NCBI GenBank assembly: GCA_903834465.1 | Contig: CAILJB010000010.1 | Span: forward strand, 1-64,000 | Reading direction: 5' to 3' | Origin: an uncultured Pseudomonadota bacterium | GTDB taxonomy: Bacteria > Pseudomonadota > Gammaproteobacteria > Methylococcales > Methylomonadaceae | DNA: 64,000 nucleotides | Shown here: piece by piece, positions 1 through 64,000 of the stretch | Layout of the letters: every line of letters starts with the position of its first letter | How positions within the stretch are numbered: position 1 is the stretch's first letter | The notes under the pieces: generated by a model | What the model was told of the DNA's origin: nothing | What the model saw: only the letters and a program-made list of their open reading frames with translations | Databases searched by the model: none | Made by a program: the position numbers and the translations under genes

Positions 1-1418
1 CAACTGAAGTGTCACCGGTTGGCACTGATAACCCACCGCCTGTTGTTGGTAACACGGATAAACCATTGCCTATTGCTGGCAACACGGATAAACCGTTGCC
101 GGGCGGCACGCCTGCCAATCCTCCCGTAGGTACAAATAGTACAACGAGTGTGCCACCTGTGAATGGTGGTAATTCTAGCAGTACCGGTACGCCCCCTGCG
201 CCAAACGCAAGTTCGGACAATAATACGAATCCCCCACCGGTTGTGGGCAACACGGATAAACCGTTGCCGGGCGGCACGCCTGCCAATCCTCCCGTAGGCA
301 CAAATAGTACAACGAGTGTGCCACCTGTGAATGGTGGTAATTCTAGCAGTACCGGTACGCCCCCTGCGCCAACTGCAAGTTCGGGCAATAATACGAATCC
401 CCCGCCGGTTGTGGGCAACACGGATAAACCGTTGCCGGGTGGCACGCCTGCCAATCCTCCCGTAGGCACAAATAGTACAACGAGTGTGCCACCTGTGAAT
501 GGTGGTAATTCTAGCAGTACCGGTACGCCCCCTGCGTCAAACGCAAGTTCGGGCAATGGTAATCAACAATTACAGCCGCCTATTGCAGAAAATGCCACAA
601 TTAGTCTTGGTGATTTGACGACGTTAGTTAGTAGCGAGAATCTAAATTTTAGTCAAACTGATTTGAATAGCGTTGTTCAGTTAATTAACACAGTTGGTGT
701 GGCAAACTTGGTTCGTATTGCTCATTCTACAGATAGCACTGGAAATAATTCTGTATCACCGTCTCCTATTCAAAATCCTGTGTCAACAAACAGTAGCAAC
801 TCGATTATCATCAATGGTACGGCTAAAAACGATACCATCAATGGATTTACAAGTGATGATGTTATTTTTGGAAACGATGGCAACGACAAACTGGTAGGTG
901 TAGCCGGCAATGATACGCTTGATGGAGGTAATGGAAATGACTCTATCGATGGTGGAGCTGGTAATGATTCATTAGTTGGCGGGGCTGGTAATGACACGTT
1001 GATTGGCGGGGCTGGTAATGACACGTTGATTGGTGGTGCAGGTAAAGATGTACTTACGGGCGGTGCAGGCAAAGATATTTTTGTGTTTACAACCGAAACA
1101 GATAGTACACCAGATAAAGCCGGACGCGATGTCATCAAAGATTTTAAATCTGGTGAAGATAAAATTGATTTATCAGCTTTTGCCAATAATATTACAGCAC
1201 CGGCATCATCTGCGACGGATACATCTGCAACAACTAACACATCACCTATCACGTTAGAATTTGTATCTAAACAAGACGTTGTTGATGGGAAAGCAACAGG
1301 CAAAGTGTGGTTAGACAATGGTGTTGTTTACCTCAGCACTAATGCTGATGCTAAACCAGAATTTGCAGTTGATTTGACTGGTGTCAAAACATTAACGGCT
1401 AACGATTTTATTTTCTAA
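1..1418 (+). CDS. RTX-type calcium-binding repeat protein, 5' end missing
   Basis: The reading frame is open to the left edge (from base 3), so the GTG at 9 is probably internal and the gene begins outside the window. The visible 470 residues have three parts: a Pro/Gly/Ser/Thr-rich region with nearly three copies of a 56-residue repeat (about residues 25-185), a short non-repetitive linker, and about eight glycine-aspartate nonapeptide repeats of the GGAGNDTLx type (about residues 285-355). The last repeats run into GKDIFVF and a C-terminus ending in NDFIF. RTX nonapeptides bind calcium after export, and this kind of tail is typical of type I secretion substrates. A surface adhesin or secreted protein is likely, but no catalytic domain is visible in the part present, so the function is unassigned. 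Confidence 0.8.
   Translation, partial: TEVSPVGTDNPPPVVGNTDKPLPIAGNTDKPLPGGTPANPPVGTNSTTSVPPVNGGNSSSTGTPPAPNASSDNNTNPPPVVGNTDKPLPGGTPANPPVGTNSTTSVPPVNGGNSSSTGTPPAPTASSGNNTNPPPVVGNTDKPLPGGTPANPPVGTNSTTSVPPVNGGNSSSTGTPPASNASSGNGNQQLQPPIAENATISLGDLTTLVSSENLNFSQTDLNSVVQLINTVGVANLVRIAHSTDSTGNNSVSPSPIQNPVSTNSSNSIIINGTAKNDTINGFTSDDVIFGNDGNDKLVGVAGNDTLDGGNGNDSIDGGAGNDSLVGGAGNDTLIGGAGNDTLIGGAGKDVLTGGAGKDIFVFTTETDSTPDKAGRDVIKDFKSGEDKIDLSAFANNITAPASSATDTSATTNTSPITLEFVSKQDVVDGKATGKVWLDNGVVYLSTNADAKPEFAVDLTGVKTLTANDFIF
81..558 (+). repeat. 168-bp tandem repeat inside the RTX gene
   Basis: The unit beginning aacacggataaaccgttg starts at 81, 249 and 417, an exact 168-bp period (56 codons). The third copy is incomplete. 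Copies differ by only a few bases and stay in frame. They encode a Pro/Gly/Ser/Thr-rich segment that looks like an unstructured spacer. Near-identity at DNA level suggests recent expansion or homogenisation, so copy number may vary between strains. Confidence 0.95.
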
Positions 1419-1441
1419 TCCATTCATAACGATTCAATCTT

Positions 1442-1492
1442 AAAAGTGGTATTTGCTGGCTATGATAAGATAGTCCGCAAATACCACTTTTT
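1442..1492 (+). terminator. rho-independent terminator after the RTX gene
   Basis: A 15-bp perfect inverted repeat (AAAAGTGGTATTTGC paired with GCAAATACCACTTTT) closes a 20-base loop region and ends in a T run. It lies 24 bases after the RTX stop codon and before trmB, so it ends the RTX transcript and separates the two genes. Confidence 0.85.
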
Positions 1493-1521
1493 ACGTTTAT
1501 AGTTTTTTATTTTTATAGCCA

Positions 1522-2208
1522 ATGACAATTGAAAAAATTACACCACCACGCATTCGTAGTTTTGTGCGACGCAAAGGACGCGTTACGCCTGGACAACATT
1601 TTGCGTTAGAAAATCACGCGCAACATTATTGCCTTGACCCACAACAAGAAATTGATTTCGAAAACGTTTTTGGACGCGCCGCGCCGCTGATTGTTGAAAT
1701 TGGTTTTGGAAATGGCGACAGTTTGGCAAAAATGGCAGCAGAAAATCCTGATAAAAATTATCTCGGTATCGAAGTGCATCGTGCTGGCGTAGGGCATTTA
1801 CTCATGTTGATTGAAGCACAACAATTAACAAATATTCGAATTTATTGCCACGATGCCATTGAAATTTTAGAACAGCGCGTGCCGAATGAAAGTTTAGCCG
1901 GCGTGCATTTATTTTTCCCTGATCCGTGGCATAAGAAAAAACATTATAAACGCCGTATTGTGCGCGACAGTTTTGTGGAATTGTTAGCACGAAAATTAGC
2001 GACAAATGGTTATTTCCACGCGGCGACCGATTGGGAAAATTATGCAGAATGGATGCTGGAAATTTTGAATCGAGCGGCGGAATTTAAAAATATCAGTGCC
2101 ACGCAAACCTATTGTGAACGTCCCGATTACCGCCCGCTCACAAAATTTGAGCAGCGCGGTATTCGATTAGGACATGGCGTTTGGGATGTGATGTTTGCTA
2201 AACAATAG
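1522..2208 (+). CDS. trmB: tRNA (guanine-N7)-methyltransferase
   Basis: A 228-residue protein that transfers a methyl group from S-adenosylmethionine to N7 of G46 in the variable loop of tRNA, in the cytoplasm. The SAM-binding motif VEIGFGNGDS is near residue 57. The family signature LFFPDPWHKKKHYKRR is near residue 132 and is followed by the conserved PDYRPLTKFEQRG stretch near the C-terminus. Length and motif order match the TrmB family. The ATG at 1522 is the first start that gives the usual N-terminus. The gene converges on pyrC' and the two stop regions overlap by 11 bases, so it is probably transcribed alone. Confidence 0.95.
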   Translation: MTIEKITPPRIRSFVRRKGRVTPGQHFALENHAQHYCLDPQQEIDFENVFGRAAPLIVEIGFGNGDSLAKMAAENPDKNYLGIEVHRAGVGHLLMLIEAQQLTNIRIYCHDAIEILEQRVPNESLAGVHLFFPDPWHKKKHYKRRIVRDSFVELLARKLATNGYFHAATDWENYAEWMLEILNRAAEFKNISATQTYCERPDYRPLTKFEQRGIRLGHGVWDVMFAKQ

Positions 2209-3463
2209 ACTCCGACAAATTAAAAATAACTTTCCCCGCTTGAATCGTATGCGTTACACGCCCTTTTAAAGTTTGCCCCCAAAATGGCGTGTTGATGCCT
2301 TCGCTATGCCACGTTTTAGAATTCACTTGCCACTCTAAATTCGGATTAAAAATACAAATATCTGCCGGTAATCCAATTGTTAAAGAACCTGTATTCAAAC
2401 CTAAAATCTGCGCTGGTTTTACACTTAACGCGGCAAGACCAGCCGATAAATCAATCAATTCTTGATTAACCAATTTCAGCAATAAAGGTAAAAACGTTTC
2501 TAATGTCGAAATGCCGGCTTTGGTTTCAGGAAATGCCGCCAGTTTTGCATCAAGACGATGTGGCTGATGGTCAGAACAAATCGCATCAAGCGTGCCGTTT
2601 AGCAAGCCCGCTCGTAAATACTCACAGTCTTCTGTACCACGAAATGGCGGTAACACATGATAATTACTATCAAAAGGTGTCACGTCATTTTCAGTTAAAT
2701 GCAATTGGTGCATGGCAACATCGGCACTCACGGTTAAACCGTATTTTTTGGCTTGTTGTAATTTAATCACGGCACGGCGACTGCTTAATTGCCCAAAATG
2801 AACACGACAACCTGTTAATTCGGCGAGTTCTAAACACTGTTCTAATGCAATCGTTTCGGCGGCTTCGGGAATACTCGGTAAACCATAACGAGTTGCCATT
2901 GCCCCTTCATGGGCGCATCCGCCATTACTCAAACTAAATTCGTTTGGACGATAGATAAACAATAAATCATGGCTTGCCGCATATTCCATAGCACGGCGCA
3001 GAATCAGTAAATTTTTCACCGGAAAATTACCGTTACTCATCGCAATACAGCCGGCTTGTTTTAGCGACAACATTGAACTTAATTCGTTGCCTTCCAGTTT
3101 TTGCGTCAATGCACCGATAAAATGACATGCTGAATAATTCGCCAATTCCGCTAATTCTTGTAAATGTTTGACGACTTCGGGCGCATCAATAATGGGCGAA
3201 ATATCCGGTTGCACGCAAAATGTAGTCACGCCAGAACTTGCGGCAACGTACGTTTCTTTTGAAACATCACGCAAACGAACACTTAAATCTACAAATCCAG
3301 CGCAAACAATTTGTCTTGTCGCATCAATGACGTGTTCAGCATGAAAACCAGCTGGTGCGTGATGAATGCCGACGATTTTTTCATCTTCGATATAAATATC
3401 GCCAATGCCGTCGAGATTATTGGCCGCATCAATCAATCGCCCGTTTTGAATGTGTAATTTCAT
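2198..3463 (-). CDS. pyrC': dihydroorotase homologue without metal ligands (PyrC'-like)
   Basis: This 421-residue protein has the amidohydrolase/dihydroorotase fold throughout, including the late motif ICSDHQPH (about residues 295-302) and the C-terminal GLPADICIFNP strand. Active enzymes carry an H-x-H zinc pair in PGFIDLHVHLR; here it reads GFVDLSVRLR (S61, R63). The usual DDG after the carboxylated-lysine/aspartate position reads SNG, and the histidine of the HVS motif reads Gln (GQLSS). This pattern matches the inactive PyrC' subunits that Pseudomonas-type aspartate transcarbamoylases need for assembly. The likely role is therefore structural, with PyrB at 34862-35827. It starts 1 base after nrdJ stops, so the two are co-transcribed. 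A catalytic dihydroorotase must be encoded elsewhere. Confidence 0.85.
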   Translation of the reverse strand: MKLHIQNGRLIDAANNLDGIGDIYIEDEKIVGIHHAPAGFHAEHVIDATRQIVCAGFVDLSVRLRDVSKETYVAASSGVTTFCVQPDISPIIDAPEVVKHLQELAELANYSACHFIGALTQKLEGNELSSMLSLKQAGCIAMSNGNFPVKNLLILRRAMEYAASHDLLFIYRPNEFSLSNGGCAHEGAMATRYGLPSIPEAAETIALEQCLELAELTGCRVHFGQLSSRRAVIKLQQAKKYGLTVSADVAMHQLHLTENDVTPFDSNYHVLPPFRGTEDCEYLRAGLLNGTLDAICSDHQPHRLDAKLAAFPETKAGISTLETFLPLLLKLVNQELIDLSAGLAALSVKPAQILGLNTGSLTIGLPADICIFNPNLEWQVNSKTWHSEGINTPFWGQTLKGRVTHTIQAGKVIFNLSESIV

Positions 3464-3464
3464 G

Positions 3465-5609
3465 TTACAACTTCCCGTAATAGCCTTCTTTTAAGGCATC
3501 AAATAAATTCGCCGCACTATGTGTTTCGCCATCGTATTCGATTTCATCGTTACCTTTGAATTCGACCGTTGAGCCATCTTCAAGTGTGAATTGATAGGTC
3601 GTATTTTCTAAATCCGATTCTTTCACCAACACACCTTGGAACACTTCGGGGTTAAATCTAAACGTCGTGCAACCTTTCAAACCTTTGTCGTAAGCGTATT
3701 GATAAATATGTTTAAAATCTTCGTACGGATAATCGGTTGGCACATTAGCCGTTTTTGAAATTGATGAATCTACCCATTTTTGGGCTGCCGCTTGAATATC
3801 AACGTGTTGTTCGGGTGTGACGGTATCTGACGAAATGAAATAATCAGGCAAGGGTTTGTCGCTGTATGGCATCGCATCGGCATCGATAAGTTCTCGATAA
3901 GCGAGTAATTCATACGAAAAAACATCGACTTTTTCTTTCGATTTTTTGCCGGCACGAATCACATTACGCGAATAATGATGCGCGAAACTGGGTTCAATAC
4001 CGTTGCTGGCGTTATTGGCAAGCGAGAGCGAAATGGTTCCCGTTGGTGCAATCGAACTGTGATGCGTAAAACGTGCGCCGACTTTGGCTAATTCGGCAAC
4101 TAATTCTGGTTCAATTTCAGCGATTTGCTGCATATAACGACTATATTTTGCGTGTAAAACACTGCCATGAATTTCGTCACCGATTTTGTAACCATCGACA
4201 ATCATTTCAGGGCGTTTGTGTAACATTTCACCCGTGACGGTAAACGTTTGTGTCAGAATCGGCGCAGCCCCTTTTTCTTTGGCTAATTCAAGCCCAACTT
4301 TCCAGCCTTCGACAGCCAATACTTTGGTGACTTCTTCGGTAAAAGTCACCGAATTCGCATCGCCGTATTTCATGCCAAGCATTGTTAATGTTGAACCTAA
4401 TCCTAAATATCCCATGCCATGACGACGTTTATTGGTAATTTCTTCACGTTGTTGGGGCAGGGGAAGACCGTTAATTTCCACCACGTTATCTAACATGCGT
4501 GTAAAAATTTGAATGGTTTTGCGATACGTTTCCCAATCAAAAACCGCTTCAGACGTGAACGGTTTTTTAACAAACCCCGTTAAATTTATCGAACCTAACA
4601 GACAACTTCCGTAAGCTGGCAGAGGCTGTTCGCCGCATGGATTTGTGCTTCTAACATTTTCACAAAACCAGTTATTATTTTTTTCGTTGACCTCATCAAT
4701 CAAAATAAACCCTGGTTCAGCGTAATCGTACGTTGAACTCATGATGATGTCCCACAAACGTCTTGCTGGCATGGTTTTCGTGATGCGACAAGCGATAAGA
4801 CCAGCTTCATTTGTTACATAATCGGACTTGTTGGGTAAATCACGCCACAAAATTTGTTCAGGATTATTTAAATCTAATTTATCGCGTATAACTTCTTGTT
4901 CTGAAACAGGGAATGAAAATGCCCACGGTAAATCATTTTTCACTGCATTCATGAATTCAGACGTAATCAACAGCGATAAATTGAATTGTCTTAGACGACC
5001 GTCTTCGCGTTTGGCACGAATAAAATCAATGACATCCGGATGCCCAACGTCAAATGTTGCCATCTGTGCGCCGCGTCGTCCACCAGCTGATGAGACGGTA
5101 AAACACATTTTGTCGTAAATATCCATAAAGGATAGCGGCCCTGACGTATATGCGCCTGCGCCAGAAACGTAAGCATCGCGTGGACGAAGTGTCGAAAATT
5201 CATAACCGATGCCGCAACCGGCTTTTAACGTTAATCCCGCTTCATGCACTTTTGCCAAAATATCATCCATGCTGTCATGAATTGTTCCTGAAACGGTGCA
5301 ATTTATGGTCGAAGTAGCCGGTTTATATTCGAGCGCACCGGCATTTGACATGATGCGCCCAGCAGGAATTGCACCTTGCCGTAATGCCCATAAAAATTCG
5401 TGATAATGACGTTCTTTTTGCTCGGTATCTGTTTCGACATCGGCGAGAGCTTTTGCGACGCGCTGATACGTTTCATCCATCGATTGATCAATGACAGAGC
5501 CGTCTTTATTTTTTAAACGGTATTTTGTGTCCCAAATATCCATTGACGTAGATTGAAATGGAATGGCATGAGAAGTAGAAGAGGGCATAGATTTTGCGGA
5601 TTTTGTCAT
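3465..5609 (-). CDS. nrdJ: adenosylcobalamin-dependent ribonucleotide reductase (class II)
   Basis: A 714-residue class II ribonucleotide reductase, which reduces ribonucleotides to deoxyribonucleotides using a B12-derived thiyl radical and needs no separate radical subunit. Visible family motifs are the early cysteine in TINCTVSGTIHDS, the glycine-rich LKAGCGIGYEFSTLRP, the active-site NPCGEQPLPAYGSCLLGSINL segment around residue 325, the PTGTISL loop, and a C-terminus ending EGYYGKL. No CxxC tail for thioredoxin is seen in the last 60 residues; the conserved KGCTTFR lies further inside. The start is uncertain: the Met at residue 23 (MDIWDTKYRL) begins the clearly conserved region and no good ribosome site precedes the listed ATG. 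It is first gene of nrdJ-pyrC', with an NrdR-box-like site 62 bases upstream. Confidence 0.9.
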   Translation of the reverse strand: MTKSAKSMPSSTSHAIPFQSTSMDIWDTKYRLKNKDGSVIDQSMDETYQRVAKALADVETDTEQKERHYHEFLWALRQGAIPAGRIMSNAGALEYKPATSTINCTVSGTIHDSMDDILAKVHEAGLTLKAGCGIGYEFSTLRPRDAYVSGAGAYTSGPLSFMDIYDKMCFTVSSAGGRRGAQMATFDVGHPDVIDFIRAKREDGRLRQFNLSLLITSEFMNAVKNDLPWAFSFPVSEQEVIRDKLDLNNPEQILWRDLPNKSDYVTNEAGLIACRITKTMPARRLWDIIMSSTYDYAEPGFILIDEVNEKNNNWFCENVRSTNPCGEQPLPAYGSCLLGSINLTGFVKKPFTSEAVFDWETYRKTIQIFTRMLDNVVEINGLPLPQQREEITNKRRHGMGYLGLGSTLTMLGMKYGDANSVTFTEEVTKVLAVEGWKVGLELAKEKGAAPILTQTFTVTGEMLHKRPEMIVDGYKIGDEIHGSVLHAKYSRYMQQIAEIEPELVAELAKVGARFTHHSSIAPTGTISLSLANNASNGIEPSFAHHYSRNVIRAGKKSKEKVDVFSYELLAYRELIDADAMPYSDKPLPDYFISSDTVTPEQHVDIQAAAQKWVDSSISKTANVPTDYPYEDFKHIYQYAYDKGLKGCTTFRFNPEVFQGVLVKESDLENTTYQFTLEDGSTVEFKGNDEIEYDGETHSAANLFDALKEGYYGKL

Positions 5610-5670
5610 GGAGTATTTTTTTAAGGTTTAAAATGCTTTTATCAATATGTAGATTATATCTGTGAAATAA

Positions 5671-5686
5671 ACGCAATATATAGCAT
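5671..5686. promoter_or_regulatory. NrdR box candidate upstream of nrdJ
   Basis: The sequence acgcaatatatagcat has a 10/10 match to the NrdR core CWATATATWG. NrdR represses ribonucleotide reductase genes, usually from two boxes on the same face of the helix. A poorer second site (5649-5664, about 6/10 in the core) lies 22 bases away. Position 62-77 bases before the nrdJ start fits promoter-proximal repression. The site is seen directly; binding is inferred. Confidence 0.6.
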
Positions 5687-5892
5687 TTTATGGTTTTAAT
5701 TTAGGGCAATAATGAAAATCAACGGGTTATATTTTTTTGTGAATTTTGTAACCGTTCTTGACTGACATTTTTAGGTATTATTTCCATTATTTAACATAAT
5801 AAATATTATGCGAAGTTATGGTTATCTGTTCGAACTACCATTAAAAAATGTTAAAATGCCAATCACCTATCCACTCACGTTTAAATTTAATC

Positions 5893-6864
5893 ATGACTCA
5901 ACCTTATATCCCACCTCCTGAAGAAATTGACGATATTCCTGTTAAAGCAACGCCAAAATATATTCCACTGAAAGATCACGATACGCCTGTTAAAGTGTTA
6001 TTTACGGGCTACCTTTGCACAGTCGCTGTGGGTTATTTATTCGCGTTAATTCAAATTTTATTTACTCACGGCATGGCTGACGGTAAATTCGGTTTGTCTG
6101 TCGATGACATTGTATACAGCTATTACGGCAACCGTTCTGGTACTGTTTTAGAAACAAAACTCAATGGCTCCATGAAAGATAATGCCTCAGAGCAAGAACG
6201 TTTTGAGATTATTCAATGGGTGCGTGACGGCGCAGATAAAGACGATTATATCGACAATGGAATCAAAAAAATCGTTGAAAATAAATGCGTTATGTGCCAC
6301 AACAAAAACGCTGGCAGCTTACCCGATTTTGATAAATTCGAAACATTAAAAGCTCTTAGCGCACAAGATGAAGGTGCAACATTTGCGTCTTTGACGCGAA
6401 TTTCACATATTCATTTGTTTGGTATTAGTTTTATCTTTATGTTTGTCGGCATTATTTTCAGCTTTGCCGAAACAACCAAAACGAAATATAAATGTATTGC
6501 GATTGGAATGCCTTATGCGTTTTTGATTGCTGATATTTTGTCATGGTGGCTGACCAAAATTCATCCTATGTTTGCAATGCTTGTTATTTTTGCTGGTATG
6601 GGTATGGGCATGTCGTTTGTCTATATGTGGATTGTTTCATTGCTTGAAATGTGGCTTTATAAACCCGTTTTTGTCAGTGGGTTAGGCATGCACTATTTAC
6701 AATGGCGTGATAATTTACGGTCAGAAAAAACTAAAAAACAGGTTGATTTTGTTGCCTGTTTATTCACAAAAAGCGGACGGTTTATTTGCACGCAAGTAAC
6801 TACAACTGCCCTGCCCTTGTTAAAAACGTTATGGCATTTTTTACAAAGTAAAGTGCGGAAATAA
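5893..6864 (+). CDS. membrane-anchored monoheme c-type cytochrome, family unassigned
   Basis: A 323-residue protein from the ATG at 5893; an upstream in-frame ATG at 5848 adds 15 unlikely residues. It has a short proline-rich cytoplasmic N-terminus, a membrane segment at about 34-58, a periplasmic stretch with one heme c motif CVMCH (residues 132-136), and about four further membrane helices from [11 protein letters not shown] onward. The histidines in SHIH at the membrane edge could supply an axial heme ligand. The C-terminal 60 residues are basic and probably cytoplasmic. A shorter paralogue lies at 29210-29938 and shares VDDxxxSYYG, the heme motif and SHIHLFGI. Electron transfer in the inner membrane is likely; partners and family name are not known to me. 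Confidence 0.75.
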   Translation: MTQPYIPPPEEIDDIPVKATPKYIPLKDHDTPVKVLFTGYLCTVAVGYLFALIQILFTHGMADGKFGLSVDDIVYSYYGNRSGTVLETKLNGSMKDNASEQERFEIIQWVRDGADKDDYIDNGIKKIVENKCVMCHNKNAGSLPDFDKFETLKALSAQDEGATFASLTRISHIHLFGISFIFMFVGIIFSFAETTKTKYKCIAIGMPYAFLIADILSWWLTKIHPMFAMLVIFAGMGMGMSFVYMWIVSLLEMWLYKPVFVSGLGMHYLQWRDNLRSEKTKKQVDFVACLFTKSGRFICTQVTTTALPLLKTLWHFLQSKVRK

Positions 6865-6889
6865 ACCTTGTTTTTTAATTTTGATTAGT

Positions 6890-6929
6890 GCGCGATAACG
6901 ATTCAACTCGTTGTCGCGCTTTTCTTTTT
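6890..6929 (+). terminator. rho-independent terminator after the cytochrome gene
   Basis: A 12-bp stem (GCGCGATAACGA with TCGTTGTCGCGC, one G-T pair) around a 6-base loop, followed by TTTTCTTTTT. It sits 26 bases after the cytochrome stop and immediately before tusD. Confidence 0.8.
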
Positions 6930-6939
6930 GAGCTATTTT

Positions 6940-7296
6940 ATGAAATTTGCCTTACAAATCAATTCCAGTCCTTATCACTCATCAGCGAGTTGGACGGCAT
7001 ACCGTTTTGCAGTATCTGTTTTGGCGCAACAGCATGAAATTTATCGTATTTTTTTCTATCACGATGCTATTTATCACGCGCTAAAAACGGTTACGCCTCC
7101 TGACGACGAAATGTCACTTTTCAAATGTTGGCGTGAATTGGCAAAAAATCACGATTTAGATTTAGTCGTCTGTATTTCTGCGGCGCAACGGCGTGGTCTG
7201 TTAAGTGAAAATTTAGCAACAGGTTTTCGATTAGGCGGTTTGGGGCAATTACTCGAAGCAACGTTGCTCGCAGATCGTTTTTTAGTCTTTGGGTAA
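6940..7296 (+). CDS. tusD: TusD/DsrE-like sulfurtransferase subunit
   Basis: A 118-residue DsrE-fold protein. In E. coli TusBCD the TusD subunit accepts persulfide sulfur from TusA and passes it to TusE for tRNA 2-thiouridine synthesis. In sulfur oxidisers the related DsrEFH complex feeds the reverse Dsr pathway. The active cysteine is present in VVCISAAQRRG at residue 78, the same number as in E. coli TusD, followed by the conserved GFRLGGLGQLLEATLLADR segment. The ATG at 6940 is preferred over an in-frame TTG at 6928. tusC follows after 4 bases. No tusB/dsrH gene follows, which is unusual for this heterohexamer. No dsrC/tusE is nearby, so the tRNA and sulfur-oxidation roles cannot be told apart. 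Confidence 0.85.
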   Translation: MKFALQINSSPYHSSASWTAYRFAVSVLAQQHEIYRIFFYHDAIYHALKTVTPPDDEMSLFKCWRELAKNHDLDLVVCISAAQRRGLLSENLATGFRLGGLGQLLEATLLADRFLVFG

Positions 7297-7300
7297 AACA

Positions 7301-7654
7301 ATGAAACGTTATTTATTTGTATTGCGTAAGCCCTGTTACAGTGGACTTTATGTGCAGGAAATAGTCGATATTATTTTAACAACTGCCGCATTTGAACAAG
7401 ATGTCAGTGTGCTATTATTGGATGATGCCGTTTTTCACTTGAAATCCTACCAAAACGCATTAGATTCAGGTTATAAAAATACGGCGACGTTGTTTGAAAT
7501 TTTACCAACGATGGATGTGAACGGTATTTTTGTTGAAACAGAATCGTTGTTAGAGCGTGGATTGTCTACAGAAATGTTGACACAATCCGTGAGTGTTAAA
7601 TCCCGTATTGAAATCGCCAGTTTCATAGCTGGATTTGATATTGTTATCAACTAA
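7301..7654 (+). CDS. tusC: TusC/DsrF-like sulfurtransferase subunit
   Basis: A 117-residue DsrE-fold protein starting [14 protein letters not shown]. It has the middle motif [10 protein letters not shown] and the C-terminal [11 protein letters not shown] typical of TusC/DsrF. In the known complexes this subunit is structural and lies between TusB and TusD. The ATG at 7301 lies 4 bases after the tusD stop, so the two are translated from one transcript. The stop overlaps the end of the convergent chemoreceptor gene by 4 bases, which leaves no room for a downstream tusB. Confidence 0.8.
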
Positions 7655-9906
7655 GTGTTGGTTTTAAAATTTGCCACGGTTACAGATAAACTATGCGCTT
7701 GATCTTCTAGTGATTCAGCACTTGCCGCCGCTTCTTCAACTAACGCGGCATTTTGTTGTGTTACTTCATCCATTTTTTCAATGGCAATATTGACCTGAGC
7801 AATGCCTGTACTTTGTTCAGTCGATGCCGTGGTAATTTCAGTCATAATTTGCGTCACACCGCGTATCGATTTCAAAATCTCAGCCATCGTAATGCCTGCA
7901 TGCGAGACCAATTTACTACCATCTTCGACTTTTTCAACCGAATCACTGATTAAACTTTTGATTTCTGCGGCGGCAATGGTGGCACGTTGTGCAAGATTAC
8001 GAACTTCGCTTGCTACGACAGCAAAACCGCGACCTTGTTCGCCCGCCCGCGCCGCTTCAACTGCCGCGTTTAAAGCAAGAATATTGGTCTGAAACGCGAT
8101 ACCATCGATTACGGTAATAATATCGACCACTTTGCGTGAGGATTCGTTAATATTTTTCATGGTCTCAATCACTTCATCCACAACTACACTGCCTTTTTCA
8201 GCAATGGCTGTCGCATTATCCGCGAGTTGATTTGCGTATTTTGCATTTGCAGCGTTGTGTTGCACGGTAGCGGTGAGTGCTTTCATACTTACAGCCGTTT
8301 CATCCAAATTAACGGCTTGCTCTTCGGTGCGCCGTGACAAATCATTATTTCCTGCCGCAATTTCTTGTGCGCCCGAATTGATGCTATCCGACGCGGCTTT
8401 AATTTGATGGACGATTTCAGTGATTTTCTCAACAGTTAAATTAGCATCGTCTTTCAATTCCCCAAAAGTCCCAAAATATTCATGCGTAATTTTTTTCGTT
8501 AAATCGCCTTGCGATAAGGCTTTCAAAACGGTGGCTATTTCATACAGACTCGTCTCATTAGTGAGCATCAACTGGTTAATACCATTCCCTAAATCATGCA
8601 AGATTCCTTCTTTACCATTCAGGTCTAAACGTTTAGAAAAGTCCCCTGCACCCGCTGCTGTCACAATTTCGGCAACTTCTTGTTCCACGGCAACTTCATC
8701 CGTACGGTCGTACCATTCAGCAACCGTTCCTAATCGCTCACCTGCTTCGTTAATCACAGGGTTTGCAAAAACTAACATATTACGATTTCCTAACATCAAA
8801 CTAGCTTGATATTTTCCGGAAAGCTCACAGAGCATTTTCCGTTGATGCGCCGCATTTTTATGGAAAACATCAATATTGGTTCCAATCAATTTTGCACTGT
8901 TAAATTCGGGTAATTGTTTACAAATATCGGTTTCGTTTTCACTTAACGTTTGAATAACAGATTTATTGACATAGATGATATTCAAATCATTATCCGTAAT
9001 CATTACACCTGTGCTGACGTTATCTAAGGCAATTTTAACGCGCAAAATTTCGTTTTTGGAATCAAGAGCCGCAACACTTTGTTTTAGAATTTCGTGTTGC
9101 ATCATTTTCATGTGGCTAATTAGGCTGTCTTTATATTCATCTTTAACGACAATAGAATGATAATCACCCTGCGTGATTTTATTCGCTAATTCAACAGCTT
9201 CATAAGGTTCCGCCCCTAATTGGCGAATGATTCCTCGACTAATGACATAAGTTAACGCGATGGCTAATGAGACACTGGCAATAAAAATCCCCGTTAATAT
9301 CCAACAAAAATGAATCAGTAATCGATGCACTTCTGCTTTATTTTCTTCGTTACCCGTTTTTATCAAATTAACGGTTTCATCAATCGCCAATCGATGTTGC
9401 TGATAACTATTATTGAGTTTTTCCAAACTGGCTAACGCGGCTTCACGATTTCCAGCTTGAATGAGAGGAATAAAGTTTTTCTGAGCTTCGCTATAAAAAT
9501 CTTGGGCGGCGCGATAAGACTTATCTAAAAAAGGGAGGTTTAATTCGGGTTGTAACTCTTGTAGATGTGTTTGCCAGTAAATATGACGGGTATCATATTC
9601 AGATTTTAGGATTTTAAAGCGTTCCGTCAGCGCATTGATGGTGGATGGACTTTGAGCATAAGTTAATTGCAATACGACTAAATACGATTCGACAATGTAT
9701 TCTGGCGGCGGCAAAATATCAGCAACAAAATCCTTTCCTTGCTCAATATGCCGATAAATCGGGCTGTTAATATTTAATGCTTTCATGGCGGCAAATGTTG
9801 CCACACCAAATGCCCCAAAGCCGACAATCATCGTCATCAAAATAATAGTAAAACGCATCTTAATGGTAAGATGCGATGACTTTTTTGTCCCACTTACGAA
9901 TTTCAC
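7651..9906 (-). CDS. methyl-accepting chemotaxis protein with periplasmic sensor and PAS domain
   Basis: A 751-residue transmembrane chemoreceptor. Order: membrane segment about 17-40; periplasmic helical domain about 41-195 containing [19 protein letters not shown]; second membrane segment about 197-222; HAMP-like linker; PAS domain about 289-400 ([16 protein letters not shown]); a second HAMP-like region; and the MCP signalling domain about 500-745, with the hairpin tip [23 protein letters not shown]. The start is a GTG preceded at 5-7 bases by AAGGA. The neighbouring receptor at 10025-12124 has a closely related sensor domain, so the pair arose by duplication. The C-terminus (NFKTNT) lacks an aromatic CheR tether. 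Ligand unknown. Confidence 0.9.
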
Positions 9907-9982
9907 CTAAATTCCTTACTAAAATAATCGGGAAATATTTTACCGCCAATCTGCGACAATATCTACCGGATTGGATTTAATA

Positions 9983-10007
9983 ATAACCACTGTTTTCAAA
10001 TGGTTAT
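9983..10007. terminator. weak hairpin between the two receptor genes
   Basis: A 7-bp perfect stem (ATAACCA/TGGTTAT) with an 11-base loop lies 18 bases past the stop of the upstream receptor gene. The T-rich run is on the plus-strand side, so it is a poor terminator for the minus-strand genes, and read-through into the next receptor is possible. Confidence 0.3.
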
Positions 10008-10024
10008 GTTTTTATAATAGGCAA

Positions 10025-12124
10025 CTAATAAGTTTTGAAATTTGCTACCGTAACAGATAATTTTCGAGCTTGCGATTCAAGAGATTCTGCTCCCGCTGCA
10101 GCTTGCTCAACTAATGCCGCATTTTGTTGTGTCACATCGTCCATTTGAGCAATCGCGGAATTTACTTGGGCAATGCCACCACTTTGTTCAACAGAAGCGG
10201 AAGTGATTTCAGACATAATTGTGGTAACGCCTTGTACAGATTGCACAATTTCCTGCATCGTTTTTCCAGCTTGATCGACCAATTTACTTCCGTCTTCTAT
10301 TTTTCCAACGGAATCACCTATTAAACTTTGAATTTCCCCAGCGGCAGCGGCAGCGCGTTGTGCTAAATTTCGTACTTCAGTTGCGACTACGGCAAAACCA
10401 CGTCCTTGATCACCGGCTCTTGCCGCTTCAACCGCCGCATTGAGTGCGAGAATATTCGTTTGAAATGCAATATTATCAATTACCGAAATAATTTCGACCA
10501 CTTTGCGTGAGGATTCGTTAATACTTTCCATCGTTGTCACCACATTACCTACAACCACGCCACCTTGACTGGCAATATTCGTTGCATCTTGTGCCAATTC
10601 ATTAGCTAAGGTCGCATTTTCGGCATTATGCTGAACAGCGTTAGTAAGTTGCGTCATACTCGCGGCGGTTTCTTCCAAACTGGCGGCTTGTTTTTCGGTT
10701 CGTTGGGATAAATCATTATTCCCCGCTACGATTTCTTGTGCCGCAATATTGATAAGTTGGGTGGAATCTTTAATTTCACTGACCAGAGCTTGTAGATTTT
10801 CTACCGTACTGTTGATACCTTCTTTAACTTTGCCAAACGTCCCCGGGTAATCATTGTTGATGGTTTTGGTTAAATCACCCTGCGCCAAAGCATTCGAGAC
10901 ACGCAAAATATCGTTGAATCCAGTGTCACATGTAGTCAGTAATCGATTTAAATCGCAGAGCATATCGTGAAACATGAATTCAAATTTTTCTGCATGAGCG
11001 CGTTTAGAAAAATCACCATTCGCGCCAGCTTTGGCTAACGTTTCAATTTCGCTACTAATTAACAATAATGCTTGTTTAATCTCGTGCATTGCGTCTGTAA
11101 TAACATGCGTATCACCAGGTAAATCTTCCATATCTACTGAAAAATCCCCTTTTGCATATTGATTTACAATTTCAATCACACGGCGATTTAAAGACACACG
11201 AGCTTGAATTATCGCATTCATCTGTTCTGCCATGCGCCGATACGTTCCCAAAAATTTAGAAGGGTCTAATTGCTCTTGGGTATAACCTTCCGCATGTTTT
11301 TTAGCCATGAAATCTTGTGCTTCAACGAACATGTTAATGACTTGTTGCATTTTATTCATCGCGCGAAGTAAATCGCCAATTTCATCGGATTGCGATGTAT
11401 CGATTTTTGAACTCAAATGCCCGACGGCAATGGCATTTGCTATTTTTCGGGCTGATACCAAAGAATTCAAAATGCCACGACTAATCCACACCGTTAATAA
11501 CGCCGCCAAAGCGATACTAAATATGAAAATAGACAATAACCCCATATCGTAACTACCTAATAACGATTGAGCATGCGTTTCATCTTCTCCATTACGTTTA
11601 GTGGTAAGTTGCACGACTTCGTCAATAGCAAGACGATGTTTTTCGTAACTTTCACGCATTTTCGCCAAACTTGCCATCATCGCGTCATGATTACCTGCTT
11701 GAATATGCGGGATAAAATGTTCTTGCGCTTCCGTATAAAATGCTTGCGCGGCATGATAGGAATGCTCAAGTAATGGCACTTCTAATTCATTTTCTAACGA
11801 TTGTCCTTGCCAATAAGTGTGGCGAGTATCGTATTCGCCTTTTAACACTTGAAAACGGTTAACCAATGCGGAGATTTCGTCTGGATTTGTGGCGTGCGTG
11901 AGTTGTAAAACGACCAAATAAGATTCGAGAATATACTCAGGCGGCGGTAAAATATCGGCAATCAAATCTTTGCCTTGCACAATACGTTGGTAAATGGGTC
12001 CATTTACGTTAAGGGTACTCATAGCTTTTAATGTAGCTAACCCAAACAGCGTAAAGCCGATAATTAAAACCCCTAAAATAATTCCCAGTCGGGCTTTAAT
12101 CGTAAATTGAGACATTATATTCAT
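10025..12124 (-). CDS. methyl-accepting chemotaxis protein with periplasmic sensor and tandem HAMP
   Basis: A 699-residue transmembrane chemoreceptor related to its downstream neighbour. Membrane segments are at about 12-33 and 193-216. The periplasmic domain repeats the signature [19 protein letters not shown] and the YDTRHxYWQ motif. After the second membrane segment come a HAMP domain ([20 protein letters not shown]) and two further HAMP-like units (around KGDFSVDM and [14 protein letters not shown]), then the MCP signalling domain with [23 protein letters not shown]. There is no PAS domain, unlike the neighbour. Methylatable Glu/Gln pairs flank the tip, as in classical receptors. The C-terminus is NFKTY, without a WxxF-like tether. 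Two 21-bp direct repeats lie 40-86 bases upstream of the start. Confidence 0.9.
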
Positions 12125-12163
12125 AATCGTTTCTTCAAAGTGAGGCGTTTAGTTCTATGTGAT

Positions 12164-12210
12164 AATTGTTGTATTACTGACAATGAGGCAATTGTTGTAT
12201 TACTGACAAT
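12164..12210. repeat. two 21-bp direct repeats with inverted ends, possible operator
   Basis: The 21-mer aattgttgtattactgacaat occurs at 12164-12184 and again at 12190-12210, separated by 5 bases (26-bp period). Each copy has inverted ends, ATTGT and ACAAT, 10 bases apart. The pair lies between the EAL gene and the receptor gene, 40-86 bases upstream of the receptor start. This spacing and symmetry resemble a tandem repressor or activator site; no specific regulator is recognised. Confidence 0.6.
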
Positions 12211-12259
12211 ACAGTTATCGGAAGCTGTCTAATTTCTTTAATTCTTTATGCAGAGTGCA

Positions 12260-13420
12260 TCACAACCAATCTGCCATAACATCGACTAACAAGACGCGCG
12301 TTTCGTCTAAACGTAGAGCAAATGTTTTACATAACATATCGGTACTAAAATCGCGGTAACGTTCTGACGTGACGATGCGATTGTTAATTTCAAAACCGAC
12401 TACTTCATAAAAATGGGGTCGCCACGCCCAGTTAAAGCCCAATTGCTTTGTATCCGCAATCCACTCACCATTTGAAAAGTTAAAATTAGGGGAAATTTGA
12501 TTGCCTCTATCATCGCAAATATAGAAATGTAACAAGCCGCTATTTTTGAAAGAATCCGTTGCTAAATCGGTTAATAGAAAATCATTTTTTACCACTTCTT
12601 TTAGGTAGTAAATGAGTTCTCGAATTCGCCAGACAAACAGTTTTTTATATTCCTCTTTCATCAAAGCCTGGTCTAAAAAGATGTCTCGTAATTCAGCAAT
12701 TTGAGGGTGATAACGTTTAGGATCTTGGAAATCAGCCATCGCAGGTGAAAACAAATAGCCTTGCATGTATTGTGCGCCGCAACTTAAACCGAATAAAAAA
12801 TCCTCATTCGTTTCAACACCTTCACAGACAATGCGACAGCCTGTACGTTTTGCTAGTCGTGACAGCAAATGCACGACATCGCTAGCCGTGCCGCCCCGCG
12901 CCGCATTTTGAAACAATTGCATATCGAGTTTGATAATATCAGGCTGAATCGCCATCACGCGCTCTAACTGCGAAAAGCCTGCGCCAAAATCATCAATGGC
13001 AATTTTCAACCCCTGTTTTCGATACATGGCGACCGCTTCAACCAATTTTTCCAAATCACCTTGTGATTCAGTGATTTCGATGACGATACGACTTTTATCA
13101 ATAGCAAATTCTTCAAGCATTGCCAGCGTTGGTAGCGCATTAAAATCATCAACGTAATCAATCCATGCTGCTGAAATATTGATGGTGAGATAGGTGTCGC
13201 CAGGTAATTCTTTGAATTTTTGCAACGCGAGGCGACGCACATGTCGATCCAACTCAATTAACGTGTGGTCAGAAATATCGGGATGACAAAATAATTCGCC
13301 AGCGGATTTAATATTGCCTTGTGAATCGCGTTGCCGTGCCAGAGCTTCATAACCAACAATAGCTCCATTTGCAGCACCGACAATGGGTTGAAAATAAGGA
13401 AAAAGGGGCGTTGTTATCAT
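12260..13420 (-). CDS. EAL-domain c-di-GMP phosphodiesterase with YkuI_C-like domain
   Basis: A 386-residue cytoplasmic protein. Residues 1-250 form an EAL domain with all expected active-site motifs: YEALAR, TINISA, EITES, IDDFGAG, IKLD, CEGVET and QGYLF. It should therefore hydrolyse cyclic di-GMP to pGpG. Residues about 265-386 (YICDDRGNQISPNF, the WxWRPHF motif, SERYRDFSTDMLCKTF) resemble the PAS-like C-terminal domain of Bacillus YkuI (EAL-associated domain), a sensory element. No GGDEF domain and no membrane segment are present. It lies upstream of and in the same direction as the two receptors, which hints at control of motility or attachment. Confidence 0.88.
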   Translation of the reverse strand: MITTPLFPYFQPIVGAANGAIVGYEALARQRDSQGNIKSAGELFCHPDISDHTLIELDRHVRRLALQKFKELPGDTYLTINISAAWIDYVDDFNALPTLAMLEEFAIDKSRIVIEITESQGDLEKLVEAVAMYRKQGLKIAIDDFGAGFSQLERVMAIQPDIIKLDMQLFQNAARGGTASDVVHLLSRLAKRTGCRIVCEGVETNEDFLFGLSCGAQYMQGYLFSPAMADFQDPKRYHPQIAELRDIFLDQALMKEEYKKLFVWRIRELIYYLKEVVKNDFLLTDLATDSFKNSGLLHFYICDDRGNQISPNFNFSNGEWIADTKQLGFNWAWRPHFYEVVGFEINNRIVTSERYRDFSTDMLCKTFALRLDETRVLLVDVMADWL

Positions 13421-13671
13421 AAAAAACCATCATGGAGAAAATTGTGTGTATAAATATACTTAATTAAATTGTGCAGAGCATGATTTATACCATGCCAAAA
13501 TATTCGAAATGACTGTCATTTTAATCTGAAAACGTCGCTTGTTTTGCTTTATTTGAGCGCGATGCACCAAAATGAACAGTTTTGTCGTTTTACACTTGTG
13601 TCGATGTGAGCAATCCATTAGAGTTTTTCACACGATTTATTTTTCAATTTTTTAATACAGGACAAAATCTA

Positions 13672-14931
13672 ATGTCAGTAAAAAATGCGTTTTATGCACA
13701 ATCAGGCGGTGTAACGTCAGTGATTAACGCCAGTGCATGTGGTTTAATTCAAACCGCACGTTTGTATCCCGATAAAATTGGGACGGTTTATGCCGGTTTG
13801 AATGGCATTATTGGTGCGCTGCAAGAAGAGTTAATTGATACGACATTTGAAAGTGATGCCGCCATTGCTGCTTTACGTCATACACCTGCCGGCGCGTTTG
13901 GGTCATGCCGATATAAATTGAAAAGTTTAGAAGCTAATCGCGCCGAATATGAACGTTTAATCGATGTTTTTAAAGCTCACAATATCGGTTATTTTTTCTA
14001 CAATGGTGGCGGAGATTCGCAAGATACCGCGCATAAGGTGTCACAACTTGGCGAGCAAATGGGTTATCCGCTCACCTGCATTGGCATTCCTAAAACCGTT
14101 GATAACGATTTACCCATTACGGATAACTGCGCGGGGTTTGGTAGCGTGGCAAAATATGTAGCCGTTTCGATGCGTGAAGCAAGTTTTGACGTAGCTTCGA
14201 TGTGCGCGACATCCACAAAAGTATTTGTGATGGAAGTAATGGGACGACATGCAGGTTGGATTGCAGCGGCTGGCGCGTTGGCGGCTGATGAAAGTCATGA
14301 CATTCCACTCGTGATTTTGTTCCCTGAAGTAAAATTCGACGAAGCAAAATTTTTAGCCGCTGTGGATGCAAAAGTTAAACAATGCGGTTATTGCTGCATT
14401 GTTGTGTCAGAAGGCGTGAAAAATAGCGACGGGCAATTCCTCGCCGAAGCCGGTGGCAAAGATGCCTTTGGTCATGCACAACTTGGTGGCACCGCACCAG
14501 TAATTGCAAATTTAATAAAACAAAATTTAGGTTATAAATATCATTGGGCGGTGGCGGATTATCTGCAACGTGCGGCGCGACATATCGCCTCACAAACGGA
14601 TGTAGAACAGGCTTACGCCGTTGGCAAAGCGGCTGTTGAATTTGCTTTAGCTGGCAAAAATGCGGTGATGCCAACGATTGTGCGAACCGCTGACGCGCCT
14701 TACCAATGGAAAATCGGTTGCGTAGAACTAAAAGATGTGGCGAACGTAGAAAAAATGATGCCGCTCGAATTTATCAGTGCCGATAGTTTTGGTATTACGC
14801 CAGCATGTCGCGCTTATTTACAACCGTTAATTGCCGGCGAAGATTATCCGCCGTACAAAAACGGTTTGCCTGATTATGTCGTTTTGAAAAAACAATTAGT
14901 CGCTAAAAAATTGCCCGCCTTTACGGTTTAA
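13672..14931 (+). CDS. pfp: diphosphate-dependent 6-phosphofructokinase
   Basis: A 419-residue phosphofructokinase that uses pyrophosphate rather than ATP and is reversible between fructose 6-phosphate and fructose 1,6-bisphosphate. The two positions that discriminate phosphoryl donors are both of the PPi type: GGGDS places Asp where ATP enzymes have Gly, and PKTVDND has Lys where ATP enzymes have Gly. Other landmarks are AQSGGVTSVINA at the N-terminus and VMEVMGRHAGWIA. An AGGA ribosome site lies about 10 bases before the ATG at 13672; the longer in-frame extension to 13582 has no family similarity. The gene converges on the histidine kinase and overlaps it by 11 bases. Confidence 0.92.
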   Translation: MSVKNAFYAQSGGVTSVINASACGLIQTARLYPDKIGTVYAGLNGIIGALQEELIDTTFESDAAIAALRHTPAGAFGSCRYKLKSLEANRAEYERLIDVFKAHNIGYFFYNGGGDSQDTAHKVSQLGEQMGYPLTCIGIPKTVDNDLPITDNCAGFGSVAKYVAVSMREASFDVASMCATSTKVFVMEVMGRHAGWIAAAGALAADESHDIPLVILFPEVKFDEAKFLAAVDAKVKQCGYCCIVVSEGVKNSDGQFLAEAGGKDAFGHAQLGGTAPVIANLIKQNLGYKYHWAVADYLQRAARHIASQTDVEQAYAVGKAAVEFALAGKNAVMPTIVRTADAPYQWKIGCVELKDVANVEKMMPLEFISADSFGITPACRAYLQPLIAGEDYPPYKNGLPDYVVLKKQLVAKKLPAFTV

Positions 14932-16354
14932 TTTTCGGCAACGTAATACTGACAACGGCACCATTATCATTGCGTAACGTTAAAGTGCCGTTATTGTTTT
15001 TCACAAATCGTTGCACCATCGCCAGTCCCAAACCGGTGCCGCGTTCACGACTGGTTCGAAATGGACGAATGCCATATTCCAACCATTCTTGAGCAAACCC
15101 CTGTCCATTGTCGTGAACTTGAATGCGTAAATTCTCATCATTGACGCTGGCAGAAATCACAATTTCGCCTGCGTTACCATCCAGCGCATCTGCTGCATTG
15201 AGCAATAAATTTAATAACGCTTGCCGCAAACCACTTTCAGGAAAATAAACTAGCAACGTGTCTGGTGTGATAAATCTCAAATAGAGATTTTCAGGAATTT
15301 GATAACGCACCAGTGTCACTAAATCTCGAATCAGCACACTTAAATCAAACGAACTGGGAACTTCCGGCGTATGTTTACTGGCATTGAGCATTTCGTTAAG
15401 TAAACGCGCCAAACGTTTTAATTCGCTGTCAATTAACGCCATGCGTTCACATTGATTTTCGTTGTCGATTTCACGGCGCAAATTATTAAACGCCATTTGA
15501 ATCCCTGCGAGTGGGTTGCGAATTTCGTGCGCGAGTTCTGCGGAAACTTCACCAATTGCGGCTAATCTCTCTGCACGCGCCAAACTGTGTTGTTGTTCTA
15601 ATAAGGCTTGTGTGGCTAAACGTACTTCGCGTTGCAACGATTGTGCATATTGGCGATTACTTTCTTCAAGTTCGCTTAAATGTTTCACCATGCCGTTGTA
15701 ACTTTGAAAGACCGGCAATAATAGCGGGTCAAGATGCTTTGTCGTAATCGTGGTGTAATTTTCGTCTGTAAGTCGTTCTAACAGTTCGCGCAAATCGTGC
15801 AATGGATGCAAAATTCGCCGCTGTAAAAACCAAATCGCCCCGATAAAAATGACACAAAACATTATCAACGCCACATACAATTCCGATTGTGTATCGAAAT
15901 TGATGTCTTCGAGCATTTGCTCTCGTTGCAACGTTTCGTTATCGAGCAATTCATTCATGATTTTTAGCACGCTCATCAAATCGCGGTGCTGCTCGGTTTT
16001 GTCTAATTTTTGTAAATTAGTTAGCAAACTACGCGCTGTTTCTAAACGTGTACGAGTGAGGTCAGATAAATAATGCTCATTATTGCTCAATAACGAATCA
16101 ATATGCGCTAGTGCATCGTTCAAAATTTCTAAATGTAAAACGCTTGATGATTCAGTTAAATAATCAATGACCGACTGTTGCAGACCAACGGAAACGTTTT
16201 GAATGTGATGCGACGCATTGACATAAGAAATCGCGGCATCGAAATGATGTAGATTACGCCAAATCATGCTACCTAAAATAGCTAATGCCATCAACAATAA
16301 ACCTAAAAATGCTAGACCGCGTAATTTGGCAAGACGATAAAAAATAGGATTCAA
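14921..16354 (-). CDS. membrane sensor histidine kinase, orphan
   Basis: A 477-residue two-component kinase. Membrane segments at about 13-33 and 156-178 enclose a periplasmic helical domain, followed by a HAMP-like linker, a coiled coil and the kinase core. Visible boxes are the phosphoacceptor ELAHEIRNPLAG, the N box LLNLLLNAADAL, G1 VHDNGQGFA and G2 RERGTGLGLAMVQRF. The start is TTG, supported by a strong AGGAGG six bases upstream. The arrangement resembles NtrB/HupT-type kinases, which act on NtrC-like regulators, but no response regulator is adjacent on this strand, so the partner is unknown. It is divergent from tsaC, sharing a 110-bp intergenic region. Confidence 0.9.
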   Translation of the reverse strand: MNPIFYRLAKLRGLAFLGLLLMALAILGSMIWRNLHHFDAAISYVNASHHIQNVSVGLQQSVIDYLTESSSVLHLEILNDALAHIDSLLSNNEHYLSDLTRTRLETARSLLTNLQKLDKTEQHRDLMSVLKIMNELLDNETLQREQMLEDINFDTQSELYVALIMFCVIFIGAIWFLQRRILHPLHDLRELLERLTDENYTTITTKHLDPLLLPVFQSYNGMVKHLSELEESNRQYAQSLQREVRLATQALLEQQHSLARAERLAAIGEVSAELAHEIRNPLAGIQMAFNNLRREIDNENQCERMALIDSELKRLARLLNEMLNASKHTPEVPSSFDLSVLIRDLVTLVRYQIPENLYLRFITPDTLLVYFPESGLRQALLNLLLNAADALDGNAGEIVISASVNDENLRIQVHDNGQGFAQEWLEYGIRPFRTSRERGTGLGLAMVQRFVKNNNGTLTLRNDNGAVVSITLPKIKP

Positions 16355-16413
16355 ATCTTTCCTCCTGAATAGTTGTAAATGCGTTCGTAAAACATGAAAT
16401 TTTTTTTGTTCTG

Positions 16414-16419
16414 TATAAT
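16414..16419 (+). promoter_or_regulatory. -10 element candidate for the tsaC operon
   Basis: A TATAAT lies 46 bases before the tsaC start codon, after a T-rich run. No good -35 hexamer is seen at 16-18 bases, so the assignment rests mainly on the -10 match and position. Confidence 0.35.
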
Positions 16420-16464
16420 AACGATTTCTAAACCCTTTAGATAAAATTTAAACCACACAACATC

Positions 16465-17457
16465 ATGACTATTTTCAATGCGACATCAGAAACTATTGGG
16501 CAAGCGGCAAAGTGTTTGCGAGATGGTGGATTAGTCGCTTTTCCTACTGAGACCGTTTACGGACTTGGCGCAGATGCGCGAAATCCTGAAGCTATAAAAC
16601 GTATTTTTGCGGCAAAAAATCGCCCTGAAAATCACCCCTTGATTGTTCATATTGCCAGTGTCGAGCAATTGGAGGAATGGGCGCAAGATATTCCCGATAT
16701 GGCATTTAAATTAGCGCAACATTTCTGCCCTGCGCCATTGGCATTTGTTTTAAAAAAACGTCCCGATGTGAGCGAAATCGTCACCGGCGGACAAAATACG
16801 GTGGCGTTGAGAATTCCAAATCATCCCATTGCGTTGGAATTATTACGCGCGTTTGGTAATGGAATTGCCGCGCCATCGGCGAATCGATTTTGCCGAATCA
16901 GTCCCACGCAAGCACAGCACGTCGCCGATGAATTAGGCAATGATGTGGATATGATTTTAGATGGCGGCGCATGTCAAATCGGTGTCGAATCAACGATTAT
17001 TGATTTAAGTAGTGACAAACCGATGCTGTTACGTTTTGGACAAATCACGCGCAGTGACTTAGAAACCGTATTACAAACGGAAGTTTTTATTCCAGATTCA
17101 CTTTCAAAAACGACGGTGCGAACAGCAGGTATGATGGCAATTCATTACGCTCCGCTAACACCGGCTATGTGTTGTAACAGCAATATGTTGGTTACGTTTT
17201 TGAATGATAAAAATCAAAAAGTAGGCGTATTAACATGTGGTTCAAATATGCCATCAACAAAAAATCGCATTGTAATTTCATTACCTTCTAATTCGATGAT
17301 TTATGCCCAAAATTTATACGCCAAATTGCGCGAGCTAGACGCGCTGAAATTAGATTTAATTTTAGTTGAACAACCACCAAAAGGTGAAGCATGGCAAGCT
17401 ATTAACGATCGATTAGGCAAGGCGACGCATAATGCGAAATCGCACACCCATGATTGA
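16465..17457 (+). CDS. tsaC: threonylcarbamoyl-AMP synthase, Sua5 type
   Basis: A 330-residue enzyme that makes threonylcarbamoyl-AMP from threonine, bicarbonate and ATP, the first step of t6A37 modification in tRNAs reading ANN codons. The N-terminal YrdC domain (about 1-195) shows PTETVYGLGADA, KNRPENHPLIVH and GIAAPSANRF. An extra C-terminal domain (about 215-330), entered by the linker RTAGMMAIHYAPLTPA, marks it as the long Sua5 form rather than the short E. coli TsaC form. It opens a plus-strand run with the phosphopantetheinyl transferase, glnE and later genes; its end overlaps the next gene by 26 bases. Confidence 0.92.
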   Translation: MTIFNATSETIGQAAKCLRDGGLVAFPTETVYGLGADARNPEAIKRIFAAKNRPENHPLIVHIASVEQLEEWAQDIPDMAFKLAQHFCPAPLAFVLKKRPDVSEIVTGGQNTVALRIPNHPIALELLRAFGNGIAAPSANRFCRISPTQAQHVADELGNDVDMILDGGACQIGVESTIIDLSSDKPMLLRFGQITRSDLETVLQTEVFIPDSLSKTTVRTAGMMAIHYAPLTPAMCCNSNMLVTFLNDKNQKVGVLTCGSNMPSTKNRIVISLPSNSMIYAQNLYAKLRELDALKLDLILVEQPPKGEAWQAINDRLGKATHNAKSHTHD

Positions 17458-18025
17458 TGTTTGGGAAATTGATTTAACGACAAATGATTCGACTCAAACC
17501 ATTTTGCGACAAATCCTCGCGCGTTATGTGCGAACATCTGCCGAAGAATTAGTCATTGAACGTGGAGAGTTTGGTAAACCGTATTTGCTTTATTTTCCGG
17601 AATGGCAATTTAATTTATCTCATTCCGGTGAAAAGTTGTTAATTGCGGTTAGTTATGAAATACCGGTTGGCGTTGATATTGAGCAAATAAAGCCTCGCCG
17701 TTCACTTGCTGGTTTAGTGAAAAAATGCTTTGCTGTGTCTGAACAAAATTATTGGTTTGGTTTACCTGAACACGAAAGATTAAATGTTTTTTATGAATTT
17801 TGGACACGCAAAGAAGCCGTTGTTAAAGGTATTGGACGTGGGATTGTACTAGGTTTAAATCGTTGTGAAATTGATACAGCGCAACCCGAACGTTTTTTAA
17901 GTCTGCCCGTTAATGAAACCTGGCGAACATATCAACTCGAACAAGACCAAAATTATTGCGCGTCAATTGCCATAAATCGAAATGATGTTGCCTTACGCCA
18001 CAGAAAATGGCGCAATTCACTTTAA
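17432..18025 (+). CDS. 4'-phosphopantetheinyl transferase, Sfp family
   Basis: A 197-residue transferase that moves the 4'-phosphopantetheine arm of coenzyme A to a serine of carrier proteins. The family signatures are present: FNLSHSGEKLLIAV, the magnesium-binding VGVDIEQI, and FWTRKEAVVKGIGRG with the catalytic Glu/Lys. The length is that of the compact Gsp/HetI/Sfp group. The ATG at 17432 has AAGG at about 9 bases; an alternative ATG at 17450 would lose six residues. Overlap with tsaC implies coupled translation. No polyketide or nonribosomal synthetase is nearby, so the target may be a fatty-acid carrier protein or a distant cluster. Confidence 0.88.
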   Translation: MRNRTPMIDVWEIDLTTNDSTQTILRQILARYVRTSAEELVIERGEFGKPYLLYFPEWQFNLSHSGEKLLIAVSYEIPVGVDIEQIKPRRSLAGLVKKCFAVSEQNYWFGLPEHERLNVFYEFWTRKEAVVKGIGRGIVLGLNRCEIDTAQPERFLSLPVNETWRTYQLEQDQNYCASIAINRNDVALRHRKWRNSL

Positions 18026-18041
18026 AAATAAAATTGCTATT

Positions 18042-20879
18042 ATGTTTGAATCCGAATTATCTCGTTTACCTGAATCGGTCCGCGCCACTGTTGATTTAAT
18101 ACTGTGGTCAGAACGATTAGCCGTATTTACGTTACCCGCTGATTTTGAAAGTGCGAGGGTGAAAGTGTGGGCAGCCAGTGAATTTGTGGCACAACATTGC
18201 GAACATCGTCCTGAAATTTTGCTCGATTTAATCCAATCAGGCGATTTGTTCACAACATATAGCGAAACCACTTACCGTCAAAAATTAGCGCAAAAATCGA
18301 TTGAAACCGAAGTGGATTTGATGATGACGCTACGCCATTTTCGCCGTGATGAAATGATACGTTTAGCATGGCGTGACATTGCGGATTGGGAAGAGCTGAC
18401 ACAAACATTGCGAGAATTATCGTGGCTTGCGGATGCGTGCATTCAAACAGCATTAGATTTTCTTTATAAGCAAGCCTGCTTAAAACGTGGCACGCCGGTT
18501 TTATCTGACGGCACACCACAGCAAATCGTCGTATTAGGCATGGGGAAATTAGGCGCGTTTGAATTGAATTATTCGTCTGATATTGATTTAATTTTTGCTT
18601 ATGCTGAAGATGGCGTATTGTCTGATCGTAAAGAAACGAGTTACAGCGAATTTTTTACCAAATTGTGTCAAAGTTTAGTGCGTGTGTTAGACGAAATTAC
18701 GGCGGACGGTTTTGTGTTTCGTACCGATATTCGTTTGCGTCCTTATGGTGACAGTGGTGCGATAATCATGACTTTTGATGGTATGGAACATTATTATCAA
18801 ACTCAAGCACGGGAATGGGAACGTTACGCGATGATTAAAGCACGGCAAGTCGCTGGCGATTTTGAGCAAGGCAAAGTGTTAATGTCGATGCTTCGTGCGT
18901 TTGTGTATCGCCGATATTTGGATTACGGTGCATTTGAAGAATTGCGCTCACTCAAAACGCAAATTAGCCAAGAATTACGTCGTAAAGATCGTGTTGATAA
19001 TGTGAAATTAGGACGTGGCGGCATTCGAGAAATTGAATTTATTGGACAAGCGTTTCAATTGATTCGCGGCGGCAACGAGAAAAGTTTGCAAACGCGCGGT
19101 ATTTTAGACGTGCTGCAACGGCTTTCAGAATTAGAATTACTCAATTCCGAAGACGCTCAACAATTAACGCACTCGTACCATTTTCTGCGGCGCGTCGAAA
19201 ATCGTATTCAACAATTTCAAGATAAACAGACGCACGATTTACCAACTAGCGACAGTCAGCGGCAAATTATGGCGCATATATTAGGTTATGCAAATTGGGA
19301 GGATTTTTTACTTGAATTAAATGCCGTGCGAGACAGCGTTCACAGCGTGTTTGATGCTGTTTTTTCGGTATCAAAACAAGAGGAGATCGAACAATTAAGC
19401 CAAAAAATTTGGTTAGGCATCGCCGATAAAAAGGAATTGCTCGAAAATTTGCGCGAATACGGTTTTAAAAATCCGACGGAAAGTTGGGCAGCTATTCTGG
19501 AATTTAAAAATGCGGCGGCGATTCGACGTTTAAGTAATAAAGGTTTAGGCGTAATCAATCGTCTGATGCCACAAGTGATTGCGACATTGCAAACGGTTTC
19601 AAATCCTGACGAAACATTAAAGCGTTTGTTGAATTTGTTTGCCTCCGTGGCGGGACGGAATGTGTATTTAGCATTGCTCGCCGAAAATCCCCCCGCGTTG
19701 GCGCAGTTATTACGTTTAGCGTCAGAGAGTGCGTGGATTGGTGATTATTTAGCACGTTATCCGATTTTATTTGATGAATTACTCGACACACGCTCGCTTT
19801 ACGAACCGTTGCACAAAGCGGATTTAAACGCGCAATTAAACCATCTTATGGCGCGAATTGACGACAAAGACCTCGAAGCGTTAATGATTGCGTTACGGCA
19901 GTTTAAACACGTGAATGTGCTACGGATTGCCGCCGCAGACATTATGGGTGTGATTTCACTGATGGTGGTGAGCGATTATTTAACGTATTTGGCTGAAAGT
20001 ATTGTTGAGTGCGTTGTTAAACGTTCGTGGGCAATGATGGTTGAAAAACATGGTTATCCGCCCGAATGCGATGACGTACAGATAAAATTTGCCGTTATTG
20101 GTTTTGGAAAACTCGGCGGATTGGAGCTGAGTTATAGTTCGGACTTAGATATGGTGTTTGTTTTCGATTGCGTCGATGGTAACGCCATGACAAATGGTGA
20201 AAAACCGTTATCATGTTCGCAATTCTACGCGCGTTTAGGGCAAAAAATTCGCCACATTTTAGATACAAAATTACTTGCTGGTGAATTGTACGAAGTCGAT
20301 ATGCGTTTGCGTCCGCATGGTGATTCAGGGGCATTGGTCACGCATATCAAAACGTATGAACCGTATTTGCGCGAACACGCTTGGACATGGGAATTACAAG
20401 CCTTGGTGCGAAGCCGTTTTATTGCCGGTGACGTGACGTTGCAACAATCGTTTGAGATGATACGCCAGCGCGTGTTGAGTTTGCCGCGCAATGTTGCAAC
20501 ATTAAAAAATGAAGTCCGCGAGATGCGCGAAAAAATGCGTGAAACGTTAGCCACAAAAGCCGCTGAAAAATTCGATTTAAAACAAAGTACCGGCGGGATT
20601 GTGGATATTGAATTTATGGTGCAGTTTGGTGTGTTGGCTCACGCAGCAACCTCAACAGAATTAACTCAATACACAGACAACGTGCGTTTATTAGCCAATT
20701 TGCAAACGCAGGGATTTATTTCCGAAAATGAGGCAAAAATTTTAACGACCGCTTATTGTGCTTATCGCGATGCCGGACACAAGCGCGTTCTACAAGGTAA
20801 TAAAGCTATTACAACTGCACAAGAGTTTGTCGAATTGCGTGAGCAAGTCACGCATATTTGGCAGGTAATCTTCAATTAA
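18042..20879 (+). CDS. glnE: bifunctional glutamine synthetase adenylyltransferase/adenylyl-removing enzyme
   Basis: A 945-residue protein, essentially the E. coli length of 946, that adenylylates and deadenylylates glutamine synthetase according to nitrogen status through PII. Two nucleotidyltransferase domains are visible. The N-terminal deadenylylation domain has GMGKLGAFELNYSSDIDLIF and the C-terminal adenylylation domain has GFGKLGGLELSYSSDLDMVF, each with the DxD metal pair. Each is followed by an RLRPxGDSG motif and a helical linker (RGGIREIEF and TGGIVDIEF). The ATG at 18042 is chosen; an in-frame ATG at 17982 overlaps the previous gene and adds 20 unrelated residues. Confidence 0.97.
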   Translation: MFESELSRLPESVRATVDLILWSERLAVFTLPADFESARVKVWAASEFVAQHCEHRPEILLDLIQSGDLFTTYSETTYRQKLAQKSIETEVDLMMTLRHFRRDEMIRLAWRDIADWEELTQTLRELSWLADACIQTALDFLYKQACLKRGTPVLSDGTPQQIVVLGMGKLGAFELNYSSDIDLIFAYAEDGVLSDRKETSYSEFFTKLCQSLVRVLDEITADGFVFRTDIRLRPYGDSGAIIMTFDGMEHYYQTQAREWERYAMIKARQVAGDFEQGKVLMSMLRAFVYRRYLDYGAFEELRSLKTQISQELRRKDRVDNVKLGRGGIREIEFIGQAFQLIRGGNEKSLQTRGILDVLQRLSELELLNSEDAQQLTHSYHFLRRVENRIQQFQDKQTHDLPTSDSQRQIMAHILGYANWEDFLLELNAVRDSVHSVFDAVFSVSKQEEIEQLSQKIWLGIADKKELLENLREYGFKNPTESWAAILEFKNAAAIRRLSNKGLGVINRLMPQVIATLQTVSNPDETLKRLLNLFASVAGRNVYLALLAENPPALAQLLRLASESAWIGDYLARYPILFDELLDTRSLYEPLHKADLNAQLNHLMARIDDKDLEALMIALRQFKHVNVLRIAAADIMGVISLMVVSDYLTYLAESIVECVVKRSWAMMVEKHGYPPECDDVQIKFAVIGFGKLGGLELSYSSDLDMVFVFDCVDGNAMTNGEKPLSCSQFYARLGQKIRHILDTKLLAGELYEVDMRLRPHGDSGALVTHIKTYEPYLREHAWTWELQALVRSRFIAGDVTLQQSFEMIRQRVLSLPRNVATLKNEVREMREKMRETLATKAAEKFDLKQSTGGIVDIEFMVQFGVLAHAATSTELTQYTDNVRLLANLQTQGFISENEAKILTTAYCAYRDAGHKRVLQGNKAITTAQEFVELREQVTHIWQVIFN

Positions 20880-20891
20880 CCCTAAAAAATT

Positions 20892-21659
20892 ATGACCACT
20901 ATTTCATTACCGCTTTTAGAACGCATTATTCGAGATGCCGGCACGATTGCTTTAACGCATTTTCGAGATTTAAAACATTTAACCGTTGATAAAAAAAGCC
21001 CGCGTGATTTTGTCACGGCAGCAGATTTAGCGGTCGAGCAATTTTTGAAAGTTAAACTCAGCGAACATTATCCACAATACGGTTTTTGGGGCGAAGAAGG
21101 TGGACAATCGGAAAATCAAACGAATCGTTGGATTGTTGACCCGATTGATGGCACGCATTCGTTTTCGCGGGGACAATATTACTGGTCAATTAGCGTCGCG
21201 TTAGAAATTGACGGCGAAATCGTGGCTGGAGCTGTTTATGCACCGGCATTAGACGATTATTATTGCGCTGCAAAAAGTGAAGGTGCGTGGCGAAATGGCA
21301 AATCGATTCGTGTTTCTGATTTAGAAAATTTAGATGAAGCGATGATTGGCACCGGATTCGCCTGTTTACGCTCGTATTTAGAACATAATAATTTAGAACG
21401 TTTTTGCCGTATTGCTCAAGCTACGACAGGACAACGACGTTTAGGTTCAGCGGCGGTTGATATTTGTTTAGTGGCTGACGGACAACTCGATGCGTTTTGG
21501 GAACAAGAATTAAATTTATACGATGTCGCGGCGGGGGCGTTAATCGCTCAAGAAGCGGGTGCAACTGTAACCGATTTTCAAGGAAATATCGGAATCTTTC
21601 CTAAACAGATTCTGGTTACAAACGGAAAAATCCTTAACCAATTATTACCACTTATGTGA
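20892..21659 (+). CDS. inositol monophosphatase family phosphatase, histidinol-phosphatase-like
   Basis: A 255-residue magnesium-dependent phosphatase of the FIG superfamily. Metal-binding residues are seen in FWGEEGG (about residue 66), WIVDPIDGTHSF (about residue 82) and the C-terminal LNLYDVAAGALIAQEAGA. The variant THSFSRG, in place of the inositol phosphatase TxNFxHG, and the compact size resemble HisN-type histidinol-phosphate phosphatases. Substrates across this family are hard to call from sequence, and inositol-phosphate or 3'-phosphoadenosine phosphate activity remains possible. The gene starts 12 bases after glnE, so it is probably in the same operon. Confidence 0.8.
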   Translation: MTTISLPLLERIIRDAGTIALTHFRDLKHLTVDKKSPRDFVTAADLAVEQFLKVKLSEHYPQYGFWGEEGGQSENQTNRWIVDPIDGTHSFSRGQYYWSISVALEIDGEIVAGAVYAPALDDYYCAAKSEGAWRNGKSIRVSDLENLDEAMIGTGFACLRSYLEHNNLERFCRIAQATTGQRRLGSAAVDICLVADGQLDAFWEQELNLYDVAAGALIAQEAGATVTDFQGNIGIFPKQILVTNGKILNQLLPLM

Positions 21660-21702
21660 TAATTCGCCCCGTTTTATAACCCTTAGTTTGAGTGAGTAAT
21701 GT

Positions 21703-22068
21703 ATGTCTAAAAAAGTTTTGGTTGTTGATGATAGTAAAATTTCAAGAATGTTTATTCGTCAACACATTAGTGCAGCACATCCTGATTGGGTGTTAAGTGA
21801 AGCGACGACTGGCGAAGAAGCCATCACCATGATTGATGCAGAGCAACCCGATTACTGCACCATGGACATCAATATGCCCGGTATGTTGGGAACCGATGCA
21901 GCAAAAGAAATTTTGGCAAAATATCCAAATATTCGTCTTGTCATTTTTTCTGCAAACGTACAAGAAAGTTATCAAGAACAGGCGCGTGCGTTAGGAACGA
22001 TTTTGGTTTCTAAACCCGTTAATCCTCAGTCCATTGCACAAGCTCTAAATTATTTTACGGGCGAGTAA
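21703..22068 (+). CDS. single-domain response regulator, CheY-like
   Basis: A 121-residue receiver domain without an output domain. The acidic pair DD and following DSKISRMFIR are at the N-terminus. The phosphoacceptor lies in TMDINMPGMLG, the switch Ser in VIFSANVQ, and the conserved Lys in LVSKPVNP. It is followed 5 bases later by a CheC-like gene, so the pair probably forms a regulator/phosphatase unit. It is distinct from the chemotaxis-cluster CheY at 51683-52051. Confidence 0.88.
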   Translation: MSKKVLVVDDSKISRMFIRQHISAAHPDWVLSEATTGEEAITMIDAEQPDYCTMDINMPGMLGTDAAKEILAKYPNIRLVIFSANVQESYQEQARALGTILVSKPVNPQSIAQALNYFTGE

Positions 22069-22073
22069 AACAG

Positions 22074-22676
22074 ATGAATTTAAGTGAACTTCATTTTGAT
22101 GCGTTAAGCAAAATCATCAAGATTGGTACGGAATGCGCTGCACAAGGTTTGAGTGATGTTATTGGTGAATCCGTACAATCTTCTACGCCACATGTTGAAT
22201 TGATTAAATTAGGAAATGTAAGTGCGCCCGCTTTACATTTGAATGCTGAAAAATTTGGTGTTGTGTCAGAAGAATTTTGCGGAGCATTTAATGCGGAATT
22301 GTTGATGTTATTTACTGCCGAAAATGCGTTACACATTGTGCAAAACATGATGGGCGAAGAAATGGACATCGACATGGTTCGCGAAGTTGAGCATGAAGCG
22401 ATGGGCGAATTGGGCAACATTATGATTAACGCTTATCTCTCGTCAATCGCTGACGCATTACACATCCCAATTGAAAGTTCACTGCCGCGTTATGCCGTTA
22501 AATCCTGCGAAGAAGTTGTTGATTATATTCAACAAGCTAAAATTAAAGAATTTCTTTTAGCCTCGCACATTAATTTAGTCGTTAAAGAACAACCTGTAGA
22601 AGGAAAATTGTTTCTTTTGATTGATTCAAATTCAATCAGTAATGTGATTGACGAAATCAATCAATTTATTGGATAG
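22074..22676 (+). CDS. CheC-like chemotaxis phosphatase with one intact active helix
   Basis: A 200-residue CheC/CheX/FliY family protein. These proteins dephosphorylate CheY through ExxN helices. The second helix is intact: ELGN followed by exactly 22 residues and then Pro (the ExxNx22P family pattern, around residues 108-135). In the first half the equivalent positions read K-IG-T (SKIIKIGTECAAQGLS), so that site has lost the Glu and Asn. The protein is therefore CheX/CheC-like with a single working site. It is directly downstream of a CheY-like gene that is the probable substrate. A bidirectional terminator follows. Confidence 0.8.
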   Translation: MNLSELHFDALSKIIKIGTECAAQGLSDVIGESVQSSTPHVELIKLGNVSAPALHLNAEKFGVVSEEFCGAFNAELLMLFTAENALHIVQNMMGEEMDIDMVREVEHEAMGELGNIMINAYLSSIADALHIPIESSLPRYAVKSCEEVVDYIQQAKIKEFLLASHINLVVKEQPVEGKLFLLIDSNSISNVIDEINQFIG

Positions 22677-22680
22677 TTAA

Positions 22681-22712
22681 AAGCCCCATAAGATTTTTTC
22701 ATGGGGCTTCTT
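22681..22712. terminator. bidirectional terminator between cheC-like and DUF934 genes
   Basis: A 9-bp perfect stem (AAGCCCCAT/ATGGGGCTT) around an 11-base loop. It lies 4 bases after the cheC-like stop and 10 bases from the convergent DUF934 stop, and can serve both. Confidence 0.8.
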
Positions 22713-22722
22713 AAATCTTAAC

Positions 22723-23154
22723 TTACTGATAAAAAACCGTAAAATCGTTCAGTGTAGCTTGGGTTTGTGGCAAATTTACCGCGCTAAACGCATTTACGCC
22801 TACTCGTGATAGATAAAACGCTTGGTCTGCTAAATAAGAACCCAGCGCTCGAATTTCCCCTTGATAATCATAGCGATTTCGCAATAAATACGCTTGCGAA
22901 AAACTGCGACCATCGGCAAAATCAGAAAAATCTAATTCCACCAACGCCAATTGAGACAAGTCGGCAACTAAGTCAGTCACATCATCAGCTGGTGAAATTC
23001 GTACACCCAAATTTCCTTCACGCGCCACTAATTGCGTTTTTTCTTGTTTCCAACGATTTAATGACACACTGATATTACCTGCTATCACCGGCGCGTCATC
23101 GGACAAATATGTCCAGTGGTTATCGATAATTTGTTTGTTTTTAATGATTTGCAT
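22723..23154 (-). CDS. DUF934 family protein linked to sulfite reductase
   Basis: A 143-residue protein of the DUF934 family, recognised by the segment LALVELDFSDFADGRSFSQA followed by LRNRYDYQGEIRALG. These proteins are almost always encoded next to nitrite/sulfite reductase or cysH genes, and their biochemical role is not established. The start lies 14 bases inside the cysI reading frame, so translation is coupled. No cofactor-binding motif is visible. Assimilatory sulfate reduction is the likely context. Confidence 0.85.
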   Translation of the reverse strand: MQIIKNKQIIDNHWTYLSDDAPVIAGNISVSLNRWKQEKTQLVAREGNLGVRISPADDVTDLVADLSQLALVELDFSDFADGRSFSQAYLLRNRYDYQGEIRALGSYLADQAFYLSRVGVNAFSAVNLPQTQATLNDFTVFYQ

Positions 23155-24793
23155 AAACTTTCTCCTTGAAAGGTTCGATTCCCACGCGCTTAACGGTTTC
23201 TAAAAAGGTTTCTTCATCCAGACGTTGTTGAACATACACGTCTAAAATAATTCCCACAGCCTGCGCGATTTCATTTTTAGGAATGGAAGGTCCTAAACGT
23301 TCGCCAATTACCGCTTCATTAGATGACGAACCGCCCAATGTGAGCTGATACCATTCCACGCCTTTTTTATCGACCCCTAAAATACCAATGTGTCCCACAC
23401 TTTGATGAGCGCAACCATTCATACATCCCGACATGTTGATATTTACATCACCAATATCATGTAAATAATCCATGTTATCCAAAATTTCGTTGATTTCTTT
23501 AGCAATACCAATCGAACCCGCGTTGGCAAGCGAACAGAAATCTAAACCTGGACAGCAAATCATGTCCGTTGCTGCTCCAATATTTGGCGTGGCTAATTTT
23601 GCGGCATTCAACAATTGCCACAACTGGAATAAATCCGCTTGTTTTACATCGGCAAAAACTAAATTTTGGCGATGCGTACTACGTACTTCACCAAAACTGT
23701 AACGAACGGCTAAATCTGCAATGGTGTCTAATTGTTCTGCCGTTAAATCACCAGGCGGGCTATCTGGCGATTTTAGCGATAAGAACACGATACGATAACC
23801 GACCATTTTATGTTCAACAGTATTCTTCTCTACCCATTTGGCAAAAGTTTTATTTTCGTTTTGATATTGCTCAAAAGTTGTATTCTGTGCGGCTTTTTTA
23901 TCATAATGAAATGGTGTGAAATGCGCTTTCATCGCCGTGAAACGTTCTCCGCTCACTTCCAACTTATCACGAATCAACGCCCATTCTTTATCGACTAATC
24001 CTGAAAATTCTTCCAAGCCCGTTTCTTTTACTAGAATTTTGATACGCGCTTTATATTTATTATCACGTCGTCCGAATAAATTATAAATCCGTAACGTTGC
24101 TTCTAAATAAGACAGAATATGTTTTTTCGCTAAAAACGGTTTAATGACTTGTCCGATAATCGGCGTACGTCCTAAACCACCGCCCACTAACACTCTAAAA
24201 CCAATTTCACCTGCGTCATTTTTGACCAAATGCAAACCAATATCGTGAAATTGGGTTGCTGCTCTGTCAGTTAGCGAACCGCTCACTGCAATTTTGAATT
24301 TACGCGGCAGATAATCAAATTCAGGATGCAACGTTGTCCATTGACGAATCAATTCGCAATACGGGCGCGAATCTTCGATTTCATCGACGCTCACACCTGC
24401 TAAATGGTCGCTGGTGGTGTTACGCATACAATTACCGCTGGTTTGAATCGCGTGCATTTGTACTTCTGCGAGTTCTGCCAAAATATCAGGAATTTGTTCT
24501 AATTTTGGCCAGTTGTATTGCACATTTTGGCGCGTGGTGAAATGGCAATAATTATGGTCATACGTTCTAGCAATGTGCGCGAGTTTATGCAATTGTTTTG
24601 CATTAAGTACGCCGTAAGGAATTGCCACACGCAACATAGGTCCATGCGTTTGAATATAGACACCATTTCTTAAACGCAATGCACGATAGCCGTCTTCAGA
24701 AATTTCGCCGTTTAAAAACTGTTCTGTTTGTCGCCTAAATTGTGCGACTCGTTCTTCAATAAGAATTTGATCGTTGTGATTATATTGGTACAT
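23141..24793 (-). CDS. cysI: assimilatory nitrite/sulfite reductase hemoprotein
   Basis: A 550-residue siroheme/[4Fe-4S] reductase. Two ferredoxin-like half-domains and two siroheme domains are recognisable. TSGNCMRNTTSD and TTRQNVQYNW lie in the first half. The cluster-binding cysteines appear as CPGLDFC and CMNGC around residues 413-460, with the bridging cysteine in the latter. Reaction: six-electron reduction of sulfite to sulfide (or nitrite to ammonia). No flavoprotein CysJ subunit is adjacent, and association with DUF934 is typical of ferredoxin- or NAD(P)H-linked assimilatory enzymes. The next gene upstream lies after 183 bases on the same strand, so this is probably a two-gene operon. 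Confidence 0.9.
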   Translation of the reverse strand: MYQYNHNDQILIEERVAQFRRQTEQFLNGEISEDGYRALRLRNGVYIQTHGPMLRVAIPYGVLNAKQLHKLAHIARTYDHNYCHFTTRQNVQYNWPKLEQIPDILAELAEVQMHAIQTSGNCMRNTTSDHLAGVSVDEIEDSRPYCELIRQWTTLHPEFDYLPRKFKIAVSGSLTDRAATQFHDIGLHLVKNDAGEIGFRVLVGGGLGRTPIIGQVIKPFLAKKHILSYLEATLRIYNLFGRRDNKYKARIKILVKETGLEEFSGLVDKEWALIRDKLEVSGERFTAMKAHFTPFHYDKKAAQNTTFEQYQNENKTFAKWVEKNTVEHKMVGYRIVFLSLKSPDSPPGDLTAEQLDTIADLAVRYSFGEVRSTHRQNLVFADVKQADLFQLWQLLNAAKLATPNIGAATDMICCPGLDFCSLANAGSIGIAKEINEILDNMDYLHDIGDVNINMSGCMNGCAHQSVGHIGILGVDKKGVEWYQLTLGGSSSNEAVIGERLGPSIPKNEIAQAVGIILDVYVQQRLDEETFLETVKRVGIEPFKEKVYANH

Positions 24794-24921
24794 AAAGAAT
24801 GATTTTCAGAGCCTAAAAAAGGCGGTAAAAGTGAGTCGCAATCATATAGTACACGCCATAAAATGACAAAACTTATTGGCTGGTATTTTTTATGGGGCGA
24901 TTTTTTAATCTTTTTAAATGA

Positions 24922-24957
24922 TAAAACCCGTTTGGTAAATCACTAAACGGGATTTTA
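24922..24957 (-). terminator. terminator after the toxin-antitoxin pair
   Basis: An inverted repeat (TAAAACCCGTTT with AAACGGGATTTTA, nearly perfect) around a 12-base loop lies 20 bases past the antitoxin stop. On the minus strand the stem ends in TTTTA followed by AT-rich sequence. Confidence 0.65.
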
Positions 24958-24976
24958 CGGTTAAAAAACTAATTTA

Positions 24977-25288
24977 TCATTGCGCTATTTCAAGTTCTGA
25001 AAGCAGATTAGGGTATTTATCGATTATTTTTAGTAAACATATTGCCGCTCCAGATGGTTTAGAGCGTCCTTGTTCCCAATCACGCAATGTTGCTGCCGGC
25101 GTATTGATTGCGTTTGAAAAACGTTGTTGTGATAACTTCAATTTCGTGCGGACTTGGCGAATTAAAATTTGTTCAGGTGTATGCACGAGACCGATGCCAT
25201 TTTGCATTTCTACCAAACCTTGCCGTAAATCATCAAGCGGCATTCCCGCATCTGCTTCAATGGCTTGTGCTATTTTTTCAATGTCCAT
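24977..25288 (-). CDS. XRE-family antitoxin/regulator
   Basis: A 103-residue protein with a helix-turn-helix of the XRE class in its second half (LKLSQQRFSNAINTPAATLRDWEQGRSKPSG). The N-terminal half, with IRQVRTKLKLSQ preceded by a short helical segment, fits the NadS/HigA group. Such proteins bind the partner toxin and repress their own promoter. The start codon directly follows the toxin stop codon with no gap, so the two are translated together. The order toxin-then-antitoxin is the HigBA type. Confidence 0.8.
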   Translation of the reverse strand: MDIEKIAQAIEADAGMPLDDLRQGLVEMQNGIGLVHTPEQILIRQVRTKLKLSQQRFSNAINTPAATLRDWEQGRSKPSGAAICLLKIIDKYPNLLSELEIAQ

Positions 25289-25570
25289 TTAAGTCGCCTT
25301 TTTAATATTTTTCTGTTCTGATTTTTGATACATCGTAATCAAAACGATTTCCTCGCGCTCGGTTAAATTAAAATAAATCACGCGAACACCACCGCGTTTA
25401 CCTTTTCCTGTTATTGCCCAACGTATCTTTCTCGCACCTTCTGCATTTGGAATCACGTCGCCAGCAAATGGATTTTGTGCAATCCAATCAATGAATGCTA
25501 AACGCTCATCTTCTGTCCAACAATAGGCGGCTTGTTTTTGAAATGTTGGGGTTTCGATAACGGTTTTCAT
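25289..25570 (-). CDS. RelE/HigB-type toxin
   Basis: A 93-residue basic protein of the RelE/ParE superfamily. The fold is suggested by FIDWIAQNPFAGDVIPNAEGARKIRWA, then GKRGGVRVIYF and the strand IVLITMYQKSEQKNI. Members cleave mRNA on the ribosome. The basic residues KIRW, KRGGVR and the C-terminal Lys are in the expected places. The ATG at 25570 is preferred over in-frame starts at 25579 and 25594, which lie in or upstream of a TATAAT. No ribosome-binding site precedes it, and the -10 element ends 7 bases away, so the message may be leaderless. Confidence 0.8.
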   Translation of the reverse strand: MKTVIETPTFQKQAAYCWTEDERLAFIDWIAQNPFAGDVIPNAEGARKIRWAITGKGKRGGVRVIYFNLTEREEIVLITMYQKSEQKNIKKAT

Positions 25571-25577
25571 GCGTGAC

Positions 25578-25583
25578 ATTATA
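25578..25583 (-). promoter_or_regulatory. -10 element for the toxin-antitoxin operon
   Basis: Read on the minus strand this is TATAAT, followed by 7 bases and then the toxin ATG. A transcript started at the usual distance would begin at or next to the start codon. No recognisable -35 hexamer is seen. Confidence 0.4.
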
Positions 25584-25619
25584 CTGGTTATCAATCAGTA
25601 GTCGTGCCATAAATAACTT

Positions 25620-25648
25620 TTGACAAATAGACTTTGGCAAATTACTGT
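25620..25648 (+). promoter_or_regulatory. promoter candidate for the HEAT-like gene
   Basis: A perfect TTGACA at 25620-25625 is followed 17 bases later by TACTGT, a weak -10 (3/6). It lies 27-55 bases upstream of the ATG at 25675. Confidence 0.4.
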
Positions 25649-25674
25649 TGCACAAAACAATTTGGGTAATTTTG

Positions 25675-26115
25675 ATGAATAATAAATTTGAAAATGCAAT
25701 CCCTGAAAATATAGAAGCTTTAAAAAAACAGGCAAACGATAAAACAAGTTATCAAAATCGATTAAATGCCGTTGATGAACTTGGAAAATACAAGTGCCTG
25801 CAATCAAAAGACATCCTATGGAGATTGATGATAAATGACAAAGTTCATTCTGTTCAACACCGAGCTTTTATCAAATTACAAGCATTTGGTGAAGATGTTA
25901 AGTTACCAAGAAATAAGAAAGGTCATTTAATAAAAGACATAAATAAAATACTTTTAAAAGTGAAAAACAAATTGAATCCTAATTTCTCTGCTACTGAATT
26001 CAATCAAAAATTTCAGGAATTATATCCCGAGGCATTTGATGTTTATAAATATGAAAAGAAAGCTGGTTTTGATAAGTGTGTTGAAAATGTTTTAGCTTCG
26101 TCACCTAAAAAGTAG
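25675..26115 (+). CDS. small HEAT-repeat-like protein of unknown function
   Basis: A 146-residue, lysine-rich cytoplasmic protein. The central part (RLNAVDELGKYKCLQSKDILWRLMINDKVHSVQHRAFIKLQAFG) has the helix-pair spacing of HEAT repeats, with the pattern 'element no longer matches, re-check neighbours' typical of small HEAT-like accessory proteins. The C-terminal half contains LNPNFSATEFNQKFQELYPEAFDVYKYE. I do not recognise a named family. Base composition is more AT-rich than its neighbours, and it lies beside a toxin-antitoxin pair, so it may belong to a small acquired segment. The ATG at 25675 is chosen over an in-frame ATG at 25648. Confidence 0.6.
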   Translation: MNNKFENAIPENIEALKKQANDKTSYQNRLNAVDELGKYKCLQSKDILWRLMINDKVHSVQHRAFIKLQAFGEDVKLPRNKKGHLIKDINKILLKVKNKLNPNFSATEFNQKFQELYPEAFDVYKYEKKAGFDKCVENVLASSPKK

Positions 26116-26118
26116 TTA

Positions 26119-26149
26119 TAAAAAGGCAGATTAAAAATCTGCCTTTTTT
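26119..26149 (+). terminator. rho-independent terminator after the HEAT-like gene
   Basis: A 13-bp stem (AAAAGGCAGATT with AATCTGCCTTTT) and a 3-5 base loop followed by a T run, 4 bases after the stop codon. The A run on the other side makes it usable in both directions. Confidence 0.88.
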
Positions 26150-26301
26150 ATGTAGGTAATTTTTCGAATCAAACTCAATTTCAAAGCCCGCAACAGGCGT
26201 AATCCTGTCACTCCCACCATAAAATGCTAAAATACACCGGTTTGGTGATAACATAATCACTTGATGTATATTTAATTTTTAATAATAAAAGTGGAGGGTA
26301 T

Positions 26302-27660
26302 ATGAAGTTAATCGTTTTAGCCTTGTTAGCCTTTCTGTTGCCGCAATTCGCGTTTGCAGAGGGTTTTCAAAATTTAGACATGACCGGAACTGAGCGCGGT
26401 ATTTATACCGTGTTGATTTTCTTGATTGCTTACGGTTTTGTAATGACAGAAGAATTTACGCACATGCGTAAATCAAAACCGGTTATTTTAGCGGCAGGCA
26501 TTATTTGGGCGCACGCGGCACTTTTAGCGCAAGATAAAGGCGTGCCAATGCACGAAATGCACTTAGCATTTGAGCATGACGTGAAAGAATATGCAGAATT
26601 GATGTTATTTTTATTAGTTGCGATGACGTATATCAATTCAATGGCAGAACGTAATGTGTTTGAAGCCTTGCGTTCATGGCTTGTTAGAAAACAATTCGGT
26701 TATCGTCAATTGTTTTTAATCACAGGCATTATTACGTTTTTCTTATCAGCGGTTGCCGATAACTTAACAGCAGCGTTATTAGTGGGCGCAGTCGTTATGG
26801 CCGTTGGCGCAGATAATGAAAAATTCGTCAGCATCGGTTTTGTAAACTTAGTTATCGCTGCAAACGCAGGTGGTGCATTCTGTCCGTTTGGTGACATTAC
26901 CACGTTGATGGTTTGGCAAGCAGAATACGCAGAGTTTTTCGATTTCTTCAAATTATTCATCCCTTCAGTTGTGAACTACGGTATTCCAGCAGCAATTATG
27001 TATTGGGCAGTTCCAAATGAACAACCGAAAGCAACTAGCGAAGCGGCTGTTCAATTAAAACCCGGGGCGTTAATTATTTGCTTCATGTTCTTATGCACCA
27101 TCGGCGCGGCAGTTAGCTTTAAACAAGTTCTACATTTGCCACCTTTCATGGGCATGATGACTGGTTTATCTGCATTGATGTTGTTTGGTTACTATTTGAA
27201 AATGCAAGCGCACAAAAAAGGCGAACACGGTTTTGATATTTTCAACAAAGTCATGCACGCAGAATGGGATACCTTGTTATTCTTCTTCGGTGTTGTTTTC
27301 GCGGTTGGTGGTTTAGGTTACATCGGTTACTTAGAATTATTGTCTAGCGCAATGTATGACGGTTTAGGCGCAACAACTGCGAATATTTTGGTTGGTTTGA
27401 TTTCAGCCATTGTTGATAACATTCCTGTCATGTTCGCCGTGTTAAATATGAGTTTGGACATGGATTTATACCAATGGTTGTTGGTTACATTAACAGCAGG
27501 TGTTGGCGGGTCATTGTTATCCGTGGGTTCAGCGGCAGGTGTTGCGCTGATGGGACAATCCAACCACAAATACACTTTCTTTAGCCATTTGAAATGGACA
27601 CCTGCGATTGCAGCAGGTTATGCAGGCAGTATTTTTGTACATTATTTAATTAACGGCTAA
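26302..27660 (+). CDS. nhaD: NhaD-family sodium:proton antiporter
   Basis: A 452-residue inner-membrane antiporter exporting Na+ (or Li+) in exchange for H+. It starts with a cleavable-looking signal (LLAFLLPQFAFA) and has about eleven hydrophobic segments. The NhaD landmarks are seen: SAVADNLTAALLVGAVVMAV, AANAGGAFCPFGDITTLMVWQ and a second LISAIVDNIPVMFAVL, which form the two inverted halves of the ion-transporter superfamily. A GGAGG ribosome site lies 5 bases before the ATG. NhaD is common in marine and alkaliphilic gammaproteobacteria and suggests sodium coupling. The next genes on the strand are the cytochrome-porin and membrane cytochrome. Confidence 0.92.
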   Translation: MKLIVLALLAFLLPQFAFAEGFQNLDMTGTERGIYTVLIFLIAYGFVMTEEFTHMRKSKPVILAAGIIWAHAALLAQDKGVPMHEMHLAFEHDVKEYAELMLFLLVAMTYINSMAERNVFEALRSWLVRKQFGYRQLFLITGIITFFLSAVADNLTAALLVGAVVMAVGADNEKFVSIGFVNLVIAANAGGAFCPFGDITTLMVWQAEYAEFFDFFKLFIPSVVNYGIPAAIMYWAVPNEQPKATSEAAVQLKPGALIICFMFLCTIGAAVSFKQVLHLPPFMGMMTGLSALMLFGYYLKMQAHKKGEHGFDIFNKVMHAEWDTLLFFFGVVFAVGGLGYIGYLELLSSAMYDGLGATTANILVGLISAIVDNIPVMFAVLNMSLDMDLYQWLLVTLTAGVGGSLLSVGSAAGVALMGQSNHKYTFFSHLKWTPAIAAGYAGSIFVHYLING

Positions 27661-27680
27661 TTTGGTCGATAATGTGTCAC

Positions 27681-27707
27681 TCGCGCCACAACATTCTTGT
27701 GGTGCGA
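27681..27707 (+). terminator. hairpin after nhaD
   Basis: An 11-bp stem (TCGCGCCACAA with TTGTGGTGCGA, one G-T pair) and a 5-base loop lie 20 bases after the nhaD stop. The sequence that follows is CT-rich rather than a T run, so termination may be partial. Confidence 0.4.
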
Positions 27708-27751
27708 TCTAAACTTTCCCCTTCCCCCTTCTCATAATTCAGGAGAATCTT

Positions 27752-29131
27752 ATGAGTAATCTTCTATTGCAAAATAAAAAATCAAATTTAATATTAACAA
27801 TTTCGTTATTGACAACTACTTCAGCAACGTTATTGATGAGTTCGACAGTCCAAGCTGTACCAAGTTTTTCTCGCCAGACAGGCGCGGCATGTAGTCAATG
27901 TCACACGCAATCTTTTGGCCCCAATTTAACACCGTTCGGACGTGATTTTAAATTGGGTGGTTATACGATGAGCAATGGTAAAGAATCTAAAATACCGGCA
28001 GTAAGCGGTATGATTCAAGGTTCGTTTACCCATACCAAAGGTGATAATCAAGATCAAAATAGCACGCCAGCCAATAACTATAATAAAAATAATAACTTTA
28101 CGTTTGACCAAGCCTCTCTTTTTTACGCAGGTAAAATTTACGGCAAAGTGGGAGCGTTTAGTCAATTATCCTTTGATGGTTCAACGGAGCGATTGGCGTT
28201 AGACAATACCGATATTCGTTTTGCGGATAATAATGAATTTTTTGATACACCCGTTACTTACGGTATTTCAGTAAATAATAATCCCACTGCTCAAGATTTG
28301 TGGAATACAACCAGCGCGTGGGGATTTCCATATAACGGCAGTCCGGTGATGCCTTCTGTCGGATCAACTTCTGTCATTGATGGTGCATTTAGTACCCAAG
28401 TGGGCGGTGCAACCGCTTATACAATGATTAACAATTTATTGTATTTAGAAGCGGGTGGTTATGCGTCACTGGCTAATAATATGCAAAAAAGTTTAGGCGT
28501 TGCGAATGCTGGTCAACAACAAATTGATGGTGCAGCACCTTACTGGCGCGTGGCATTGCAAAAAGATTGGAAAGGACATTTCGTTTCAGTGGGACATTAC
28601 GGCATGAGTGCAAATGTTTTCCCTGGACGTGATAAAAGTCTTGGTGCAACCGATAATTTCACGGATTTTGGTTTTGATACAACATATCAATATATGGCAA
28701 ATCCAAAACATATTTTTGAAATCAAATCGACCTACATTTATGAAGATCAAAAATTATCTTATACCAATATTTCTAATCAATTGAATCCAAATGCGCGGTC
28801 ATATTTGAACACGTTCAAAATTAACGCGGCATACACATTCGATCAAACGTATGGTTTAACGTTTGGTTATAACAATATTAAAGGTTCAAATGCTTTGACA
28901 TTGAATACCGCAGATGATGGAACAAACTTTTACAGTTCGAGCAAACCCAATAGCGAATTTTACACCGCAGAATTGGTTTATGTGCCATTTGGTAAAGCGA
29001 GTTCTTATGCGTCACCTTGGTTAAATTTGCGTACGAGTTTGCAATACATCGGTTATTCGCAAGCCAATGGTACAACGCAACAAAGCACCACAAATAACAC
29101 TTTCATGATTAACGGTTGGTTAATATTCTAG
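27752..29131 (+). CDS. Cyc2-like fused outer-membrane cytochrome-porin
   Basis: A 459-residue exported protein: signal peptide about 1-35 (cleavage likely after STVQA), then immediately one heme c motif CSQCH (residues 47-51), then a beta-rich region of about 390 residues ending in a terminal Phe (NGWLIF) as in outer-membrane barrels. The N-terminal block VPSFSRQTGAACSQCH, followed by LTPFGRDFKLGGYT, matches the pattern of Cyc2, a fused cytochrome-porin that oxidises Fe(II) at the cell surface in acidophilic and neutrophilic iron oxidisers. Homologues also occur in bacteria not known to oxidise iron, so the substrate is uncertain. An AGGAG precedes the ATG. A terminator lies between it and the membrane cytochrome. 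Confidence 0.72.
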   Translation: MSNLLLQNKKSNLILTISLLTTTSATLLMSSTVQAVPSFSRQTGAACSQCHTQSFGPNLTPFGRDFKLGGYTMSNGKESKIPAVSGMIQGSFTHTKGDNQDQNSTPANNYNKNNNFTFDQASLFYAGKIYGKVGAFSQLSFDGSTERLALDNTDIRFADNNEFFDTPVTYGISVNNNPTAQDLWNTTSAWGFPYNGSPVMPSVGSTSVIDGAFSTQVGGATAYTMINNLLYLEAGGYASLANNMQKSLGVANAGQQQIDGAAPYWRVALQKDWKGHFVSVGHYGMSANVFPGRDKSLGATDNFTDFGFDTTYQYMANPKHIFEIKSTYIYEDQKLSYTNISNQLNPNARSYLNTFKINAAYTFDQTYGLTFGYNNIKGSNALTLNTADDGTNFYSSSKPNSEFYTAELVYVPFGKASSYASPWLNLRTSLQYIGYSQANGTTQQSTTNNTFMINGWLIF

Positions 29132-29157
29132 GATTAGACGAAAGTTTATTTTATCTC

Positions 29158-29194
29158 AAAGGCGTTCAAACAAATTTGAACGCCTTTATTTTTT
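29158..29194 (+). terminator. rho-independent terminator after the cytochrome-porin gene
   Basis: A 13-bp perfect stem (AAAGGCGTTCAAA/TTTGAACGCCTTT) with a 4-base loop followed by ATTTTTT. It lies 16 bases before the next cytochrome start codon, so that gene is either read through at lower level or has its own promoter within or before the hairpin. Confidence 0.85.
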
Positions 29195-29209
29195 AGAGGG
29201 TTACAAATT

Positions 29210-29938
29210 ATGGCTGATAAAAGTTTTATTCGATTCAAAGATATTTCGATTAGCGAACGTATTTTAAATACGGTTTTTTTGTTGACGATTGGATTAGGTT
29301 ATTTAGCGGCGTTAGCAAATATGTATTACACGCATCAAGGTTTGGACGGAAAAGCGGGGCTTACGGTGGATGACGTGGTGATTAGTTATTACGGTTCGAC
29401 CACACAAACGCGCTTGGGAACAGCCGTTACAGGCATTATGAAACCCAATTTAAAAATCAAAAGTGATCAAGATGTGATTTTAAATTGGATTCATTCGGGC
29501 GCAGACGAAGCAACGTATGACGAAAAAATTGCGCCCATTCTAAATCGTGATTGTGTGCTTTGTCATACGCCAAGCATTAACCCTTCTTTGCCTGATTTGA
29601 CCAATTATGCAGGGGTTTCTGAAGTTTCACACGCTGGCGGTGCAACCATTCCAACCTTAATTCGCGTATCGCATATTCATTTGTTTGGTATTGCGTTCAT
29701 TTTATTTTTCATTGGCAAGATTTTCCTGCTCTGTGAAATCAATGTTTATGTAAAACGTGTCGCGATGGTTGTACCATTTGCTGCAATGTTACTTGACGTT
29801 GTCTCTTGGTTTATTACAAAATCGATTCCTGGTTTTGCTTACGTTGTGATTTTTAGTGGCGCATTGATGGGCTTATCAATGGGACTGCAAATTTTGTTAA
29901 GCATTTATCAAATGTGGTTTTTTTCAGAAGACAATTAA
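29210..29938 (+). CDS. membrane-anchored monoheme c-type cytochrome, second paralogue
   Basis: A 242-residue paralogue of the protein at 5893-6864. It has a membrane segment at about 18-38, a periplasmic stretch with [13 protein letters not shown] and one heme c motif CVLCH (residues 115-119), then [10 protein letters not shown] and four membrane helices. It lacks the proline-rich N-terminus and the basic C-terminal tail of the longer copy. Its place directly after the cytochrome-porin suggests it could pass electrons at the inner membrane in the same chain; this is inference from position. The 3' end overlaps the end of convergent lipA by 4 bases. Confidence 0.75.
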
Positions 29939-30894
29939 ATAATTGCTTTTGCTTGTAAATCCGCATGATAAGAAGAACGAACAAGTGGCGCACTTGCCAC
30001 TTGTTTGAAACCTAACGCCTTTGCGGTTTGGGCGTAACGTTCAAATTGCTCAGGCGTGATATATTCTTCAACGGCCAAATGTGATTTACTCGGCTGTAAA
30101 TATTGTCCTAACGTCAACATTGAACATCCCACATTTAACAAATCACGCATCACCGTTTCAACTTCTGCTTCCGTTTCACCAATACCAAGCATCAATCCAG
30201 ATTTTGTCGGAATGGTTGGTTTCGCAGCGTGAAATTGTCGAAATAATTCTAATGAACCTTCGTAATCCGCACCAGGACGCGCTTTAGCGTACAAATGCGG
30301 CACCGTTTCCAAATTATGATTAAACACGTCACAAGGTTGCGATGCTAAAATTTCAACGGCTTTTTCAATTCGTCCACGAAAATCAGGGACTAAAATTTCA
30401 ATTTTAGTGTTTGGCGTTTGTTTACGAATTTCTTTGATACAATCGGCAAAATGTCCCGCGCCACCATCACGCAAATCATCTCGATTCACTGATGTAATCA
30501 CGACATATTTCAATGCCATTTTTTGCACAGCATCGGCAAGTTGCGAGGGTTCATTTTGATCAAGCGGCAACGGTTTTCCATGTGCAACATCACAAAATGG
30601 ACAACGGCGTGTACACAAATCACCCATAATCATAAATGTTGCCGTGCCATGTTTGAAACATTCGGCTAAATTTGGACAAGCAGCTTCTTCGCACACGGTG
30701 TGTAATTTACTTTCCCGCAAAAGTTGTTTGATACGCGTGATTTCTTGCCCAGCCGATAATTTAATGCGTATCCATTCTGGTTTGCGTAACGGTATTTCAG
30801 TAGGTTCAACTTTGATGGGAATTCGTGCCAATTTTTCACTATTACGTTGATGCGTTTCAGGTGTGGTACGCGATGGAGCTTGATAATCAGTCAT
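29935..30894 (-). CDS. lipA: lipoyl synthase
   Basis: A 319-residue radical-SAM enzyme that inserts two sulfur atoms into protein-bound octanoyl groups to form lipoate. The auxiliary-cluster cysteines are in [12 protein letters not shown], and the radical SAM cluster is CTRRCPFC. Later landmarks are [12 protein letters not shown]-like and [15 protein letters not shown]. It is the last gene of the minus-strand run and overlaps lipB by 4 bases, the usual LipB-LipA coupling. Confidence 0.97.
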
Positions 30895-31496
30895 GCGAGT
30901 TCTTGAGTAATCTTAGAGGCTATTTGTTGTGCGAGTTCGGCTGTTTCGACTTTAACGTCAAAATCGGCAAGTTGTGTCATTTTTAAATTGGAATAACCGC
31001 ACGGATTGATAAAATCAAATGGCGTTAAATCCATATCATTATTCAAACTCAAACCGTGATAACAACCATTTTGTTTGATGCGTAAACCGATGGAACCGAT
31101 TTTTTTATTTTCAACATAAACGCCACGCGCATCCGCTCGCGCATCGGCGTGAATGTGATAATCCGCAAGCGTTTGAATCATGGCATTTTCCAGCACGGTA
31201 ACAATTTGTTGGCTATTTAATTTCAAACGTTTCAAATCAAACAGAATATACACAATCGCCTGCCCTTTACCATGATACGTCACCTGCCCGCCTCTATCCG
31301 TTTGAACAACTGGAATATCACCTGTGTTTAGCAGATGTTCGCGTTTTCCATTCAGACCTAACGTATAAACGGGGAAATGTTCAACAAGCCAAATTTCATC
31401 AGGTGTTTCAGGTGTGCGGGTTTGCGTAAACTGTTGCATGTCGCGCCACACTTTTTCATAGGATTGAATACCTAATTGATGAACAATAAAGGACAT
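30891..31496 (-). CDS. lipB: octanoyl-[acyl-carrier-protein]:protein N-octanoyltransferase
   Basis: A 201-residue transferase that moves octanoyl from acyl carrier protein to lipoyl-domain lysines. Motifs are [17 protein letters not shown] around residue 70, the lysine in KIGSIGLRI, and the cysteine-containing [14 protein letters not shown], which holds the acyl-thioester Cys. An ATG (31496) directly follows a GTG (31499); the ATG is chosen. It lies 9 bases downstream of ybeD. Confidence 0.95.
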
Positions 31497-31505
31497 CACA
31501 TTGTT

Positions 31506-31778
31506 TTACAACGCATACAAAATATGCGGATGATCCACCAAATCCTGATAAATCGCATCTAACTGCTGCTTACTTGTTGCGACAATTGTAATCGTCACGG
31601 CTAAATAATTACCGTCTTTGCTCGGTTTAGATTTAACTTGATGATTATGTGTATCAGGTGCATGACGACTGACAATTTCAATCACGGTAATTTCTAATTC
31701 ACCGCTGTGTTTGCCCATTGCCTTAATGGGAAATTCGCAGGGGAATTCAAATAAGGTTTCTTCTACGATTTCACTCAT
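31506..31778 (-). CDS. ybeD: YbeD-like DUF493 protein
   Basis: A 90-residue DUF493 protein with the family core FEFPCEFPIKAMGK and a ferredoxin-like alpha/beta pattern ending DLVDHPHILYAL. It is found between dacA and lipB in many gammaproteobacteria. A regulatory role resembling ACT domains has been suggested from structure, but the function is not established. It overlaps the upstream aminotransferase by 4 bases. Confidence 0.92.
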   Translation of the reverse strand: MSEIVEETLFEFPCEFPIKAMGKHSGELEITVIEIVSRHAPDTHNHQVKSKPSKDGNYLAVTITIVATSKQQLDAIYQDLVDHPHILYAL

Positions 31779-32632
31779 TTATGTGTTTCAGCGTAAGTGG
31801 TTTTATAAGATTGTAATAGACCATTCATAGTGTGCCAAAGCCGTCCAACTTTGCCACCTGCTATAAGCTGACCATCCAATTCAATCACTGGCAAAATTTC
31901 GCGTGTTGAACTAGCGAACCAAATTTCACTCGCTGTTTTTAGCGCGTCAAGCGAGATAATATCTTCAGCATAAGGAATTCGATTTACCTCGGCGAGTTCT
32001 AAAATCACATCACGGGTAATCCCTGCAAGAATGAAATTATTTTTAGGCGGTGTAATCAAAATACCATCAATGACGGCAAACACGTTACTTGCTGAACCTT
32101 CGGTTACATAGCCTTCGCGCACTAAAATCGCTTCCGCGCAGTCTTTTTCAACTGCTTGTTGACGCAATAAAATATTGCCCAGTAACGCGATGGCTTTGAT
32201 ATTGCATGCACTCCAACGGTTATCTTCTACGCTAATGGCTTTCACGCCCTCTTCTTTACCGTTGAAAGGTGCGATGTCGTTGCACATCATAAACACGGTT
32301 GGTTTTACACCAATCGGAAACGCATGATCACGTTTTTCTGCTGCGCCGCGCGTGACTTGAAAATAAATATATTGATCTTTTGTTACATCGATTAACGGCA
32401 ACATAATGTCGCGCCATTCTTCGCGGGAATACGGATTTTCAATGCGTGTTAATTTCAAACTGTTTTCTAAACGTTCCAAATGTTCTTCGAAACGAAATAA
32501 ACTGCCCTGATAAACCGGAATTACTTCATAAATGCCATCGCCAAACAAAAAACCTCTATCCATAACAGAAATATGGGCTTTTTCGACTGGCAAATATTCG
32601 CCGTTTAAAAATACTTTTTTACTTTTTGTCAT
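31775..32632 (-). CDS. dat: D-amino-acid transaminase
   Basis: A 285-residue PLP enzyme of fold type IV, converting D-alanine and 2-oxoglutarate to pyruvate and D-glutamate. The N-terminal FLNGEYLPVEKAHISVMDRGFLFGDGIYEV is typical. The Schiff-base lysine lies in CNIKAIALLGNILLRQ (about residue 147), and the cofactor phosphate region is VTEGSASNVF. A branched-chain or aminodeoxychorismate lyase role is less likely given the D-amino-acid transaminase-type NIKAIxLLGN motif and the neighbouring D,D-carboxypeptidase gene, which releases D-alanine. It overlaps the carboxypeptidase gene by 14 bases. Confidence 0.88.
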   Translation of the reverse strand: MTKSKKVFLNGEYLPVEKAHISVMDRGFLFGDGIYEVIPVYQGSLFRFEEHLERLENSLKLTRIENPYSREEWRDIMLPLIDVTKDQYIYFQVTRGAAEKRDHAFPIGVKPTVFMMCNDIAPFNGKEEGVKAISVEDNRWSACNIKAIALLGNILLRQQAVEKDCAEAILVREGYVTEGSASNVFAVIDGILITPPKNNFILAGITRDVILELAEVNRIPYAEDIISLDALKTASEIWFASSTREILPVIELDGQLIAGGKVGRLWHTMNGLLQSYKTTYAETHK

Positions 32633-33791
32633 TGGATTTTTCCCGCATCATCATGATGCTATCGTAAAGTCGTTGGAAAATATTGCCTTGTTCAACCGGT
32701 TTTAATGCCACTAAATCGGCTGTTGCAATCGTGTCACCTTTTAGGCTTACTTTTACCGTGCCGAGTTTCATGCCTTCCGTTACTGGCGCAGTCACTTTTT
32801 TATCTACGGTCAATTCTGCTTTCAAATCAGAATAATGACGGCGCGGAATAGTCACATTCAAATCATGCGCTAAACCAAGTGGAACGTTTTGCGTATTACC
32901 TTTCCAAACACGCACTTCTGTTAATGGTTTGTTTGCTTCATAGAGTTTATGCCCTTCGAAAAAACGGAAACCGTAATTTAATAAATTTTGATTTTCGTTA
33001 GCACGCGCATTCGCACTACTTGTTCCCATCACCACCGAAATTAAACGCATATTTTCGCGCACGGCTGAGGCTACCAAACAATAACCGGCATCATCAGTAA
33101 AACCTGTTTTCACACCATCAACCGTTTCATCGCGTGACAAAAGTTGATTGCGATTATGTTGCGTGATTTTGTTGTAAGTGAACTCTTTTTGCGAAAACCA
33201 GCGGTAATAATCGGGAAATTCGTCAATAATTGCTTTTGTCACAATCGCTAAATCGCGTGCGCTGGTGTAATGATTTTCAGCAGGTAAACCGTTACTGTCT
33301 TCAAAATGACTGTTGAGCATTCCTAAACGCGCGGCTTGTTGATTCATCATTTCGGCAAACGTCGATTCACTGCCCGCAATATGTTCAGCCAATGCAACAG
33401 CCGCATCGTTTCCCGATTGAATCACAATCCCTTTGATTAAATCTTCGATGCTGACCTTATCATTTACTTCCAAAAACATGCGTGAACCACCCGTTTGCCA
33501 CGCATTTTGACTCACTGTTGCTAAATCAGTCAGTTTTAAATGTCCGCTACTGATTTCACGAAAGGCAACATACACCGTCATAATTTTAGTCAAACTTGCC
33601 GGAGCTAGTTTAATATCGGCGTTGTTCTCAGCGAGAATTTTACCCGTGTGGTAGTCCATTAAAATGAAACTACTCGCTGCAATTTTAGGGGCGGCGGGCG
33701 TTAGGATTTCAGATTCTTCCGCGTTGGAATACAACGCGGTCAGAAAAAGAATCAAAAAGAGAATAGAGCGAAAAAATGATTTGGTTGTCAT
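32619..33791 (-). CDS. dacA: D-alanyl-D-alanine carboxypeptidase (PBP5/6 family)
   Basis: A 390-residue penicillin-binding protein that trims the terminal D-Ala from peptidoglycan stem peptides in the periplasm. It has a signal peptide (about 1-24) and the catalytic SxxK in ASLTK (Ser66, Lys69). SGN occurs in QSGNDAAVALAEH and KTG in DGVKTGFTDDAGYC. A C-terminal beta domain of about 90 residues and an amphipathic tail follow (IFQRLYDSIMMMREKS), the usual membrane anchor. dat starts within its 3' end. rlpA lies 63 bases upstream on the same strand, as in Pseudomonas and E. coli. Confidence 0.95.
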   Translation of the reverse strand: MTTKSFFRSILFLILFLTALYSNAEESEILTPAAPKIAASSFILMDYHTGKILAENNADIKLAPASLTKIMTVYVAFREISSGHLKLTDLATVSQNAWQTGGSRMFLEVNDKVSIEDLIKGIVIQSGNDAAVALAEHIAGSESTFAEMMNQQAARLGMLNSHFEDSNGLPAENHYTSARDLAIVTKAIIDEFPDYYRWFSQKEFTYNKITQHNRNQLLSRDETVDGVKTGFTDDAGYCLVASAVRENMRLISVVMGTSSANARANENQNLLNYGFRFFEGHKLYEANKPLTEVRVWKGNTQNVPLGLAHDLNVTIPRRHYSDLKAELTVDKKVTAPVTEGMKLGTVKVSLKGDTIATADLVALKPVEQGNIFQRLYDSIMMMREKSNDKK

Positions 33792-33854
33792 GGGCTACGG
33801 TCAAGAATAAAACAGAATAAACTGAGCGTAATTGTATCATGACAATTGATTGAT

Positions 33855-34613
33855 TTAATTGGTTTCTGTCACAAATTGTGTGTCGGTAATTCCCAATTTA
33901 GCCAATTTGTCATTAAGCTCACTTGCATGGTGCGATGACTTAATAGGCAATTGAACTTTATAAAGGGTTGCGCCTCTATGGCTTGATGCTGCAATTTTAA
34001 CGTCAGATAAATGTTGTTTATTGATGTTTTTTTGCAGAGCCTGCGCCATTTTTTTGTCATTAAAACTGCCAACCTGTAAATAGATAGGCTGATTTTGTTT
34101 TTGTAACTGTACTAAGGCTTGTTCGCGTGCAATAGCTTTAATGGCGACTTTGCTAGTGCCGGCTTCGTCCATACCTAATTGTTTTGCCGCTGAATACGAC
34201 AAATCCAAAATACGGTGATCGTAAAAAGGTCCCCGATCGTTAATACGGACAATCACGGTGCGATGATTTTCAACATTGGTCACTTCAGCATAAGAATCGA
34301 GCGGTAAACTGTTATGGGCTGCCGTCATGGCGTACATATCAAACAGTTCGCCTGTCGCCGTTTTTTTACCGTGGAATTGATTGCCATACCACGAGGCAAC
34401 GCCTTGTTTGCCGCTTAATTTGTTATGTGACTGCGTTGATGTTAGCGCAACTTTTTTAATGTTTTTTTGTTTCGTACTGGCAACTTGAGGAGCTTCGGTT
34501 TGAAGCGTTGATAAAACATCTTGTTGAAGTGGAACTAAATTTGCTTTTAGTTGTGTTGTATTGCTGCAACTGCTTAAAACAGTTAACGATAAAATCGGGA
34601 TCAATTTTTTCAT
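33855..34613 (-). CDS. rlpA: septal ring lytic transglycosylase RlpA, lipoprotein
   Basis: A 252-residue lipoprotein. From the ATG at 34613 the N-terminus is KKLIPILSLTVLSSC, a lipobox with Cys16. The double-psi beta-barrel domain follows: GVASWYGNQFHGKKTATGE, then VRINDRGPFYDHRILDLSYSAA with the catalytic Asp/His. A C-terminal SPOR domain (about 175-250, PIYLQVGSFNDKKMAQ) binds denuded septal glycan. It cleaves glycan strands lacking stem peptides during daughter-cell separation. An in-frame start at 34637 would hide the lipobox behind eight extra residues and is not preferred. Confidence 0.92.
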   Translation of the reverse strand: MKKLIPILSLTVLSSCSNTTQLKANLVPLQQDVLSTLQTEAPQVASTKQKNIKKVALTSTQSHNKLSGKQGVASWYGNQFHGKKTATGELFDMYAMTAAHNSLPLDSYAEVTNVENHRTVIVRINDRGPFYDHRILDLSYSAAKQLGMDEAGTSKVAIKAIAREQALVQLQKQNQPIYLQVGSFNDKKMAQALQKNINKQHLSDVKIAASSHRGATLYKVQLPIKSSHHASELNDKLAKLGITDTQFVTETN

Positions 34614-34718
34614 AAAGTGGTCGAGAGTTGATTTCAATATGCAAAATGACTAAAGTGATTTTGCGTATGAAGGACTTTGATAGAACGCTAATTCAATAAA
34701 TTCAAAGTGCTTCGCCAG

Positions 34719-34749
34719 CTTCTTACACTGCGTCATTGCAGGTAAGAAG
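34719..34749. other. hairpin in the rlpA upstream region
   Basis: An inverted repeat, CTTCTTAC with GTAAGAAG (8 bp) extended by CTGC/GCAG after one bulged base, lies in the 248-base gap between pyrB and rlpA. The following plus-strand bases are GTTTTAACTTTTA. There is no plus-strand gene before it, so it is either the 3' end of an unseen small RNA, a leader structure of the rlpA transcript, or chance. Confidence 0.3.
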
Positions 34750-34861
34750 GTTTTAACTTTTATGGAATAAAACTGTACGTTTTGTTGTTAAGGTGCAACG
34801 ATTGTAACGCGAGGTGTATTAAATTTGCCTTAAGCGGAAAACAAAAGAAGGTTAAACGTTA

Positions 34862-35827
34862 TTAGCATGCCTGCATCGTCATCGTCATTGCCATGACGGC
34901 CATTCGCACCGCAACGCCATTACTGACTTGTTGCAAAATAACGGATTGTTTGCCATCAGCGACTTTGGAATCAATTTCAACGCCACGATTGATAGGACCG
35001 GGGTGCATTACAATGGCATCGGGTTTGGCGAATTTTAATTTTTTTTCGGTTAAACCGAAACAATTAAAATATTCACTTTCGCTTGGCAACAATGCCGAAG
35101 TCATACGCTCTTTTTGCAAACGCAACATAATAATTACGTCAATATCTTGTAAACCTTGTTGCAAATCGTGTGAAACTGTTACGCCTAATGTTTCAATTTC
35201 GGTAGGTAATAACGTTTTCGGGGCAATGACTCGCACTTCTTTCACCCCTAAAATATTTAAAGAGTGAATTTCAGAACGTGCCACGCGTGAATGCAAAATG
35301 TCGCCAATAATGGCGACGCGCAATTGTGAAAAATCCGGTTTTAATTGTCGAATCGTAAACATATCAAGCATTGCTTGCGTTGGATGGGCATGTTGCCCAT
35401 CACCTGCGTTAATAACGCTAATATGTGGTGCAGTTTGTTGCGCGATGAAATGCGCCGCGCCACTCACAGCATGACGCACCACAAACGCATCCACAAACAT
35501 CGCTTCTAAATTACGAATTGTGTCGAGCAAACTCTCACCTTTTGACGTGGCAGACGTGGCAATATTCATATTGACTACTTCTGCGCCTAAACGTTTTGCA
35601 GCAAGTTCAAATGTGGTGCGTGTTCGCGTGCTATTTTCAAAAAATAAATTCACCACCGTTTTATCACGCAACAGCGGCACAGATTTGATGTGCTGCTGCG
35701 CGTGTGAACAATCAATAAACGTTTCCGCCGTATCAAGAATTTGCGTCAATAAATCGGCACTCAATCCTTCCGGTGTTAAAAAATGTTTTAATTTGCCGTC
35801 GGCGGTCAGTTGTAAATTGGTGGTCAT
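34862..35827 (-). CDS. pyrB: aspartate carbamoyltransferase catalytic subunit
   Basis: A 321-residue enzyme condensing carbamoyl phosphate and aspartate in pyrimidine synthesis. Substrate motifs are [26 protein letters not shown] and [11 protein letters not shown]. The N-terminus ([18 protein letters not shown]) carries the short extension typical of Pseudomonas-type class A enzymes, which assemble with PyrC' (here at 2198-3463). No pyrI regulatory gene is adjacent. The ATG at 35827 is chosen; upstream in-frame sequence overlaps argG and is unrelated. It lies 19 bases downstream of argG as the last gene of the gpmI-envC-ctpA-argG-pyrB run. No clear terminator hairpin follows. Confidence 0.94.
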
Positions 35828-35846
35828 ATTTTTATGTTCTGAAAAA

Positions 35847-37061
35847 CTATTTTGTTTTACGTTTTGCGGCGATTCGCAATCGCAACGCATTGAGTTTAAT
35901 AAAGCCTGCGGCATCTTTTTGGTCGTACGCGCCTTGGTCATCTTCAAATGTGGCAATACTTTTATCGAATAAACTGTCTGATGCTGATTCACGTCCGACC
36001 ACAATTACGTTGCCTTTATAGAGTTTTAAACGCACTTTACCATTCACGTTGATTTGTGATTCATCAATCATGGTTTGCAACATTTGACGTTCTGGACTCC
36101 ACCAATAACCGTTATAAATAATGGACGCATAACGTGGCATCAATTCATCTTTTAAATGCGCGACTTCGCGGTCAAGCGTCAAGGATTCAATGGCGCGATG
36201 CGCTTTGAGCATAATTGTTCCCGCTGGTGTTTCGTAACAACCGCGTGATTTCATACCGACATAACGGTTTTCCACAATATCCAAACGACCAATACCATTT
36301 TCACCACCAATTTTATTCAAACGTTCTAAAACGGTAGCTGGCGAAACCGGTTCATCGTTAATGGCAACCACGTCACCTTTTGAATACGTCAATTCGATAT
36401 ACGTTGCTTTATCGGGTGCATTTTCAGGCGAAACTGTCCAACGCCACATGGTTTCTTCGGGTTCAGTCCACGGATTTTCAAGCACGCGACCTTCGTAAGA
36501 AATGTGCAACAAATTTGCATCCATCGAATACGGGGACGCGCCACCTTGTTTTTGTTCAACCGGAATACCGTGTTTCGTGGCGTAATCGAGAAGCGATTGA
36601 CGTGAATTCAAATCCCATTCGCGCCACGGTGCAATGACGTGAATATCTGGGCGCAACGCATACGCACCCAATTCAAAACGCACTTGGTCATTACCTTTTC
36701 CCGTCGCGCCATGTGAAATGGCATCTGCACCGGTTTCATTCGCAATTTCAATCAAACGTTTTGCAATCAATGGACGCGCAATGGACGTGCCGAGCAAATA
36801 TTCGCCTTCATAAATTGTATTCGCACGAAACATAGGGAATACGAAATCACGGGCAAATTCTTCGCGTAAATCGTCAATGTAAATTTCTTTAATGCCGAGC
36901 GATTTTGCTTTCGCGCGAGCAGGTTCGACTTCTTCGCCCTGCCCTAAATCTGCGGTGAAGGTCACGACTTCACATTGATAAACGTCTTGTAACCATTTCA
37001 AAATTACCGATGTATCCAATCCGCCCGAATACGCTAAAACTACTTTTTTTATATCTGCCAT
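35847..37061 (-). CDS. argG: argininosuccinate synthase
   Basis: A 404-residue enzyme joining citrulline and aspartate with ATP in arginine synthesis. The P-loop-like pyrophosphatase motif [16 protein letters not shown] is at the N-terminus. [15 protein letters not shown] and the citrulline/aspartate-binding [16 protein letters not shown] are also present. Length fits the family (about 400). An AGGA precedes the ATG at 9 bases. It is 17 bases downstream of ctpA. Linking argG to pyrB puts two carbamoyl-phosphate/aspartate-using pathways in one run. Confidence 0.97.
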
Positions 37062-37078
37062 GTGTTCTATTCCTAAAA

Positions 37079-38398
37079 TTAACGTTTCATAATGCTAATG
37101 CCTTTGAGCAATGTCAACGCTTCATTCAAAGCATAATCTTTTGCATCTAAGGCATCTTTTTCTTTCGCTTCAGCATCTTTTGCAATTGCTTTTTCTTTGC
37201 TGTTTTGCAAATGGTTCGATAAATCCGCTTCTTTCACCGGTTTGAAATCCGATTTTTCGACAGTTTCCAATTTCATTTGTGCTAAAGCCACATCGGGTTC
37301 AATACCTTCTGCCTGTATCGAACGACCAGATGGTGTGTAATAACGTGCAGTGGTGAGTTTCACTGCCGAACCGTTGCTGGTGGGTAAAATGGTTTGCACC
37401 GAACCTTTACCGAATGATTTTTCGCCCATAATGATGGCGCGTTTAGAATCTTGTAACGCCCCCGCCACAATTTCAGATGCTGATGCAGAACCTGCGTTAA
37501 TCAATACAACCATTGGCGCGTCATCGATTAAATCATCAGGCGCGGCATTAAAACGCATTTCTGAGTTAGGAATCCGTCCTTTAGTGTAAACAATTAAGCC
37601 GCTTTTCATAAATGCGTCACTGACATCGACTGCCGCATTCAATACGCCACCGGGGTTATTGCGTAAATCCAACACCAAACCTTTCAACGCGCCACCATTT
37701 TCTTTTTTAAGTGACGCTAAGGCTTCTTTTAAATTCTCACCCGTACTCGATTGAAAACTACTGATGCGAACATAACCGTAATTTTTATCTAGCATTTTAC
37801 TTTTTACGCTTTTCGCTTTGATGATGTCACGGGTGATGGTCAATTTTAACGGGGTTTCAGATCCTTCACGCACAACGGTGAGTAAAATTTTACTGCCCGC
37901 TTCACCACGCATAGTTTTAACGGCATCGGCTAAACTCATACCTTTGACAGGCTTATCATCTAAACGAATAATCAAATCGCCGGTTTTAATGCCCGCACGT
38001 TGCGCTGGCGTATCATCAATCGGTGACACGACTTTCACGAAACCATTTTCCATCGTGACTTCAATGCCTAAACCACCGAATTGCCCCGTCGTGCCTTCTT
38101 TTAACTCTTGATACTCTTCGGCAACCAAATACGCTGAATGCGGGTCTAAACCACTCAACATTCCACGCACGGCATCTTCTAATAATTTTTTGTCTGAAAC
38201 CGGTTCGACGTAATCTTGTTTAATTCGTCCAAAAATTTCGGTAAACGTTTTTAAATCTTCTAACGGCAACGTTTCCGAATCGACTGCCACGCTCGGCGAC
38301 GTTGCAGCGCGTTCAGCAAAGACGCTGCCGCTCATACCAATCGCTCCGCCTAATGCAACGCCTAACGATAATAAATACACACTTTTCTTTTTCAACAT
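37079..38398 (-). CDS. ctpA: S41 family carboxy-terminal processing protease
   Basis: A 439-residue periplasmic serine protease. A signal peptide or anchor occupies about 1-28. The conserved [10 protein letters not shown] precedes a PDZ domain (about 95-180, [18 protein letters not shown]). The S41 core has the catalytic Ser in [15 protein letters not shown] and the Lys in [12 protein letters not shown]. The C-terminal tail is charged (Lys/Glu/Ala rich) and may be a coiled coil. In gammaproteobacteria ctpA commonly follows envC, and it trims envelope and peptidoglycan-hydrolase proteins. It lies 50 bases after envC. Confidence 0.95.
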
Positions 38399-38448
38399 GA
38401 CCTTTCACATTCAACAATTTTAATAAAGGCACAAATTTGCACCTGTTT

Positions 38449-39702
38449 TTATTTACACCATTCCATGGGGTCAACCGGTTTGCCTTTTTTTCGAATCCCA
38501 AAATACAAACTCGCGCGATCATGACCGCCGCTCAATCCTACTGACGCAATGACATCACCCGCATTGACCACTTCGCCGACTTTTTTATACAAACTCTGAT
38601 TAAACGCATACAAACTGATATAACCTTTTCCGTGATCGACAATAATAATTAACCCATAACCACGCATCCAATCCGCATAAACCACTTTACCATCGGTAAT
38701 GCTGTGAATTTCAGTGCCTTCGTCAGCCGCAATTAGCACGCCATCTAATTTTCCTTCTTCTCGCGCACTGCCAAATTTTTGCATTAACTCACCTTTTACT
38801 GGCCAAGGTAATTCGCCTTTTAATACTGCAAAATCACCTTGCAACGGAGGAAAATGCTCAGAACTAAGCGACTTTATCGGCTCAATAGCTATTTCTTTAT
38901 TCACGGATGCAATAACTGGCTCTTCATCTGCCAATTTTGGCGCAACAAAAGTTGCTTCTTCTTCAGCTTCCTGACGTGATTTACGCAATGCACGCGCTTT
39001 ATCAATTTCAGTATTTAAATCGCTGCTTGACGTTTGCAACGAGGAAAGCAATTTCTTTAACGCATTTTCACTGTCTTTCAATCGATTGATTTGTTGTTCA
39101 TTCGATAAAAAATCTGGCGTGGCGTGTTTTAACAATTGCGCCCGTTGTTTTTTTAGCGATTCAATGGAATTTTTCTCAAGTTTTTTTTGCGTTAAATCTT
39201 GTTCAAGTTGCGCGGTTTCCGTTTCATTTTGCTTTTTTAACTGCTCTAAACGCCGTAAAGACTCGCTCACACCATTCAATTGATTCACACGCCGCGCATT
39301 TAAATAATCGTAATACGCAAGCATTCGACTCGATAATATGGGGTCTTGTTGATTTAACAATAACTTTAAACGCTCTTTATGTCCCATCGCATACATCGTT
39401 TTTATTTGACCGGCAAGTTCATCGTTTTGTTTGCTAATTTCTTGTGTCAACGACTGAATTTCAGTATGAATTTTCACCAAATTTTGTTTTTGATGCGCGG
39501 TCTGATTTTCCAACGATTTTAACAATGCGGCCGTGCGCCCGTACAATTTATCAAGTTCAGCGAGTTGGTCATTTAACAACGCGGTTTGCGCTTGTTTATC
39601 AACACTAATCACCGCATCCCGCGACGTTAAAATTTCAGCGCGACTATTTATCGCACTGACAATAAAAATAACGCCGCAAACGTATTTAGATAATCGCGCC
39701 AC
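38449..39702 (-). CDS. envC: EnvC-like murein hydrolase activator (degenerate M23/LytM)
   Basis: A 417-residue periplasmic protein. A signal peptide occupies about 1-22. A long coiled coil (about 30-255) with Lys/Glu/Gln-rich heptads, as in EnvC, follows. The C-terminal LytM domain runs from about 300 to 417. The zinc ligands of active M23 peptidases are missing: the HxxxD region reads LDGVLI and the HxH region reads SLYFGI. The protein is therefore expected to activate amidases at the septum rather than cut peptidoglycan itself. It begins 3 bases after gpmI stops, the same gpmI-envC order as in E. coli. Confidence 0.92.
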   Translation of the reverse strand: MARLSKYVCGVIFIVSAINSRAEILTSRDAVISVDKQAQTALLNDQLAELDKLYGRTAALLKSLENQTAHQKQNLVKIHTEIQSLTQEISKQNDELAGQIKTMYAMGHKERLKLLLNQQDPILSSRMLAYYDYLNARRVNQLNGVSESLRRLEQLKKQNETETAQLEQDLTQKKLEKNSIESLKKQRAQLLKHATPDFLSNEQQINRLKDSENALKKLLSSLQTSSSDLNTEIDKARALRKSRQEAEEEATFVAPKLADEEPVIASVNKEIAIEPIKSLSSEHFPPLQGDFAVLKGELPWPVKGELMQKFGSAREEGKLDGVLIAADEGTEIHSITDGKVVYADWMRGYGLIIIVDHGKGYISLYAFNQSLYKKVGEVVNAGDVIASVGLSGGHDRASLYFGIRKKGKPVDPMEWCK

Positions 39703-39705
39703 AAA

Positions 39706-41244
39706 TTAACGCAACAATGACTTACCGCTCATTTCAACAGGCGGTGTAAGATTCAAAATCGCTAACATAGTTGGCGCAATATCGGCTAAATTTCCGCCGT
39801 CTGCCAACGCTCTATCGCCTTCAACATAAACTAATGGTACTACGTTCGTGGTATGCGCCGTATGTACTTGTCCGGTCGAATCGTCCGTCATTTGTTCAAT
39901 ATTGCCATGATCAGCCGTGATTAGCATTCGTCCGCCAACCGATTTCAAAGCATCCACAATACATTGCAACGAATGATCAATGGTTTCTACTGCCGTAATC
40001 GCTGCGTCTAACACGCCGGTATGACCAACCATATCGCAATTCGCGTAATTACAAATAATCACATCATGTTTTTCTTCGAGAATATCTTTGACTAAATGAT
40101 AAGTGACTTCGGGCGCACTCATTTCGGGTTGTAAATCGTATGTTTTTACTTTTGGCGAGGGTACTAAAATACGGTCTTCACCTGTAAACGGTTCATCGCG
40201 CCCACCGTTAAAAAAGAACGTTACATGCGCATACTTTTCAGTTTCCGCTAGACGTAATTGCGACATGCCAAGTTGTGACAAATAATCGCCTAAACTGTTT
40301 TTAATTCCAACAGATGGAAATGCAATCGGATAAGTAAATTTTTCATGATATTCCGTCAAGGTCACAAAATAACCGTGATGCGGCGCATGATTACGGTCAA
40401 ATTTATCAAATGTCGGTTCAGTAATTGCCTGACTGATTTCTCTTGCTCTATCCGAGCGAAAATTCATAAATACGACCGAATCATCTAAATCAATCGAAAT
40501 GGCAGATTCTGGATTTTCGGCAATTAACGTCGGCAACACAAATTCGTCATCTTCACCACGTTCGTAGGCAGCATCTAAACCGGCTTGTGCTGTAGTTGCA
40601 AAATACGGAGCTTGTGTTTTCATAAGCATATCGTAGGCTTGTTTAACGCGCTCCCAACGGTTGTCTCTGTCCATTGCATAAAATCGTCCGGTTATCGACG
40701 CAATTTGTCCAACGCCCAGTTCAGTCATTTTATTTTCTAAAAAAATAAACGAACTGGCAGCACTTCTTGGCGGCACATCGCGTCCATCCAAAAACGCATG
40801 CACATAAATTTTTGTTAAGCCGCGTTTTGCTGCTAATTCGACCATCGCGGCAATTTGTGCTTCATGACTATGCACGCCTCCAGGAGAAAGTAAGCCTAAA
40901 ATATGCAATGCTTTGTCTTTATTTTTTGCTTCATCCACGGCTTGACACAACACAGAATTTTCAAAAAAACTGCCGTCTACAATGGCATCGTTTACTTTGG
41001 TAAAATCTTGCGGCATATAACGCCCACAGCCAATGTGTAAATGTCCAACTTCCGAATTTCCCATTTGTCCATCTGGCAAACCCACGGCATGACCCGAACA
41101 ATTCAAATACGTCATTGGATACGTTTTTTGCAATTTATCCCAGCACGGCGTTTTTGCCAGCGCAATGGCGTTATTTTCAGTCACTGGCGAATAGCCAAAG
41201 CCATCAAGAATCAATAAAACTAACGGTTTAATACGTTGCGCCAT
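39706..41244 (-). CDS. gpmI: cofactor-independent phosphoglycerate mutase
   Basis: A 512-residue manganese enzyme interconverting 3- and 2-phosphoglycerate. It has the alkaline-phosphatase-like metal motifs LLILDGFGYS at the N-terminus, the phosphoserine site in MGNSEVGHLHIG (about residue 62), HAFLDGRDVPPRSA, and the late NYANCDMVGHTG and ADHGNIEQM. The ATG at 41244 gives the canonical MAQRIKPLVLLILDGFG-type start; the upstream in-frame start at 41301 adds 19 residues of unlikely sequence. It is the first gene of a five-gene minus-strand run and is divergent from the rhodanese gene. Confidence 0.96.
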   Translation of the reverse strand: MAQRIKPLVLLILDGFGYSPVTENNAIALAKTPCWDKLQKTYPMTYLNCSGHAVGLPDGQMGNSEVGHLHIGCGRYMPQDFTKVNDAIVDGSFFENSVLCQAVDEAKNKDKALHILGLLSPGGVHSHEAQIAAMVELAAKRGLTKIYVHAFLDGRDVPPRSAASSFIFLENKMTELGVGQIASITGRFYAMDRDNRWERVKQAYDMLMKTQAPYFATTAQAGLDAAYERGEDDEFVLPTLIAENPESAISIDLDDSVVFMNFRSDRAREISQAITEPTFDKFDRNHAPHHGYFVTLTEYHEKFTYPIAFPSVGIKNSLGDYLSQLGMSQLRLAETEKYAHVTFFFNGGRDEPFTGEDRILVPSPKVKTYDLQPEMSAPEVTYHLVKDILEEKHDVIICNYANCDMVGHTGVLDAAITAVETIDHSLQCIVDALKSVGGRMLITADHGNIEQMTDDSTGQVHTAHTTNVVPLVYVEGDRALADGGNLADIAPTMLAILNLTPPVEMSGKSLLR

Positions 41245-41392
41245 GATTTTTTTCCTGTTTGAAATAGCCGTAATGGCGAATAGTGAGGTATGATTTCGCA
41301 TAATCTAGCGTTGTTAGGCGGCATTATAGCAACACACGCCGTCCGTCGTTACTTCAAATTCTTTTTATTCACCTCATAACTAAAGCGTACTC

Positions 41393-41842
41393 ATGGATCG
41401 TTATCTCGAATTTATTTTAAATCACTATATTTTGTCGCTTGCAATGGCGGTAGTGACGTTTTTACTCATACAGGAATTTTTTGATACTGCCTTCAAACGC
41501 TTCAATGCGATTTCGCCTCTGTTAGCGGTTGCTAAAATCGACGATGCAAATACGGTCGTCATTGACGTGCGTGAATCGCCAGATTTTATTCAAGGTCATA
41601 TCGAAAATGCTGTAAACGCGCCGTTAAGTAAACTTACAGAGCAATTGCCTGTGTTGCAAAAATACAAAAAAAATCTGTTGTTAATCACTTGCCAAACCGG
41701 TACTCGTGCTGCGGCAGCTGCTAAATTATTGACCAAATCGGGTTTTGAAAACGTATTGATTTTGACTGGCGGTATGAACGCATGGCAAGACGAATACAAA
41801 TTACCAATTAAAGTCACCAGTAAAAATCGGGTTACTGTTTAA
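41393..41842 (+). CDS. membrane-anchored rhodanese-like protein (YibN type)
   Basis: A 149-residue protein with one N-terminal membrane segment (about 11-29) and a cytoplasmic rhodanese domain. The domain has VVIDVRESPDFIQGHIENAVNAP and the active cysteine in ITCQTGTRAAAAA (about residue 100). The same gene sits upstream of grxC-secB-gpsA in E. coli (yibN). Here secB follows directly after 57 bases and no grxC is present. Sulfurtransferase activity is plausible; recent work on E. coli YibN concerns membrane protein insertion, so the role is open. Confidence 0.88.
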   Translation: MDRYLEFILNHYILSLAMAVVTFLLIQEFFDTAFKRFNAISPLLAVAKIDDANTVVIDVRESPDFIQGHIENAVNAPLSKLTEQLPVLQKYKKNLLLITCQTGTRAAAAAKLLTKSGFENVLILTGGMNAWQDEYKLPIKVTSKNRVTV

Positions 41843-41899
41843 CATTCCGGTTTAATATTATTTTATTTACATAACCTTAAAATTTTAAGAGAGGAAATC

Positions 41900-42352
41900 A
41901 TGGCTGAAGAAAAACAATTCGCAATTCAAAAAATTTATACTAAAGATATTTCATTTGAAACGCCAAATTCACCACAAGTTTTCGTTGAAGAATGGAAACC
42001 ATCGGTGGAATTTAATTTAGCAACCAATGTACAACAATTGGATGAAAATCTTGCAGAAGTAGCAATTAAATTAACGATTACCGTCAAAAGCGGCGAAGTT
42101 GTCGCGTATTTAGTGGAAGTCACACAAGCCGGTATTTTCGTTTTAGGTGGTTTCAGCGAACAAGAAATGGGCGGCATGGTTGGCAGTTTCTGTCCAAACA
42201 TTTTATTCCCGTATGCGCGTGAAGTGGTGTCTGATTTAGTTGCAAAAGGCGGTTTCCCACAATTCATTCTTGCACCCGTGAATTTTGATGCGTTATACGC
42301 GCAACACGCTCAAGCGCAAACACAAGCACCAAGTTCTGACGCGATTAACTAA
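41900..42352 (+). CDS. secB: protein-export chaperone SecB
   Basis: A 150-residue cytoplasmic chaperone that holds precursor proteins unfolded and delivers them to SecA. Family features include IQKIYTKDISFETPNSP at the N-terminus, EVTQAGIFVLGGF, and the region CPNILFPYAREVVSDLVAKGGFPQ near the C-terminus. AGAGGAAATC precedes the ATG as a good ribosome site. It is followed after 10 bases by gpsA. Confidence 0.97.
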   Translation: MAEEKQFAIQKIYTKDISFETPNSPQVFVEEWKPSVEFNLATNVQQLDENLAEVAIKLTITVKSGEVVAYLVEVTQAGIFVLGGFSEQEMGGMVGSFCPNILFPYAREVVSDLVAKGGFPQFILAPVNFDALYAQHAQAQTQAPSSDAIN

Positions 42353-42362
42353 TGCTTGAATT

Positions 42363-43361
42363 ATGACTAACAAAATAGCGGTACTTGGTGCGGGGTCTTG
42401 GGGAACGGCATTAGCCATGTTGGCGGCGCGTAATGGTTGCCAAACACTATTGTGGGGGCATCATCCCGCGCACATTGAAACTCTAAAACGCGAACGCGAA
42501 AATCGGAGGTATTTACCAAATTTGCCGTTTAATGACAAATTGACATTAACAGCCGATTTAGCGGAAGTTGCCGCGTTCAGTGACATAATTTTGGTGTCCG
42601 TTCCCTCGCACGCTTTCAAAGACACGTTGCAAAAGTTAAAACCCTTAGTTTCTGAAAACGTAAAAATTGCTTGGGCAACCAAAGGGTTTAACAAAGAAAA
42701 TGGTGGTTTATTGCATGAAATTGTTGCCGAGGTTTTTGGTTCTCAAACGCCAGCAGCATTGATTTCAGGCCCTAGTTTTGCAAAAGAAGTCGCCGCCGAT
42801 TTACCGACGGCGATTGCAATTGCTTCAACACAACCTGAATTTGCGGCGCAATTAGCGACCATTATGCACAGCGACCGGTTTCGCGCGTACACCAATAACG
42901 ATTTGATTGGTGTTGAAGTTGGCGGCGCAGTTAAAAACGTCATGGCAATTGCCGCAGGCATTGCAGACGGCTTAGGTTTTGGTGCGAATACGCGAGCGGC
43001 ATTGATTACACGGGGCTTAAATGAAATTATTCGTTTAGGCGTTCAGCTCGGTGGAAAACAAGACACGTTTATGGGGTTAGCGGGCTTAGGCGATTTACTT
43101 TTAACTTGCACCGATAACCAATCGCGTAATCGTCGATTCGGTTTGGCGTTAGGACAAGGCAAATCGTTTGAACAAGCTAAAGAAGAAATTGGTCAAGAAA
43201 TCGAAGGTGTTTCGGCAGCCAAACAAACGTTTTTATTAGCGCAAAAGTTTGGGATTGAAATGCCTATTACCGAGCAAACGTATAAAGTGCTTTATGAAGG
43301 TCTTGCACCGCGTGAGGCTGTACAAAATTTGTTGGCTCGCGAACAAAAAGCAGAATCTTGA
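42363..43361 (+). CDS. gpsA: NAD(P)-dependent glycerol-3-phosphate dehydrogenase
   Basis: A 332-residue cytoplasmic enzyme making sn-glycerol 3-phosphate for phospholipids. It has the Rossmann motif VLGAGSWGTALAML at residue 6, then LISGPSFAKEVAADLPTA. The catalytic lysine lies in GGAVKNVMAIAAGIADG, and GLAGLGDLLLTCT and SRNRRFG follow. It is the last gene of the rhodanese-secB-gpsA run and is followed by a terminator. Confidence 0.97.
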   Translation: MTNKIAVLGAGSWGTALAMLAARNGCQTLLWGHHPAHIETLKRERENRRYLPNLPFNDKLTLTADLAEVAAFSDIILVSVPSHAFKDTLQKLKPLVSENVKIAWATKGFNKENGGLLHEIVAEVFGSQTPAALISGPSFAKEVAADLPTAIAIASTQPEFAAQLATIMHSDRFRAYTNNDLIGVEVGGAVKNVMAIAAGIADGLGFGANTRAALITRGLNEIIRLGVQLGGKQDTFMGLAGLGDLLLTCTDNQSRNRRFGLALGQGKSFEQAKEEIGQEIEGVSAAKQTFLLAQKFGIEMPITEQTYKVLYEGLAPREAVQNLLAREQKAES

Positions 43362-43371
43362 TTTTAGACAT

Positions 43372-43403
43372 AAAAGCGTGCGAGATATTTTGCACGCTTT
43401 TTG
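43372..43403. terminator. bidirectional terminator between gpsA and cheB
   Basis: A 10-bp perfect stem (AAAAGCGTGC/GCACGCTTTT) with a 10-base loop, flanked by A and T runs. It lies 10 bases after gpsA and directly against the cheB stop, so it ends both convergent transcripts. Confidence 0.88.
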
Positions 43404-44477
43404 TTATCTTCCATGACCATAAGCGACGATTTCATGTGCAATACGGCTTAGTGGTAATTCTTTATTTACCGCCCCTAATTTTACCGCTTCTTTAGGCATT
43501 CCGTACACCACGCAACTTTCCTCATCTTGCCCCAACGTGCGTGCGCCCATCTCAGACATTTCTTTTAAGCCTCGCGCTCCATCATCGCCCATACCTGTCA
43601 TAATAATGCCTAATGCGTTTTTACCCGCGCATTTAGCTACGGAACGAAATAACACGTCAACAGAAGGACGATGGCGCGTAACAAGCGGGCCATCAACAAT
43701 TTCAACATAATATTGTGCGCCACTACGTTTGAGTAGCATGTGTTTTCCACCTTGAGCAATAAGTGCGCGTCCAGGTAAAACACGATCACCATTAACGGCT
43801 TCACGCACTTCAATCTGACATAAACCATTTAAACGCGCCGCAAACGCGCCGGTAAATTTTTCGGGCATGTGTTGCACAATTACAATGCCAGGGCAAACAC
43901 GCGGTAAAGCAACTAGCACCACTTCCAAGGCTTGCGTTCCGCCAGTAGACGTTCCAATCGCAACAATCCGGTCTGTTGTTTCCGCCATTGCATGAGAACT
44001 TGCGGGAAGAATTGCATCGGCGGTTAATTTTGCTTGTACCGGTACGGCGGATGCAACGGCACTTAAACGCCGTAAATTTGCGTGAGAGGCGGCTTTAACC
44101 GCCGCAATCAAACTTTCTGAATCATCCTGTAAAAATTGTTTAAGCCCAACTTTAGGTTTGGTGACAATACTCACTGCACCTGCTGCCAAGGCTTGCATAG
44201 TGGTTTCTGCACCTTTTTCGGTTAGCGTCGAACAAATGACCACAGGCGTAGGATGTTCGTGCATCAATTTTTTCAAAAAAGTAATACCATCCATGCGTGG
44301 CATTTCTACGTCTAATACGATGACATCGGGCCATTGTATTTGCATTCTAGTCATGGCAAATATTGGATCGGCAACCGCACCAATCACTTTAATACTTGGG
44401 TCTTTTGATAAACATGCTGTTAAAACTTGTCGCACCACAGCAGAATCATCCACTAATAACACATTGATTTGCCCCAA
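43404..44477 (-). CDS. cheB: chemotaxis glutamate methylesterase/deamidase
   Basis: A 357-residue two-domain protein that removes methyl groups from receptor glutamates. The receiver domain (about 1-120) has [10 protein letters not shown], the phosphoacceptor in [11 protein letters not shown] and the Lys in VTKPKVG. The methylesterase domain (about 165-355) has the catalytic Ser in [10 protein letters not shown], His in [13 protein letters not shown] and Asp in [11 protein letters not shown]. It is the last gene of chemotaxis cluster A, 30 bases after cheR. Cluster B shows no cheB in the part visible, so this enzyme may serve both. Confidence 0.96.
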
Positions 44478-44507
44478 TGTACACTCCCTAAAAATCTGTG
44501 AATTTGC

Positions 44508-45350
44508 TTACGGTTTTAAATAAACGGCAGGTTGTATTAAACGTACTTCTGGGGCTACACCATTTAACGTTTCAGAATGCCCCACTAAAAAATATCCACC
44601 CGAACGCAATAATGGCAATAAACGCGCTACAACCTTTGATTTTGTATCTTGATTAAAATAAATCAAAACGTTACGGAGGAATATTATATCAAATTGCCCC
44701 AACTTCGGTGGCGGGTCAGTCAGATTATGCTGTATGAATTGTACACGTTCGCGCAGTTTACGCCCAATCAGTAATTTTCCCTCTTGACTACCTGTGCCTC
44801 TCAGACAGTAATTTGACAAATAATATTGAGGAATTTCTGACATTCTATCCATAGCATAAAGACCAGAACGCGCCTGCATTAACACTTGAGTATTTAAATC
44901 AGAAGCGATTACTTCCCACGGTGCATTATTACCTAATATCTCATCTAGTAACATTGCAATAGTGTAAGGCTCTTCGCCAGTTGAACAAGCCGCACTCCAA
45001 ATTCGCAATGCTTTACCAGATTTTGCTGCATGTAAAATTTGTTGGCGTAAAAAATCGAAATGTTTCGGCTCACGAAAAAAATGTGTTTCGTTCGTGGTAA
45101 GCAAATCAACAGCTGTTTGCAATTCGGTTTTACCATTAGCGGCAGTGATCATGTTGAAATAGTCACCATAACTCGCCAGACCGTGATGAGCCAGTCGCTT
45201 TGCTAAACGACTGGTCACGAGGGATTTTTTCGAGGCAGACATCGTAATGCCGGCGATGCGAAAAATCAGGTCACAAAATTGAGTGAATTCTTTTTCCTTC
45301 AACGTCACTCCCAGCATATTGTTAGGAGGGACGATTATGTTGTTATTCAT
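44508..45350 (-). CDS. cheR: chemotaxis receptor methyltransferase, cluster A
   Basis: A 280-residue SAM-dependent methyltransferase acting on receptor glutamates. The N-terminal helical domain (FTQFCDLIFRIAGITM) is followed by the catalytic domain with TTNETHFFREPKHFDFL, the SAM-binding WSAACSTGEEPYTIAM, and IIFLRNVLIYFNQ. The beta-subdomain that docks receptor tails is present. The ATG at 45350 aligns with the start of the paralogue at 54107-54937; a GTG at 45398 would add 16 residues. It lies between cheW and cheB. Confidence 0.95.
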   Translation of the reverse strand: MNNNIIVPPNNMLGVTLKEKEFTQFCDLIFRIAGITMSASKKSLVTSRLAKRLAHHGLASYGDYFNMITAANGKTELQTAVDLLTTNETHFFREPKHFDFLRQQILHAAKSGKALRIWSAACSTGEEPYTIAMLLDEILGNNAPWEVIASDLNTQVLMQARSGLYAMDRMSEIPQYYLSNYCLRGTGSQEGKLLIGRKLRERVQFIQHNLTDPPPKLGQFDIIFLRNVLIYFNQDTKSKVVARLLPLLRSGGYFLVGHSETLNGVAPEVRLIQPAVYLKP

Positions 45351-45420
45351 TTCAATTCGAGCCTTAGGTGGATAAAAATTTCTATTACGCTGTATCACAA
45401 AAGACCATACCTAACATATA

Positions 45421-45963
45421 TCAAATTGATGGTAGCTCTACGGGCGAATGACTGCGCACTGAAACCAATGCCGCCATATCATCCATCGATAACACATACT
45501 GAATATTTAAAATAATGACAAACTTACCATTTATTTTTCCCATACCGGCAATAAAATCAGCGCGAATATTTGCCCCAAAAGAGGGTGCAGGTTCGATTTC
45601 GCAGGCGGGAATTTCCAACACGGCATTTACTGCATCCACCATTACGCCAACACTGTGTGTTTCCACGCCTATTTCTACTTCAATAATGATAATGCAGTTT
45701 CGTCGCCCCACCACAGTAGGGGATTTTCCAAACCGCGCACTTAAATCGATGACTGGTACGACTGCACCGCGTAAGTTAATCACGCCACGAATAAATTCTG
45801 GCATACGCGGTACTTCGGTCAATTGCCCATACTGAATAATTTCTTTAATACGCTGTATGCTGATGGCGTATGATTCGCCTGTCAACATAAACGTAAGATA
45901 TTGCTGCTCGCCCGAATCCTGTTCAGCAATTGAGGTCGATGGCGATTGTGTCAGTGCATTCAT
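45421..45963 (-). CDS. cheW: chemotaxis coupling protein, cluster A
   Basis: A 180-residue CheW that links receptors to CheA. It shows the coupling-protein pattern YLTFMLTGESYAISIQRIKEII, then VPRMPEFIRGVINLRGAVVPVIDLSARFG and IAGMGKINGKFVIILNI. The N-terminal 20 residues are a flexible Ser/Thr/Gln-rich lead. The paralogue at 57642-58172 is very similar throughout, pointing to cluster duplication. It starts 9 bases after the soluble receptor gene ends. Confidence 0.95.
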   Translation of the reverse strand: MNALTQSPSTSIAEQDSGEQQYLTFMLTGESYAISIQRIKEIIQYGQLTEVPRMPEFIRGVINLRGAVVPVIDLSARFGKSPTVVGRRNCIIIIEVEIGVETHSVGVMVDAVNAVLEIPACEIEPAPSFGANIRADFIAGMGKINGKFVIILNIQYVLSMDDMAALVSVRSHSPVELPSI

Positions 45964-45972
45964 ATCCCACTC

Positions 45973-48900
45973 CTAAAATTGCACAAATTCATCTTCGTCA
46001 TGGATGTGCTTGGTTGCGGATACCGCTGTTTTTTTAACAGCTGGTTTACGCTTAGCCGTTTTAGTAGAACCTTCCACAGTAAAAAATGACATCAGCTCTT
46101 GTAATTGTGCCGCTTGCGCGCTCATTTGTTCAGAGGTCGCCGCTAATTCTTCCGATGAAGCGGCATTTTGCTGCGTGACTTGGTTAAGCTGATTGACAGC
46201 GACATTGATTTGACTAACGCCTGAGGATTGTTCTTCCGACGCGGCGGCGATTTCTTGCACTAAATCGGAGGTTTTCTTAATCGAAGGCACAATTGTATCA
46301 AGTAATTTCCCTGCACTTTCTGCTCTGTCAACACTGCTTTCAGCAAGTTCGCCAATTTCCTGTGCTGCGATTTGACTGCGTTCAGCCAGTTTACGAACTT
46401 CAGCTGCTACTACCGCAAAACCTTTACCGTGTTCACCAGCTCGCGCCGCCTCAATTGCCGCGTTTAATGCCAACAAATTGGTTTGGTAAGCAATATCATC
46501 AATGATGCCAATTTTTCCAGCGATGCTTTTCATGGCATGGACAGTTTCTTTAACGGCTTCACCACCCTGCACCGCTTCGGTGCTGGCTTGTGTCGCCATG
46601 CCGTCAGTTACTTTAGCATTTTCAGTATTTTGGTTAATCGACGCTGACATTTGCTCAACAGATGCACTCGTTTCTTCAACACTTGAGGCTTGTTCAGATG
46701 CGGCTTGGCTCATGTTTTGAGCTGTCGCAGAAACCTCTTCTGAGGCAGAAGCAATGTTGGATGCGGCACCATTCACTTCGCTAATAACTTGTGAAAGTTT
46801 TTCAATGGTGTTGTTGACCGTGTCTTTGAAATCTTTAAGTTGACCTTTGTAATCCCCCTTGACACTTTTGGTCAAATCGCCTTTTTCCATTTCTTTAAGT
46901 ACGTCAACGGCTTCATTTACAGGAAGAACAATGCCGTCCACAATTTGATTGACCCCTACTACTAACGCGTTCCAGCCACCTTGGAATTGAGCCGCGTTCG
47001 CACGTTTATTGAGATCTCCGTTAGCCGCACCTTCAATGAGCGAACCAGTTTCATTGAGTAAGTCACTCATCATTTTTAGAAGACCATTGAGGTTATTACG
47101 AATAATGAGATATTCGCCTTTATAGTCAGTGGTGATTTGCGCCGGAATAATGCCGCTGGCGATTTGGTTGATATAATCAGAAGTGACTTTCATGGGTTCG
47201 GCAATATTTTTCACCGTATCGTTCACGCCCACGACCAATTGTTTCCAACCGCCTTGGAACATGTCCGCATTTGCCCGTTTATCCAATTCACCGACTGCCG
47301 CACCTTGAATCAAAATGTCGGTTTCTTTGAGCAAATCACCCATCATTTTGACGAGCGCGTTGAGATTGTCACGAATAACCAGATACTCGCCTTTGTAATC
47401 TGTAGTGATTTGCGCGGGAATAATACCGTTGGCGATTTGGTTAATATAGTCAGAGGTGACTTTCATGGGTTCGGCAATATTTTTCACCGTATCGTTCACC
47501 CCGACGACCAATTGTTTCCAACCGCCTTGGAATATGTCTGCATTTGCCCGTTTATCCAATTCACCAACGGCTGCACCTTGAATCAAAATGTCGGTTTCTT
47601 TGAGTAGGTCGCTCATCGTTTTAACCGCATTATTGAGGTTATTTTTGATAACGTTATATTGTCCTTTGTATTCAATGGTAATAACCGGCGGAATCACACC
47701 GTTGGCGATTTGTTCTACATAGTCCGCTGTTACATTTAGTGGATTGACAATATTGGTAACGGTGTCATTAACGCCAATAACCAATTGCTTCCAACCACCT
47801 TGGAATAAATCGGCATTTGCACGTTTATCGAGTTCACCATCGGCGGCAGCATGAATAATAATGTCGGTTTGTTTTAACAAATCACTCATTACTTGGATAA
47901 GACCATTAAGATTATTCCGAATAACAAGATATTCACCTTTATAATCTGTGGTAATCGTCGCAGGAATAATGCCTTTTGCGATTTGATCGATATAATCGGA
48001 AGTCACTTTCATTGGGGTGGCGACAGCGTTCAACATTTCGTTAATTCCCTTAACCACATCAGCATAGGCACCATTAAATTGTTCTGGTTTGCCTCGTGCC
48101 GATAATTGCCCTTCGGTTGAAGCGACGGTGAGCGTTTGTAACTCTTTTAGCAAACCTTGCAATACTTCTACAATTTGCAACAAACTTTTTCCCACTTCAT
48201 CGTTTTTCGACCGGACATTAACTTTAATTGTTAAATCGCCATACGCGATAGCTTGTGCGGTTGCAGCTTGTTCATTGATAGCGTCAATGGCTAAATTGAG
48301 ATTGTTTTTAATAGTATTGAAATCACCATTATAAGTATCGGTAATTGCGGGTGGAATATCACCTTTGGCAATGCGATCAACGTAATTCGCTGCCACATTT
48401 AACGGGTTAATGACAGCATCTAAACAGTTATTCACGCCTTCCACTACTTTGCGATAATCGCCTTGATATTTGCTAGCATCGGCACGGGTTGCCAATTTGC
48501 CATCAATGGCTGCACGTTCAAGATTTGCCGCTTCTGCCACCATACTGCTGATGGCGTTGATGCAAGTATTGAGATTGTTTTTAATAGTGTTGAAATCGCC
48601 ATTATAAGTATCGGTAATTACGGGTGGAATATCACCTTTGGCAATACGTTCAACATAGCTTGATGCAGTTTTTAAGGGAGCAACAACTGCATCGAGAATA
48701 GCATTAACATTTTCGCTCGTTGTTCTCAAACTGCCTTCAGGCAAAGAATCAAAACTGATACGCGCATCCAATTTGCCATTAACCGTACTGGTCAAAATAG
48801 CATCCATTTTGCTTTTAAAAAGCGTTTCGGATGCTTTGAGTTTTTTCTCTTTTATTTGTAATTCTTGCAAAGCGTGCAGGACTGGCGCAAGAGATTCTGA

Positions 48901-49011
48901 TGCACCGGAGATAGAGATTCGTGAATCAATATCCCCACTGGTAATATTTTCAATGATTCTAACTAATTCATTGAGTTGTTCAGGTTTTATTTTATCGCCA
49001 AAAAATGCCAT
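45973..49011 (-). CDS. soluble poly-HAMP methyl-accepting chemotaxis protein, 1012 aa
   Basis: A cytoplasmic chemoreceptor without any membrane segment. After an N-terminal 95 residues come about seven HAMP-type modules, recognised by (N/T/M)V-xx-YVxxIAxGxIPPxIT followed by Y(N/K)G-(D/E)Y-xxIKNNLN. Consecutive copies are spaced 91 residues apart. The signalling domain (about 745-985) has [26 protein letters not shown] at the tip and flanking Glu/Gln pairs. The C-terminus DEDEFVQF resembles a CheR tether with Phe in place of Trp. AGGGGAAC precedes the ATG. Soluble receptors sense internal state or associate with other clusters; the signal is unknown. Confidence 0.92.
46930..48720 (-). repeat. 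273-bp (91-codon) module array in the soluble receptor
   Basis: The boundary catgggttcggcaatattt recurs at 47191 and 47464, exactly 273 bases apart, and related modules precede and follow it in frame. Adjacent copies in the middle are nearly identical at DNA level, while the outer ones have diverged. The same 91-residue spacing is known from poly-HAMP proteins such as fungal Nik1 kinases. Confidence 0.85.
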
Positions 49012-49075
49012 TTTGTTCCCCTAGTTTGATAAATACATTCTGTTGAAAATTTAATTTTATAAAGTGATAACTATG

Positions 49076-49126
49076 TTTAATACTTAAAATGATGACAAAT
49101 TTGCCATCATTTTTTTCCATACCAGC
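49076..49126 (-). pseudogene. decayed cheW fragment
   Basis: The minus strand here reads AGMEKNDGKFVIILSIK, matching the IAGMGKINGKFVIILNIQ block of both intact CheW proteins (at about 45500 and 57730). An in-frame TAA lies two codons upstream of the match and no further cheW similarity is seen on either side. The relic lies in the 162-base gap between cheA and the soluble receptor gene. The DNA around it (gatgacaaatttgcc) also matches the cheW genes. Confidence 0.75.
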
Positions 49127-49173
49127 GTATTATTGTGATTGTTTTGACACGATTTATTCCTATCTACAGTTCA

Positions 49174-51354
49174 TTATGCAGCTACCGCAGCATAAGACAG
49201 TCCCACCTCTCTTTCATGCTCAATCTGATTCATCAATCCAGGAACATCTACAATCAATGCCACTTCACCGCTACCTAAAATGGTAAATCCACCGATACTT
49301 TTTTCGCCTGAAAACAATTTACCTAGTGGTTTAATAACGGTCTGAAATTCACCCATCAGTTTGTCTACAACCAATCCGGCTTTATGTTCGCCATAACGCA
49401 CCACCACAACATTTTCGCGTTGCACTCTGTCGCCTTTGGTATCAAAGTATTCGCTTAATCGCCGATATGGCAGCACTTCACCACGCAGATTGAGATATTG
49501 CCCATCACTCGTATCGCCAGCCCACGCATTTAACTCAATACATTCGACCACCATGTCTAACGGTACAACGAACGTGGTCTCACCAACCGCTACCATGAAA
49601 CCGTCAATAATGGCTAACGTGAGCGGTAAACGAATTCGAATGGTGCTGCCTTGACCTTCGATACTGTCTAAATCAACGGTGCCACGCAACGCTTCAATAT
49701 TTCGGCGTACCACGTCCATGCCCACACCCCGCCCAGACAAATTGCTAATGGCATCAGCCGTTGAAAATCCCGCTTCAAAAATCAAATTGTAGATTTCTTT
49801 ATCAGTTAAATTTGCACCTTCGGTGACTAGCCCACTCTCAATGGCTTTACCTAGAATTTTTTCTCTGTTTAGACCGCCACCATCATCAGTGACTTCAATC
49901 ACAATGCTGCCTGCATCATGATAAGCGTTGAGTTTGAGTTTGCCTTTTGCAGGTTTTCCACGCGCAAGGCGAATTTCGGCAGATTCGATACCGTGATCCA
50001 TTGAATTACGCACAAGATGCGTCAGCGGATCGCCGATTTTTTCGACAACGGTTTTATCGAGTTCGGTTTCTGCACCGCTGATAACTAAATCGATGTCTTT
50101 GCCCAACTCTTTGCTGACATCACGCACCACACGCTGGAAGCGATTGAACGTGCCACCGATTTGCACCATTCGCAGTGCTAATGCCGAATCACGGACTTCT
50201 TCGACTAATCGTGAAAGCGTTGCGGTCGATTCCATCAAATCTGCCATATTGGCACGCCGCGCAATGAGATTTGTTCCTGCTCCCGCAATGATAAGTTCAC
50301 CGACTAAATTGATGAGTTCGTCGAGTTTTTCAGCATCCACGCGGATTAAATTAGTTTCTGGTTTTTTATTTTCTTTAACCTGCTGTTGTTTTTCTAATGC
50401 CGCGTTGACGACTGGTGGACTGACTATGTGCTGTTCAACCAATACTTCACCAAGAGGACGTTGCACTTCATTTGCATGATGTTTAGACTGAATACGCAAA
50501 ATACTTTCCAGTTCTTCAGGTGTTAACGTGCCGCACTGGATGAGAATTTCACCTAAACGCATTTCTTGTTCAGGCAACGCTTTAATCAAACGTTTGTACT
50601 CTTCAATTTTGCTGCGTGGTGGCAGAATATGAATCACACAATCATCACGAACAAAATTGAAGACATTTTCAATTGCGAGCTTGTCGGCATCACTTTGAAA
50701 ACTGATTTCAAAACCCAAATAACACGATTCGGGATCCATTTCGTCAGCAGGTGGAATCGTATCGATGATGGTGACGAGTTTTACAATGCTTCCTAACGTG
50801 TTTAGACAACGTACGAAAGAGAAAGGATCCATGCCATTTCTAAAAACATCGGTGCCAAAACGTAAAGACAAATGCCAATAATCCGTTTCTACGCCGTTGC
50901 TATTTTCTTCTACTGCCTTAATCGCATGTACAATGAGCGATTCGTCTAAATAATGCGTTGCCGTATCACCTAAATACGTTTCCAATCGGGCAATTAAACG
51001 TTTACTGTCACGGTCAATTTCATCAGCAGGATGTTTGCCTTCGATAACATGCTCAACCAATCTAGCTAAATGGTCATGCACTTCAATAAATAACGCTGCT
51101 AACGTCGAATCAATGATGACCTCGCCCCCACGCGCTCGATCTAAAACACTTTCTGCTACATGCGTAAATGCCACAATCGGATCAAGACCAAATAAACCCG
51201 CTGAACCTTTAATGGTGTGTGCAGCACGAAAAATGGCGTTAATAATTTCAGGGTCTTTAGGGTCGCGCTCTATGACCAATAGAGCTTCTTCCATTTGTTC
51301 GAGTAATTCGCCACACTCGACCACAAAGGTTTGTAAATACTCGTCTGGAATCAT
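49174..51354 (-). CDS. cheA: chemotaxis histidine kinase CheA, cluster A
   Basis: A 726-residue kinase that phosphorylates CheY and CheB. The Hpt domain (1-105) has its phosphoacceptor His46 in AAHTIKGSAGLFG. A middle domain (about 155-245, LSLRFGTDVFRNGMDP) replaces the classical P2 domain. Next comes a pair of MshEN-like segments (266-289 and 300-323). P3 dimerisation (KLDELINLVGELIIAGAG), the ATPase domain (HLVRNSMDHGIES, DDGGGLNREKI, GRGVGMDVVRRN) and a C-terminal CheW-like domain complete it. The gene overlaps the STAS gene by 4 bases. The cluster B paralogue at the right edge has the same architecture. Confidence 0.96.
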   Translation of the reverse strand: MIPDEYLQTFVVECGELLEQMEEALLVIERDPKDPEIINAIFRAAHTIKGSAGLFGLDPIVAFTHVAESVLDRARGGEVIIDSTLAALFIEVHDHLARLVEHVIEGKHPADEIDRDSKRLIARLETYLGDTATHYLDESLIVHAIKAVEENSNGVETDYWHLSLRFGTDVFRNGMDPFSFVRCLNTLGSIVKLVTIIDTIPPADEMDPESCYLGFEISFQSDADKLAIENVFNFVRDDCVIHILPPRSKIEEYKRLIKALPEQEMRLGEILIQCGTLTPEELESILRIQSKHHANEVQRPLGEVLVEQHIVSPPVVNAALEKQQQVKENKKPETNLIRVDAEKLDELINLVGELIIAGAGTNLIARRANMADLMESTATLSRLVEEVRDSALALRMVQIGGTFNRFQRVVRDVSKELGKDIDLVISGAETELDKTVVEKIGDPLTHLVRNSMDHGIESAEIRLARGKPAKGKLKLNAYHDAGSIVIEVTDDGGGLNREKILGKAIESGLVTEGANLTDKEIYNLIFEAGFSTADAISNLSGRGVGMDVVRRNIEALRGTVDLDSIEGQGSTIRIRLPLTLAIIDGFMVAVGETTFVVPLDMVVECIELNAWAGDTSDGQYLNLRGEVLPYRRLSEYFDTKGDRVQRENVVVVRYGEHKAGLVVDKLMGEFQTVIKPLGKLFSGEKSIGGFTILGSGEVALIVDVPGLMNQIEHEREVGLSYAAVAA
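50386..50559 (-). other. tandem MshEN-like motif segment encoded within cheA
   Basis: Residues 266-289 of CheA fit RLGxxLxxxGxLxxxxLxxxLxxQ at every stated position; residues 300-323 fit a weaker version (PLG start, His for Gly, Val for Leu, same 24-residue length). This pattern defines the c-di-GMP-binding MshEN domain of type II secretion and pilus ATPases. The motif is also seen in cluster B CheA (63381-63551). Binding in this context is inferred, not shown. Confidence 0.55.
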
Positions 51355-51665
51355 GCTACGTTACTCTCATCAATCAGCAACGGGTCGCCAAAAAAATCGC
51401 CCAAGCCTGATAAATTCAAAATGTCTAATACAACTGGCGTATGTCCTGTAATTTTCAACGTTCGACCTAATGCTGTCGCGCCTTGCTTTGCCATAATTAG
51501 CAATTGCAGACCTGCCGCATCAAATTCATCTACGGCGGACAAATCCAGCTCTAATTCTTCATTCGTCAATAGCCCTGCCAACAAAGTATCTTTCATCTCC
51601 ATAGCGGTATAAATATTCAATTCACCTTCTATAACGATGCGTCTGTTTTGCTGTTTGTTCGCCAT
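51351..51665 (-). CDS. STAS-domain protein of the chemotaxis cluster
   Basis: A 104-residue single STAS domain of the anti-sigma-factor-antagonist fold (IVIEGELNIYTAMEMKDTL, LELDLSAVDEFDAAGLQLLIMAK). The phosphorylatable serine of SpoIIAA-type proteins (DSSG) reads DAAG here, so it cannot be switched by that route. Similar proteins sit between cheY and cheA in many proteobacterial clusters and are thought to be scaffolding or signalling partners. It overlaps cheA by 4 bases and follows cheY by 17 bases. Confidence 0.88.
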   Translation of the reverse strand: MANKQQNRRIVIEGELNIYTAMEMKDTLLAGLLTNEELELDLSAVDEFDAAGLQLLIMAKQGATALGRTLKITGHTPVVLDILNLSGLGDFFGDPLLIDESNVA

Positions 51666-51682
51666 AAATTTCCCCTTATTCT

Positions 51683-52051
51683 TTACGCCAATATCAACTG
51701 CGATACTGCCGCGAGTAAATGTGGTGGTTGAAACGGTTTAACAATCCATGCTTTTACACCCGCTGCTTTACCTTCGCTCATTTTCGATTCTTGGGTTTCA
51801 GTGGTTAGCATGATGATTGGCGTAAATTTGTAAGCCGGTAATTGCTTTGCTTTTTTAACGAAGGTCAGACCATCCATATTGGGCATGTTCACATCGCTAA
51901 TAATCAGATGAATTTTTTTGCCATCCAATTTTGTTAAAGCGTCTTGACCATCCACAGCCGTAATCACGTCGTAGCCTTCACGTTTTAAAGTGGTCGTCAT
52001 CACTTGTCTGACTGATGCCGAATCTTCTACAAATAAAATTGTTTTTGCCAT
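51683..52051 (-). CDS. cheY: chemotaxis response regulator CheY
   Basis: A 122-residue receiver domain: VEDSASVRQVM at the N-terminus, phosphoacceptor in ISDVNMPNMDG, Thr in MLTTETQ, and Lys in WIVKPFQPP. The output is likely to be a motility machine (flagellum or type IV pilus/gliding), which cannot be told from the sequence. It lies 10 bases downstream of the membrane receptor and upstream of the STAS gene. Confidence 0.95.
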   Translation of the reverse strand: MAKTILFVEDSASVRQVMTTTLKREGYDVITAVDGQDALTKLDGKKIHLIISDVNMPNMDGLTFVKKAKQLPAYKFTPIIMLTTETQESKMSEGKAAGVKAWIVKPFQPPHLLAAVSQLILA

Positions 52052-52061
52052 TGTTATTTCC

Positions 52062-53522
52062 TCAAAAAAATGTAATGCCGGTTTGATTAGTCGTATTGAT
52101 ATTTTTCACACCCTCGTGTGAGGCGAGTTGATCTTCCATGGTGTAAGTTTTAGTGAGTTCTTCTAACCACTGTTCTGCATTTATCGAGCGCGGTATTTCG
52201 TCAGCACTGTTGTCATTACCCAATTCATTCAAATGTTGTTCAAGTTTGTTTAAATCATTGCAAACCAATATCAAAATTTGGCTTACCCTATCTTGGAATT
52301 GCAACTCGACAAACACTTCGGATATTCCATCATTTATCGCGGTATTTTCCGTACGCAATAATTCTGTAGAATCGTTTAATTCCGCCGCTGCGTGGGTAAA
52401 ACGACTTAATACGGAAGAAATAATGCGTTCTGCTTTATCTAAAGTTTGTTCATCTTGTTTGGCGAAGTTGCGCGAAATAATTAACGTGTCTTCAATCGCT
52501 TCGTTTACTGAATCAATCGTGCCATTGATTTGTTTGCCGATACCGCCTGATAAACGCGCTAATTTACGCACTTCATCGGCAACCACTGAAAAACCATGTC
52601 CCGCATCGCCAGCTCGCGCCGATTGAATTGCAGCATTAAGTGCTAACAGATTGGTTTGATTAGCAATATTGCTCACTTCCAATGCCATGCCACTAAGTTT
52701 CTCAGTAAAACCAGACAAACCTTCAATTGAACGTAACAATCTTTCTTTTTCGCCTAGCGAAGCACTTAGAGCTTCAGTAATAGAACTTAATTCAGATTGA
52801 CTATTTTTTAATAAACTGACAATTCCGCCTTCTGATTCCTGACCGCCTTCGACCGTACCTTGAGACGCAATAATTGCGGCATCAAGACGTTGTGATAGTG
52901 CATCAAAACGTTGTGCTAAATTTGCTACCGATTCTTCGGTGTGTACACGAGCCATTTCGATTTGATTCGACCAAATGGGCAATACTTTTTGACATAGCGG
53001 TGTCAGTCCAATGATGTTTTGTTCTTGGTTTTCAGTTGCAACAACAGGCTTTTCGAAATTTGCAAGTAAGCGATCAAAACGTTGCACTAAATCAGTAATG
53101 CGCGTTTCTATAGCGGTATTTTCATCGAATTTTTCTACATTCTGCTCACCCAAACGATTTGATAACACGCTAAAACGTTGTTCCAAACTTGTAATCAATG
53201 TTTGAAAATGAGTGTGTTCTGTTTCAACTTTTTCATTGCGAATACGCGATAAAGTTTCGTTATGTTCTTGCTCTAACATTCTTATTTTTTGCTCATTGTT
53301 TTGTTGCGAATCTTCAAGCAAATTTTGCTGAATACGTTGCAACGACATTTGATAACGATTTCGAGTCCAAAAGCACGATGCGATGGTGATAACAATTAAA
53401 CACGCCGCCATAATCAAACCGTTTATTGCAAAATAGCTTGAAATGGCAAGTGCTAACGAGCCAAATCCACCAGATAGCATTAAAGGGAACGCTAACCCGT
53501 AATCATTTTGATAAAGTTTCAT
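52062..53522 (-). CDS. membrane-anchored methyl-accepting protein without a periplasmic domain
   Basis: A 486-residue protein with two close hydrophobic segments (about 12-33 and 33-50) and almost nothing between them, so no extracellular sensor. A long Gln/Glu-rich coiled coil (about 58-125) and the MCP signalling core (about 265-420, [29 protein letters not shown]) follow. The tip is a variant ([11 protein letters not shown] for EAARAGExG), and the C-terminal region after about 430 is not typical. It begins cluster A, directly before cheY. Similar short receptors occur as first genes of PilJ/Frz-like clusters. Confidence 0.88.
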
Positions 53523-53539
53523 CAGTTTTTTCCTAAATT

Positions 53540-53567
53540 TTTATACTGTTTAGTCATTGACCAACAA
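53540..53567 (-). promoter_or_regulatory. promoter candidate for chemotaxis cluster A
   Basis: On the minus strand TTGTTG is followed after 16 bases by TATAAA. An AGGA ribosome site lies between it and the receptor start codon at 53522. The fit is to sigma-70; no sigma-28 (TAAA-N15-GCCGATAA) pattern was seen. Confidence 0.4.
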
Positions 53568-53973
53568 GCCAAAATGCTGGATTTGCTTAAAATTATGGCG
53601 CAAGAAATCCTTCACAATTACGGTACATTCACCGAGCTTGTGGGTATTTTTAACGCGATATGAAATTATTAAAAAAATTCACGAAATTTTCATATATAAA
53701 TTATCGTAAACAGTTCATGGCATGAGCATTGACAGGTTATAAAGCAATAGCTATTGTCACTACAGATTGACTTTGCTATCGGCTTAGTTTTGGCGTGCTT
53801 TAATTCACTTTTTAGATTTTAAATATTGAGGGACATTTTAATGTCACTTACTTCTAAGCGACACCAAGTAATGCTGGTTATATTACACTTCAAAACTGGG
53901 TATAACTTAACGTAAATTAAAATGAAGACGGCTTAACTAATTATTATTGTTGAAAAATCTTAAATAAATAAAA

Positions 53974-54005
53974 AAGGCGTACAAAAATACCTTTTTGTAC
54001 ACCTT
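53974..54005 (-). terminator. strong terminator ending chemotaxis cluster B
   Basis: A 14-bp stem (AAGGCGTACAAAAA with TTTTTGTACACCTT, one mismatch) and a 4-base loop. On the minus strand it is followed by a run of T (CCTTTTTTATTTATTT), so it terminates transcription coming from cheR2, 102 bases upstream. Confidence 0.85.
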
Positions 54006-54106
54006 CTTTCGGCACAGGATGCGTTTTTGTTTCAATCAGCTGAATATCCGTTTACATTTCCTTCTTTTGGTATGTCATATTTTTTACAGCACGCACAATG
54101 AACGAT

Positions 54107-54937
54107 TTAGGATTTTAAATAAACAGCCGGTTGCACCGCATGTAATTCGTCAGTAACACCATGCAACGATTCGGAATGCCCCACAAAAAAATGTCCACCT
54201 GAATTAAGTAATGGCAGTAAACGTGATACGACTTTAGATTTAGTATCCGGATTGAAATAAATCAAAACATTACGCAAAAATATTACATCGAATTGACCAA
54301 TTTTTGGAGGTGATTCGGTAAGGTTATGCTGCATAAACTGTATGCGTTCACGCAGACGACGTTCAATCAATAGTGTTCCCGTTTGAGAACCTGTGCCTTT
54401 AAGACAGTAATTCGATAAATAATGTCGAGGAATTTCTGGTATACGTTCTATAGGATAAAGTCCCATTCGTGCTTTTTCCAAAACGCGACTACTCAAGTCA
54501 GAGGCGACAATTTCCCACGGGGCATTTCCCAATAACTCGTCCAATAGCATGGCGATACTGTAAGGCTCTTCGCCGCTCGAACAAGCCGCACTCCAAATAC
54601 GCAACACTTTTCCTGATTTTGCTGAATGCAAAATATGCTGCCGCAAAAAATCAAAATGTTTAGGTTCACGAAAAAAATGGGTTTCGTTGGTGGTAAGCAA
54701 ATCCACCGCTACTTGCAATTCTTTTTTGCCATCAATTGCCGTAATCATGCGAAGATACTCGTTGTAACTTGCTAATCCGTAGTGTCGAAGTCGTTTTGCC
54801 AAACGGCTCGCCACCAGTGGCTTTTTAGCCGGCGACATACTAATACCCGCAATACGGTAAAGCAAATCACGAATCTTTGTAAATTCGGTTTCTTTCAATA
54901 CTGCGTCAACGAAAGTGGGTTGATATAGTGCAGGCAT
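54107..54937 (-). CDS. cheR: chemotaxis receptor methyltransferase, cluster B
   Basis: A 276-residue paralogue of the cheR at 44508-45350, with the same motifs (TTNETHFFREPKHFDFL, WSAACSSGEEPYSIAM, VIFLRNVLIYFNPD). The two are closely similar except in the first 15 residues. It is the last gene of cluster B and lies 12 bases after the soluble receptor gene. A terminator follows, so unlike cluster A there is no cheB after it. Confidence 0.95.
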   Translation of the reverse strand: MPALYQPTFVDAVLKETEFTKIRDLLYRIAGISMSPAKKPLVASRLAKRLRHYGLASYNEYLRMITAIDGKKELQVAVDLLTTNETHFFREPKHFDFLRQHILHSAKSGKVLRIWSAACSSGEEPYSIAMLLDELLGNAPWEIVASDLSSRVLEKARMGLYPIERIPEIPRHYLSNYCLKGTGSQTGTLLIERRLRERIQFMQHNLTESPPKIGQFDVIFLRNVLIYFNPDTKSKVVSRLLPLLNSGGHFFVGHSESLHGVTDELHAVQPAVYLKS

Positions 54938-54949
54938 TTCAATTTACTC

Positions 54950-57592
54950 CTAAAATCTTACAAATTCATCTTCATTATGTAACTGTTTAATCATTACAGG
55001 TTTTTTAACGGGCGGTTTCACATGTTTGGTTTTAGAACTCGTCAATACTGAACTCGCCGCATCCCCCACCACTGTGAAGAATGTCATAAGTTCTTGCAAT
55101 TGGTCGGCTTGTGCGCTCATTTCTTCAGATGTTGCCGCTAACTCATCTGATGAACTCGCATTTTGCTGTGTAATTTGATTGAGCTGATTCATCGCAACAT
55201 TGATTTGTCTTACGCCCGACGATTGCTCTTCAGAAGCTGCTGAAATTTCTTGTACTAAATCGGACGTTTTTTTGATTGATGGGACAATGGTATCCAACAA
55301 TTTTCCTGCACTTTCCGCCATACTTACGCTGCTTTCAGCAAGTGCGCTGATTTCTTGCGCGGCAATTTGACTACGTTCTGCAAGTTTGCGTACTTCGGCA
55401 GCAACGACGGCAAATCCTTTGCCATGTTCACCCGCTCGCGCCGCTTCAATTGCTGCATTTAACGCTAACAAGTTGGTTTGATAAGCAATGTCATCGATGA
55501 TGCCGATTTTTCCTGCAATACTTTTCATCGCTTCCACAGTTTCATTGACAGCTCCGCCACCTTGCACGGCTTCTTTACTTGCCTGAGTTGCCATCCCGTC
55601 GGTAACTTTAGCGTTTTCAGTATTTTGATTGATGGATGCTGACATTTCTTCAACCGCGGCACTGGTTTCTTCAACGCTAGCAGCTTGTTCACTTGTCGCC
55701 TGGCTCATACTTTGAGCGGTGGCAGAAACTTGTTCGCTGGCGGAAGCGATATTGGACGTTGCACTGGAAACTTCGCTAATTACCTGTGAAATTTTAGCAA
55801 CGGTATTGTTTACCGTATCTTTGAAATCTTTGAGTTGTCCTTTGTAATCGCCATTCACAGTTTGAGTTAAATCGCCCTTTTCCATTTCTATGAGTACGGC
55901 TATGGCTTCATTTACAGGAAGAACAATGGCATCCAGCATATTATTAACACCACTAATCACTTCACTGTATGCGCCATTGAACTGTTCGGGTTTACCACGT
56001 TCGGACAATAAGCCATCTCTGGAAGCAGAAATAAGATGTTGCAGCTCTTTTAGTAAACCTTGCAACGTCATTGCTACATTATTGACCGCTTGTTTCATTT
56101 TTTCGTGATCACCCTTGTAGGTTTGGGTAATTAACTCGTCAATGTTGCCGGCGGAAATTTGTGCCAAAATTCGATTTCCTTCGCCAATCGGTAACAGAAT
56201 GGCATCAAGCATCTCATTTACGCCGCTCACCACTTCACCATACGCGCCTTTGAAGTGTTCCGATTTGCCACGTTCAGACAATTGTCCGTCCCGTGATGCC
56301 ATCGTGAGTCGTTGCAATTCTTTTTGCAGCCCTTGTAACGTCATTGCCACGTTGTTGACGGCTTGCTTCATTTTTTCGTGATCGCCTTTATAGGTTTGGG
56401 TAATTAACTCGTCGATGTTACCGGCAGAGATTTGAGCCAAAATTCGATTCCCTTCCCCAATCGGTAACAGAATGGCATCGAGCATCTCGTTCACATCGCT
56501 AATCACTTCACCGTACGCGCCTTTGAATTGTTCCGATTTGCCACGTTCAGAAAGTAGTCCTTCTTTGGACGCGACCGTAAGCCGTTGCAGCTCTTTTTGT
56601 AAACTTTGCTGCACTTCAATAACACGCGCTAAACTTTTAGCCACAAGGTCATTATCCGAACGTACATTAACCTTAATTGATAAATTCCCATCCGCAATAC
56701 TTTGAGCCTCTGTTGCTTGTTGATTTATTGCATCAATGACTAAATTTAGATTATTTTTGATGGTATTAAAGTCACCGTTGTAAGTATCGGTAATTTTGGA
56801 TGGTACATCCCCTTTGGAGATGCAATCTACATAATTTGCCGCGACATTTAGTGGGTTAATTACGGCATCCAAACAATTATTCACCCCTTCCACGACTTTA
56901 CGGTAATCCCCTTGATACTGACTGGCATCAGCGCGAGTTGCCAATTTACCGGCAATCGCGGCTTTTTCTAAGTTCGTCGCTTCGGCAACCATACGATTGA
57001 TAGCATCAATGCAGGTATTGAGGTTATTTTTGATGGTATTAAAGTCACCATTATAAATATCGGTAATTTTGGGTGGTATATCCCCTCTGGAGATGCAATC
57101 TACATAATTTGCCGCGACATTTAGTGGGTTAATCACGGCATCCAAACAATTATTCACCCCTTCCACGACTTTACGGTAATCACCTTGATATTGACTGGCA
57201 TCAGCACGAGTTGACAATTTGCCGGCAATCGCGGCTTTTTCTAAGTTCGTCGCTTCGGAAACCATACGATTGATGGCATCAATACAAGTATTGAGATTAT
57301 TTTTGATGGTATTAAAGTCACCATTATAAATATCGGTAATCTTAGGGGGCGTATCGCCTTTGGAAATACGTTCGATATAGTTCGTGGCGAGATTAAGTGG
57401 CTCAACGAGAGCATCGAGCATCTGATTGATTGAACTACCAAATTGTTGTGCTTCCTTAGTCAACATCGATGTATTGAAACGCTCTTTGGTTTTTCCAGAG
57501 ATAATGGCTTGAGTAACTCGTTGAATTTCGATAGTTGTTTGTTTTTCTTCCAATTCTTTTGTTTGATTGGAAAATAAATCACTTAGTTTCAT
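54950..57592 (-). CDS. soluble poly-HAMP methyl-accepting chemotaxis protein, 880 aa
   Basis: A cytoplasmic receptor without membrane segments. It begins [15 protein letters not shown], then repeated modules: three of the [34 protein letters not shown] type and two of the LQKELQRLT-(V/M)AS[21 protein letters not shown] type. Both types are spaced 91 residues. The signalling domain with [26 protein letters not shown] follows. The tail ends NEDEFVRF, a likely tether. The modules at 57263 and 56990 are exactly 273 bases apart. Its first 30 residues match the start of the receptor at 58182-60395, so both derive from one ancestor. Confidence 0.92.
55900..57420 (-). repeat. 273-bp module arrays in the 880-aa receptor
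   Basis: Near-identical segments at 56990 and 57263 mark a 273-base period, and the LSERGK modules at about 55980, 56260 and 56530 repeat with the same 91-codon unit. Runs of over 60 bases are nearly identical between copies, so recombination between modules is plausible. Confidence 0.8.
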
Positions 57593-57641
57593 TTGTATCT
57601 CCTAGCATGGTTTTTAAATCTAAAGTTTAAAAATGTGCAGC

Positions 57642-58172
57642 TTATGACAATTCCGCCGTTGGATGAGAATGCACCGTCGCTAACGTTGCCATATCATCCA
57701 TTGACAATACATGCTGAATATTGAGGATGATGACAAACTTGCCATTTATTTTTCCCATACCAGCAATAAAATCTGTGCGAATATCTGTACCAAATGAGGG
57801 GGCAGGTTCAATTTCATTCGCGGGTATTTCTAGCACCGCGTTTACAGCATCAACCATTACACCAACGCTGTGTGTTTCAGATTCTGTGGAAACTTCGATA
57901 ATAATAATGCAATTACGTCGCCCGACTAATGTGGGCGGTTTACCAAAACGCGCACTTAAATCAATGACCGGCACGACCGCCCCACGCAAGTTAATAACGC
58001 CTCGGATAAAATCTGGCATACGTGGCACTTCGGTTAGTTGACCATATTGAATGATTTCTTTGATACGAAGAATACTTGTGGCATAGGTCTCGCCGCTTAA
58101 CATAAAAGTGAGATATTGCTGTTGCTCTTCCATTACTGGCAATGTATTTGCGGCTTGTGTGATTGCACTCAT
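57642..58172 (-). CDS. cheW: chemotaxis coupling protein, cluster B
   Basis: A 176-residue CheW closely similar to the cluster A copy at 45421-45963. It shares YLTFMLSGETYATSILRIKEII, FIRGVINLRGAVVPVIDLSARFGK and AGMGKINGKFVIILNIQHVLSMDDMA. Differences concentrate in the first 15 and last 10 residues. It lies between two soluble receptor genes (9 bases after the upstream one and 49 before the next), so both receptors probably signal through it. Confidence 0.95.
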   Translation of the reverse strand: MSAITQAANTLPVMEEQQQYLTFMLSGETYATSILRIKEIIQYGQLTEVPRMPDFIRGVINLRGAVVPVIDLSARFGKPPTLVGRRNCIIIIEVSTESETHSVGVMVDAVNAVLEIPANEIEPAPSFGTDIRTDFIAGMGKINGKFVIILNIQHVLSMDDMATLATVHSHPTAELS

Positions 58173-58181
58173 CTTATTCTC

Positions 58182-60395
58182 CTAAAACCGAACAAATTCA
58201 GATTCATTGGGTGTTGCGGCATGCTTTGTTACAGCTATTTTTTTAACAGGAGGGTTATGATGTTTTGCCTTAGACATTACCGATTGCGTACCGGTACCAT
58301 CAATGGTGAAAAATGCCATAAGTTCTTGCAATTGTTGGGCTTGACCGCTCATTTCTTCTGAGGTTGCCGCTAGTTCTTCCGATGAACTCGCATTTTGCTG
58401 CGTAATCTGATTGAGCTGACTCATTGCCACATTGATTTGATGCACACCTGCCGATTGCTCTTCAGAGGCGGCGGTGATTTCTTGCACCAACTCGGATGTT
58501 TTCTTAATCGATGGCACGATAGTATCTAACAGTTTGCCAGCACTTTCCGCCATGCCGACGCTGTTTTCAGCGAGTTCACCAATTTCCTTAGCGGCGATTT
58601 GACTACGTTCAGCCAGTTTTCGCACTTCAGCTGCTACCACCGCAAAACCTTTACCATGTTCACCAGCGCGGGCGGCTTCAATTGCCGCGTTTAATGCTAA
58701 TAAGTTTGTTTGGTAAGCAATGTCGTCAATGATACCAATTTTTCCAGCAATACTTTTCATTGCGCCAACCGTTTCATTAACTGCTCCACCGCCTTGCACC
58801 GCTTCATCGCTGGCTTGAGTTGCCATACTATCGGTGACTTTAGCATTTTCAGTATTTTGGTTGATAGAAGATGACATTTGTTCAATAGAGGCACTGGTCT
58901 CCTCAACTGAAGCGGCTTGCTCGCTAGTTGCCTGACTGATGCTTTGTGCTGTGGCAGAAACTTCTTCACTGGCGGAAGCAATATTAGTTGCTGCGCCTGT
59001 TACTTCGCTGATTATTTGCGAGAGTTTTGCATTCGTGTTATTTACGGCATCCTTAAAGTCTTTGAGCTGACCTTTATAATCGCCATCGACCGTGAGGGTA
59101 AGATTTCCATGTTCCATTTCCATGAGTACCGCAACCACCTCGTTGACAGGAAGCACAATGCCATCCAACGTATTATTTACACCGTCAACAATTTTACGGT
59201 AATCACCTTGATGTTTACTCGCATCGGCGCGAGTTTGTAAACGCCCTTCTGCTGCAGCCACTTCCAACATACTCGCATCAAACACGAGATTTTGAATATT
59301 ATGTTTAAGCAACATCAACCATTCGTGAATTTGGTCATCATCAGATGCTTTTGTCATTTCTGCACTCATATCGCCATTGGCAATCTTTGTGATGTACGCA
59401 ATCAGCTCTGACAACCAAGCATGAACGCCATTTACAGACTGTTTCATTTTTTCATGGTCGCCTTTACAAGCAATTTCTACTTTTTGACGCAAGTTACCGC
59501 CGCTAATCAATGTCAAAATGCGATTGCCTTCGCCAATGGGTAACAAAATCGCATCGAGCATTTCGTTCACACCGCTGACGACTTCGGCATACGCGCCTTT
59601 GAATTGTTCAGGTTTTCCGCGTTCTGATAATTGTCCGTCTCGTGATGCAATCGTGAGCCGTTGTAATTCTTTTTGCAGTCCTTGTAACGTCGTCGCTACT
59701 TCATTGACGGCTTGCTTCATTTTTTCATGATCACCTTTATAGGTTTGAGCAATTAACTCATCAATTTTGCCACTAGAAATTTGTGCCAAAATACGATTAC
59801 CCTCGCCAATAGGTAACAAAATTGCATCAAGCATTTCGTTCACACCACTAATAACCTCAGCATACGAGCCTTTAAATTGTTCAGGTTTCCCGCGTTCTGA
59901 TAATTGTCCGTCTCGTGATGCAATCGTAAGTCGTTGTAATTCTTTTTGTAATGCTTGCTGCACATCAATAATCCGAATCAAGCTCTTAGCTGCGATGTCG
60001 TTTTCAGAACGCACATCAACTCTAACCGACAAGTCACCATCGGCGATGTGTTGAGCGGCTGTTGCTTGCTGATTTATGGCATCGATAACTAGATTGAGAT
60101 TATTTTTGATCGTATTGAAATCACCGTTGTAATTATCCGTAATTTTCGGTGGCGTATCGCCTTTGGAAATACGCTCAACATAATTTGAGGTCACATTGAG
60201 AGGCTGAGTGATGGCATCTAACATTTGATTGATTAAATTGCCAGACTGCTGCATTTCGCCTGTCAAAATAGAGATGTTGATACGTTCATTAACTTTCCCA
60301 TAAGTAATTGCTTGAGCAACTCGTTGGATTTCAAGAAAGTTTTTGTTTTCAGCCAATTGTTGACTTGGATTGGAAAATAAATTACTTAGTTTCAT
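58182..60395 (-). CDS. soluble poly-HAMP methyl-accepting chemotaxis protein, 737 aa
   Basis: A cytoplasmic receptor from the ATG at 60395, which follows AAGGAGATTCAA, a strong ribosome site. The start aligns with the 880-aa paralogue. Modules include one [14 protein letters not shown] unit, two [12 protein letters not shown](S/A)YAEV units and a divergent unit ([14 protein letters not shown]) before the signalling domain with [26 protein letters not shown]. The tail is PNESEFVRF. No membrane segment is seen. It lies 9 bases upstream of cheW. Confidence 0.92.
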
Positions 60396-60469
60396 TTGAA
60401 TCTCCTTAAACTGTGGTTGTTTAAATCTATTGAAAAACGCTAACTCGACTAACAATCTTTATTCAATGT

Positions 60470-62086
60470 TTAGAACCGTTCAAATTCAGCTTCATTAGGC
60501 AATTGTTTTGTCACTGTTATTTTTTTAACGGGCGGTTTAAAACGCTTGTTTGCTGACATCGTATTTGCAACATTACCCACAATGAAAAATGCCATAAGTT
60601 CTTGCAACTGCTGGGCTTGACCGCTCATTTCTTCTGAAGTTGCCGCTAACTCTTCTGATGAGGCGGCGTTTTGTTGGGTAACTTGATTAAGCTGATTGAC
60701 GGCGACATTGATTTGATTCACGCCTGTGGATTGTTCTTCAGATGCGGCAGTAATTTCTTGAACTAAATCTGATGTTTTTTTAATGGCAGGTACAATCGTA
60801 TCAAGCAATTTGCCAGCACTTTCAGCCCTATTAACACTGCTTTCTGCAAGTTCACCAATTTCTTTTGCCGCGATTTGACTGCGTTCAGCCAGTTTGCGTA
60901 CTTCCGCTGCCACAACTGCAAACCCTCTTCCATGTTCACCGGCTCTAGCAGCTTCAATGGCGGCGTTTAAAGCAAGTAAATTCGTTTGGTATGCAATATC
61001 ATCGATAATGCCAATTTTTCCAGCGATGCTTTTCATCGCGCTAACGGTTCCTTTAACGGCTTCACCGCCTTGTACTGCTTCGTTACTGGCTTGTGTTGCC
61101 ATCCCATCGGTAACTTTAGCATTTTCAGTGTTTTGGTTAATAGATGCGGACATTTGTTCAATGGCGGCACTCGTTTCTTCAACTGAAGCGGCTTGCTCAC
61201 TGGTGGCCTGGCTCATGCTTTGAGCTGTGGCAGAGACTTGTTCACTAGCGGATGCAATGTTAGTGGCGGCACTATTAACGTCACTAATAATTTGAGAGAG
61301 TTTCTCTACCATCCCTTTAATTGCTGCTAGCATGCTACTGTTATCACCTTGTTTGATTTCAACATTGACAGTCATGTCACCTGCCGCAATTTTTCTCACT
61401 ACTTCCGCTGCATAGACAGGCTCGCCTCCCAATTGCTGCACCAAATTTCGAACAATTAGCCAACCCATGATAAAGATTGTCACCAACACCAAAAAAGCGA
61501 TGATTATAGAGAGAGTGATGGCATTGCTTTTTACTTCTATAGCTTCGTCTGACGCTTTTTTTGCAAGCTGTACGTTATAATCGAAATCGTCGTTAATTAT
61601 TCCCGCAATTTTTTCCGATAAATCGATGGTTACAGCCATCATATCGCGTGCTTTCTCCGTGTGATTCGCCCTAGATTCCATTAAAATTGGCTCAAGCATC
61701 GCATCGAATTTCTCGAAATTTTTTCCTACCTCTTCGATATAGCCTTTGTCCTTATCGTCTGAAGCACAAGAAATGTTATTGCATCCATTTGTCAAGTATT
61801 TTTTAACATTCTCGAACACATTTTGGCGGTTATTTTTCAGAGTATTTTCGATTTCCAGCATTTTTGAGCTGTCAGTGTTTAAAATATGACGATTCATCTG
61901 GATACGAACACGCAAATAGTTTTTGCGTAAATCATCCATCAGCACCAAACTGGGTACTGTGTTGATGTTAGCGTAGTTAGCAGATTCATAAATTTTGTTC
62001 ATCTTCTGATAACTTAGTCCAGCTAAACTAAGGATGCCAATCAATGCAATGGCTATCAATAGATATAATCTTTGGGCGACTGTCAT
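60470..62086 (-). CDS. transmembrane methyl-accepting chemotaxis protein with 4-helix sensor
   Basis: A 538-residue receptor. Membrane segments are at about 7-25 and 191-214, enclosing a periplasmic helical domain (about 26-188) of the 4HB_MCP kind. That domain holds a Cys pair in [17 protein letters not shown] domain follows ([26 protein letters not shown]), then the signalling core with [26 protein letters not shown]. The tail is PNEAEFERF, matching the soluble receptors of these clusters. Its signalling core is very similar to theirs, so they can be expected to form mixed arrays. Confidence 0.93.
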
Positions 62087-62162
62087 TTTCTAAATCCTCT
62101 CTAAAAATTGATACAGTTTCTTTACATAGGAAAGCGGCCGTTCATGCTTTTATATCACTCAA

Positions 62163-64000
62163 CTATTTTGATGCGACAACAACTGTCGTTCCACCTTCGT
62201 CTTTTTCGTGTTCAATCTGATTCATTAACCCTGGCACATCAACAATCATTGCGACCTCACCGCTGCCCAAAATGGTAAATCCACCGATGCTCTTTTCACT
62301 TTTAAACAATTTCCCCAACGGCTTAATAACCGTTTGGAATTCGCCCATCAACTTGTCAACTACCAAACCGGCTTTATGCTCACCATAGCGAACAATAACG
62401 ACATTCTCACGTTGCACAACATCATCACCTTCGGTATCAAAATAGTCTCGTAACCGACGATAAGGTAATACTTCTCCGCGCAAATTGAGATATTGTCCAT
62501 CTCCCTCATCACCAGTCCACGCCTTTAACTCAATACATTCGACTACCATATCCAATGGAACAACAAAGATAGAGTTACCCACGCCCACCATAAAACCGTC
62601 GATAATGGCTAATGTTAGCGGTAAACGAATACGAATAGTGCTGCCTTGACCTTCAACACTGTCTAAATCGACGGTGCCGCGCAGGGCTTGGATGTTTCGG
62701 CGCACCACATCCATACCCACGCCGCGTCCAGATAAATTACTGACCACATCCGCAGTAGAAAATCCTGCTTCAAAAATAAGGTTATAAACTTCTTTGTCAG
62801 TTAAATTTGCACCTTCGGCAACTAATCCGCGCTCGATAGCTTTACTCATAATTTTTTCTTTGTTCAAGCCGCCACCATCATCGCTCACTTCAATTACAAT
62901 GCTACCTGCATCATGATAAGCATTGAGTTTAAGAGAACCTTTAACGGGTTTACCACGCGCAATACGCACCTCGGCGGGTTCGATACCGTGATCCATTGAG
63001 TTACGCACGAGATGAGTAAGGGGGTCGCCGATTTTTTCCACGACTGTTTTATCGAGTTCAGTTTCTGCACCACTGATAATTAAATCAATGTCTTTGCCTA
63101 ATTCTTTGCTCACATCACGCACCACTCGTTGAAAACGATTGAACGTGCCGCCGATTTGCACCATGCGTAACGCGAGAGCAGAATCGCGTACTTCTTCGAC
63201 CAATCGTGAAAGGGTTGCAGTGGATTCAATCAAGTCCGCCATATTGGCACGTCGCGCAATCAAGTTCGTTCCTGCGCCGGCGATAATGAGTTCCCCCACC
63301 AAATTGATAAGTTCATCGAGTTTTTCAGCATCGACACGAATCAAGTTGGCTTCAGTTTTTTTGTTTTCTTTAACTTGTTTTTGTTTTTCCAGTGCCGCAT
63401 CCACCACGGGTGGACTAACAACCTTTTGCTCAAGCAAAACTTCGCCGATAAGTTTTGGCGATTCATTGGAATTTTCTGATTGAAGATTGAGTATTGCATC
63501 TAATTCTTTTGGCGTTAAAGAACCACACTTAATAAGAATTTCGCCTAAACGCATTTCTTGTTCAGGTAATTCCAAAATCATTCGTTCGTATTCGGAGACT
63601 TTACTATGTGGTGGAAGGATATGAATTTCACAGTCGTCATGAACAAAATTGAAAACATTTTCAATGGTGATTTTGTCGGCATCACTGTCAAAGCTAATTT
63701 CAAATCCTAAATAACAGGATTCAGGATCCATTTCATCAACCGATGGAATGCTATCCATGACCGTTACCAGCTTTACAATTTTCCCCAATGTAGTCAAACA
63801 GCGCACAAAAGAAAAAGGATCCATGCCGTTTCTAAAAACCTCTAATCCAAAGCGCAAAGATAAATGCCAATAATCGGTACTTACTTCATCGCTCTGCACC
63901 GCTTTTTCTGTTTTGGTTTCTTGAATAACAGGTGTTTTATCTGAATCATTGGCGTGCGTTACGATTGCACCACTTAAATAAGTTTGTAATTGAGCGACTA
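62163..64000 (-). CDS. cheA: chemotaxis histidine kinase CheA, cluster B, 5' end missing
   Basis: The frame stays open to the right edge, so the N-terminal Hpt domain lies outside the window; a GTG at 63899 is internal. The visible part begins VAQLQTYLSGAIVTH, corresponding to residue 120 of the cluster A protein. The LSLRFGLEVFRNGMDP domain follows, then the MshEN-like pair (63381-63551), dimerisation helices, ATPase motifs (HLVRNSMDHGIEP, DDGGGLNKEKI, GRGVGMDVVRRN) and the CheW-like domain. It is highly similar to cluster A CheA. It is followed by the transmembrane receptor after 76 bases, with no STAS or cheY visible on this side. Confidence 0.95.
   Translation of the reverse strand, partial: VAQLQTYLSGAIVTHANDSDKTPVIQETKTEKAVQSDEVSTDYWHLSLRFGLEVFRNGMDPFSFVRCLTTLGKIVKLVTVMDSIPSVDEMDPESCYLGFEISFDSDADKITIENVFNFVHDDCEIHILPPHSKVSEYERMILELPEQEMRLGEILIKCGSLTPKELDAILNLQSENSNESPKLIGEVLLEQKVVSPPVVDAALEKQKQVKENKKTEANLIRVDAEKLDELINLVGELIIAGAGTNLIARRANMADLIESTATLSRLVEEVRDSALALRMVQIGGTFNRFQRVVRDVSKELGKDIDLIISGAETELDKTVVEKIGDPLTHLVRNSMDHGIEPAEVRIARGKPVKGSLKLNAYHDAGSIVIEVSDDGGGLNKEKIMSKAIERGLVAEGANLTDKEVYNLIFEAGFSTADVVSNLSGRGVGMDVVRRNIQALRGTVDLDSVEGQGSTIRIRLPLTLAIIDGFMVGVGNSIFVVPLDMVVECIELKAWTGDEGDGQYLNLRGEVLPYRRLRDYFDTEGDDVVQRENVVIVRYGEHKAGLVVDKLMGEFQTVIKPLGKLFKSEKSIGGFTILGSGEVAMIVDVPGLMNQIEHEKDEGGTTVVVASK

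Follow-up and report, generated by a model that had tools for sequence, protein, structure and literature searches.

What does a gene for a Cyc2-like protein do in the organism that carries it, and with which partner does its product work? Proteins of the Cyc2 kind are outer-membrane haem proteins known to draw electrons from extracellular dissolved iron, and a gene of this type lies at positions 27752-29131 (+) of the window, that is, the whole stretch of 64,000 nucleotides analysed here. The first-pass annotation had recognised the Cyc2 family and placed the gene in a probable sulfur oxidiser. The family assignment holds, the sulfur-oxidising host does not, and a conserved gene for a membrane haem protein just downstream, here called MEM, had been overlooked.

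The host

The host is a Methylococcales methanotroph. Its genome contains two genes of the AMO/PmoA family as well as genes for subunit I of heme-copper oxidases, soxB was not found in it by TIGR04486, and the named organisms among 26 relatives obtained in a contig search are Methylococcales methanotrophs. Given the pmoA-family genes, the absence of soxB and these relatives, the premise of a sulfur-oxidising host was dropped. Its source was probably the sulfur-looking genes of the window, namely a CysI-like reductase gene at 23141-24793 and genes for two small TusD/TusC (DsrEF)-like proteins at 6928-7654 (+), all recognised by eye, the latter likely to act in tRNA sulfur transfer. The window also holds a HigB/HigA-like toxin-antitoxin pair at 24977-25594 (-) and, at 43404-63899 (-), a pair of chemotaxis clusters in succession (CheA, CheW, CheR and CheB-like) with long chemoreceptors composed of repeated segments, an apparent duplication. 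A comparison of the window with Rfam gave no match.

A Cyc2 homologue with a variant motif

The cyc2-like open reading frame begins with ATG, with AGGAG 6 nt upstream, and encodes a protein of 459 aa which the reading frame, alignment A1, the profiles and the tree identify as Cyc2-like, a predicted outer-membrane fused monohaem cytochrome-porin. A Sec signal peptide (aa 1-35, 27752-27856), recognised by eye and from hydropathy, is predicted to be cleaved between VQA and VPSF, and the mature N-terminus following ...SSTVQA is then AVPSFSRQTGAACSQCHTQSFGPNLTPFGRDFKLGGYT. The alignments delimit a Cyc2 cytochrome block, AVPSFSRQTGAACSQCHTQSFGPNLTPFGRDFK (aa 35-67, 27854-27952), which is nearly invariant across 20 relatives in alignment A1 and in which the pattern PSFxRQTGxxCxxCH...FGRxFKxxGYT, pointed out earlier, is exact. 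It includes the single haem c motif, CSQCH (C47-H51, 27890-27904), situated directly at the mature N-terminus as had been claimed; its Cys and His residues are invariant in alignments A1 and A3. The remainder, from about aa 83 to the terminal Phe at aa 459 (27998-29128), is probably the porin-like beta-barrel that had been proposed: amphipathic stretches are numerous, no hydrophobic helix occurs beyond the signal peptide (the highest 19-residue hydropathy there is 0.79) and the C-terminus is NGWLIF. The AlphaFold model is mostly beta, with 14 strands, at low confidence (pLDDT 36).

The protein is a Cyc2 homologue, a conclusion supported by profiles, motif and tree. The resemblance is far from chance: a profile built from Cyc2-like proteins excluding those of Methylococcales matches it significantly and over almost its full length (E 3.1e-135, aa 35-459), and matches no other window ORF of at least 40 aa. 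A profile of the Cluster 1 copies of probable Zetaproteobacteria likewise has this ORF as its sole match in the window (E 5.1e-17), while a Cluster 3-type profile matches none of the window ORFs. Profile-profile comparison gave a probability of 99.2% against Cluster 1-type and 96.6% against Cluster 3-type proteins, covering the haem end only. The single sequence has no match in Pfam, NCBIfam or the PDB sequences, and the family profile has no convincing match in the PDB; the absence from Pfam is to be expected, since 23 diverse Cyc2-like members yielded only two stray matches there.

Cyc2 has been defined by a signal peptide, one CXXCH, the motif AXPXFAR[Q/K][T/Y], a PXL motif, a minimum length of 365 aa and a porin of 16 strands (Keffer 2021, PMC8406198). 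The corresponding segment here is AVPSFSRQT-GAA-CSQCH-TQSFG-PNL, and the 459 aa of the protein exceed the minimum length. The consensus upstream of CXXCH is thus matched at every position but one, where F-S-R stands for F-A-R, and the PXL motif (PNL, P57-L59) lies 2 residues farther from the haem than in FPEL-type Cyc2, a GPxL spacing which is also seen in several other families. The rest of the motif agrees. The exact FAR is present in only 2 of 20 close relatives, the variants of the clade being FAR, FSR and FTR, so that a strict PXFAR filter would miss most of the clade. Indeed, PXFAR serves as a hard filter in PMC8406198, and would exclude the window protein despite its clear homology.

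Position among known Cyc2 proteins

The placement was examined in a quick tree of 117 rows, none of them a named reference sequence. Cluster 3-type copies (motif FARKY) occupy one side of a branch and Cluster 1-type copies form a second group; the window protein falls outside both, as one of the 81 rows that make up a third group (SH-aLRT 100), and within this in a clade of 17 rows, all from Methylococcales (SH-aLRT 100). We infer by elimination, and in agreement with a published FeGenie result that assigns Methylobacter Cyc2 to cluster 2 (PMC12810054), that the protein probably belongs to the large Cluster 2-type branch. An Acidithiobacillus-type rus operon, sought as a Cluster 2 anchor beside the class-level Cyc2 matches, was not clearly present at any of them. 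The families f47 and f67, the origin of the Cluster 1 copies, are probably Zetaproteobacteria, judging from their kinship (same phylum, other class) and from the occurrence, in nearly all of them, of Cyc2 of the two types that the literature gives for that class.

With the Cluster 1 protein of Mariprofundus ferrooxydans PV-1 and the Cluster 2 protein of Acidithiobacillus ferrooxidans, the window protein shares the signal peptide, the one N-terminal CxxCH, the A.P.F.R[QK][TY] pattern before the haem, a downstream PxL, a GRxFK-like block and the porin-like C-terminus. It differs in having F-S-R for F-A-R and a spacer between haem and PxL that is 2 residues longer, and its locus differs in lacking adjacent Cyc1, rusticyanin or cox genes and in belonging to a methanotroph. 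It also closely resembles the Cyc2 found in gammaproteobacterial methanotrophs, Methylobacter among them, with which it shares the kind of host and the 17-row clade (SH-aLRT 100) that includes Methylobacter and Methylovulum proteins. Passages in the literature noted Cyc2 in Methylobacter in 2019 (PMC6344600), listed it in 2025 (PMC12810054), and report two cyc2 genes in Methylobacter S3L5C, where Cyc2 rises with dissolved organic matter (PMC12211021). The window Cyc2 itself is therefore an ordinary member of a set known in methanotrophs since 2019. In their relevant passages these three papers record the gene or track its expression, and do not describe an adjacent MEM gene or a terminator.

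A predicted membrane haem protein encoded beside cyc2

The MEM gene (29210-29938, +) starts 78 bp downstream of cyc2 and encodes a protein of 242 aa for which sequence, hydropathy and a model predict four transmembrane helices and one periplasmic haem c; the AlphaFold model is weak (pLDDT 56). Its haem motif, CVLCH (C115-H119, 29552-29566), is invariant in 21 divergent MEM proteins. In the alignment, H155 and H157 (SHIHLF, 29672-29680) are likewise invariant and mark the periplasmic start of the second transmembrane helix, where they may form a haem or quinone site. The full set of positions invariant across the 21 proteins comprises C115, C118, H119, M77, S154-H155-x-H157-L-F, D196, W200 and T203. 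Neither as a single sequence nor as a profile did MEM give a useful match in Pfam, NCBIfam or the PDB. The family appears new: it is undescribed in the literature passages dealing with methanotroph Cyc2, a scope that leaves aside subscription papers and Field 2015, to which a passage of PMC7029218 credits a conserved Zetaproteobacterial cytochrome cassette.

MEM relatives are near-universal in the probable Zetaproteobacteria, where a homologue about 53-56% identical, with the haem and HIH motifs kept, takes part in a conserved cytochrome cluster located away from cyc2. In this cluster MEM is typically followed by a monohaem cytochrome c of ~97 aa, a trihaem cytochrome c and hemN. The window itself encodes a second, divergent MEM paralogue at 5848-6864 (+), of 338 aa, with one CxxCH and the HIH motif retained; its subfamily is widespread in Gammaproteobacteria and mostly solitary, and was found once in a hydrogenase operon (L296).

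A hairpin search between cyc2 and MEM revealed an intrinsic terminator at 29158-29196 (+), with a 13-bp stem, a 4-nt loop and a T tract. Of 31 cyc2-mem gaps, 15 contain a stem of at least 9 bp followed by a T tract, compared to a mean of 0.47 and a maximum of 3 in 100 shufflings, and the stem sequences vary between subclades. A strong terminator in the gap weakens the idea of a simple cyc2-mem operon. We read it as a means of producing more Cyc2 than MEM, but separate promoters would account for it equally well.

Proposed electron uptake and its possible donors

Surface electron uptake, with iron, humics or another compound as substrate, is the best reading of the sequence evidence. We hold it to be rather probable that the gene is a Cluster 2-type Cyc2 of a methanotroph, through which electrons would pass from a dissolved donor to the haem, on to periplasmic cytochromes and from there to MEM. 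The barrel would sit in the outer membrane with its single haem plugged at the periplasmic end, and a dissolved reductant, such as Fe(II) or reduced humic quinones, would reduce this haem from outside. Periplasmic c-type cytochromes would then pass the electron to MEM, a putative membrane-anchored monohaem cytochrome which may connect the pool of periplasmic carriers with the inner-membrane chain, either an oxidase or the quinone pool, and the terminator would probably keep Cyc2 above MEM in abundance. Under a shortage of methane or oxygen, the extra electrons could serve methane mono-oxygenase, respiration or reverse transport.

A narrower interpretation is a dedicated Fe(II) oxidase: the protein would act specifically on dissolved Fe2+ and so supply lithotrophic energy, in the manner of Zetaproteobacteria, and the host would be a facultative iron-oxidising methanotroph. 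Demonstrated Fe(II) oxidases exist in Clusters 1, 2 and 3 (PMC8406198), and the near-universal MEM kin of the probable Zetaproteobacteria point in the same direction. However, the window protein lies outside the Cluster 1 group, that of the neutrophilic iron oxidisers, Cyc2 is present in many organisms without known iron oxidation, and the sole methanotroph expression result found concerns dissolved organic matter, the iron content of which is left open in the relevant passages of PMC12211021. We consider dedication to iron less likely than not.

Linkage of cyc2 and MEM across genomes

Methylococcales provided 52 distinct cyc2 loci, of which 49 have sufficient flanking sequence for a test of neighbours. 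At 34 of the 49, MEM is the next gene downstream of cyc2 and has the same orientation; elsewhere it lies upstream on the same strand (two loci, in one of them 716 bp away) or on the opposite strand (one locus), and 12 loci have none nearby. The genes flanking the pair vary in most genomes, although an upstream nhaD is common to some near relatives, and the linkage is therefore more than frozen gene order. A separate Methylococcales Cyc2 clade (L148-L151) has two small monohaem cytochromes c following the gene in place of MEM.

The adjacency recurs in other families of Gammaproteobacteria, with divergent branches of Cyc2. MEM comes directly after cyc2 on the same strand in genome G565, outside Methylococcales, and in G736 (L235:5055-8199) it stands one gene away, in a same-strand run that encodes, in this order, a monohaem cytochrome c, a Cyc2 resembling Cluster 3, a small protein and MEM; this run adjoins 2-oxoacid oxidoreductase-like genes. 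In G584 the two genes are a few hundred bases apart on opposite strands, and in G826 the distance is about 3 kb. Among 369 genomes of the class, 64 have Cyc2, 65 have MEM and 21 have both, versus about 11 expected (Fisher p 8e-4, a value that ignores relatedness). In the MEM tree the label "Cyc2-adjacent" is scattered and needs 12 changes, at least seven of them forced by starred branches, and the tree unites the partner clade of Methylococcales with the main clade of the Zetaproteobacteria type (99).

MEM might nevertheless be an unrelated hitchhiker, the two genes co-travelling without any interaction of their products. The varied flanks, the terminator in the gap and the frequency of MEM in genomes lacking cyc2 would fit such an origin, whereas the recurrence of the adjacency across several host families, among divergent representatives of both protein families, and the additional monohaem cytochrome c of the L235 locus, speak against it and make it improbable. 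What the distribution does suggest is that MEM probably does not belong to Cyc2 alone, as it is commoner (123 of the 151 genomes of the order, versus 40 with cyc2), outlives broken cyc2 genes and has one subfamily that is mostly solitary. Many genomes carry it without cyc2, and at L153, L169 and L170 cyc2 is fragmented or split by stops while the adjacent MEM is intact or nearly so. In two methanotroph loci (L119:1652-6226 and L173:1262-5923) MEM comes directly after genes for a hexahaem protein of 740 aa and a barrel-like protein of 535 aa, a pair that may be an alternative outer-membrane conduit.

The patchy occurrence of cyc2 in the order (40/151) and its decay in some genomes fit an accessory trait, and would suit a protective or acquisitive role in which Fe(II) is oxidised at the surface to curb Fenton damage, or metal is taken up by the porin, with no gain of energy; as the conserved membrane haem partner suggests a flow of electrons to the inner membrane, and no genes for iron transport were recognised among the neighbours in the window, we regard this role as quite doubtful. 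Least probable of all is an export in which, under hypoxia, methane-derived electrons would pass to iron oxides or to humic quinones, a direction raised for methylotroph Cyc2 and porin-cytochrome genes in a passage of He 2019 and in keeping with passages that link methanotrophs to iron-oxide and humic reduction, since the potential of PV-1 Cyc2 (208 mV; PMC8406198) is high for the reduction of most Fe(III) oxides, a single monohaem barrel fits a dissolved donor, and a search of the host genome with one model, that of cytochrome c7, gave no multihaem candidate.

With electron uptake as the preferred reading, we tentatively propose, as a suggestion with somewhat less than even prospects, that MEM is an unrecognised family of inner-membrane monohaem cytochromes common to methanotrophs and iron-oxidising Zetaproteobacteria, acting at the inner membrane as partner to Cyc2, possibly also to other outer-membrane conduits (L119, L173), and bridging Cyc2 to the respiratory chain. 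How neutrophilic iron oxidisers convey electrons from Cyc2 to the inner membrane is unsettled, and the conserved MEM is a testable candidate for this step. If true, this would help to explain how iron or humic matter may act as a second electron source for lake methanotrophs, which are a major methane filter.
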